From Bacillota bacterium (GTDB taxonomy: Bacteria; Bacillota; Dethiobacteria; Dethiobacterales; Dethiobacteraceae): a DNA stretch of 36,392 nucleotides. How positions within the stretch are numbered: position 1 is the first letter of the stretch; every line of letters starts with the position of its first letter. The position numbers were made by a program, and so were the translations under genes. The DNA is taken from assembly GCA_012521405.1 (NCBI GenBank), contig JAAYMK010000134.1:1-36392 (forward strand). Direction: 5' to 3'. Under the pieces are notes generated by a model. That model was not told where the DNA came from. It saw only the letters and a program-made list of their open reading frames with translations, and made no database searches. Below are positions 1 to 36,392 of the stretch, in pieces.

Positions 1-138
1 CAATGTGCCGCTTTTCAAAGGCGGCAGCAACCTTACTAGATCAGCTTTGAGAAAGTTAAATGAACGTTGTTTCGTGTAAATGATGTGGGGTTCAATAAAA
101 CCTAAAGTGTCTTGACACTATCCTTAGCATGTAGGATG

Positions 139-167
139 TTGTCACGAAAATTTGTATATGCTATCAT
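139..167 (+). promoter_or_regulatory. Probable sigma-A promoter for the apbE-like gene
   Basis: TTGTCA at 139-144 and TATCAT at 162-167 are separated by 17 bases, and a TG one base before the -10 (159-160) makes it an extended -10. It lies about 70 bases upstream of the ApbE start. A second -35-like TTGACA at 112-117 has no well-placed -10. The upstream stretch 1-138 holds only a short frame open from the window edge (2-79) and a small GC-rich inverted repeat near 7-25 with no T-run; I assign neither. Confidence 0.55.
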
Positions 168-238
168 GGACAAAGTAAAAGATGAACAAAGTTTATGTAC
201 AGCTTTGCTCAACAAAGCAGTCCGGAAAGGTGATAAAC

Positions 239-1321
239 ATGAAAAAAAATTTCCTGGCACTGATTTGCTTGTTTTTCTCTGTGCTTTTGCTGGCAACAGG
301 CTGTGGTAGTAAGAAAAGCAAGTATACCAAGTATTCCGCTACCGTATTTGACTGTTTTAATACCGTGACAACTTTTACGGCTTACACGGAAACGGAAGAA
401 GAATTTAATCAATATTATCAGTATTTTCAGGAGCGTTTTGAGTATCTCCATCAATTGTACGATATTTATAATTCATATGAAGGAATAAATAATCTTAAAA
501 CCATTAATGATAATGCAGGGATTAAACCTGTAAAGGTAGAGCAGGAAATTATTGACCTGATTCTTTTTGCCAAGGAATGGTACGCTAAAACCGGTGGCAA
601 AACCAATATCGCCATGGGGGCGGTGCTGAAAATTTGGCATGATTACCGCACAGAAGGAATTGATTTTCCCCAAGAAGCCAAACTTCCGCCTCAAGAATTA
701 TTGGCAAAAGCCGCCAAGCATATTGATTTAGACAAAGTCATCGTTAATGAAGAGGAAAAAACAGTTTTCCTGGCCGACCCGGAAATGAGTTTGGATGTAG
801 GTGCTGTGGCCAAAGGCTTTGCCACGGAAATTGTGATTAAAGAATTGCAGGCCAAAGGCCTTACTTCCGGCGTCATAGATGCCGGAGGCAATATTCGCAC
901 TATAGGTAAACCAGGAAACGGTGAGCGCCAGTTTTGGAGTGTAGGTATCCAAGATCCGGACGGTTCGATTTTTTCCAATACTGATATCATTGATGTGGCT
1001 TATGTGGAAAATGCTTCTGTGGTCAGCAGCGGCGATTACCAGCGCTACTATTTTGTAGACGGGAAACTTTATCACCATATTATTGACCCGGAAACACTCA
1101 TGCCAGGAACATATTACCGGGCCGTTACAGTCATTACTGAAGATTCAGGGGTGGCAGATTTTCTTTCCACCACATTATTTTTGTTACCTTTTGATCAAGC
1201 CTTGCCCCTGGCTGAAAGCCTGGAAGACGTAGAAGCTTTATGGATCATGCATGATGGTTCAATCAAAAAGACCAGTGGGATGAAAAAAATTTTAAAAAGT
1301 GAAGGAGCAAAAAACCGCTAA
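239..1321 (+). CDS. apbE: ApbE-family FAD:protein FMN transferase, lipoprotein
   Basis: ApbE enzymes use FAD to attach FMN covalently to a threonine of extracytoplasmic flavoproteins such as RnfG/RnfD or NqrB/C subunits. The chosen ATG follows GGAAAGG (223-229) and gives a lipoprotein signal: a basic start, a hydrophobic stretch and lipobox LATGC with the lipidated Cys at residue 22. The longer frame from 182 would bury this signal. Family motifs are present in order: DVGAVAKGFA, IDAGGNIRTIG, a SSGDYQRYY segment followed by YHHIIDPET, and near the C-terminus DSGVADFLSTT, which carries the acidic metal-binding residue. The length, 360 residues, is normal. It appears to be a single-gene unit between a promoter at 139 and a terminator at 1332. 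The target flavoprotein is not in this window. It is possibly linked to the flavin supply from the rib genes at 23561-27093, but that is only inference. Confidence 0.92.
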   Translation: MKKNFLALICLFFSVLLLATGCGSKKSKYTKYSATVFDCFNTVTTFTAYTETEEEFNQYYQYFQERFEYLHQLYDIYNSYEGINNLKTINDNAGIKPVKVEQEIIDLILFAKEWYAKTGGKTNIAMGAVLKIWHDYRTEGIDFPQEAKLPPQELLAKAAKHIDLDKVIVNEEEKTVFLADPEMSLDVGAVAKGFATEIVIKELQAKGLTSGVIDAGGNIRTIGKPGNGERQFWSVGIQDPDGSIFSNTDIIDVAYVENASVVSSGDYQRYYFVDGKLYHHIIDPETLMPGTYYRAVTVITEDSGVADFLSTTLFLLPFDQALPLAESLEDVEALWIMHDGSIKKTSGMKKILKSEGAKNR

Positions 1322-1331
1322 AAACAAGCCG

Positions 1332-1360
1332 GCCAAGGGAAGTCCCTTGGCTGTTTTTTT
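1332..1360 (+). terminator. Rho-independent terminator after apbE
   Basis: GCCAAGGG (1332-1339) pairs with CCCTTGGC (1344-1351) around an AAGT loop, then seven T residues. It starts 11 bases after the apbE stop codon. Confidence 0.9.
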
Positions 1361-1435
1361 ATCCTGTGCCGGACAAAAGCATACCGAAGTGTAAGTAGTT
1401 TTAATAGTTTTGCAAGAACAAACGCCTCTTTATGT

Positions 1436-1450
1436 CATACATTATGTATG
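1436..1450. promoter_or_regulatory. 15-base palindrome upstream of a small gene, possible operator
   Basis: CATACAT and ATGTATG form a perfect 7+1+7 palindrome centred on 1443. It sits 36 bases before the start of the 54-codon gene and about 20 bases downstream of a -35-like TTGCAA (1410-1415). No well-spaced -10 was found, so the promoter is unresolved. The palindrome is the right size for a dimeric repressor site, but this is inference from symmetry alone. Confidence 0.3.
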
Positions 1451-1486
1451 GAGCAAAAAGCAAAATTTTGGCACAGGTGAAAGCAG

Positions 1487-1651
1487 ATGTTACAAAGATT
1501 TGAATATATGATAGTCTACACCACACCCAAAGGGCGGCGTGTAGCTTTATATAAAGGTATGGCACAAAAGGAGTTGGACCGGCTCCTTAAACGTTTACGC
1601 CGGGAGGGCTGCAAAATAGATAAAATTGTCATTGTCCGTCATTGTAATTAA
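1487..1651 (+). CDS. Small uncharacterised protein, 54 residues
   Basis: I do not recognise this protein. The frame runs ATG to TAA for 54 codons, preceded by AGGTGA (1475-1480) at a good 6-base spacing, and lies between the apbE terminator and a second strong terminator, so it looks like a genuine monocistronic gene. The product is soluble and basic: a beta-like start (FEYMIVYTTPKGRRVALY), then a charged helix with KELDRLLKRLRREG, then a beta-like end (KIDKIVIVRHCN). That beta-helix-beta layout with many Arg/Lys could fit a small nucleic-acid-binding or regulatory protein, but no family is evident. It has no membrane segment. The palindrome at 1436-1450 may control it. Confidence 0.6.
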   Translation: MLQRFEYMIVYTTPKGRRVALYKGMAQKELDRLLKRLRREGCKIDKIVIVRHCN

Positions 1652-1683
1652 AGATGAGGCATTAGCGTCCAAAAAGAAAAATT

Positions 1684-1731
1684 AGCCTATATCTAATTGA
1701 TTTGCACTAATTTAAGATATAGGCTTATTTT
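1684..1731. terminator. Bidirectional terminator between convergent small genes
   Basis: AGCCTATATCT (1684-1694) pairs perfectly with AGATATAGGCT (1715-1725). On the plus strand it is followed by TATTTTTT. On the minus strand the stem is followed by a T-rich run (complement of the A-rich bases about 1670-1683). It can therefore end both the 54-codon gene from the left and the small membrane-protein gene from the right. Confidence 0.85.
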
Positions 1732-1768
1732 TTGGCTTTAAGGTCTTAAAATTAATTGCCTAAATATT

Positions 1769-1954
1769 TTAATTTCTTTCTTTGACATCTGTATTGTTTT
1801 TGGCAAAAAGAAAGTAAGCATTATAAATAGCAACAATAATGCCGATGGCCACATTGTTAATCATTAAAAAATCTTCCGGCAGAATCGGCATGAAATTAAC
1901 TAAAGCCAGCCAGGCACCGACAATGATATGAATCCAATGAAAAGTGGTCATCAT
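1769..1954 (-). CDS. Small membrane protein, SPW-repeat-like
   Basis: 61 residues with two predicted membrane helices, roughly residues 6-24 and 31-52. The pattern HWIHIIVGAWLALVNFMP, then NNVAIGIIVAIYNAYF, resembles the SPW repeat, where a Trp-containing helix is followed by a second short helix with a Gly-Ile/Val-rich core. The match to the family is by pattern only and the characteristic Ser-Pro-Trp triplet is not intact. The start is well supported: AAGGAGGTGA (minus strand, 1970-1961) lies 6 bases before ATG at 1954-1952. SPW proteins have no established function. The gene stands alone, converging on the terminator at 1684-1731. Confidence 0.65.
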   Translation of the reverse strand: MMTTFHWIHIIVGAWLALVNFMPILPEDFLMINNVAIGIIVAIYNAYFLFAKNNTDVKERN

Positions 1955-2067
1955 GGCATTTCACCTCCTTTGCATCTAATTTGTACAGTAATTGCCGGAA
2001 ATATGCGTATTACTTTCCTTTCAGGGGACAATAAATAACGAAAAGCGGACAATTTGTGAGGTGCAAC

Positions 2068-2424
2068 ATGCAAAAGCAGAATTCACCCTTTGCACACGTC
2101 AAAGAGCAGGAAGTCAGGGGAGAAGTATTTACGGTAACACATCGTATCTTGCAAATTCCTCGTTCTATTTACACAGAGGTGCTTAAAGACCATCAGGAGC
2201 CTTTTAGTGAAGACGGAGCGCAGGCCTTTGTGGAAGCTTATTTACAATGGCAGGGCGATACCGAGGGAGTAGTGGGTATGGTACGTTTTGACGAAACCGC
2301 TGAAGAGATTGTCCTTGACGCTGCCATCCGTTACCGCATTGATCCGCAAGAAAGGCCGTCTTGCCTGGATAGTTGCAAAATTTTCGCCAAAAAAACAGAG
2401 GGTACTGTTTCGCACGTGAAATAG
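2068..2424 (+). CDS. Uncharacterised protein, 118 residues
   Basis: I do not recognise the family. The ATG at 2068 is preceded by GAGGTG (2058-2063); a GTG at 2056 in the same frame would overlap that site and is less likely. The product is acidic and soluble, with no signal peptide or membrane segment. Visible parts are FTVTHRILQIPRSIYTEVL (residues about 22-40), an acidic helix-like stretch with EPFSEDGAQAFVEAYLQW, and a C-terminal half ending in a Lys-rich tail with a CLDSC pair. The stop codon lies inside the hairpin of the gene's own terminator. It is flanked by the divergent SPW-like gene and convergent rqcH, and so is probably transcribed alone. Confidence 0.6.
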   Translation: MQKQNSPFAHVKEQEVRGEVFTVTHRILQIPRSIYTEVLKDHQEPFSEDGAQAFVEAYLQWQGDTEGVVGMVRFDETAEEIVLDAAIRYRIDPQERPSCLDSCKIFAKKTEGTVSHVK

Positions 2425-2440
2425 TACCCTCTTTACCTTT
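2397..2440 (+). terminator. Terminator overlapping the end of the preceding gene
   Basis: AGAGGGTACT (2397-2406) pairs perfectly with AGTACCCTCT (2423-2432). An inner TTTC/GAAA pair shortens the loop. The following tract, TTACCTTTAT, is T-rich but interrupted. The TAG stop at 2422-2424 lies within the hairpin. Confidence 0.7.
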
Positions 2441-2487
2441 ATATAATTATATAATATTTAGCTTATGTGCATATCATTACAGGCTTT

Positions 2488-2519
2488 GGATTAAAAAGGG
2501 ATGCAGAAAGATTACTGCA
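2488..2519 (-). terminator. Weak terminator at the end of rqcH
   Basis: Read on the minus strand, TGCAG (2519-2515) and CTGCA (2506-2502) form a 5-base stem with an 8-base loop, followed by TCCC and then a short T-run. The rqcH stop codon lies in the loop. The stem is short, so this is tentative. A perfect AT-only palindrome, ATATAATTATAT (2441-2452), lies further on. Confidence 0.35.
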
Positions 2520-4245
2520 ATGAGAGCTGTTGCAGCTTTTCCGGGTCAAAGGGCGTAACAAAGAGAGTTTTATGGTGGTCATAAATAACCATGCCCGGTT
2601 TTGCTCCCTTAGGTTTTTTTACGTGCTTAACTTGTGTATAATCAACGGCTACATTGGCGGAATTTCTGGCTTTACTAAAGGTTGCCGCCAGTTTGGCAGC
2701 ATAGAGCAGGGTTGTTTCCGGAGGATCAGAGTTTTTAATGATTACGTGTGAACCGGGAAGATCTTTAACATGCAGCCAATAGTGGGAACTGTGGGCATTT
2801 TTCAAAGTCAGCTGCTCATTTTGCCGGTTGTTTTTACCGACATAGATGTCAATACCGTCGGGGGAAAGGAAATGGAGAGGCTGGGAGGGTTTTTCTTTTT
2901 TCCGCCGGCTTTTTTGTTTTCGGATTAAACCGGAAAGTTCCATTTCTTCGCGAATTTCCTCAAGTTCCCCCGCATCAGCTTGTTCAATGGTAAAAAGAAG
3001 TGTATCCAAATAATGGATTTCTGTTTGTGTGTTTTGCAAACGCTTGAGAAGAAATTTTTTCCCATCATGAAGTTTACGGTATTTTTTAAAATAAAGTTGT
3101 GCGTTTGCTTGAGGAGAAAGGGCAGGATTTAAAGGAATTTCCGTCATTTTTACTTCTTCATCATAATAATTGGGTACCTGCGCACTGGTCATGCCAGGGC
3201 GTAATAAGTAGAGACTTGCTGTCAACAATTCCCCCCACAATTTATATTGGTCCGCGTTTTCCATTTCCTGCAGTTCTTTTTGTTGGAGCTGCAACCTTTT
3301 TTGCAAGCGATTAAGGCTTGTTTGTACAATTTGTCTTAACTGCTGCAGCAATTGGTTTTCCCTTTGCTTGCGCTCAAGCAGTGTAAAATAAGCATCAAGG
3401 GCTTCATTCACAGTGGAAAAACATTGCAAACTTCCTGAATGATCCTGGTGAAGAAAAAAACGCGGTTTTTGTGCGGGATGCTTAAGAATGCAAGGATTAA
3501 GTCGCCCGCTGTTGCTTCTTTCCGCCAGCTCGCGCAGCTTAATGGTAAGCGGCCGCAAGATTTCCAAAGGATGAACAATTTCCTGTCCTGACACCTCTTG
3601 AATTAATTGGCTGGCAAGGTCTTTGCTGATGCCGGCAACAGCATTGACAAGGGCCAGTTCCGGTTTTTTTTCAGCATGTTGAGCCAAGGCTGCTGCTAAA
3701 TTATCTTCATTGAGGGTAAATAAATCTAATTTATTTTGTGCCGGCGGCGCCACATAAATTTCTCCAGGCAGCACAACGCGGTAACGGCTCATGCCGGCAT
3801 CTACTTTTTTAATGCTGCCTAAAATGATCATCTCTTCGTTTAGGGGCCGCGTTAAAATCAAGTTTGAATGTTTGCCCATAATTTCACAAAGCAAGTATTT
3901 TTCCGTGACGGTGCCAAACTCATCATAGGCACGAAAAACAAAAGTCAAAATGCGTTCCAAACCGTCTTGCCTTATGCTTTGCAGCCTTGCACCTTGCAGG
4001 TGTTTGCGCAGCAGCATGCAAAAAGGCGGGGCAGTAAGGGGATTTGCATAGTTTGCCTTTGTTAAGTGGACACGTGCATACTGGGTATGGGCAGAGCAAA
4101 GTAGGCGATAAATGCTTTTTTGTGTACGGAAATTGAACACGATGGTAAAATCATGGGGCTGGGAGATTTTTTCCACTCTGGCACCGATTAAAACTTCTTC
4201 AAGTTCCCGGCGCACCGCAGCCATAGTTAATCCGTTATATGCCAT
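2512..4245 (-). CDS. rqcH: RqcH (NFACT family, FbpA/YloA-like) ribosome quality control protein
   Basis: RqcH binds stalled 50S-peptidyl-tRNA complexes, recruits alanyl-tRNA and drives C-terminal alanine tailing so that the nascent chain is degraded. The 577-residue product has the NFACT order: an N-terminal NFACT-N domain with MAYNGLTMAAVRREL and EIMGKHSNLIL, central coiled coils (about 290-335 and 385-430), and a C-terminal NFACT-R domain with DIYVGKNNRQNEQLT and HYWLHVKDLPGSHVII. Residues 97-98, needed for alanine tailing as Asp-Arg in B. subtilis, are Glu-Arg here. ATG 4245-4243 follows GGAGGTG. The gene is divergent from the Ca2+ ATPase; these are neighbours (yloA, yloB) in B. subtilis too. 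Older annotation calls such proteins fibronectin-binding. Confidence 0.95.
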   Translation of the reverse strand: MAYNGLTMAAVRRELEEVLIGARVEKISQPHDFTIVFNFRTQKSIYRLLCSAHTQYARVHLTKANYANPLTAPPFCMLLRKHLQGARLQSIRQDGLERILTFVFRAYDEFGTVTEKYLLCEIMGKHSNLILTRPLNEEMIILGSIKKVDAGMSRYRVVLPGEIYVAPPAQNKLDLFTLNEDNLAAALAQHAEKKPELALVNAVAGISKDLASQLIQEVSGQEIVHPLEILRPLTIKLRELAERSNSGRLNPCILKHPAQKPRFFLHQDHSGSLQCFSTVNEALDAYFTLLERKQRENQLLQQLRQIVQTSLNRLQKRLQLQQKELQEMENADQYKLWGELLTASLYLLRPGMTSAQVPNYYDEEVKMTEIPLNPALSPQANAQLYFKKYRKLHDGKKFLLKRLQNTQTEIHYLDTLLFTIEQADAGELEEIREEMELSGLIRKQKSRRKKEKPSQPLHFLSPDGIDIYVGKNNRQNEQLTLKNAHSSHYWLHVKDLPGSHVIIKNSDPPETTLLYAAKLAATFSKARNSANVAVDYTQVKHVKKPKGAKPGMVIYDHHKTLFVTPFDPEKLQQLSLQ

Positions 4246-4270
4246 TTGTGCACCTCCATTAGCATCTTTT

Positions 4271-4300
4271 AGTATATCAGCCTCAAGAGGAAAAACGCAA
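4271..4300 (-). promoter_or_regulatory. Probable extended -10 promoter for rqcH
   Basis: On the minus strand, TATACT (4276-4271) is preceded by TG one base upstream, giving an extended -10. A weak -35, TTGCGT (4300-4295), lies 18 bases before it. Transcription would start about 20 bases ahead of the rqcH ATG. No matching promoter for the divergent ATPase gene could be fixed in 4301-4394. Confidence 0.45.
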
Positions 4301-4394
4301 TAAGCGGTAAGATTTATTGTCCAAGCAGTGCTTTTTTTGCCAAGCCGGCAATATAAATGGCGGTAGGAAAAATTCTTGCCAAAAGGGTGATTTA

Positions 4395-7133
4395 ATGAAA
4401 CAACAAACGTGGATCCATTTACCTTTTCCGGAAGTTTGCCGGTTACTGCAGACAGACCAAAAAAACGGGCTCACCATCCAAGAGGCGCAAAGACGCCTGC
4501 AGCAAAACGGCCACAATTTGCTGGCTAAAAAAGAACAAATCTCGCCACTTGTTTTATTTTTGCTGCAGTTTAAAGATTTTATGGTTTTGGTTTTGTTGGG
4601 TGCCACTTTACTTTCCGCTGTTTTAGGCGAGTATACTGATGCACTGGTAATCATCATTATCGTTTTAATTAATGCTTTGTTAGGTTTTGTACAGGAGTAT
4701 AGAGCGGAGAAATCCCTTGAAGCTTTACAAGGATTGGCGGCACCACATGCCAAGGTATTGCGCGACGGTATCCGGCATGAAGTTCCGGCCGAGGAACTTG
4801 TACCCGGCGATATAGTGATCATTGAAGCCGGTGATCGTATCCCAGCTGACTTGCGGTTGGGTGAAGTAAGAAATTTGTCGGTAAATGAAGCAGCTTTAAC
4901 GGGAGAATCGGAACCGGTGATAAAAGATACAGTCGTGGTGCAGGAAAGTGCCGTAAATTTAGGAGATCAGGTCAATATGGCGTTTATGGGAACCATGGCT
5001 GTGGGAGGCAGGGGTAGCGGTGTGGTGGTGGCTACAGGCATGCAGACACAAATGGGGCGCATTGCCCATTTAATCCAAGAAGCAGGCAGTGAAGAGACAC
5101 CGTTGCAAAAACGCTTGGAACAAATGGGTAAAATCTTAGTTATGACTTGCCTCTTTGTTTGCGGCCTAGTGGTTGTACTGGGTTTATTTCAAGGTTTGCC
5201 GGCTTATAGAATGTTTTTGTCTGGGGTATCATTGGCAGTTGCAGCCATTCCGGAAGGCCTGCCGGCGGTGGTGACCATGGCGCTGGCCATTGGCGTGCAA
5301 AGAATGGTGCGTAAAAACGCCATTGTCAGACGTTTGCCGGCGGTGGAAACCTTGGGTTGTGCAACTGTTATTTGCTCGGATAAAACCGGAACACTCACAC
5401 AAAATAAGATGAATGTGCAGAAGATTTGGACCGCCGAGAAAATTTTTGAGGTAGAGGGAGAAGGTTACGTCCCGCATGGGCGCTTTTATTTCGGTAAGGA
5501 ACTTATAAACCCAAAACAAGATCCGGCTTTGCTTTTGACCTTAAAGGCGGCAGTGCTGTGCAATAACGCCCAGCTCTACCGGGATAAAATGGAAATTAAA
5601 CCGCTTTGGCGCGGAGCAAAGGAAGAATGGCAAATTCAAGGGGATCCCACGGAAGGAGCGCTGCTGGTGGCGGGGGCAAGAGCGGGCCTGTGGCGTGAAG
5701 ATATGGAAAGAGAGGCAAAACGTTTACGTGAACTGCCCTTCGACGGTACGCGCAAAAGAATGTCTGTGCTTTATGCTGACGGCAAAGAAAGCATTCTCTA
5801 TGTCAAAGGGGCGCCGGAAATTATTCTGGAGCGATGCACAAAAATCTTTACCGGTGGTCGTGTACAGCAGCTAACTAACAGTATGCGGGAGAAAATTATC
5901 AAGGAAAACGAAACCATGGCCGCTTTGGCTTTACGCAATTTGGCAGTGGCATATAAACCGGTACAGAAAACCCAGGCAGAACTTGAGGATTTGGAAAATG
6001 AATTAATTTTTTTAGGTATTTTAGGCATGATTGATCCGCCCCGGCCGGAAGTCTTGCCGGCCATAAAAAAATGCCAGGCTGCCGGCATTAAAACGGTAAT
6101 GATAACAGGCGACCATAAAACTACTGCCATTGCCATTGCCCGGAAATTGCGGCTTCTGCCCCATGACGGTAATGTTTTAACCGGTAGCCAGCTGGACCAA
6201 CTGTCGGATCGGCAGCTGCAAAAAGCCGTCATGAATACGTATGTCTACGCGCGTGTCACCCCGGAACATAAGTTAAGAATTGTCAAAGCGCTAAAAGAAA
6301 GCGGTCATGTGGTGGCCATGACAGGCGACGGTGTCAATGATGCGCCGGCAGTCAAAGAAGCCGATATCGGAGTAGCCATGGGGGAAAGCGGTACCGATGT
6401 AACCCGGGAAGCAGCGGCACTAATTTTAGCCGATGATAATTTTGCCACCATCGTCAGCGCGGTGGAAGAAGGGCGTGGTATTTATGATAATATTCGCAAG
6501 TTTATCCGTTTCTTGCTGGCATGCAATATCGGGGAAATTTTAACAATGTTTTTAGCAATGCTTGTTGGTTTGCCCGTGCCACTTAGAGCCATTCAGATTT
6601 TATGGATCAATTTGGTGACAGACGGTTTACCGGCCATGGCTTTAGGTATAGATCCGGTGGATCCGGAGGTAATGACAAGGCCGCCGCGTGATCCCCGTGA
6701 AAGTATCTTTTCCCATGGCTTGTGGGAAAAAATTTTCGGGCGCGGTGTACTCATCGGCACAATTTGTGTTTTTGTTTTTGCCTGGTCGCTAAAGCAAGGA
6801 GCGCAGTTGGATGAAGCGCAAACTTTAGTATTTGTCACTTTAATTATGGCACAATTAATTTATGTCTTTGACTGCCGCAGTGAACATAAAAATATTTGGC
6901 AAATAGGAATTCTTTCCAATCCCTGGTTGGTGGCGGCCGTGCTGTCATCCTTGGGTTTACTATTACTTGTACTGTACCATCCCATGTTAACAGCCGTTTT
7001 TTATACTGTACCCCTGGCGGCAAAAGACTGGTTTATTGTCCTTTTAGCTTCTTCTCTGCCATCAGTAGGAAACTTGGTTTTAGGATTGCTAAAAGCTATT
7101 ATTTTACCGCATTTTGCTGTAGTGAAAAAATAG
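4395..7133 (+). CDS. P-type Ca2+-transporting ATPase, SERCA-like
   Basis: This predicted pump expels Ca2+ across the cell membrane using ATP. All P-type hallmarks are visible: the actuator TGES loop near residue 169, the phosphorylated Asp in SDKTGTLT near 329, and TGDGVNDAP near 643. The Ca2+-site signatures of the IIA class are PEGLPAVVT in membrane helix 4 (about 286) and NLVTDGLPA in helix 6 (about 739). An N-terminal cation-ATPase domain begins the 912-residue chain and about ten membrane helices are expected. The ATG at 4395 follows AGGGTGA (4384-4390); an ATG-less 26-codon extension upstream has no ribosome site. It is the positional counterpart of B. subtilis yloB, which has been assigned as a sporulation-associated Ca2+ ATPase. 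A Mn2+ or other divalent role cannot be excluded from sequence. Confidence 0.93.
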   Translation: MKQQTWIHLPFPEVCRLLQTDQKNGLTIQEAQRRLQQNGHNLLAKKEQISPLVLFLLQFKDFMVLVLLGATLLSAVLGEYTDALVIIIIVLINALLGFVQEYRAEKSLEALQGLAAPHAKVLRDGIRHEVPAEELVPGDIVIIEAGDRIPADLRLGEVRNLSVNEAALTGESEPVIKDTVVVQESAVNLGDQVNMAFMGTMAVGGRGSGVVVATGMQTQMGRIAHLIQEAGSEETPLQKRLEQMGKILVMTCLFVCGLVVVLGLFQGLPAYRMFLSGVSLAVAAIPEGLPAVVTMALAIGVQRMVRKNAIVRRLPAVETLGCATVICSDKTGTLTQNKMNVQKIWTAEKIFEVEGEGYVPHGRFYFGKELINPKQDPALLLTLKAAVLCNNAQLYRDKMEIKPLWRGAKEEWQIQGDPTEGALLVAGARAGLWREDMEREAKRLRELPFDGTRKRMSVLYADGKESILYVKGAPEIILERCTKIFTGGRVQQLTNSMREKIIKENETMAALALRNLAVAYKPVQKTQAELEDLENELIFLGILGMIDPPRPEVLPAIKKCQAAGIKTVMITGDHKTTAIAIARKLRLLPHDGNVLTGSQLDQLSDRQLQKAVMNTYVYARVTPEHKLRIVKALKESGHVVAMTGDGVNDAPAVKEADIGVAMGESGTDVTREAAALILADDNFATIVSAVEEGRGIYDNIRKFIRFLLACNIGEILTMFLAMLVGLPVPLRAIQILWINLVTDGLPAMALGIDPVDPEVMTRPPRDPRESIFSHGLWEKIFGRGVLIGTICVFVFAWSLKQGAQLDEAQTLVFVTLIMAQLIYVFDCRSEHKNIWQIGILSNPWLVAAVLSSLGLLLLVLYHPMLTAVFYTVPLAAKDWFIVLLASSLPSVGNLVLGLLKAIILPHFAVVKK

Positions 7134-7137
7134 TTCA

Positions 7138-7167
7138 TTGTACCTAGTCTCTATTTTCTGGTACAAT
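7138..7167 (+). promoter_or_regulatory. Promoter for the yicC operon
   Basis: TTGTAC (7138-7143) and TACAAT (7162-7167) are spaced by 18 bases, and TG at 7159-7160 makes an extended -10. It lies directly after the ATPase stop codon and 43 bases before yicC, so yicC and the following genes need not depend on ATPase transcription. Confidence 0.6.
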
Positions 7168-7209
7168 ATAAAATAGTTATTTCAATAAGTGTTAAAGAGA
7201 GGGAAATAG

Positions 7210-8091
7210 ATGATACATAGCATGACAGGTTACGGCCAGGCAGAGTCTGAAGCTGAACATGCCGCATGGTATAAAGTAGAGATGAGGTCTGTTAATCACA
7301 GGTATTTAGATATTTCCATCCGCATGCCGCGGGAGCTACAGCCGCTGGAAGATAAAGTACGCCGCCGCCTGCAGCAGGCTTTAGGGCGAGGGCGTATAGA
7401 TGTTTTTATCTACTGGCGTCCGGAGGAGGAAAATGCAGTATCCATAACCCTGGATCAAAATTTACTCTTAGCCTACCTGCAAGCATTGGATAACATTAAC
7501 AAATTGTGCGGTTTAACGCAAAAACCTAATTTAGAAATGCTTGCCCGTTTTCCTGATGTGCTGGTGGTAGAAAAAGCGCAACCGGATCTGGAAAAGGTCT
7601 GGTCGGATTTGGCGGCAATAATTGACATGGCACTGGCAGATTTATTGCGCCGCCGCCAGGAAGAAGGCACCTATTTGGCCGCTGATTTGACCACCAGGTT
7701 GGAGATAATTGAAAAAACAGCGGCACAAATTGAAAGCAGAGCACCACTGGTTGTGGAGGAGTACAGGAAAAGATTGTCTGAACGTTTGCAAGAATTTTTG
7801 ACGGAGACTGAAATTGACTCCACCCGGATACTGATGGAGGCGGCAATATTTGCCGACCGCTGTAATATCACTGAAGAGCTGGTGCGGATTAAAAGCCATC
7901 TTGGCGGTTTTCGTGCTGCCCTTGCCCAGGAGGGCCCCGTGGGGCGAAAACTGGATTTTATCACGCAAGAACTTTTGCGGGAAGCTAATACTATTGGTGC
8001 CAAAGCCAATGATTATGAAATTGCCAAACGAGTGGTGCAGATGAAAGCGGAGCTGGAAAAAATACGTGAGCAGGTGCAAAATATAGAATAA
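7210..8091 (+). CDS. yicC: YicC family endoribonuclease
   Basis: YicC-type proteins have been described as endoribonucleases acting in RNA turnover and stress responses. The 293-residue product has the usual length and both conserved ends: MIHSMTGYGQAE with EMRSVNHRYLDI and RMPRELQPLE at the N-terminus, and the C-terminal DUF1732 segment with KLDFITQELLREANTIGAKA. That C-terminal motif is nearly invariant and carries acidic residues proposed to bind metal. The ATG at 7210 follows AGAGAGGGAAA. It corresponds to yloC of B. subtilis and precedes remA and gmk, as in many Firmicutes. Confidence 0.93.
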   Translation: MIHSMTGYGQAESEAEHAAWYKVEMRSVNHRYLDISIRMPRELQPLEDKVRRRLQQALGRGRIDVFIYWRPEEENAVSITLDQNLLLAYLQALDNINKLCGLTQKPNLEMLARFPDVLVVEKAQPDLEKVWSDLAAIIDMALADLLRRRQEEGTYLAADLTTRLEIIEKTAAQIESRAPLVVEEYRKRLSERLQEFLTETEIDSTRILMEAAIFADRCNITEELVRIKSHLGGFRAALAQEGPVGRKLDFITQELLREANTIGAKANDYEIAKRVVQMKAELEKIREQVQNIE

Positions 8092-8119
8092 GCGCGAATT
8101 TGGCAAGAAGATTTCACTC

Positions 8120-8149
8120 TTGCATTTTCTGGCCCATATCCGTTATACT
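8120..8149 (+). promoter_or_regulatory. Promoter for remA
   Basis: TTGCAT (8120-8125) and TATACT (8144-8149) are spaced by 18 bases, in the 120-base gap between yicC and remA. A short hairpin, GCAAGA (8103-8108) with TCTTGC (8118-8123), overlaps the -35 and has only a weak T tract, so it may attenuate read-through from yicC. Confidence 0.5.
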
Positions 8150-8211
8150 ATTAGCAGAGTTGGCAAAAAAAGCAGTTTTGCAATTGTTACCAACAAAAGG
8201 AGGTTCTAACG

Positions 8212-8481
8212 TTGCAAATAAAATTAATTAATATTGGCTTTGGCAACATCGTCTCGGCTAATCGCATTATTGCCATTGTAAGTCCGGAATCTGCCCCTAT
8301 AAAGCGCGTGATTACAGAAGCCAGGGATAGGGGAGTACTCATTGATGCAACTTATGGACGTAGGACTCGTGCAGTGATTATTACAGACAGCGGTCATGTG
8401 GTACTTTCTGCCGTGCAACCGGAAACTGTGAAGCATCGCCTCAATGCAAAAGAAAATATAGCTATGGAAGAAGAAGAATAA
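8212..8481 (+). CDS. remA: RemA-like DNA-binding regulator (DUF370)
   Basis: RemA in B. subtilis is a small DNA-binding activator that forms ring-like oligomers and switches on biofilm matrix and osmoprotection genes. The product has 89 residues and the family start [20 protein letters not shown], followed by [15 protein letters not shown] and [19 protein letters not shown], which form the conserved arginine-rich binding surface. The start is TTG at 8212, 8 bases after AAAGGAGG (8196-8203); no in-frame ATG fits. It appears to have its own promoter and leads into gmk (17 bases). Whether it controls biofilm genes in this organism cannot be told from the window. Confidence 0.92.
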
Positions 8482-8498
8482 GCAACCGGAGGATCGTT

Positions 8499-9116
8499 GT
8501 GAGTCAGCATGGTTTACTTATCGTCATTTCCGGGCCATCCGGTGTAGGCAAGGGGACAGTTTGCCAGGCACTTTTAAGGAAAAAGGCAGATCTGGTTTTT
8601 TCCGTGTCAAAAACAACCCGTCAGCCGCGGCCCGGTGAAAAAGACGGTGTCAATTATTTTTTCGTAACGCCCGAGGAGTTTCAAAAATCTATTGCCGAGG
8701 GCGACTTTTTAGAGTATGCATGTGTTTATGACCACTATTACGGAACACCACGACGTGCTGTGGAAAGGATGCTGGCAGCCGGACGTGATGTTATTTTAGA
8801 GATTGATACCCAAGGCGCTCTCCAGGTTATGCAAACTTATCCTCAAGGGGTGTTTATCTTTCTTTTACCGCCTTCAGGTGCAGAACTACGGAGCCGCATT
8901 ATTAAACGCGGTACGGAAACAGAAGAAACATTAAAGAAAAGATTGGCAGCGGCAAAGAGTGAAATTGAGCTGGCCTATAAGTATCAGTATGTAATCGTTA
9001 ATGATCATGTAGAAACTGCGTGTGAACGTATTTGTGCCATTATCGAGGCAGAGAAAATGCGGGTGCTGCGCAATAAAGCATTAATTAATGCACTTGTTGA
9101 GGAGGTTAAAGCATGA
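8499..9116 (+). CDS. gmk: Guanylate kinase
   Basis: Converts GMP plus ATP to GDP in purine nucleotide metabolism, in the cytoplasm. The P-loop SGPSGVGKGT lies at about residues 11-20, then the GMP-binding part with SKTTRQPRPGEKDGVNYFF and EFLEYACVYDHYYGTPR, and the lid segment RIIKRGTETEE. It is 205 residues, the usual size. The start is GTG at 8499 after CCGGAGGAT; the overlapping TTG at 8497 runs straight into a stop. The stop overlaps the rpoZ start (ATGA), so the two are probably translationally coupled. Confidence 0.96.
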   Translation: MSQHGLLIVISGPSGVGKGTVCQALLRKKADLVFSVSKTTRQPRPGEKDGVNYFFVTPEEFQKSIAEGDFLEYACVYDHYYGTPRRAVERMLAAGRDVILEIDTQGALQVMQTYPQGVFIFLLPPSGAELRSRIIKRGTETEETLKKRLAAAKSEIELAYKYQYVIVNDHVETACERICAIIEAEKMRVLRNKALINALVEEVKA

Positions 9117-9319
9117 TTTATCCTTCCATTGATGACTTAATGCAAAAAGTGGACAGTAAATATACCCTTGTAATCGCAGCAGCTAAACGTGCCCGTATGA
9201 TTAATAACGGCGATCCCAAGCTAGTGGAAACCACATCGCAAAAAGATGTTTCCATTGCTTTGGAAGAAATTGCGGCGGGAAAAATCGGCTATGAAATTTC
9301 CAAAAAACAATCAGAATGA
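9113..9319 (+). CDS. rpoZ: RNA polymerase omega subunit
   Basis: Omega assists folding and assembly of the beta-prime subunit of RNA polymerase. The 68-residue product begins MIYPSIDDLMQKVDSKYTLV and contains AAKRARMINNG and the later IALEEIAAGKIGYE helix that define the family. The ATG overlaps the gmk stop by four bases, with GAGGAGG (9100-9106) inside the end of gmk as its ribosome site. It follows gmk and precedes coaBC, as in most Firmicutes. Confidence 0.95.
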   Translation: MIYPSIDDLMQKVDSKYTLVIAAAKRARMINNGDPKLVETTSQKDVSIALEEIAAGKIGYEISKKQSE

Positions 9320-10538
9320 TACCGCCATTTTGGCGGGAAAATCTATCCTGCTTGGGATTACCGGCGGCATTGCTGCCTATAAAGCGGCAGAACTCTGCCG
9401 ACTTTTTGTCAAGGCAGGTGCCACGGTACGGGTGGTAATGACAACGGCTGCTAAAGAATTTATTTCCCCATTGACATTGCAGACTTTAAGCAAGCATCAA
9501 GTTTATGATGATTTGTTTGCCGCTACCAAGCGCTACACAGTTGAACATGTGGCACTAACCAAAGCAGCCGACCTTTTCGTGGTGGCACCGGCTACAGCAA
9601 ATACCATTGGTAAAATTGCCGCCGGCATTGCCGACAACTTGCTGACCACTACTATTTTAGCGGCCCGTTGCCCGGTTTTATTGGCTCCGGCCATGAATAC
9701 ATATATGTACAAACATCCGGCGCAACAAGAAAACCTGCGTAAATTAAAAGCCTGGGGCTACCATTTAGTAGAGCCGGTGGCCGGCGAACTGGCCTGCGGT
9801 GAAACGGGGGCAGGGAAAATGGCTGCGGTGGAAGAAATTTTTGCCGCTGCCTGCCGTTTGTTGCAGGAAAATACTGCTTGGCAGGGTCTAAAAGTATTAA
9901 TCACCGCCGGTCCAACCCGTGAAGCCATAGATCCCATCCGTTTTCTAAGTAATCATTCCAGCGGCAAAATGGGCTATGCCTTGGCGGAGGTTGCTTTGAC
10001 ATGGGGTGCCGCCGTGACGCTGGTTTCCGGGCCCACTCACATTGAACCACCTCCAGGGGTTGAATTTGTGCAAGTCACCACGGCACAAGAGATGTATAAA
10101 GCAGTCCTGCAACATTTTGACAGCTCCCATGTGGTCATTAAAACTGCCGCCGTTGCCGATTACAGGCCTGCCGTAACACACAAGGAAAAACTTAAAAAAG
10201 GCGAAACTTTAACCCTTGAGTTGGTACCAAACCCTGATATCTTAGCAGAATTGGGGAAAAGGAAAAAACAGCAAATCTTAATCGGCTTTGCTGCCGAAAC
10301 AAATAACATCGAACGTAACGCTATAGCAAAACTAAAACAAAAAAACCTGGATTTCATTGTGGCCAATGATGTCACCCAGGAAGGAGCAGGATTTAATACC
10401 GATACCAATCAGGTACAGATTTTTTATGCCGACGGGAGCAGGAAACGCTTGGGATTAATGACAAAAAAGGAATTGGCCGCCTACCTGTTGCAAGAAATTG
10501 AGCTGCTCCGCAAGCAAAGAAATTTCATCGTCAATTAA
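9291..10538 (+). CDS. coaBC: Bifunctional phosphopantothenoylcysteine decarboxylase / synthase
   Basis: Catalyses two steps of coenzyme A synthesis: CTP-dependent joining of cysteine to 4'-phosphopantothenate, then FMN-dependent decarboxylation to 4'-phosphopantetheine. The N-terminal CoaC flavoprotein domain shows GITGGIAAYKAAEL, a catalytic His in VEHVALT, PAMNTYMY and the Cys in ELACGETGAGKMA. The C-terminal CoaB domain shows ITAGPTREAIDPIRFLSN and HSSGKMGYALAE, and the Lys of KEKLKKGE. The start is uncertain. ATG 9291, used here, overlaps rpoZ by 29 bases and has only a weak purine-rich site; TTG 9330 would give the family-typical start MAGKSILLGITGG but lacks any ribosome site. About 400-415 residues either way. 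Confidence 0.94.
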   Translation: MKFPKNNQNDTAILAGKSILLGITGGIAAYKAAELCRLFVKAGATVRVVMTTAAKEFISPLTLQTLSKHQVYDDLFAATKRYTVEHVALTKAADLFVVAPATANTIGKIAAGIADNLLTTTILAARCPVLLAPAMNTYMYKHPAQQENLRKLKAWGYHLVEPVAGELACGETGAGKMAAVEEIFAAACRLLQENTAWQGLKVLITAGPTREAIDPIRFLSNHSSGKMGYALAEVALTWGAAVTLVSGPTHIEPPPGVEFVQVTTAQEMYKAVLQHFDSSHVVIKTAAVADYRPAVTHKEKLKKGETLTLELVPNPDILAELGKRKKQQILIGFAAETNNIERNAIAKLKQKNLDFIVANDVTQEGAGFNTDTNQVQIFYADGSRKRLGLMTKKELAAYLLQEIELLRKQRNFIVN

Positions 10539-10553
10539 GTTAAACTTGTTGCA

Positions 10554-10596
10554 AAAGCTTGCTGAAAATGATAGCAAGCTTTCTTGTCTTTTTTTT
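10554..10596 (+). terminator. Rho-independent terminator after coaBC
   Basis: AAAGCTTGCT (10554-10563) pairs perfectly with AGCAAGCTTT (10573-10582) around a 9-base loop, followed by CTTGTC and eight T residues. It closes the yicC-coaBC group. Confidence 0.93.
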
Positions 10597-10601
10597 GTGG
10601 G

Positions 10602-10721
10602 GGAGGAATTATAAATATGACTGCCTTGACTTGCTTTCTCTCTTACCAATGGGGGTATTAAAGGTTAAATTTACGGGGCGGGCAGGATAGCAGGCCCCTG
10701 GAAGTGTGGTGGCACCCTAAA
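10602..10721 (+). other. Unassigned intergenic stretch with possible degenerate T-box-like remnant
   Basis: This lies between the coaBC terminator and the minus-strand spoIIM terminator. It contains a strong ribosome-site sequence leading a 14-codon frame, a GC-rich imperfect hairpin (GGGGC, then GCCCC, about 10675-10697), and GTGGTGGCACCC (about 10706-10717), which recalls the T-box antiterminator core (GGTGG then ACC). No full stem I or specifier region is visible, and no plus-strand gene follows, so if it was ever a T-box it is a remnant. I make no functional assignment. Confidence 0.2.
10617..10661 (+). CDS. Possible 14-codon leader-type peptide
   Basis: An ATG preceded by GGGGGAGGAATT opens a frame of 14 codons (MTALTCFLSYQWGY) ending in TAA. 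The ribosome site is strong, but the peptide is tiny and no plus-strand gene lies downstream, so it may be chance or a relic of a lost gene's leader. Confidence 0.15.
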   Translation: MTALTCFLSYQWGY

Positions 10722-10723
10722 GA

Positions 10724-10757
10724 ACAAAAAAGACGCTCTAAAAAGTGAAGCGCCTTT
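10724..10757 (-). terminator. Terminator of the spoIIM-like gene
   Basis: On the minus strand AAAG-CGCT (10757-10749) pairs with AGCG-CTTT (10737-10729) with one internal mismatch and an 11-base loop, followed by a T-run (complement of 10726-10731) and further Ts. It begins 25 bases after the stop codon at 10783. Confidence 0.7.
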
Positions 10758-10782
10758 CTTGCTGTAGTTAGTTTTCCAATAG

Positions 10783-11391
10783 TTATAAATAAAAAGCCAA
10801 GAAAACAGGTGTGACAAAAGCTTCTATCAAAGCTGCTATGGCTAAAAGCACAAGAAGATAAGGTAGGGATAAAATCATTTCCGCAAAAATTCTACGCAGG
10901 GTATGCGCCCGGGACATATTTGGCAAGGGAAAAATCACATGGTAACCCAGTTTTAACCCCAAGGCCACACTGAGGAAAAAAGCAGGCAATTCAAACATAC
11001 CGTGGGGAACAATCCCGGCAATTAAATAGGGGATAGTCGCTTTGCCCTGTTGGGCAAGGTGAAAAGTTACTAAACCTAAAACAGAACCGTTGGCTATGGC
11101 GGAAAATAAGGAAGGTATGCCGAGAATAATGCCTAAAAAACTAACATAAAGGACGGCGGAAACATTTCTTATAAAATAAAAGAAAGACATTTGCAGGGGA
11201 GAGATTTCTCTGGTTTCGTTTCCCAATTCCGCCAAAACAGTTTGAAAAATTTCCTCAATCATGTTTAAGAATTCCGGGTCCTGGGATAAAGAAAAATATG
11301 TTAAAATAAATCCACCCAGAAAGAAAAAGACGGCCAAAAGCAGCCAGGAACGATTTTCTTTTAAGGTTAAGATAAAATATTCCAGTTTCAT
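10783..11391 (-). CDS. spoIIM: SpoIIM-like membrane protein (DUF95 family)
   Basis: SpoIIM, with SpoIID and SpoIIP, forms the complex that drives forespore engulfment. The 202-residue product has the family profile: a short N-terminal tail, a first helix at about 15-33, a soluble segment, then helices near 77-100, 103-120, 130-150 and 175-198. The diagnostic segment GIVPHGMFELPAFFLS is present, and that Glu-Leu-Pro pattern is typical of DUF95. ATG 11391-11389 follows GAGGAGG. DUF95 also includes non-sporulation members, so the exact SpoIIM role is inferred; spoIID and spoIIP are not in the window. The gene is absent from this position in B. subtilis, where coaBC is followed directly by priA. 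Confidence 0.8.
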   Translation of the reverse strand: MKLEYFILTLKENRSWLLLAVFFFLGGFILTYFSLSQDPEFLNMIEEIFQTVLAELGNETREISPLQMSFFYFIRNVSAVLYVSFLGIILGIPSLFSAIANGSVLGLVTFHLAQQGKATIPYLIAGIVPHGMFELPAFFLSVALGLKLGYHVIFPLPNMSRAHTLRRIFAEMILSLPYLLVLLAIAALIEAFVTPVFLAFYL

Positions 11392-11409
11392 GACCTACCT
11401 CCTCATTTA

Positions 11410-11439
11410 ATTATACTGCCAAGCAATGTACTTTGGCAA
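11410..11439 (-). promoter_or_regulatory. Promoter of the spoIIM-like gene with overlapping palindrome
   Basis: On the minus strand TTGCCA (11439-11434) and TATAAT (11415-11410) are 18 bases apart, a good sigma-A match. The predicted start falls close to the ribosome site, leaving a very short leader. TGCCAA (11417-11422) and TTGGCA (11433-11438), spaced by 10 bases, form an inverted repeat across the spacer and -35. It could be an operator or only a by-product of the promoter sequence. Confidence 0.5.
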
Positions 11440-11518
11440 GAAATTAAGGTCATGGAGGAAACAAGGGAAAAGAGTGTCCGCATTTTCAGAATTTGAATTA
11501 TTTTTAACGGAGGAAGCT

Positions 11519-13711
11519 GTGGGAAAATATGCAGATGTGATTGTAAAAATTCATAATTTACCTGAGGATCACCCTTTTACTTACCGTGTACCTGACCATT
11601 TAAACATAGCTGTGGGTAGCCGTGTGATCGTGCCTTTCGGGACACGCCGCCTGCCCGGTTACTGTGTAAAAATTTCTTCTACGCCGGGCCATCATAATCT
11701 GAAAAAAATTAAAGAAATAGTGCGGGTTGTGGACGAGGAACCTCTCTTAACGGAAGAATTAATTCACTTGGCTGCTTGGGGAGCCAAACGCTATTTGTGT
11801 GCACAAATTGACTTTTTAGAAGCAATGATTCCTGCCGGTTTGCCTGCCGGAAAAACTTTGCGGGCAAAAACACTTTTAGTGGCGGAATTGACTGCAGCGG
11901 CAAAAACAGCCAAGGCCAGAGGGGAAAAGCAAAAACTTGCTCTTGCACTGCTGGCGGAAAAAGGCCCCCAGACATTGGTTTCCTTGGCGAAAAAGGGCAT
12001 TGGCGCATCTACGGTACGCAGTCTGGAGAAAAACGGTTGGGTAATAATTAAAGAAAAAAAAATCTACCGAAATCCATTGTCCCCTCTGGAGGTGGCGCCT
12101 CAAGAGCCCTTACCGTTGACTCAGGAGCAAAGCTTTGCGTTGAAAAGGATTTTCGACCAAAACAATTTACAGCCGGTTCTTTTATTTGGCGTTACCGGCA
12201 GCGGAAAAACTGAAGTGTATTTGCAAGCCATTGCGGAAATGATGCAACAGGGTAAAAGCAGTATCGTTTTAGTGCCGGAGATTGCCTTGACACCACAAAT
12301 GGTAGAACGTTTTTGTGCCCGTTTCGGTGAGCGGGTGGCCGTTTTACACAGTCGCTTATCAGCAGGGGAACGTTTTGATGAATGGTGCCGGATTAAAAAT
12401 AATGAAGCCCATGTGGTGATTGGGGCCCGTTCCGCCGTCTTTGCGCCGGTGGAAAATTTAGGTTTAATTATACTGGATGAAGAACATGAGACCAGTTATA
12501 AACAGGAGGAAACGCCACGTTATCATGCCCGGGAAGTTGCCCTGTGGCGCGCACAACAACATGGAGCAAAAGTGGTACTAGGCAGTGCCACACCGTCTCT
12601 GGAATCCTTTTTTAAAGCAGAAAAGGGAGAATATGAGCTTGTCTGTTTGTCGCAACGCATTGCCGGTCGACCTTTGCCACCGGTGGAAATAGTTGATATG
12701 CGTCAGGAATTAAAGGACGGCAATAAAAGTGTTTTCAGCCGGGCGTTAAGTCAAAGTATTGCAGAAACGCTCTCTTCAGGCAGACAAGCCATTATTTTGT
12801 TAAACCGCCGCGGTTATGCAACATTTGTGCTCTGCCGGGAATGTGGACATGTCATGCGCTGCCCGGCATGTAATGTGTCTTTAAAATATCACAGTGTGAC
12901 ACAAAAGCTTTGTTGTCATTATTGTGACCATCAAGAAGTTTACCCTCATGTTTGTCCTGTTTGTGGCGGGCGCTATATCCGCCATTTTGGCACCGGAACA
13001 CAAAAAGTTGCCGAAGAATTACTTCGCCTTTTTCCGGAGGCACGTGTCGTCAGATTGGATGCGGATACTACTGCTCGCAAGGGTCAGCACCAAAAAATTT
13101 TGCACAGTTTTAAAGCGGGTAAAGCCAATGTTTTGGTGGGGACACAAATGGTGGCTAAAGGGCTAGATTTTCCCCATGTTACCCTGGTGGGTGTCATAAC
13201 TGCCGATACAGCACTAAATTTACCAGATTTCCGTGCCGGTGAACGCACTTTTCAGTTACTGACGCAGGTGGCGGGGCGAGCCGGCAGAGGCAACAATGCC
13301 GGTAAAGTAGTGGTGCAGACATATGCACCGGACCATTATGCCATTCAGGCGGCAAAAAATCATGACTATGAAACTTTTTACCGGGAGGAAAGCACTAAAC
13401 GAAAAGAATTGTCCTATCCACCATATAGTTTTTTTGTGCGCCTCTTGGTGAGTGGTACGCAAGAAGGTAGTGTTGTGGACGCCTGCTCATTCTTGGAGAA
13501 CTTTTTAAGCGGCAAATGTACTGTACTAGGGCCTTCTCCTTGCCCCCTGGAAAAAGTCCGGGGACGCTACCGTTGGCAACTAATTCTCAGCGGTTTGCAG
13601 TTAGAACAGCTTTTGACAATTGGAGAAGCCACCGCCCGTGACTTTCAAAGCAGTCCTTTTGCCGGCAGCGTACGTTTGTCACTGGACGTGGAGCCGCAAA
13701 GTTTATTATAA
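11519..13711 (+). CDS. priA: Primosomal protein N' (PriA), replication restart helicase
   Basis: PriA recognises stalled forks and reloads the replicative helicase; it is a 3'-5' superfamily 2 DNA helicase. The N-terminal 3'BD domain shows YADVIVKIHN and FTYRVPDHLN with RVIVPFGTRRLPGY. Walker A is GVTGSGKTEVYL near residue 224, DEEH lies in ILDEEHETSYKQEE, and a zinc-binding segment starting CRECGHVMRCPACN holds eight Cys (two sites) near 440-480. Helicase motifs GTQMVAKGLDFPHV and QVAGRAGRG follow. The GTG start at 11519 follows GGAGG with a 5-base gap and gives the normal N-terminus and 730 residues; an ATG 31 codons upstream adds an unrelated tail with no ribosome site. Confidence 0.95.
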   Translation: MGKYADVIVKIHNLPEDHPFTYRVPDHLNIAVGSRVIVPFGTRRLPGYCVKISSTPGHHNLKKIKEIVRVVDEEPLLTEELIHLAAWGAKRYLCAQIDFLEAMIPAGLPAGKTLRAKTLLVAELTAAAKTAKARGEKQKLALALLAEKGPQTLVSLAKKGIGASTVRSLEKNGWVIIKEKKIYRNPLSPLEVAPQEPLPLTQEQSFALKRIFDQNNLQPVLLFGVTGSGKTEVYLQAIAEMMQQGKSSIVLVPEIALTPQMVERFCARFGERVAVLHSRLSAGERFDEWCRIKNNEAHVVIGARSAVFAPVENLGLIILDEEHETSYKQEETPRYHAREVALWRAQQHGAKVVLGSATPSLESFFKAEKGEYELVCLSQRIAGRPLPPVEIVDMRQELKDGNKSVFSRALSQSIAETLSSGRQAIILLNRRGYATFVLCRECGHVMRCPACNVSLKYHSVTQKLCCHYCDHQEVYPHVCPVCGGRYIRHFGTGTQKVAEELLRLFPEARVVRLDADTTARKGQHQKILHSFKAGKANVLVGTQMVAKGLDFPHVTLVGVITADTALNLPDFRAGERTFQLLTQVAGRAGRGNNAGKVVVQTYAPDHYAIQAAKNHDYETFYREESTKRKELSYPPYSFFVRLLVSGTQEGSVVDACSFLENFLSGKCTVLGPSPCPLEKVRGRYRWQLILSGLQLEQLLTIGEATARDFQSSPFAGSVRLSLDVEPQSLL

Positions 13712-13794
13712 TATAATGATAGTTAAATTTTTTCTTGATAAAATAGATTTAGCCGGTACGCAACGGCCGGTAGCTCAGGAAGGATGGAAACTAC

Positions 13795-14271
13795 ATGGCA
13801 ATTCGTAAGATACGTAAAAATCAGGACCCGGTGCTACGGGAAAAAGCAAAAGCAATCAAGAAAATTACACCGCCCATTCTTAAGCTTTTGGATGATATGG
13901 CAGAAACTATGTATGCAGCAAACGGTGTAGGGCTAGCTGCCCCGCAAATAGGCATTAGTAAGCGTCTTGTAGTCATTGATGTTCAGGATGAAAATGGTTT
14001 ACTCAAGTTAATTAACCCGGTAATTACAGATAAAAAAGGTGCTGAAGTGGCTATAGAAGGCTGTTTAAGTTTTCCCGGTCTTGCCGGGGAAGTAGAGCGG
14101 GCTGAGGAAGTAATAGTAAAAGCGCTGGATCCTGAAGGCAAAGAATTGGTAATTGCCGCCACGGGACTTTTAGCCAGAGCTTTGCAACATGAAATTGATC
14201 ATCTTGACGGGATTTTATTTCTCGATCGCGCTCTACGCATTATAGAACAAGAAGCACAACGTCAGGAGTAG
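13795..14271 (+). CDS. def: Peptide deformylase
   Basis: Removes the formyl group from the N-terminal methionine of new proteins using a bound metal ion, usually Fe2+. All three motifs are intact: GVGLAAPQIG (near residue 43), EGCLSFPG with the metal-binding Cys (about 90), and QHEIDHLDG with the two metal-binding His and catalytic Glu (about 131-139). The length is 158 residues, in the short type-1 range. ATG 13795 follows AGGAAGGA. It lies next to fmt, the gene for the opposite reaction, with stop and start two bases apart, so the pair is likely co-translated. Confidence 0.97.
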   Translation: MAIRKIRKNQDPVLREKAKAIKKITPPILKLLDDMAETMYAANGVGLAAPQIGISKRLVVIDVQDENGLLKLINPVITDKKGAEVAIEGCLSFPGLAGEVERAEEVIVKALDPEGKELVIAATGLLARALQHEIDHLDGILFLDRALRIIEQEAQRQE

Positions 14272-14273
14272 TA

Positions 14274-15227
14274 ATGATGGAAAAGCAAACAAAAATTGTT
14301 TTTATGGGAACACCTGATTTTGCCGTAGCAGCCCTTGAGGCTCTCAATGAAATGTTTACTGTGGTAGCAGTAGTCACACAACCGGACCGACCTGCCGGAC
14401 GCGGGCAAAAATTAACCCCACCCCCGGTAAAAATTGCAGCCCAAAAAATGCAGTTGCCGGTTTTGCAGCCGCAAAAAATTAACACACAGGAATTTATCGC
14501 AAAACTTGCCGCTTTAGGGCCCGATTATATTGTCACTGCCGCTTTTGGCCGGCTTCTGCCGCCTGAAATTTTACAAATACCGCATTTGGCGCCACTCAAT
14601 ATCCACGCTTCTTTACTACCGGCATATCGCGGTGCCGCACCTATTCAGCGTGCCATTATGAACGGTGAAAAAGAGACAGGAATCACAATCATGCTCATGG
14701 ACGAGGGCATGGATACAGGGGACATTATTCTGCAAGAGGCCATCCCCATTGGTGATTTTGATACTGCGGGTACGCTACATGATAAACTGGCAGAGTTAGG
14801 GGCAAAGCTGATTATACGTGCCATTAAAGCTATTAATAAAGGAAATTTTACCCGTAAAAAGCAGGTGGATTCGCTGGCCACTTATGCCGCGCCAGTGCAG
14901 AAAAAAGAAGCAAAAATCTGCTGGAACCGGGATGCTGTAATGATTCATAATCTTGTGCGCAGTCTGAATCCTTGGCCGGGAGCGTATACTGAACTTAATG
15001 GTCGCCGGCTTAAAATCTGGGAAGGTATGCCTACCGCAGATCAAGGCGCACCGTGCGGCAGTGTGCTGGCTGTGGAAAAAGATGCGATTGTTGTTGCTGC
15101 CGGAAAGGGCGCATATCGGATAACAAAGTTACAACTGCAAGGGAAAAGAGCCATGGATACCGGTGATTTCCTCCGCGGTTATCCTATAAAAACCGGAACT
15201 ATCCTTGGAAATCCAGCAGATATTTAG
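14274..15227 (+). CDS. fmt: Methionyl-tRNA formyltransferase
   Basis: Adds a formyl group from 10-formyltetrahydrofolate to Met-tRNA(fMet) for translation initiation. The N-terminal Rossmann-like domain starts IVFMGTPDFAVAALEAL, with the catalytic segment IHASLLPAYRGAAPIQRAI containing the Asn/His/Asp-type core (NIHASLLP) and then GITIMLMDEGMDTGDI. A C-terminal OB-fold tRNA-binding domain begins around residue 210 (DAVMIHNLVRSLNPWPGAY). It is 317 residues, the usual length. The ATG follows AGGAG; a second ATG sits immediately after it. Downstream is the DUF116 gene. Confidence 0.97.
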   Translation: MMEKQTKIVFMGTPDFAVAALEALNEMFTVVAVVTQPDRPAGRGQKLTPPPVKIAAQKMQLPVLQPQKINTQEFIAKLAALGPDYIVTAAFGRLLPPEILQIPHLAPLNIHASLLPAYRGAAPIQRAIMNGEKETGITIMLMDEGMDTGDIILQEAIPIGDFDTAGTLHDKLAELGAKLIIRAIKAINKGNFTRKKQVDSLATYAAPVQKKEAKICWNRDAVMIHNLVRSLNPWPGAYTELNGRRLKIWEGMPTADQGAPCGSVLAVEKDAIVVAAGKGAYRITKLQLQGKRAMDTGDFLRGYPIKTGTILGNPADI

Positions 15228-15254
15228 TAAAATAGACTGCAGGAGGAATTTTTT

Positions 15255-16025
15255 GTGACGAAAAAAAGATTGTATTTAGGACTTTTAGCAGCCAGTATGC
15301 TGCTGTTGGCCGGGGTAATTTTCTACCTTTGGCTGTCATTTTCCCGTCACGACTTGGGCGTGTTACGCTACATTTCCTATGTGGCCGTAGGGGTAGTTTT
15401 ATTGGCCCTCATCGTGGTGGTTTTGGGTTATGCAGGCATAATGTTGTCTTTAATTTCCGCTAAAGATATAAAAATCTTTAAAAAACCAATAACATTTACA
15501 CTGTCCTTACTCTACCCGGTTGTCTTATGGTTGGGCAAGTTTTTTAGAATTACGCAAGATAAAATCCAGCGTTCTTTTGTGGAAGTCAACAATCAATTGG
15601 TCCGGGCCAGGCAGGGAAAAATTCCTGCCGGGAAACTACTGGTTTTGTTGCCCCATTGTTTACAGGTTGCAGATTGTAACAGGCGGGTAACCATTGACAC
15701 AAACAACTGTCTTCGCTGTGGACGGTGTGATGTGGGGAAGATTTTAGAGCTTTGCGAACGCTATGGTGTGCATCTATGTATTGCCACCGGCGGTACCATT
15801 GCCCGTGATGCAGTAAAAAAACTGCGGCCCAAGGCCATTGTTGCCGTTGCCTGTGAACGCGATCTTACCAGTGGTATTTTGGATTGTATCCCTCTGCCTG
15901 TTCTGGGCGTTACCAATGAACGCCCCAATGGGCCTTGTTTTAACACACAAGTAAGTATTGAAGCCGTGGAAAAGGCTATACTATTCTTTACTCAGGGAGG
16001 GAAGGTCGATGGTGTTTTTACCTGA
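15255..16025 (+). CDS. DUF116 family membrane-anchored cysteine-rich protein
   Basis: Function unknown. The N-terminal part carries two or three membrane helices (about 6-30, 38-66 and possibly 84-100). The soluble part holds conserved Cys: LPHCLQ, ADCNRR, a ferredoxin-like NCLRCGRCDVG, then LCERYGVHLC and VACERDLTSGI. These patterns define DUF116, a family proposed to bind a metal or Fe-S cluster. The GTG start at 15255 follows AGGAGGAA. The gene's end overlaps the next gene by 17 bases, suggesting translational coupling with the zinc peptidase. DUF116 genes are often found near fmt in Clostridia, but the role there is unknown. Confidence 0.88.
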   Translation: MTKKRLYLGLLAASMLLLAGVIFYLWLSFSRHDLGVLRYISYVAVGVVLLALIVVVLGYAGIMLSLISAKDIKIFKKPITFTLSLLYPVVLWLGKFFRITQDKIQRSFVEVNNQLVRARQGKIPAGKLLVLLPHCLQVADCNRRVTIDTNNCLRCGRCDVGKILELCERYGVHLCIATGGTIARDAVKKLRPKAIVAVACERDLTSGILDCIPLPVLGVTNERPNGPCFNTQVSIEAVEKAILFFTQGGKVDGVFT

Positions 16026-16701
16026 TACTACCTGGATTTTAGTATTACCGGCTTTGTTTTTTGCCATGTGGGCCCAGGGACGTGTAAGGCAGGCTTATCA
16101 ACGTTTTTCCCGGGTACCTGCCCGGGTGGGGTTGACCGGTGCACAAGTGGCACGCAGACTTTTGGACAGTGCCGGTTTATATGATATCCCTGTGGAAATG
16201 ACGCCGGGGGAATTAACAGATCATTTTGATCCACGTAAACGGATAGTGCGCCTTTCCCCCAGCGTATATCAAGGCACATCCCTGGCTGCTTTAGGCATTG
16301 CCGCCCATGAAACGGGCCACGCCTTGCAGCATGATGAAGGATATGTTCCTTTGGCTTTTCGCAATCATATTTTTCCTGTGGCCTATTTAGGTTCGCAATT
16401 GGCTTTTCCCTTGTTTTTTATCGGTTTTATTTTCGGCTCAGGGGCATTGGCAGGTTTAATGGATATTGGCATTTTACTCTTTAGTTTCGCCATTATCTTT
16501 CAGTTGGTAACACTGCCTGTGGAATTTAATGCTTCCCGCCGTGCCATAGCCCTGCTAACCACAAACGGTTATCTGGCTCACGAGGAAGTAGGCCCCGCAA
16601 AAGAGGTACTGTCTGCTGCCGCCCTCACCTATGTGGCTGCTGTAGCCGTGGCAGTAACACAACTGTTGCGTTTGTTAATTTTGCGTGGACGGAGAGACTA
16701 A
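16009..16701 (+). CDS. yugP: YugP-type zinc metallopeptidase, membrane protein
   Basis: A predicted membrane-embedded zinc peptidase of the neutral zinc metallopeptidase (DUF1751/YugP) group. The active-site HExxH is visible as AAHETGHALQH (near residue 97). Hydrophobic helices precede it (about 5-20) and follow it (about 122-143, 150-180 and near the C-terminus). The ATG at 16009 follows GGGAGGGAAGG, and the reading frame begins inside the end of the DUF116 gene. It is 230 residues. The substrate is unknown. The overlap ties it to DUF116; neither has a place in the B. subtilis fmt-rsmB order. Confidence 0.88.
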   Translation: MVFLPDTTWILVLPALFFAMWAQGRVRQAYQRFSRVPARVGLTGAQVARRLLDSAGLYDIPVEMTPGELTDHFDPRKRIVRLSPSVYQGTSLAALGIAAHETGHALQHDEGYVPLAFRNHIFPVAYLGSQLAFPLFFIGFIFGSGALAGLMDIGILLFSFAIIFQLVTLPVEFNASRRAIALLTTNGYLAHEEVGPAKEVLSAAALTYVAAVAVAVTQLLRLLILRGRRD

Positions 16702-16702
16702 A

Positions 16703-18061
16703 ATGGCAGGGAAAAAAAAGTTGGATGCTCGTACAGCGGCTTTCTTAGCATTGACAAAAATTGAAGAAGAAGGTGCCTTTACTAATCTGGCATTATCCGA
16801 TGTCTTTGCCAAGCATCATATTCAAGGGCGCGACAAAGGGCTGGCTACTGAAATTACCTACGGAGTTGTAACTTATAAATTGACATTAGATTGGCTTATC
16901 GAGCAAATTACAGGTCGGCCGGCTGAAAAGCTGGACCGGCCTGTTTTGCTAGTTTTAAGAATAGGTTTTTACCAATTATTCTACCTGGATCGTATTCCGG
17001 CCCCCGCCATTGTACACACCACAGTGGAACTGGTGAAAAAAACAAAAAAACGTGCTTTAGCCCCCTTTGTCAATGGTGTCATGCGCGGAGCCTTACGTAA
17101 AAAAAATCGCTTGCCTTGGCCGTCGCGACAAAATGATTTACTTACATATCTGTCCCTTGTATACTCGCACCCGTCCTGGATGGTCAAAAGGTGGCTCGCA
17201 CGCATGACGGAAGCGGAAACAGAAGCACTTTTACAGGCCAATAATACAGCACCGGCAGTTTCCCTGCGTGTCAATAATTTACGTACCCAACGGGAGCAGC
17301 TCCTGGAAAGTTTAGCGCGTGCCGGATTAGAAGTAAAGCCCAGTCAGATTATACCGGAGGGTGTTTTGTTAACTAAAGGCGGCGGACAATTAACACAGCT
17401 TCCTGCCTATCAGAAAGGTTTATTTCACTTGCAAAGTGAAAGCGCCATGTTAGTTTCCCGGATTTTAGACCCGGCTCCCGGCAGTAAGGTTTTGGATGCT
17501 TGTAGTGCACCGGGGGGAAAAACAACTCATTTGGCGGCATTGATGAAAAATCAGGGTGAAATCATTGCATTGGATATTTTTGCTCATCGTTTACAGTTGG
17601 TGGAATTAAATGCCAAACGTTTAGGTGCAAAAATCATCAAGACTAAACTCTTGGATGCACAGCTTTTGGAACCGGAACATTTTGGGTTGTTTGATCATAT
17701 TTTACTGGATGTACCCTGTTCAGGGTTGGGTGTTATCCGGCGCAAGCCGGATATAAAGTGGCGACGCCGGGAAGAAGAGATTAAGGAACTGGCCAAAACA
17801 CAAAAAAATCTTCTGGACAAAGCGGCAGCCGTCCTCAAACGGGGCGGTACTTTAGTTTACAGTACCTGTACAAATGAGCCGGAAGAGACCAGTGAAGTAA
17901 TAAAAGATTTTTTAGCGCGGCATCCGGATTTTACTCCGGTGGAGTTGGCAAATTATCTGCCCGCAAGCTGGCACAAGGAAAGTAATACTCCGGGGATTCA
18001 GCTGTACCCGCATCTTCATGGCATAGACGGCTTTTATATTGTGAAATTACGGCATACCTAA
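16703..18061 (+). CDS. rsmB: 16S rRNA (cytosine 967-C5)-methyltransferase RsmB
   Basis: Transfers a methyl group from S-adenosylmethionine to C967 of 16S rRNA. The N-terminal NusB-like RNA-binding domain (TAAFLALTKIEEEGAFTNLA, about residues 10-130) leads into a C-terminal NOL1/NSUN methyltransferase domain. The latter shows LDACSAPGGKTTHLA (AdoMet binding), DVPCSGLGVIRR with one catalytic Cys, and YSTCTNEPEE with the other. It is 452 residues, normal. The ATG at 16703 is adjacent to the upstream stop codon, with GGACGGAGAG as the ribosome site inside the previous gene. It equals yloM in the B. subtilis order and is followed by rlmN. Confidence 0.96.
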   Translation: MAGKKKLDARTAAFLALTKIEEEGAFTNLALSDVFAKHHIQGRDKGLATEITYGVVTYKLTLDWLIEQITGRPAEKLDRPVLLVLRIGFYQLFYLDRIPAPAIVHTTVELVKKTKKRALAPFVNGVMRGALRKKNRLPWPSRQNDLLTYLSLVYSHPSWMVKRWLARMTEAETEALLQANNTAPAVSLRVNNLRTQREQLLESLARAGLEVKPSQIIPEGVLLTKGGGQLTQLPAYQKGLFHLQSESAMLVSRILDPAPGSKVLDACSAPGGKTTHLAALMKNQGEIIALDIFAHRLQLVELNAKRLGAKIIKTKLLDAQLLEPEHFGLFDHILLDVPCSGLGVIRRKPDIKWRRREEEIKELAKTQKNLLDKAAAVLKRGGTLVYSTCTNEPEETSEVIKDFLARHPDFTPVELANYLPASWHKESNTPGIQLYPHLHGIDGFYIVKLRHT

Positions 18062-18080
18062 AGGCAACGCGTTGCTTTTT
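18060..18080 (+). terminator. Short terminator-like hairpin after rsmB
   Basis: AAAGGCAA (18060-18067) pairs with TTGCTTTT (18072-18079) through one G-T pair around CGCG, followed by more T residues. It overlaps the rsmB stop codon. The T-run is short, so termination may be partial. Confidence 0.5.
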
Positions 18081-18100
18081 AGTTTTTACTTTGATATACT
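18072..18100 (+). promoter_or_regulatory. Possible promoter for the rlmN-prpC-prkC-rsgA-rpe genes
   Basis: TTGCTT (18072-18077) and TATACT (18095-18100) are 17 bases apart. The -35 lies inside the right arm of the rsmB terminator hairpin, so the two elements share sequence. The -35 match is moderate. Confidence 0.4.
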
Positions 18101-18156
18101 TGCGCTAAAAACAGGGAAAGCTGCATTGATAACTTAGATTTCAAGGGGTGCTGCCC

Positions 18157-19209
18157 TTGTCAAAAGTAAATTTATTGGAAATGACACCGCAAGAAATAGC
18201 AGGATTTTTTCAAAGTCTTGGCGAACCTGCTTACAGGAAAAAACAACTGCTACAATGGATCTGGCAGCAAAATGTGCTGGATTTTATTGCCATGACAAAT
18301 TTCCCGCGGCAGCTGCGCCAAAAACTTCAGGAAATAGCCACAGTTGGTAGTGCTGAATTATTGGCACACCAAAAGTCCCAGGATGGAACCATAAAGCTTT
18401 TACTTGCCCTAGAAGATCAACATTCCGTAGAAACAGTGATTTTACCGTATGAGATTGGCGATAGTGTTTGCCTGTCCACACAGGTAGGCTGTCGCATGGG
18501 CTGTGGCTTTTGCGCTTCAGGTTTACCCGGTTTTATACGCAATTTAACGGCGGGAGAAATTGCTTTGCAGCTTTTACTGGCAAAAAAAGTTTTACTGGCA
18601 GCAAAGCGTAAATTAAAAAGCATGGTTTTAATGGGCACCGGTGAGCCGCTGGATAATTTTAACGCCGTGGTTGCCTTTTTGGAGGCTGTTTCCGACCGGG
18701 AGCGCCTGGGCATGAGTTTAAGGCATGTAACTTTGTCCACCTGCGGGTTAGTACCAAAAATTTTAGAGTTGGCAAAACACAGGTGGCCACTAAATCTGGC
18801 AGTTTCGTTGCATGCCTCCAATAATAAATTGCGCAACCGCATTATGCCCATCAATAAAAAATATCCGTTGGAAGAACTGCTTGATGCCTGTGATCAGTAT
18901 GCAAGTCTTACCGGGCGGCGTGTAACATATGAATATATTTTAATTGACGGGCTAAACGACGAGCCTCGTAATGCGAAGGAACTGGCCGGACTGCTAAAGG
19001 GAAGACTTTGCCATGTTAATTTAATTCCTTTTAACGCTGTCAGTGAAATCAACTTCCGGCCAAGCCCCCCGGAGAAAGTAGAAAAATTTAAACAGATTTT
19101 AGCTGGTGCTGGTATAAATGTTACAGTGCGCCGCAGATTGGGCGAAGATATTGCCGCAGCTTGCGGTCAGCTGAGAAATAAATACTGTGGGGAGAGAAAC
19201 AAGGGGTGA
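18157..19209 (+). CDS. rlmN: Dual-specificity RNA methyltransferase RlmN
   Basis: A radical S-adenosylmethionine enzyme that methylates C2 of A2503 in 23S rRNA and of A37 in some tRNAs. The cluster motif CRMGCGFCAS (about residue 112) binds the 4Fe-4S cluster. GTGEPLDN and SLHASNN are family signatures, and the Cys in AACGQL near the C-terminus forms part of the catalytic cysteine pair. The start is TTG 18157, 6 bases after AAGGGGTG (18143-18150); a GTG at 18148 lies inside that site. It has 350 residues. The stop overlaps the next start by four bases (GTGA). Confidence 0.95.
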   Translation: MSKVNLLEMTPQEIAGFFQSLGEPAYRKKQLLQWIWQQNVLDFIAMTNFPRQLRQKLQEIATVGSAELLAHQKSQDGTIKLLLALEDQHSVETVILPYEIGDSVCLSTQVGCRMGCGFCASGLPGFIRNLTAGEIALQLLLAKKVLLAAKRKLKSMVLMGTGEPLDNFNAVVAFLEAVSDRERLGMSLRHVTLSTCGLVPKILELAKHRWPLNLAVSLHASNNKLRNRIMPINKKYPLEELLDACDQYASLTGRRVTYEYILIDGLNDEPRNAKELAGLLKGRLCHVNLIPFNAVSEINFRPSPPEKVEKFKQILAGAGINVTVRRRLGEDIAAACGQLRNKYCGERNKG

Positions 19210-19961
19210 AGAAGAGTTTGCGAGCTGCAGGAATTACTGATCGAGGTAGGGTTCGCGCCAATAATGAAGACCGTTATCTGATTGTTGGCGAGAACTCTTT
19301 GCAGGTTTTTGCAGTTGCCGACGGTATGGGCGGCCATGCTGCCGGTGAAGTCGCCAGCGCCATGGCCCTGGATGCCATTCAAGACTATTTAAATCACCAT
19401 CAAGAAGATTTAATTGCGAAAGCTGTGGAAGGCGAATCTCTGCAATCGTCCCTTGAAGCCATGCTGGCAGCTGCCAATGAAAAAGTTTTTCACACCGGCA
19501 AAACTAAACCTGAATACAGCGGTATGGGCACCACACTGACACTTTTGCTTTTTGTTTTGGAATCTTGTTGGTTAGCCCATATAGGAGACAGTCGTGCTTA
19601 TTTGTTGCGGCAAAATAAACTTGTCCCCCTCACAGAGGATCATACCCTTGTTTCTCAATTGGTAAAAAACGGTCAAATCAGCGAGGAAGAAAGCGTTGAT
19701 CATCCGCAGCGTCACATTCTTACCCGTGCCTTGGGGACCGACCATGAAACTACTTTCGATGTTTTGCCAGTTGAGGTTAAACCGGGTGACCGCCTGCTTT
19801 TATGTACAGACGGATTGCATGGGTTTGTGGCGGAAGAAGAAATTCTGGCGGTTGCCAGTCAGAACAAGGAGCCGGCTGAGATCGTTGGCGACATGGTGAT
19901 TTTGGCCAATGAAAAGGGTGGTATGGATAATATTACCATCGTTTTGATTGAGGTTGTCTAA
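19206..19961 (+). CDS. prpC: PP2C-type Ser/Thr phosphatase, partner of PrkC
   Basis: Dephosphorylates proteins phosphorylated by the PASTA kinase encoded next. Metal-binding PP2C motifs are present: VRANNEDR near residue 20, ADGMGGHAAGE near 40, the GMGTTLT loop, HIGDSRAYL, LCTDGLHGF, and the final DNITIVLIEV. The size is 251 residues. The start is taken as GTG 19206, overlapping the rlmN stop, with GGGGAGAG about 8 bases upstream; TTG 19218 is an alternative that matches the usual length equally well. It is the prpC counterpart in the B. subtilis order rlmN-prpC-prkC-rsgA. Confidence 0.93.
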   Translation: MKKSLRAAGITDRGRVRANNEDRYLIVGENSLQVFAVADGMGGHAAGEVASAMALDAIQDYLNHHQEDLIAKAVEGESLQSSLEAMLAAANEKVFHTGKTKPEYSGMGTTLTLLLFVLESCWLAHIGDSRAYLLRQNKLVPLTEDHTLVSQLVKNGQISEEESVDHPQRHILTRALGTDHETTFDVLPVEVKPGDRLLLCTDGLHGFVAEEEILAVASQNKEPAEIVGDMVILANEKGGMDNITIVLIEVV

Positions 19962-19988
19962 CTGGCAGCGAGGACTTGAGGTGAAGAG

Positions 19989-21809
19989 ATGATTGGGAAA
20001 ATATTGGGGAACCGTTACAAAATAGTTGAAAAAATTGGAGACGGTGGAACAGCCTTTGTTTTTAAAGGTTTGGATACCATTCTTAACCGTCATGTGACCG
20101 TCAAAGTATTAAGACCCGAGTATGCCGGTGACCAAGATTTTGTCCGCCGTTTCCGGCGTGAGGCACAGGCTGCTGCCGGTTTATCGCACCCCAATATTGT
20201 CAGTGTTTACGATGTTGGCCATGAAAATGGCATTCATTATATAGTGATGGAGTATGTGCAAGGACGTTCATTAAAGGCTTTAATTGAAGAAACGGGGCGT
20301 CTTAATGTCTATACGGCGGCAGAATATGCTGCCCATATAGCTTTAGCTTTAAGTCATGCCCATAAGCACGGAATTATCCACCGGGATGTAAAGCCCCATA
20401 ATATTCTCATTAGTGATGACGGGAGGGTAAAAGTCACTGATTTCGGTATCGCCCAAGCCGTTACAGCTTCGACCCTAACTTATAGTGGAGAAATTCTAGG
20501 TTCCGTACATTATTTTTCCCCGGAACAGGCCCGGGGCGGCGCCACAGATGAAAAATCGGATATTTATTCTTTAGGGATTGTCCTGTATGAAATGTTGACA
20601 GGACGCCTGCCCTACAGCGGAGAATCACCTGTTTCTATAGCGGTAAAACATTTACAGGAACCTTTTCCTGATCCCGAAGAGATTAACCCGCAGATTCCAA
20701 GAGCCTTATGCCGTATTGTGCGTAAAGCGGTAGAAAAAGATCCCCAAAACCGCTTTCAAACAGCCCGGGAAATGGCTGCTGCACTGAATGAGTGGTTGCA
20801 TGAGAATAAAGCTGAATTTTCAACAATTGTGCGCCCCTCTATGCACAAAACAGAAAAGCAAACAAACCTCCGTTCCCCAAAAACAAAAAAGCGTCGTTTA
20901 AAACCTGTCTATCTTGCCGGTGTGCTGGCTCTCATTATCGTTTTAATAATTTTAGCGTATACAGCCACAAGGCTGTTGCAAATTTTTGCCGTTCCTGATG
21001 TGATTGTACCGGATGTGGAAGGAGAACTGCAAAGCCAGGCTTTTGCTATTTTAGAAGAAGCCGGCCTGGTACCGCGCCTTGAGGACCAGATCCCCAGCGA
21101 AACAGTCCCCTCCGGGTATGTTATCAGCCAAAATCCCAAGGAGGGCAGGACAGTGAAAAAAGGTCGTGAAGTGGCGTTAATCATCAGTACCGGACCTGAA
21201 CTAGTCAGTGTAGATAATGTGGTGGGTATGCAAAGACGTCCGGCAGAGTTAAAACTTGAAGACAGTGGTTTTAATGTGGAGGTAATTGAGGAATACAGCG
21301 ACGAGCCACAAGGAATTGTTATTTCTCAAGATCCCGGTGCCAATCATAAAATTCCTAAAGGCTCTACGGTGAAAATTGTGGTCAGTAAAGGGAGCAAACC
21401 TATTGAACTGGTAGATTTAACGGGGCGGACCTTGGAAGATGCCGAAAACTGGCTCCAATTATTTGGCCTTATTCCACGCAAAACCAGTGAAGAATATAGT
21501 GATCAGTACCCTGCCGGCTATGTTATTGATCAGTTTCCGGAACCGGGGGAAAAATTGCAGGCCGGTGATTACGTGGATTTAGTTATCAGTAAAGGTCCGG
21601 AAGAACCGCAGCTGGAAAAACATAATATTACCATTATGACTGCCGATATACCACCTGGAGAGATCATCACTGTCATTATCAGTGATGAAATGGGTGACCG
21701 GGAAGAAACTTATGTCAGCGACGGCAACCCCATTGAAACGGTTGGCTGGGGCAGTGGCATAGTTGAAGTTCGGTGGGGAAATCACATCGAGGTAAAAGCA
21801 TTTCCATAA
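19989..21809 (+). CDS. prkC: PASTA-domain Ser/Thr protein kinase PrkC
   Basis: A membrane Ser/Thr kinase whose outer PASTA repeats sense cell-wall fragments; in Bacillus it governs germination and growth-phase responses. Residues 10-270 form the kinase: glycine loop IGDGGTAFVFKG, catalytic Lys39, Glu58, HRDVKPHN with Asp133, DFG Asp151 and GSVHYFSPEQ. A basic stretch (297-304) precedes one transmembrane helix at about 306-329. Three PASTA repeats follow, near 338-404, 405-470 and 471-538. A C-terminal segment of about 65 residues, rich in beta strands, is typical of PrkC. It has 606 residues. The ATG lies 27 bases after prpC and follows GAGGTGAAGAG. The same-frame stop leads directly to the rsgA ribosome site. 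Confidence 0.95.
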   Translation: MIGKILGNRYKIVEKIGDGGTAFVFKGLDTILNRHVTVKVLRPEYAGDQDFVRRFRREAQAAAGLSHPNIVSVYDVGHENGIHYIVMEYVQGRSLKALIEETGRLNVYTAAEYAAHIALALSHAHKHGIIHRDVKPHNILISDDGRVKVTDFGIAQAVTASTLTYSGEILGSVHYFSPEQARGGATDEKSDIYSLGIVLYEMLTGRLPYSGESPVSIAVKHLQEPFPDPEEINPQIPRALCRIVRKAVEKDPQNRFQTAREMAAALNEWLHENKAEFSTIVRPSMHKTEKQTNLRSPKTKKRRLKPVYLAGVLALIIVLIILAYTATRLLQIFAVPDVIVPDVEGELQSQAFAILEEAGLVPRLEDQIPSETVPSGYVISQNPKEGRTVKKGREVALIISTGPELVSVDNVVGMQRRPAELKLEDSGFNVEVIEEYSDEPQGIVISQDPGANHKIPKGSTVKIVVSKGSKPIELVDLTGRTLEDAENWLQLFGLIPRKTSEEYSDQYPAGYVIDQFPEPGEKLQAGDYVDLVISKGPEEPQLEKHNITIMTADIPPGEIITVIISDEMGDREETYVSDGNPIETVGWGSGIVEVRWGNHIEVKAFP

Positions 21810-21827
21810 TTTGAGGAGGGATATAGC

Positions 21828-22697
21828 CTGCAGGGAATAGTAGTTAGAGCCATAGGAGGTTTTTATGATGTCCGGACACGGGACGGCAAGGAATATCGTT
21901 GCCGGGCCCGCGGACGTTTTAAAAAAGACAAAATTAATATTTATGTAGGAGACCGGGTAGAATTTACGGTAAACGCCAATGAAGGTGTCTTGGAAACGGT
22001 AAAGCCGCGGCGAAATTTTTTAATTCGCCCACCGGTAGCTAACCTTGACCAGGTGATAATCGTTTGTGCCCTGCAGAATCCGCCTTTATCACTCCAATTT
22101 TTAGATCGTTTACTGGTATTGGCTGAAAGCAGACAGCTGCGGGCGCTAGTTTGTCTTAATAAAGCAGATTTGCCCCATGATGATGTTTCCCAGTTGGTAA
22201 CCTATTATGAAAATACCGGGTATAAAATTATTTTTACCAGTGCCAAACTTGGGCAGGGAATTGAAGATTTGCGCAAAGAGTTGAATGACCGTGTTTCTGT
22301 TTTTGCCGGACCCTCTGGAGCCGGGAAATCTTCTTTACTTAATTGCATAAAACCCGGGATTAATTTAAAAACCGGCACTGTTTCTACTAAAAGCAAAAGA
22401 GGCCGTCATACCACCAGACATGTGGAATTGATTCCTCTGGAAGCTGAAGGATTTGTGGCCGATACTCCAGGTTTTAGCCAGCTGGAGCTTACTGAAGTCA
22501 CAAGCCAACAACTACCGTATTATTTTCCCGACTTTTTTCCCTTTGCGGAAAAATGCCGCTTTAACACCTGCCAGCACCTTAAAGAACCGGATTGCGGCGT
22601 TAAAGCTGCCGTGCAGCAGGGGGAAATTTTGGCTTCACGTTATGAGCATTATTTATATTTTCTCAATGAAGTGAAACAACAGGAGCGAGAGTATTAA
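21828..22697 (+). CDS. rsgA: Ribosome small-subunit-dependent GTPase RsgA (CTG start)
   Basis: RsgA checks late assembly of the 30S subunit. The circularly permuted GTPase order is clear: NKADL (G4) near residue 111, GPSGAGKSS (G1) near 161, DTPGF (G3) near 212. Zinc ligands follow as Cys243, Cys248, His250 and Cys256. The N-terminal OB-fold ([14 protein letters not shown], then [11 protein letters not shown], then YVGDRVEF) is present only if translation begins at CTG 21828: there is no in-frame ATG, GTG or TTG before the TTG at 21990, which would delete the whole domain. GAGGAGGG (21813-21820) stands 7 bases before the CTG. This yields 289 residues, the usual length. The stop overlaps the rpe start by one base (TAATG). 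Confidence 0.95.
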
Positions 22698-23341
22698 TGT
22701 TGAAGATTGCACCGTCATTGCTTGCAGCCGATTTCGCAAGGCTGGGGGAAGAAGTGAAAAAAGTGGAAGCCGCCGGAGCGCACTGGCTACATTTTGATGT
22801 GATGGACGGCCATTTTGTGCCTAATTTAACCATGGGACCGCAGATTGTCCAAGCACTACGCAAACATACATCACTTTTTTTTGATGTCCATCTTATGATT
22901 GAAAAGCCCGAACGTTATCTCGAGGTTTTTGCACAAGCAGGTGCCGATTTGTTGACTGTATCGGCGGAAGCGTGTACGCATTTGCACAGGGTTTTGCAGC
23001 AGATTCGTGCTTTGGGCGTGAAAGCCGGTGTGGCCCTAAACCCGGCAACGCCGTTATCAGTACTGGAGTATGTACTTGATGATCTGGATTTAGTGCTCAT
23101 TATGAGCGTCAATCCCGGGTTTGGTGGGCAGGAGTTTATTCCGGCCGTGCTACCCAAAATTCGCAAGCTGAAGGAAATGATAGGCAATAAATCTTTAGAG
23201 ATTCAGGTAGACGGTGGCATAAATGCCGAAACGGCACCTTTAGTAAGGGAGGCGGGTGCCACTGTGCTGGTGGCGGGTACTGCCGTTTTTGGGCAAGATG
23301 ACGTCAAAGAGGCAATGAAAATGTTGCTGGCCAGAAAATAA
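22697..23341 (+). CDS. rpe: Ribulose-phosphate 3-epimerase
   Basis: Interconverts ribulose 5-phosphate and xylulose 5-phosphate in the pentose phosphate pathway; it is a metal-dependent TIM barrel. Signatures are [14 protein letters not shown] at the start, [18 protein letters not shown] with metal-binding His/Asp, [27 protein letters not shown], and [11 protein letters not shown] with the catalytic Asp. It is 214 residues, normal. Its ATG shares one base with the rsgA stop and is preceded by CAGGAGCGAG (22680-22689), so translation is probably coupled. No terminator is visible before the riboswitch of the rib genes. Confidence 0.96.
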
Positions 23342-23378
23342 TTACTTGACAAAATTTTATATAGTCTTAAAGGAAAAA

Positions 23379-23499
23379 TTCCTTCAGGGTACGGTGAGAA
23401 GATTTTCTTCAATTCCGAACCGGCGGTAAAGCCCGCGAGCCGTAAGGCAGATCTGGTGAAATTCCAGAGCCGACAGTATAGTCTGGATGGGAGAAGGAA
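23379..23499 (+). promoter_or_regulatory. FMN riboswitch (RFN element)
   Basis: Conserved aptamer parts are present in order: CAGGGTACGGTGAGA, ACCGGCGGTAAAGCCCGCGA, CTGGTGAAATTCCAG, then GCCGACAGTATAGTCTGGAT with GGGAGAAGG. Stem P1 is TTCCTTC (23379-23385) with GAAGGAA (23493-23499). It is followed by a terminator at 23516 and then ribD, so FMN binding should lower transcription of the rib genes. A consensus -35 TTGACA lies at 23346-23351 but no good -10 is correctly spaced, so the promoter position is uncertain. Confidence 0.97.
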
Positions 23500-23515
23500 A
23501 TTAAAATTTTTGTTG

Positions 23516-23541
23516 ACCCTGGGATTTTTCCCGGGGTTTTT
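23516..23541 (+). terminator. Riboswitch expression-platform terminator
   Basis: ACCCTGGGA (23516-23524) pairs with TCCCGGGGT (23529-23537), one G-T pair, around TTTT, followed by a T-run. It sits between the FMN aptamer and the ribD ribosome site (GAGGTGA, 23547-23553), the usual position for transcriptional control. Confidence 0.88.
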
Positions 23542-23560
23542 GCTTTGAGGTGAAAAGTTC

Positions 23561-24667
23561 ATGGAAAAAGACAAATATTTTATGCAAATAGCCCTGGATT
23601 TGGCGCAAAAGGCAAGGGGGTATACCAGCCCTAATCCCATGGTGGGGGCAGTGATTATGAAAAACAATAAAATTGTCGGCTCCGGCTTTCATCAAAGGGC
23701 CGGCACTGCCCACGCAGAAATAATTGCCCTGCAGCAGGCGGGAAAGGAGGCGAAAGGAGCCACATTATACGTCACACTGGAGCCATGTGCCCATACGGGT
23801 AGAACTTTGCCCTGCACAGAGAAAATTATTGCTGCCGGCATCAAAAGAGTAGTTGTGGCCATGACTGATCCTAATCCCCTTGTTAACGGTAAAGGCATAC
23901 AACAATTAAAAGCAGCGGGCTTGGAAGTTAAGTGCGGTGTTTTGGAACAGGAAGCACGAGATCTTAATGAAGCTTTTATCAAGTATATAACCACTAAATT
24001 CCCTTTTACTGTTATCAAAGCAGCCATGACACTGGATGGAAAAATTGCCACACGCACAAAAGCATCCCGTTGGATCACCGGTGCCGCTTCACGCCGCTTT
24101 GGACACAGTTTGCGCCATGAATACGATGCCATTATGGTTGGCATCGGTACAGTTTTGACCGATAACCCCAGATTAAATACACGCCTACCCGAAGGGGGAA
24201 AGGACCCCCTGCGTGTCATTGTTGACAGCACCGCCAAAATTCCCCTCTCTGCCCATGTTGTCTGCGAAAATCCGGAAAAAACTCTTTTGGTCACCACCAA
24301 AGCGGCTCCCCGGGAAAAAATAGAAGCCTTGCGGCAAAAAGGTGTGGAAATAATTTCTTTATCACCCACTGCTGACGGGAAAGTGCCTTTAAGGGAAATG
24401 ATGCTTACTTTAGGGCAAAGAGAAATTATTTCCGTCCTGGTGGAGGGGGGAAGTGCGTTAAATTATGCACTTTTGGCCGCCGGTTTGGTTGATAAAGTCC
24501 ACTTTTTTATTGCTCCCAAAATTTTTGGCGGTAAGGAGGCTCCCACGCCCGTGGGCGGGCAAGGTGTGGCTGCTGTGAATGAAGCATGGCAATTGTCTGG
24601 AGTAAAATATGATTTTTTTGAGCATGACATTTTGGTCACCGGATATGTACAGTACCCAAAAGGTTAG
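23561..24667 (+). CDS. ribD: Bifunctional riboflavin deaminase/reductase RibD
   Basis: Catalyses the second and third steps of riboflavin synthesis: deamination of the pyrimidine, then reduction of the ribose side chain with NADPH. The N-terminal deaminase domain has SPNPMVGAV, zinc site AHAE (His51, Glu53), and PCAHTGRTLPC (Cys76, Cys85). The C-terminal reductase starts near residue 145 (FTVIKAAMTLDGKIATRT), with GIGTVLTDNPRLN and a final VEGGSALNYALLAAGLVD. It has 368 residues. The ATG follows GAGGTGA. It is the first gene of the riboswitch-controlled unit, seven bases before ribE. Confidence 0.96.
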   Translation: MEKDKYFMQIALDLAQKARGYTSPNPMVGAVIMKNNKIVGSGFHQRAGTAHAEIIALQQAGKEAKGATLYVTLEPCAHTGRTLPCTEKIIAAGIKRVVVAMTDPNPLVNGKGIQQLKAAGLEVKCGVLEQEARDLNEAFIKYITTKFPFTVIKAAMTLDGKIATRTKASRWITGAASRRFGHSLRHEYDAIMVGIGTVLTDNPRLNTRLPEGGKDPLRVIVDSTAKIPLSAHVVCENPEKTLLVTTKAAPREKIEALRQKGVEIISLSPTADGKVPLREMMLTLGQREIISVLVEGGSALNYALLAAGLVDKVHFFIAPKIFGGKEAPTPVGGQGVAAVNEAWQLSGVKYDFFEHDILVTGYVQYPKG

Positions 24668-24673
24668 AAAGGA

Positions 24674-25333
24674 GTGAAGACAATTTTTACCGGAATTATT
24701 CAAGAGCTGGGCATAGTGCAAAATCTCCAGGTGCAGCAGGATGCCGCCAAATTGAGCGTACGTGCAAAAAAAATTTTAGCCGATGTAAATCTGGGAGACA
24801 GTATAGCCGTAAACGGCGTTTGTTTAACAGTGGTGGATTTTTCTCGTCACCACTTTACCGTGGACATGATGCCGGAAACATTAAGGCGCACAAATCTAGG
24901 GCAACTGAAACCGGGTGATCCTGTTAATTTGGAACCGGCTTTAATGTTGGGTGGACGGCTTGGCGGACATTTGGTGAGTGGCCATATTGATGCTGTGGGA
25001 AAAATCACGGCTAAATACCAAGAAAGCAATGCCATCATTTTTCGCATTGCTGCACCGCCTGCCGTGATGCAGTACATTATACCCAAAGGCAGTATCGCTG
25101 TTGACGGCATTTCTCTTACTGTAGCCACATTGGAGCAAGATACTTTTACCGTTTCCGTCATTCCCCATACAGCGGCACAAACAACTCTAGGTAAAAGAAA
25201 AGTCAATGATCTGGTGAACCTGGAAAATGATCTGATTGGCAAATATGTAGCCCGTTTACTCGCAGGACAAAGAGAAGCTGAAAATACAGGTGAGGTTACG
25301 CTGGAGATGTTAAGTAATTATGGTTTTCTCTAA
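24674..25333 (+). CDS. ribE: Riboflavin synthase, alpha chain
   Basis: Dismutates two 6,7-dimethyl-8-ribityllumazine molecules into riboflavin and its pyrimidine precursor. Two lumazine-binding repeats are visible: FTGIIQELG through VNGVCLTVVDF and ETLRRTNLG, then GGHLVSGHIDAVGKI, DGISLTVAT and HTAAQTTLG. It has 219 residues from GTG 24674. The start is ambiguous: the strong AAAGGAG site (24668-24674) overlaps the GTG, whereas the ATT at 24683 lies 8 bases beyond it and would give MFTGIIQ, the classic family N-terminus. A weaker AAAAGG at 24657-24662 could serve the GTG. Confidence 0.95.
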   Translation: MKTIFTGIIQELGIVQNLQVQQDAAKLSVRAKKILADVNLGDSIAVNGVCLTVVDFSRHHFTVDMMPETLRRTNLGQLKPGDPVNLEPALMLGGRLGGHLVSGHIDAVGKITAKYQESNAIIFRIAAPPAVMQYIIPKGSIAVDGISLTVATLEQDTFTVSVIPHTAAQTTLGKRKVNDLVNLENDLIGKYVARLLAGQREAENTGEVTLEMLSNYGFL

Positions 25334-25390
25334 AAACCCTGCGCAACAAAAGCACTGTTTGGCAAACAACAGCCAAAGGTAGGTGAGAAA

Positions 25391-26587
25391 ATGAATTTTA
25401 ATACCATTGAAGAAGCCATAGAAGATTTAAAGAGAGGCAAAATGATTGTTGTGGTTGACAGTGAGGATCGAGAAAACGAAGGCGATCTAGTCATGGCGGC
25501 GGAAAAGGTTACGCCCGAAGCCATTAATTTCATGGCCAAATACGGGCGAGGATTAATCTGTGTACCACTTACGGCCAAGAGGGTCGAAGAGCTGGATTTA
25601 CCACAAATGGTGGCAAATAATACTGATCGTCATGCCACTGCGTTTACAGTTTCCGTTGATGCCAAAAGCTGTACCACCGGTATTTCGGCAGCGGAACGCT
25701 GCTGCACTGTCCGGGCACTTATTAATCCGGCCACAAAGCCTTCCGATTTGCGCCGCCCCGGTCATATTTTCCCTTTGCGCGCGGCGGCAGGCGGTGTGTT
25801 AAGGCGCGCCGGGCATACAGAAGCAGCGGTAGATCTGGCCGTTTTGGCCGGTTTATATCCGGCCGGTGTCATTTGCGAAATTATGAATGAAGACGGTACC
25901 ATGGCCAGGGTTCCCCAGCTAATGGAATTTGTAAAGAAACACAAATTAAAAATTATCACCATTGCTGATTTAATCAGGTACAGAATGAAAAATGACAAAT
26001 TAATTTTTCGGGTGGCAGAAGCTGATTTGCCTACAATTTATGGTAAATTTAAAATCATTGCCTATGAAAACAATGTGGATGGTAGAGAGCATCTGGCTCT
26101 GGTTAAAGGCGAGGTGGCTGGTACCGAACCGGTGCTTGTCCGTGTCCATTCGGAATGCATGACAGGGGATGTTTTTGGTTCAAAACGCTGTGATTGCGGA
26201 CAACAATTGGCTGCAGCTTTACAGCAGCTTGAAAAAGCAGGCAAGGGAGTTTTAGTTTATATGCGTCAAGAAGGACGCGGCATTGGGCTTATAAATAAAA
26301 TTAAAGCTTATGCTTTGCAGGATCAAGGTAAGGATACTGTGGAAGCCAATGAGGCCTTAGGTTTTCCGGCTGACTTACGGGATTATGGTCTGGGAGCACA
26401 AATTCTCGTGGATTTAGGGGTGCGTAATATACGTCTGATGACAAATAATCCACGTAAAATTAAAGGTTTAGAAGGGTATGGGCTTGCCATTGTAGAACGA
26501 ATTCCATTGGAAATAGAACCGTCTACAGATAATAAAGCTTACCTTTTAACAAAAAAACATAAATTAGGTCATTTACTGGCCCACTAA
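25391..26587 (+). CDS. ribBA: Bifunctional RibBA: DHBP synthase / GTP cyclohydrolase II
   Basis: Supplies both precursors of riboflavin: 3,4-dihydroxy-2-butanone 4-phosphate from ribulose 5-phosphate, and the pyrimidine from GTP. The N-terminal half has [19 protein letters not shown] (acidic metal site), TGISAAERC and [16 protein letters not shown]. The C-terminal half begins near residue 205 and has [19 protein letters not shown] with the zinc Cys, RQEGRGIGL, and [16 protein letters not shown]. It has 398 residues, the usual fused length. The ATG follows AGGTAGGTGAG. The 57-base gap before it holds a 6-base hairpin (TTTGGC/GCCAAA) without a T-run, so I do not call it a terminator. rpe nearby also acts on ribulose 5-phosphate. 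Confidence 0.96.
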
Positions 26588-26625
26588 GATTAACAATAAA
26601 GCCATAAAATGTTGAGGAGGTAACC

Positions 26626-27093
26626 ATGCAGAAAGTATATGAAGGGCAATTGCTCGGACGTAATTATAAATTTGCCGTTGTTGTGGGCAGGTTTAATGAA
26701 TTTATTACCAACAAACTGCTCAGCGGTTGTTTGGATGCTTTAAAGCGTCACGGCGTAGCAGAGGAAAATATTGACTTGGCCTGGGTACCCGGGGCATTTG
26801 AAATTCCTTTGGTGGCAAAAAAACTGGCCGTAAGCGGACGCTATGACGCGATAATCTGCTTGGGGGCAGTTATTCGCGGAGCAACGCCGCATTTTGATCT
26901 TGTGGCCGGCGAAGTTGCCAAAGGGATAGCCAAAGTTAGTTTAGACAGTTTGGTGCCGGTAATTTTCGGCGTCATTACCACCGATACAATTGAACAAGCC
27001 ATTGAACGGGCAGGAACAAAAGCCGGCAATAAAGGTTGGGATGCCGCAGTTAGTGCTCTGGAAATGGCAGATCTTTTGCGTAAAATTTCGTAG
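26626..27093 (+). CDS. ribH: 6,7-dimethyl-8-ribityllumazine synthase
   Basis: Condenses the pyrimidine and the butanone phosphate into lumazine, the substrate of RibE; it commonly forms a 60-subunit capsid-like shell. Motifs: [13 protein letters not shown] at the start, [15 protein letters not shown] (substrate binding), [16 protein letters not shown] with the catalytic His, and [17 protein letters not shown]. It has 155 residues. The ATG is preceded by GAGGAGGTAACC, a strong site. It is the last riboflavin gene and sits only 26 bases before the sigma factor gene. Confidence 0.96.
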
Positions 27094-27119
27094 CTGCCGC
27101 AAGAAAGAAGGTGAGCGTC

Positions 27120-27749
27120 ATGTCTGATCAGGAAAAATTACTGGTCAGCCACTGTCAAAAAGGAGATCTGGAAGCTTACGACCTTTTAATGCAACGCTAT
27201 GAAAAAAAAGTCTATACACTTTGCTATCGCATGACCGGCAACAAAGAAGATGCGGCAGATTTAACGCAAGAATCATTTTTAAAGGCATTCCGGGCGCTGC
27301 CTTCTTTCCAAGGACAGTCAAGTTTTTCTACCTGGTTGTTTCGCATTGCAACCAATACTTGCCTGGATGAACGACGTAAACGCCAAAGGAAGCCGCAGAT
27401 TTTTTCTTTGGATAATCCGCTTTCCACTGCAGACGGTGAAATTCAGCTTGAATTTGCCGGTAATGAACCGGATCCCCTCCAAATCACTTTAGAGCACGAA
27501 CTGCAAAAAGAAATTCAAGAGCTTTTGCAAAAGCTTCCCCCCAAGCAACGTGCCATCATTGTCATGCGTGACCTGCAGGGCTTTAGCTATGAAGAAATGG
27601 CTGAGACTTTTCAGGTAAGTTTGGGCACAATAAAATCACGCCTCAGCCGGGCGCGCTCTCGCCTGCGGGATCTATATCGACAAAGGGAGGAACAAAAAGG
27701 GCAGAGTTTACATCTAAAGGAGAAAAGGGGGGCGGAGTATGAACTGTGA
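27120..27749 (+). CDS. ECF-type RNA polymerase sigma factor, SigW-like
   Basis: A group 4 (extracytoplasmic function) sigma factor that should direct RNA polymerase to stress-type promoters. Region 2 spans about 20-90 with RYEKKVYTLCYRMTG, DAADLTQESFLKAFRAL and STWLFRIATNTCLDERRK. Region 4 spans about 140-190 with LPPKQRAIIVMRDLQGF and a helix-turn-helix, GTIKSRLSRARSRLRDL. It has 209 residues with a basic tail. ATG 27120 follows AAGGTGAG; an upstream GTG at 27111 overlaps that site. The stop overlaps the anti-sigma start by 11 bases, the usual arrangement for such pairs. Only 26 bases separate it from ribH, so transcription from the rib unit is likely unless there is an internal promoter. 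Confidence 0.93.
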   Translation: MSDQEKLLVSHCQKGDLEAYDLLMQRYEKKVYTLCYRMTGNKEDAADLTQESFLKAFRALPSFQGQSSFSTWLFRIATNTCLDERRKRQRKPQIFSLDNPLSTADGEIQLEFAGNEPDPLQITLEHELQKEIQELLQKLPPKQRAIIVMRDLQGFSYEEMAETFQVSLGTIKSRLSRARSRLRDLYRQREEQKGQSLHLKEKRGAEYEL

Positions 27750-28395
27750 ACAAAGCAGACAATACATGTGTGAATATATAGATGGCATCCTCACTACAGA
27801 AAGACAAAAAGCCTTTGAAGCCCATCTTGCTCAATGTGCCCGCTGTCAACGTGAAGTGGATGAGTTGAAAGCTGCCATTGCTTGGTTGCAGCAGGCAAAA
27901 GAACTGCAACCGCCGGCAGAAGTGCGGCAAAATGTTTTACGCATCTTGCAAGGTGAAGCCGAAACCAAAAAGGTTGTCCGGCCTAAACGGGTGTTCCTGC
28001 AAGCAACTGCAGCGGCTGCTATCTTTTTGTTACTTGTGTTTGGAAATGTGCTGCCGCTTCTAGGGCCGGAACGAAATTTGGCGTCACCACAAGAAATGGT
28101 TCTGATGGGCAGTGAAGATGTGCTAGTAGCGGAAAGCGCAAATAATCTCCAAAGAGTTGCAGGTAATGAGGAAGTAAGTTCCCCGGAAAGAAATCAGGCC
28201 GAGGAAAATGCCGCCGTGCAAGATGCTTTTCCGCCCCAAATTACAGCGGCAAAGGCAAATGAAGCTACTGAAGATACCGCTTACCGTTTCAAGCAACCTG
28301 TTTGGCGGATTTGGTTAAATGTAATTGGCATTCCGGTCTTAGTGGTCTTACTTTGGCGATTAAAGATAGAAAGGAAGCGTTGCCGTGAAAAATAA
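27739..28395 (+). CDS. Anti-sigma factor with zinc finger (zf-HC2/ZAS) and two membrane helices
   Basis: The predicted inhibitor of the sigma factor encoded just upstream. The N-terminal ZAS domain has the H-x3-C-x2-C motif (His29, Cys33, Cys36, plus Cys3) in a typical CEYIDGILTTERQKAFEAHL context. A first membrane helix lies at about 86-108, an acidic extracytoplasmic segment at 109-188, and a second helix at about 190-206 before a basic tail. That leaves both ends in the cytoplasm, unusual for this group, where one helix is common. Release probably requires proteolysis, but no partner protease is here. The start (ATG after GGAGAAAAGGGGGG) overlaps the sigma gene by 11 bases, and its own stop overlaps the polA start by 11 bases. 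Confidence 0.87.
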   Translation: MNCEQSRQYMCEYIDGILTTERQKAFEAHLAQCARCQREVDELKAAIAWLQQAKELQPPAEVRQNVLRILQGEAETKKVVRPKRVFLQATAAAAIFLLLVFGNVLPLLGPERNLASPQEMVLMGSEDVLVAESANNLQRVAGNEEVSSPERNQAEENAAVQDAFPPQITAAKANEATEDTAYRFKQPVWRIWLNVIGIPVLVVLLWRLKIERKRCREK

Positions 28396-31021
28396 TAAGT
28401 TTCTCATTTTAGACGGCAGCAGTTTGCTTTATCGCGCTTTTTTTGCTTTGCCGCTATTACAAACAAAACAGGGCCTGTATACCAACGCTGTCTACGGTTT
28501 CACCATGATGCTCTTCAGGCTCTTGGAAGATGAAGCTCCCGGCTATATTGCCGTGGCTTTTGATAAAAGCAGGGAAACTTTTCGCCACGAGAAATTTAGT
28601 GCTTATAAAGGTAAAAGGGAAAAGACACCGCCTGAATTGGTTGAGCAAATTGACTATGTGCACCGGCTTTTGCAGGCCCTGCAGATACCGGTAGTGGAAA
28701 TAGACAAATATGAGGCGGATGATATTATTGGTACCTTGGCAACCAAAGCTCTACAAAAAGAGTTGGTTCCGGTCATTGTCAGCGGAGATGCCGATATTTT
28801 TCAGCTGGTGGATTTACCCTGTGAGATTATTTACACACGCCGCGGCATTACGCAGGTGGAAAGATATAACGAGGATAAGTTACAGGAGCGCTATGGCTTG
28901 TCTGCCAAGCAATATATTGATTATAAAGCTTTAAAAGGTGATCCCTCCGACAATATTCCCGGTGTTCCCGGGATCGGTGAAAAAACGGCAATCAAATTAC
29001 TAACTGCATACGGTTCCCTGGAGGGAATCTATGAGCATTTAGATGAAATTAAAGGCAAACTGCGGGAAAACTTGGAAACATACCGCCAGCAGGCTTTTTT
29101 AAGCCGGTGGCTGGCAACTATTCTCAAAGATGTACCATTGAATTTTAAAGCGGAAGATTTTCAGCGCCGTGAGCCGCAATATGCAGAGCTGCGCCGGCTT
29201 TTTCAGCAATTGGAGTTTTCCAGTCTGTTGGAAAAACTGCCCGCGGTGGAAAATAAAGCTGCCACAGCGGAAAAAGAAAGTTTTGCGATAATTTCCCTTG
29301 CCCAATGGGAAGAGTTTAGCAGGTCACTTCCAGCTGCTACACGCTTGGCAGTGATGCCTGTCCCGGTTGAAGCCGGTTGGCAGGACAGCCTTTCCGGCTT
29401 GGCCATAGCCACGGAAAAGGAAACTTATTATCTTAATTTTCATGATAACAGTGATGCCGCCCGTGCTTTCACAACTTTTTTGGCTGGTTCCTGTGAGCTT
29501 TTGCTTTATGATGCTAAAGTCTGGAGCAATCTCTGCTGGCAGCTAACAGGCAGGGAACTGTCCGGGTCTTTTTTTGATGCCACTTTGGCGGCGTATTTGC
29601 TTGATCCCCTGGAAAACGGTTATCCACCGTCTAAACTGGCACAAAAATACTTACAACGCCGACTGCCTGTTCCCGGCAAAAAAGATAAAGATCTTGCCCT
29701 GGTACAGGCGTACGCCTGCGCTGCAGCACGCACCTTGTTTGATTTATATCAAATATTAAGGGATAAACTGGAAGAATATAATCTTACCCGGCTTTATTAT
29801 GACTTAGAGCTGCCTTTGACACTAGTGTTGGCGCAAATGGAACGTACAGGTGTTTATGTAGATAAAGAAACTTTAAACCAGTTGCGTCAAGAATTCCAAG
29901 GGCGAATCGCCAAACTGGAAGAGCGGATATATAAAGTGGCCGGTGAGCGCTTTAATTTGAATTCACCCAAACAGCTCTCCTATATCCTGTTTGAAAAACT
30001 TGGTTTGCCTGTCATTAAAAAAACAAAAACAGGTTACTCCACAGATGCCCAAGTTTTGGAGGAACTGGCTCCTTATCATGAAATTGTGGCTGATATTTTG
30101 CAGTATCGTACTTTGGTAAAATTATTAGGCACTTATTTGGAAGGCATGGCGAAACTGATTAATCCGCAAACAGGACGCATCCATACTACTTTTCACCAGA
30201 CCGTTACCGCCACCGGCCGTCTCTCTAGTTCCGACCCTAACCTGCAGAATATACCTATTCGCCTGGAAGAAGGCCGGCGGATCAGAAAAGCGTTTATGCC
30301 GTCAAAACCAACACAATTGCTTTTATCCGCCGATTATTCACAAATTGAATTAAAAGTATTGGCACATGTATCACAGGATAAAGTTTTAATTGATGCTTTC
30401 CGGAAAAATGAAGATATTCATACCAGGACGGCGGCTGAAGTTTTTGGCATTGAGCCATCGCAAGTGACCAAAGAATTGCGCGAACGGGCAAAGGCGGTAA
30501 ACTTTGGTATTATTTATGGCATTAGCGATTATGGTCTTTCACGCCAACTGGGAATTACGCGGCAGGAAGCCAAAAGTTATATTAAACGCTATTTTGAACG
30601 GCTTTCCGGTGTGGAACAATATAGAAAACGCATTGTAGCGGAAGCCAGGGAAAAAGGCTATGTTACTACCATTTGTAATCGCCGGCGCTATTTACCCGGC
30701 ATCAATGCACGCAATTATAACCAGCGCACTTTTGCTGAACGCACAGCCATGAATACGCCCATTCAAGGCTCTGCCGCCGATATTATTAAGCTGGCCATGC
30801 TGAAAATAAGTGAAAGCTTAAAACCTTATGGAGAACAGGCAAAAATGATTTTGCAGGTGCATGACGAATTGGTTTTTGAAGTGGAAGAAAGTATTTTGCC
30901 GGAAATTGCTAAAATGGTGCGTAGGGAAATGGAAGGAGCCATTGAACTGGCAGTGCCGCTGACGGTAGATGTAAAAGTAGGACCCAACTGGGCACAAAAG
31001 CAACCACTAAAAGACATGTAA
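28385..31021 (+). CDS. polA: DNA polymerase I, lacking a functional 3'-5' proofreading site
   Basis: Fills gaps and removes RNA primers. The 5'-3' nuclease domain is intact (about 1-290): ILDGSSLLYR, VAFDKSRETFR, YEADDIIGTLA, VSGDADIFQLV and GDPSDNIPGVPGIGEKTA. The 3'-5' exonuclease region (about 298-470) is vestigial: VMPVPVE stands where the Asp-x-Glu pair is expected, YDAKVWS shows no Asp at the second site, and YACAAARTLFDL lacks the last Asp. The polymerase domain shows SADYSQIELK (about 648), RAKAVNFGIIYG (about 700) and QVHDELVFE (about 823). It has 878 residues. The GTG start follows AAGGAAG and overlaps the anti-sigma stop by 11 bases. Bacillus polA types likewise often lack proofreading. 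Confidence 0.95.
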   Translation: MKNNKFLILDGSSLLYRAFFALPLLQTKQGLYTNAVYGFTMMLFRLLEDEAPGYIAVAFDKSRETFRHEKFSAYKGKREKTPPELVEQIDYVHRLLQALQIPVVEIDKYEADDIIGTLATKALQKELVPVIVSGDADIFQLVDLPCEIIYTRRGITQVERYNEDKLQERYGLSAKQYIDYKALKGDPSDNIPGVPGIGEKTAIKLLTAYGSLEGIYEHLDEIKGKLRENLETYRQQAFLSRWLATILKDVPLNFKAEDFQRREPQYAELRRLFQQLEFSSLLEKLPAVENKAATAEKESFAIISLAQWEEFSRSLPAATRLAVMPVPVEAGWQDSLSGLAIATEKETYYLNFHDNSDAARAFTTFLAGSCELLLYDAKVWSNLCWQLTGRELSGSFFDATLAAYLLDPLENGYPPSKLAQKYLQRRLPVPGKKDKDLALVQAYACAAARTLFDLYQILRDKLEEYNLTRLYYDLELPLTLVLAQMERTGVYVDKETLNQLRQEFQGRIAKLEERIYKVAGERFNLNSPKQLSYILFEKLGLPVIKKTKTGYSTDAQVLEELAPYHEIVADILQYRTLVKLLGTYLEGMAKLINPQTGRIHTTFHQTVTATGRLSSSDPNLQNIPIRLEEGRRIRKAFMPSKPTQLLLSADYSQIELKVLAHVSQDKVLIDAFRKNEDIHTRTAAEVFGIEPSQVTKELRERAKAVNFGIIYGISDYGLSRQLGITRQEAKSYIKRYFERLSGVEQYRKRIVAEAREKGYVTTICNRRRYLPGINARNYNQRTFAERTAMNTPIQGSAADIIKLAMLKISESLKPYGEQAKMILQVHDELVFEVEESILPEIAKMVRREMEGAIELAVPLTVDVKVGPNWAQKQPLKDM

Positions 31022-31039
31022 AGAGAAAGAGTGACAACA

Positions 31040-31864
31040 ATGCCTGAACTACCTGAAGTGGAAACTATACGCAGGGATTTGGCAGCTTTACTGGGCGGCC
31101 GCATTTTTGCCGAGGTAGAGATATATTATTCCGGCTCTATAAAAATTCCCACTGCCACCCGCCTGCAGCAGGAATTGCCCGGCCGTAAAATCACAACTAT
31201 AAACCGGCGCGGCAAATATTTGCTGATTCACTTACATGATGACACAGTTCTTGTCATTCACTTGCGCATGACGGGACAGCTATTATTTTGTGAGCATAAT
31301 TATTCCCCCGATAAACATACCCATATGGTTTTTCATTTTCGCGATGGCACTGCTTTAGTCTTTCACGATGTGCGTAAATTTGGCACAATTTACTGGCTGC
31401 CCGCTCACGCCCTTGGACAAATTAAAGGACTTTCCACCTTGGGACCTGAACCTTTTTCTCCTGAATTTAACGCAGATTATCTCTTTGCGCAAGCAAAAAG
31501 GCGTAAAACCAGCATTAAAGCACTGCTGCTTAAGCAGGAGGTTATTGCCGGGCTTGGCAATATCTATGCCGATGAAGCTTTATACCGGGCAGGTATCCGC
31601 CCCGACCGTCCGGCTTCAACTTTAAATCTAGAGGAATGTAAAAAATTATACCAAAGTATTTGTGAAGTGCTAAACGAAGCTATTTACTGGCGGGGAACCA
31701 CCATGAGTGATTACCGTGATGCAGCCGGCGGCCGTGGAGCATTTCAAAATCATTTACAGGTTTATAAGCAAAACGATAAACCCTGCCTCCGGTGCGGGCA
31801 AAAGATTCACCGCACAGTGGTGGCCGGCAGAGGTACCTACTTCTGTCCCTCTTGCCAAAAATAA
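31040..31864 (+). CDS. mutM: Formamidopyrimidine-DNA glycosylase
   Basis: Excises oxidised purines such as 8-oxoguanine and cuts the abasic site by beta-delta elimination. It begins MPELPEVETIRRDL, so Pro2 is the nucleophile and Glu3 and Glu6 are catalytic; Lys59 sits in RRGKYLLIHL. The helix-two-turn-helix segment includes VIAGLGNIYADEALYRAGI. The C-terminal zinc finger has CLRCGQKI and YFCPSC (four Cys). It has 274 residues. ATG 31040 is chosen because the enzyme must start with Met-Pro. It lies 18 bases after polA, as in B. subtilis, and the operon ends at the terminator 25 bases downstream. Confidence 0.97.
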   Translation: MPELPEVETIRRDLAALLGGRIFAEVEIYYSGSIKIPTATRLQQELPGRKITTINRRGKYLLIHLHDDTVLVIHLRMTGQLLFCEHNYSPDKHTHMVFHFRDGTALVFHDVRKFGTIYWLPAHALGQIKGLSTLGPEPFSPEFNADYLFAQAKRRKTSIKALLLKQEVIAGLGNIYADEALYRAGIRPDRPASTLNLEECKKLYQSICEVLNEAIYWRGTTMSDYRDAAGGRGAFQNHLQVYKQNDKPCLRCGQKIHRTVVAGRGTYFCPSCQK

Positions 31865-31888
31865 ATAAAAGCTGATTTTGACAAAAAT

Positions 31889-31920
31889 AACGTGGTGTTG
31901 CAAACATCACGTTTTTTTTT
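31889..31920 (+). terminator. Strong Rho-independent terminator after mutM
   Basis: AACGTGGTGTT (31889-31899) pairs with AACATCACGTT (31903-31913), one G-T pair, three-base loop, then a long T-run. This is the first clear terminator downstream of the riboswitch terminator at 23516. Confidence 0.95.
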
Positions 31921-31998
31921 TGCCCCGGAAAAGAAGTCTAAGCACCATTTGCCAGTGACGCCATACTATGAAATTAGTCGCAGATGGGAGGGAGTAAA

Positions 31999-32619
31999 TT
32001 GCCAATTATTTCTGTCATCTTGTTGTGTATGGCAGTATCTGTTGACGGCTTTGGCGTCGGTTTTTCTTATGGACTACGCAAAGTACATATTCCGCTGCCT
32101 TCACTTTTCATTATTTGTTTATCGTCTGCACTTTCAATTTTTATCTCCATGCAGGTAGGCAGCCGTGTGGCAGATGTTTTTGGTGAAGGGCCGGCCTCAT
32201 ATTTTGGCGGAATAATGTTAATGCTTGTGGGTTTTTATCTCATCAAGCAGGCTTTTTTTTGCAAAAAGGAAAAACCTACTCCAGAAATGCCCAAAAAAAC
32301 CGGCTTGGCTTTATTAGCAGCTATTTTACGGGAGCCGGAAAAGGCCGATTTTGATCGCTCCGGTGAAATTAACGCACGGGAAGCAGTTATTTTAGGTGTG
32401 GCGCTTGCCCTTGATGCCTTTGGTACAGGTTTTAGTGCAGCCATGATGGGTTTTTCACCGCTTGCCGTTTCCTTGACAGTAGGCATTACTAAACTTATTT
32501 TTCTTTCCGCCGGCTTGGTTTTCGGAAAACAATATGCGCAAAAATTTAAAGAGGGAAACGCCACTTTCGTGGCCGGAGTGGTTTTAATGCTCCTGGGTCT
32601 GAAACATGTTTTCAGCTAA
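31999..32619 (+). CDS. ytaF: Sporulation membrane protein YtaF
   Basis: YtaF is a membrane protein related to the MntP cation exporter family and is annotated as sporulation-related; its transport substrate is not settled. Six membrane helices are predicted, with the paired family motifs MAVSVDGFGVGFSYGLR (about 11-27) and ALALDAFGTGFSAAMMG in the second half, each with an Asp inside the membrane. Between them a cytoplasmic loop has DFDRSGEIN, resembling an EF-hand calcium loop. The start is TTG 31999 after GGGAGGGAG, giving 206 residues; an ATG at 31984 lies before that site. It follows polA-mutM as in B. subtilis. Confidence 0.88.
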   Translation: MPIISVILLCMAVSVDGFGVGFSYGLRKVHIPLPSLFIICLSSALSIFISMQVGSRVADVFGEGPASYFGGIMLMLVGFYLIKQAFFCKKEKPTPEMPKKTGLALLAAILREPEKADFDRSGEINAREAVILGVALALDAFGTGFSAAMMGFSPLAVSLTVGITKLIFLSAGLVFGKQYAQKFKEGNATFVAGVVLMLLGLKHVFS

Positions 32620-32685
32620 ATTAACCTAACCATTTTAACATTAAAGGGAAAATTATCGCTTTTAAAATGCAGTTTTATCATCGCT

Positions 32686-32717
32686 ACAGGCGGTGCTTGA
32701 ACCGCCTGTGTTCTTTT
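32686..32717 (+). terminator. Rho-independent terminator after ytaF
   Basis: ACAGGCGGT (32686-32694) pairs perfectly with ACCGCCTGT (32701-32709) around a 6-base loop, followed by TTCTTTTT. The rest of 32620-32793 is AT-rich, and no correctly spaced promoter for the next operon could be fixed in it. Confidence 0.9.
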
Positions 32718-32793
32718 TAGCAGAACTTGTACATATATTATTTTTAAACAGTGCTTTAATTGTTGCTTTGCCAGGAAAGGGAGGTGGTTCCAG

Positions 32794-34401
32794 ATGCGGC
32801 GAATGCTACTGGCGGCTTTAAGTCTTGTGCTTTTGTTTTTAAGCGGTTGCCATGGACATAAAGAGCATGCTACCGGACAAGAAACTGAATTGCATGTGGC
32901 AGCCATGGCCGGTCCTATAACATTGAATCCGCTTTTTTTGCGTGATAGCGCTTCGGCGGAAGTGGCATCCCTCTTGCACGCCACACTTTTAGTTACCGAC
33001 CCTGATACTTTAGCCCCACAGCCTCATTTGGTGTCTTCCTGGGAAGTTTTGGAGGACAATCTTACTTATATTTTTACTTTACATGAAAATGCATATTGGA
33101 CGGATGGGTTGCCCATTACGGCTGAAGATGCAGCTTTCACCATGCGTGTAATCTGTCACCCTGATTATACAGGTTGGCTGTTTTTGCCCCTGCAATATGT
33201 GGCCGGAGCACAAGAATATAAACAAAACCATCAATCTCTTTTTGCCGACGGTTTTATCGCAGGGATAAAGGTGCTCGATGAGAAGACATTTTCTATAACC
33301 TTAAAAGAACCTTATGCACCATTTTTGTCCTTTTTAACCTTTCCGCTTTTACCGGCTCATCTTTTAAGTTCAGTGGAAGTGAGGCGGCTGGAAGCACATG
33401 AATATTCATTTAAACTGCCGGTTAGTTCAGGACCATATCTTTTGGCGGCATGGGATACGGACGAATATGTACATGTTAAGGCCAATCCCAACTTTTTTTT
33501 AGGCAAACCCAAGATTGAGCATATTTATTACCGGTTTGTCCCCAATGTGGAAACACAAGTCATAGAACTTTTGGCCGGTAAATTGGATCTTATTCCCACA
33601 GCGGTAAAAGTTGAAGACGTAAGCCGGCTGCAGGCCGATCCGCAAATAAAAATCTATACCAATCCGCGCCTTGTTTACGACTATATTGCCATTAATACGA
33701 AAAAAGATTCACCGCTACAGGACAGGCGTGTGCGGCAAGCCTTGGCCACACTGGTGGATAGGCGCGAAATTGTAAATAATGTACTGTTAGGTTTTGCGGA
33801 TCCCCTTTACGGTCCTCTTTTACCACTGCATTTTGCTTACGACCGCTCGCTTCATACTGAAGCTGTTGATTTGGCGGCGGCAAGGGAGCTTCTAGTGGCA
33901 GCGGGGTATAAGAACTTGCAATTAAACCTGGTTTTTAACGCCGGCAACCTTGTGCGTGAAAACGTTGCCCTCCTGTTAAAAGAACAGGCGGCAAAAATAG
34001 GTATTGATATACAATTGTCGCTTTTGGAATGGGAAGCATTCCTGGCTGCCATCAATGAAGGGGATTATGAACTGGCTATTTTAGGCCGGGGAGTGGAGGC
34101 AGACCCTGACTTGACTTACCATTGGCATTCTGAAAGTCTAGGGAATGCTTTAGGTTATAAAAACGAGGAAGTTGACATTTTATTGGAGCAAGCAATCAAA
34201 GCAACCACTCAAGAAGAGAGGGCAACTCTTTATCGCCAGGCACAGAAAAAAATTGTGGCCGATATTCCGGCCATCTGGCTTTATTCCCGTCAGGCCATTC
34301 ATGCAGTGAGCGCCGCTGTAGAAAACTTCCGTCCCCACCCTGAGTCGGTTTTCTTTAATGTGCATGAATGGACGCTAAAAGCCGAGGAGGAAAATATGTG
34401 A
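32794..34401 (+). CDS. dppA: Peptide-binding lipoprotein of an ABC transporter (SBP family 5)
   Basis: The solute-binding protein of a dipeptide/oligopeptide or nickel importer. The N-terminus is a lipoprotein signal with lipobox LSGC, lipidated Cys19. The family 5 fold is shown by TLNPLFLRDS near the start, LVSSWEVLEDNLTYIFTLHENAYWTDGLPI, SFLTFPLLPAHLL, and DRRVRQALATLVDRREIVNNVL. It has 535 residues. The ATG at 32794 follows GGGAGGTGG. The permease genes follow directly; its stop overlaps dppB. Dpp, Opp, App and Nik types are not reliably separable by sequence, so the symbol is provisional. Confidence 0.88.
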   Translation: MRRMLLAALSLVLLFLSGCHGHKEHATGQETELHVAAMAGPITLNPLFLRDSASAEVASLLHATLLVTDPDTLAPQPHLVSSWEVLEDNLTYIFTLHENAYWTDGLPITAEDAAFTMRVICHPDYTGWLFLPLQYVAGAQEYKQNHQSLFADGFIAGIKVLDEKTFSITLKEPYAPFLSFLTFPLLPAHLLSSVEVRRLEAHEYSFKLPVSSGPYLLAAWDTDEYVHVKANPNFFLGKPKIEHIYYRFVPNVETQVIELLAGKLDLIPTAVKVEDVSRLQADPQIKIYTNPRLVYDYIAINTKKDSPLQDRRVRQALATLVDRREIVNNVLLGFADPLYGPLLPLHFAYDRSLHTEAVDLAAARELLVAAGYKNLQLNLVFNAGNLVRENVALLLKEQAAKIGIDIQLSLLEWEAFLAAINEGDYELAILGRGVEADPDLTYHWHSESLGNALGYKNEEVDILLEQAIKATTQEERATLYRQAQKKIVADIPAIWLYSRQAIHAVSAAVENFRPHPESVFFNVHEWTLKAEEENM

Positions 34402-35348
34402 TTTTTCAACTGGTGCGGAGATTTACGCAAACCTTGCTTGTTTTATTCGGTGTTTCCATAGCTACCTTTTTAACCATGCACCTGGCACCTGGACATCCTT
34501 TGCAGGCAAATCCGGAACTACGCCTGGATCCCACTGCCGTGGAAAGGTGGCTGCAATTGAGAAATCTAGACCAGCCGTTACCGGCACAATATATTTCCTG
34601 GTTGAGCAGAATGCTGCGTGGTGATTTCGGCCAATCGTTGCTGTATAACCGGCCGGTTACGGAGTTAATTTTGGAACGTTTACCATCAACCCTACTTTTA
34701 ACGGTTCCCGCCTTTGTGCTGGGCTTGCTGTTGGCTATCATCGTGGGGATTTATGTGGCAAGAAAGCAAAACTCTTGGGCTGAGCGGCTAGTACAAATTT
34801 TTTCCCTGGCAGGCATATCTGTGCCCAGTTATTGGTTTGGCATAGTCCTGATAATTCTCTTTACTTATCGCTTTCCTCTTTTTTCCGCCGTAGGAATGCG
34901 GACTCCGGGTGACGGGAGCTTCTGGGATATCATCCAGCACATGGTACTGCCTTTAACGGTAATGATTTTTCATAATTTTGCCTACTATGTACGCCATGTG
35001 CGCAGTGCCGTTTTAAATGTGCTTAATTTGGATTTTGTGCGTGCCGCTAAAGCCCGGGGACTAACAGACAGGCAGGTAATGATCTTACATGTTTTGCCCA
35101 ACAGTGCCATACCTATTATTACTATAGCCACCCTTTCTTTGCCCATGTTATTTACAGGCGCCATGATGGCGGAACAAGTTTTTGCCTGGCCGGGGGTAGG
35201 CCGGTTTATTGTCACCTCAACCATGGCCAGGGATTATCCGGTAATTATGACGGTAAATTTGTACACTGCATCGCTGGTGGCCATAGCTAATTTTTTCGCA
35301 GATGTCCTTTACCTGTTGGTAGATCCGCGTTTAAGGGTAAAAGCATAG
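34398..35348 (+). CDS. dppB: ABC transporter permease, DppB/OppB type
   Basis: The first membrane subunit of the peptide importer. The protein begins IFQLVRRFTQTLLVLFGVSIATF with a first helix, then a family-typical periplasmic loop of about 80 residues (HLAPGHP, then NLDQPLPAQYISWLSRMLRGDFGQSL), then five further helices. The coupling EAA-type loop is RAAKARGLTDRQVMILHVLPN, and the end has GAMMAEQVFAWPGVGRF. GTG 34398 follows GAGGAGG by 7 bases and overlaps the dppA stop. 316 residues, normal. Confidence 0.9.
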   Translation: MIFQLVRRFTQTLLVLFGVSIATFLTMHLAPGHPLQANPELRLDPTAVERWLQLRNLDQPLPAQYISWLSRMLRGDFGQSLLYNRPVTELILERLPSTLLLTVPAFVLGLLLAIIVGIYVARKQNSWAERLVQIFSLAGISVPSYWFGIVLIILFTYRFPLFSAVGMRTPGDGSFWDIIQHMVLPLTVMIFHNFAYYVRHVRSAVLNVLNLDFVRAAKARGLTDRQVMILHVLPNSAIPIITIATLSLPMLFTGAMMAEQVFAWPGVGRFIVTSTMARDYPVIMTVNLYTASLVAIANFFADVLYLLVDPRLRVKA

Positions 35349-35360
35349 CGGAGGAAAACC

Positions 35361-36194
35361 ATGGCAAGATATAAAAATCCAGGCAATTTTGAATTTCTCA
35401 TTGGTATTAGCCTCATTCTTTTTTTATCAGCTCTGGCTTTTTTTGCCCCGGTATTGGCAAAACATGACCCATTTGCCACCAACACACAACAGTGGCTGCA
35501 ACCGCCCAGCATAGAACATCCTTTCGGTACGGACAGATTAGGCAGAGATATTTTCAGCCGTGTACTTTACGGTGCCCGTGTTTCTTTAGCTGTCGGGACT
35601 TTGTCCATGCTCCTGTCGGTAAGTATAGGGTTTTTACTGGGACTGGTCGCCGGTTACTTTGGCGGATTACTGGATGCCCTCATCATGCGCTTTACCGATA
35701 TTGTACTTGTTTTTCCCTCCATGCTGCTGGTACTGACCCTTGTGGCAGTTTTTGAGCCGGCTTTGTGGCTGGTAATATTTGTTATCGGTGGCACAGGTTG
35801 GCCCAGTGTGGCCAGGCTGGTACGCGGAGAAGTGCTGCAGCTGCGCACAAAAGAATTTGTCCAGTCAGCCAGGATGTTGGGGGCCAATCATTTCCGCATT
35901 ATGTTACACCACTTATTGCCCAATGCTTTAGGTCCGGTTTTGGTGGCGGCAACATTAAGTGTACCGGCGGCTGTCATGACTGAAGCCGGCATTAGTTATT
36001 TCGGTTTAGGGATTCAACCGCCGACACCCACATGGGGGAATATGTTACGCGACGCCCAGCTTTATTTGCGTCATGCTTGGTGGTATGCTTTGTTTCCCGG
36101 TTTGTTTATTTTTCTCACCGTTTTCGCCTTCCATCTTACGGGGGAAGGATTGCGCAAACAACTGGGATTAACCAGAACTACGCGGAGGGTTTGA
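35361..36194 (+). CDS. dppC: ABC transporter permease, DppC/OppC type
   Basis: The second membrane subunit. The short cytoplasmic N-terminus leads into the first helix (about 15-35). The conserved HPFGTDRLGRDIFSRVLYGAR follows near residue 50, then five more helices. The coupling loop is FVQSARMLGANHFRIMLHHLLPN, and the end has EAGISYFGLGIQPPTPTWGNML, all diagnostic of the OppC family. It has 277 residues. The ATG follows GCGGAGGAAAACC, 12 bases after dppB. The ATPase gene follows one base after its stop codon. Confidence 0.92.
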   Translation: MARYKNPGNFEFLIGISLILFLSALAFFAPVLAKHDPFATNTQQWLQPPSIEHPFGTDRLGRDIFSRVLYGARVSLAVGTLSMLLSVSIGFLLGLVAGYFGGLLDALIMRFTDIVLVFPSMLLVLTLVAVFEPALWLVIFVIGGTGWPSVARLVRGEVLQLRTKEFVQSARMLGANHFRIMLHHLLPNALGPVLVAATLSVPAAVMTEAGISYFGLGIQPPTPTWGNMLRDAQLYLRHAWWYALFPGLFIFLTVFAFHLTGEGLRKQLGLTRTTRRV

Positions 36195-36195
36195 C

Positions 36196-36392
36196 TTGCT
36201 AGTAGTAAAAGATTTACAAGTTTTTCTTAGCAGAAATGGTTTAACAGTGAAAGTAGTCCGCAAAATTTCTTTTTCCGCAGCGGCAGGTCAAATCTTAGGT
36301 ATTGTGGGAGAGTCCGGCAGCGGTAAAAGTATGACGGCTTTGGCACTGACCGGGCTTTTACCGCCTGAAGCCTCAGCCACAGGTTATATGTA
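36196..36392 (+). CDS. dppD: ABC transporter ATPase, DppD/OppD type (cut by the window end)
   Basis: The ATP-binding subunit powering the importer; only the first 65 codons are in the window. The start is TTG 36196, after GGAGGG (36184-36189), one base after the dppC stop. The visible part has LVVKDLQVFLSRNG and Walker A GIVGESGSGKSMTALALTG, the OppD/DppD pattern. The Q-loop, signature and Walker B would lie beyond the edge. It is truncated only by the window. Confidence 0.88.
   Translation, partial: MLVVKDLQVFLSRNGLTVKVVRKISFSAAAGQILGIVGESGSGKSMTALALTGLLPPEASATGYM

Follow-up and report, generated by a model that had tools for sequence, protein, structure and literature searches.

The rsgA gene in the window (the whole 36,392-nucleotide stretch of Bacillota DNA analysed here) is predicted to start at a CTG codon, and by comparative evidence both this assignment and the conservation of the codon are secure. 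The CTG appears to be an old trait of the bacterial class to which the genome belongs, conserved over most of that class, and not a single oddity. Bacteria very rarely start genes with CTG, and few conserved instances are on record; RsgA is the protein that finishes assembly of the small ribosomal subunit. We consider it probable that selection has kept CTG 21828 as a weak, IF3-discriminated start that would hold RsgA scarce relative to 30S subunits. Within this explanation we infer the low yield, the IF3 dependence and the purpose of the CTG start.

The layout of the locus is given in Table 1. The rsgA product matches NCBIfam TIGR00157 at 257.7 bits and carries two Pfam domains, RsgA_N (residues 2-53, above the cut-off) and RsgA_GTPase (PF03193, residues 58-221, 195.5 bits). 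The GTPase is circularly permuted, with NKxD preceding GxxGxGKS and DxPG, and in an alignment with 20 relatives (alignment A1) the residues N111-K112-D114, G161...G166-K167-S168 and D212-P214-G215 are conserved, as is the C-terminal zinc-binding Cys/His cluster, in which C243, C248, H250 and C256 are invariant. The window gene is RsgA, a predicted small-subunit biogenesis GTPase, and this locus is the genome's sole full-length copy. By the sequence and the ORF list, the frame holds no ATG, GTG or TTG from the prkC stop up to rsgA codon 55, and the whole OB fold is encoded before a conventional start codon first appears in frame. The first-pass annotation had placed the prkC stop, the CTG, the TTG and the 289-residue frame exactly where Table 1 has them, and had put the OB fold ahead of the first ATG, GTG or TTG (the TTG at codon 55). 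It had also warned that gene finders limited to those three codons would cut 54 residues from the protein, and the first such codon is indeed TTG 21990.

Over rsgA codons 2-54, pN/pS ranged from 0.14 to 0.68 in eleven pairs (0.16 in the own-genus pair), indicating that these codons are translated; the first 54 codons encode an OB fold under purifying selection. The chance that the CTG of the window is an artefact of sequencing or assembly, or that a truncated protein is made from TTG 21990, is negligible: the contig does belong to a draft assembly of 165 contigs, but the same CTG is present in dozens of independent assemblies, including one complete one-contig genome, and the OB-fold codons upstream of the TTG are those under purifying selection. 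Within the OB-fold codons (GGFYDV), positions 21854-21867 of the window read AGGAGG-TTTTT-ATGATG, a good ribosome-binding site for a short out-of-frame ORF, which probably arises as a side effect of the encoded protein motif.

Table 1. Features of the rsgA locus in window coordinates
Feature	Position	Strand	Evidence and remarks
prkC, PASTA-domain Ser/Thr kinase	19989..21809	+	NCBIfam NF033483, 619 bits; same operon, upstream of rsgA
prkC stop TAA	21807-21809	+	in the rsgA frame; ORF list
Shine-Dalgarno GAGGAGGG	21813..21820	+	7 nt before the CTG; read from the sequence
rsgA start codon CTG (predicted)	21828..21830	+	no other in-frame NTG until 21990; class-wide conservation
rsgA CDS, 289 residues from the CTG, small-subunit biogenesis GTPase (predicted)	21828..22697	+	TIGR00157, PF16745, PF03193
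RsgA_N OB fold, residues 2-53	21831..21986	+	Pfam PF16745, 66.9 bits
TTG, first conventional in-frame start codon, rejected as start	21990..21992	+	would remove 54 residues
rsgA stop TAA	22695-22697	+	frame open from CTG 21828 to here
rpe, downstream gene, ATG start	22697..23341	+	TIGR01163, 303.7 bits; ATG overlaps the rsgA stop (TAATG)

To place the codon in its lineage, rsgA was gathered from 98 genomes of the same class, and the start could be read in 85 loci. The codon aligned to CTG 21828 is CTG in 62 of these 85 and ATG, GTG or TTG in none. The CTG is the sole possible NTG start, with no other NTG in the ten preceding codons or back to the nearest in-frame stop, in 38 loci that represent six of the seven families (f1, f2, f3, f4, f5 and f7); the count of CTG-only loci rises to 43 if upstream NTG codons that lack any Shine-Dalgarno are discounted. 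Nearly all CTG-start loci have a G-rich Shine-Dalgarno before the codon, and in most class relatives it measures 4-8 nt at comparable spacing. In the tree of 84 RsgA proteins, CTG starts lie on all major branches and the start type changes 12 times in total. The first-pass annotation had proposed a CTG start 7 nt after GAGGAGGG, to be checked by aligning homologues; that alignment finds the CTG and a purine-rich Shine-Dalgarno conserved over most of the class, and in the window the CTG is the sole in-frame NTG before 21990.

Alternatively, the aligned CTG could be a conserved Leu codon in second position, left from an ancestral Met-Leu N-terminus, with the true start at another non-NTG or a conventional codon upstream. 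ATG-CTG or ATG-CTA is a frequent opening of rsgA in relatives outside the class, and in some class members an ATG, GTG or TTG stands at codon -1 or -2 relative to the aligned CTG. We nevertheless regard this as very improbable, because the 38 loci offer no NTG except the CTG over the stretch searched, because the codons upstream vary (AGC, AAT, TAC, TTA, TTC, CAC, TCG, ACA, AGA) with no conserved near-cognate codon among them, and because an ordinary Leu codon should not be CTG in 100% of cases. Production of RsgA by readthrough or frameshifting from prkC would suit the window, in which the two genes share one frame with a single stop between them. However, across the 43 CTG-start loci a gap of 13-47 nt almost always separates the end of the upstream gene from the CTG, and all three relative frames occur, which excludes this route for practical purposes.

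The rsgA start codon appears to be conserved beyond coding expectation. On the tree of CTG-start loci the start column shows 0 codon changes against 12-21 at other conserved Leu columns, counts that correct only in part for kinship among sequences that are not independent; the start column is 100% CTG, compared with 27-52% at the other conserved Leu columns of the same loci. The loci in the zero-change test were picked for having CTG, and the unselected 85 are likewise without ATG, GTG or TTG at the position. A single base change would turn the CTG into any of these stronger starts and is seen in 0 of the 85 loci, whereas other Leu positions of rsgA in the class often show synonymous exchange between CTG and TTG. 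Only 2 of 61,358 ancestral AUG starts were found to have switched to CUG (Belinky et al., PMC5622118), and a class-wide CTG is therefore not a drift-prone state. These observations bear on neutral inertia, by which a weak start was fixed once and has been tolerated since, a strong Shine-Dalgarno and coupling to prkC being sufficient. The Shine-Dalgarno is indeed good and the prkC end close by, and a search for conserved RNA structure over the rsgA start, which might have added control, found none (mean z +0.29). Given that the one-base step to a stronger start is absent from all 85 loci while the equivalent swaps are common elsewhere in the gene, we consider inertia unlikely.

The weak CTG is dispensable, as is seen from the ATG, GTG or TTG codons upstream of it in some class members, from the ATG start of rsgA in family f6, and from a sub-clade of family f3 in which the start has switched to a TTG one codon upstream of the aligned position. 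This sub-clade serves as an internal control for retention of the CTG. In most f3 loci with the upstream TTG the aligned codon has drifted, to CAG, CAA, CAT, CAC, CGC, CGT, AAT, TCT, GTC, CTC or CTT, and this loss indicates that the CTG is retained chiefly where initiation depends on it.

Outside the class, the 61 rsgA loci read in other parts of the phylum gave ATG in 35, TTG in 11 and GTG in 11. A CTG start was found in all three members of family f53 and in the single genome of family f52, and rsgA of family f13 seems to start with ATC. For the gene of E. coli K-12 MG1655 (L268:4458-5510, minus strand) the annotated start is a TTG. Across lineages, rsgA thus appears to return repeatedly to weak or noncanonical starts.

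Other genes in the same genomes were used as controls. Long ORFs whose first ATG, GTG or TTG lies 25 or more codons beyond the stop, and which have a CTG, ATT, ATC or ATA behind a Shine-Dalgarno of at least 5 nt, were sought in about 784 kb, comprising 384 kb of the window's own genome (274 long ORFs) and 400 kb of a complete genome (269 ORFs). In the own genome rsgA was the only CTG case; in the complete genome the clear cases were rsgA (CTG, AAAGGAGG) and infC (ATT), alongside one ambiguous ATT ORF. General usage of CTG starts in these genomes is rejected, as neither stretch yielded a second CTG ORF. The starts of rpe that could be aligned in the class loci are ATG, GTG or TTG and never CTG, a control that is partial because the rpe N-terminus is not alignable residue for residue in family f3. 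The infC gene, which encodes IF3, is the textbook case of a start discriminated by IF3: it begins with AUU, AUC or AUA and is autoregulated by IF3. Its start is ATT in 30 of 30 class loci, mostly behind a GGAGGTGA-like extended Shine-Dalgarno, so the method recovers a known conserved noncanonical start, and the IF3-discriminated kind of start is retained in the same bacteria. As a separate observation, a gene for a NarL-type response regulator in the own genome (Response_reg and GerE domains; G000:C70, L229:12138-12767, minus strand) has no ATG, GTG or TTG for over 50 codons and seems to start with an ATT behind CAGGAGG. The same ATT is found in a sister species (L367), and more distant relatives have ATG or GTG.

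In the mechanism we favour, the initiator fMet-tRNA would read CTG 21828 despite mispairing at the first base of the codon, and initiation would be directed there by the strong Shine-Dalgarno that closely follows the prkC stop. IF3 would discriminate against the weak start, giving a low yield of RsgA, and selection would keep the CTG so that RsgA remains scarce relative to 30S subunits. Initiation complexes formed on CUG have lower stability than those on AUG, GUG or UUG (PMC11497404), IF3 represses starts other than ATG, GTG and TTG, such as the GTC of sigR (PMC5472188), and in reporters other conserved noncanonical starts from Bacillota, those of ccpN and cvfC1, reached about 10-30% of the yield from AUG (PMC13009471). 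The suggestion of the first-pass annotation that the CTG might keep the level of RsgA low fits the comparative evidence, because no lineage has moved to a stronger start at this position and infC keeps its ATT in the same genomes. An unchanged CTG over most of the class suggests a deliberate brake on the amount of RsgA, and to judge from this conservation the most likely purpose of the codon would be to keep RsgA low relative to 30S subunits.

A possible, if doubtful, extension of this explanation would make the CTG a feedback sensor: when mature 30S subunits or IF3 function fell short, discrimination would relax and more RsgA would be made. On this tentative view rsgA might stand beside infC as a second gene whose class-fixed noncanonical start reads the state of IF3 and 30S fidelity; the supply of RsgA would be self-adjusting to 30S assembly, and the CTG, ATC and TTG starts elsewhere would be convergent. 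IF3 and RsgA both act on late 30S subunits, where RsgA at the decoding centre releases RbfA, a release that IF3 also performs (PMC9032327). The invariant ATT of infC in the class and the recurrence of weak or noncanonical rsgA starts in other lineages are likewise consistent with a sensor, but TTG, GTG or ATG suffices in E. coli and in most of the relatives from the phylum. Such a loop would, speculatively, resemble IF3 acting on its own AUU start.

With its conserved CTG, rsgA appears to join the few bacterial genes in which a noncanonical start is conserved. It resembles infC in being a ribosome-linked gene with a start other than ATG, GTG or TTG, a strong Shine-Dalgarno and a codon held across deep divergence. 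It differs in that the codon is CTG, that RsgA is an assembly GTPase whereas the infC product is the discriminating factor itself, and that feedback on rsgA is hypothetical. Streptomyces sigR is similarly a single chromosomal gene with a conserved noncanonical start and an extended ribosome-binding site; its GTC start is IF3-repressed, and a canonical replacement overproduces the protein (PMC5472188). The sigR codon is conserved in one genus only (32 of 34 Streptomyces, PMC5472188), whereas the CTG of rsgA, known from sequence, spans six families. The starts of ccpN (AUA, in S. aureus and B. subtilis) and cvfC1 (AUU, in S. aureus) are also conserved, noncanonical, from Bacillota and behind a strong Shine-Dalgarno, but their codons and functions are different (PMC13009471). 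E. coli rsgA (yjeQ) belongs to the same family, has the same function and does not start with ATG either, although its TTG is a conventional start and its N-terminal extension and operon differ. A search of one literature library for rsgA with a CUG or other non-AUG start found no paper.

The start codon of a ribosome-assembly factor gene that is CTG, invariantly, in dozens of species over six families argues for weak starts as a maintained control element. For annotation, gene callers limited to ATG, GTG and TTG would drop or misplace the RsgA OB fold in much of the class. For the biology of these bacteria, the rsgA CTG offers a link, open to direct test, between the fidelity of initiation and the assembly of 30S subunits.
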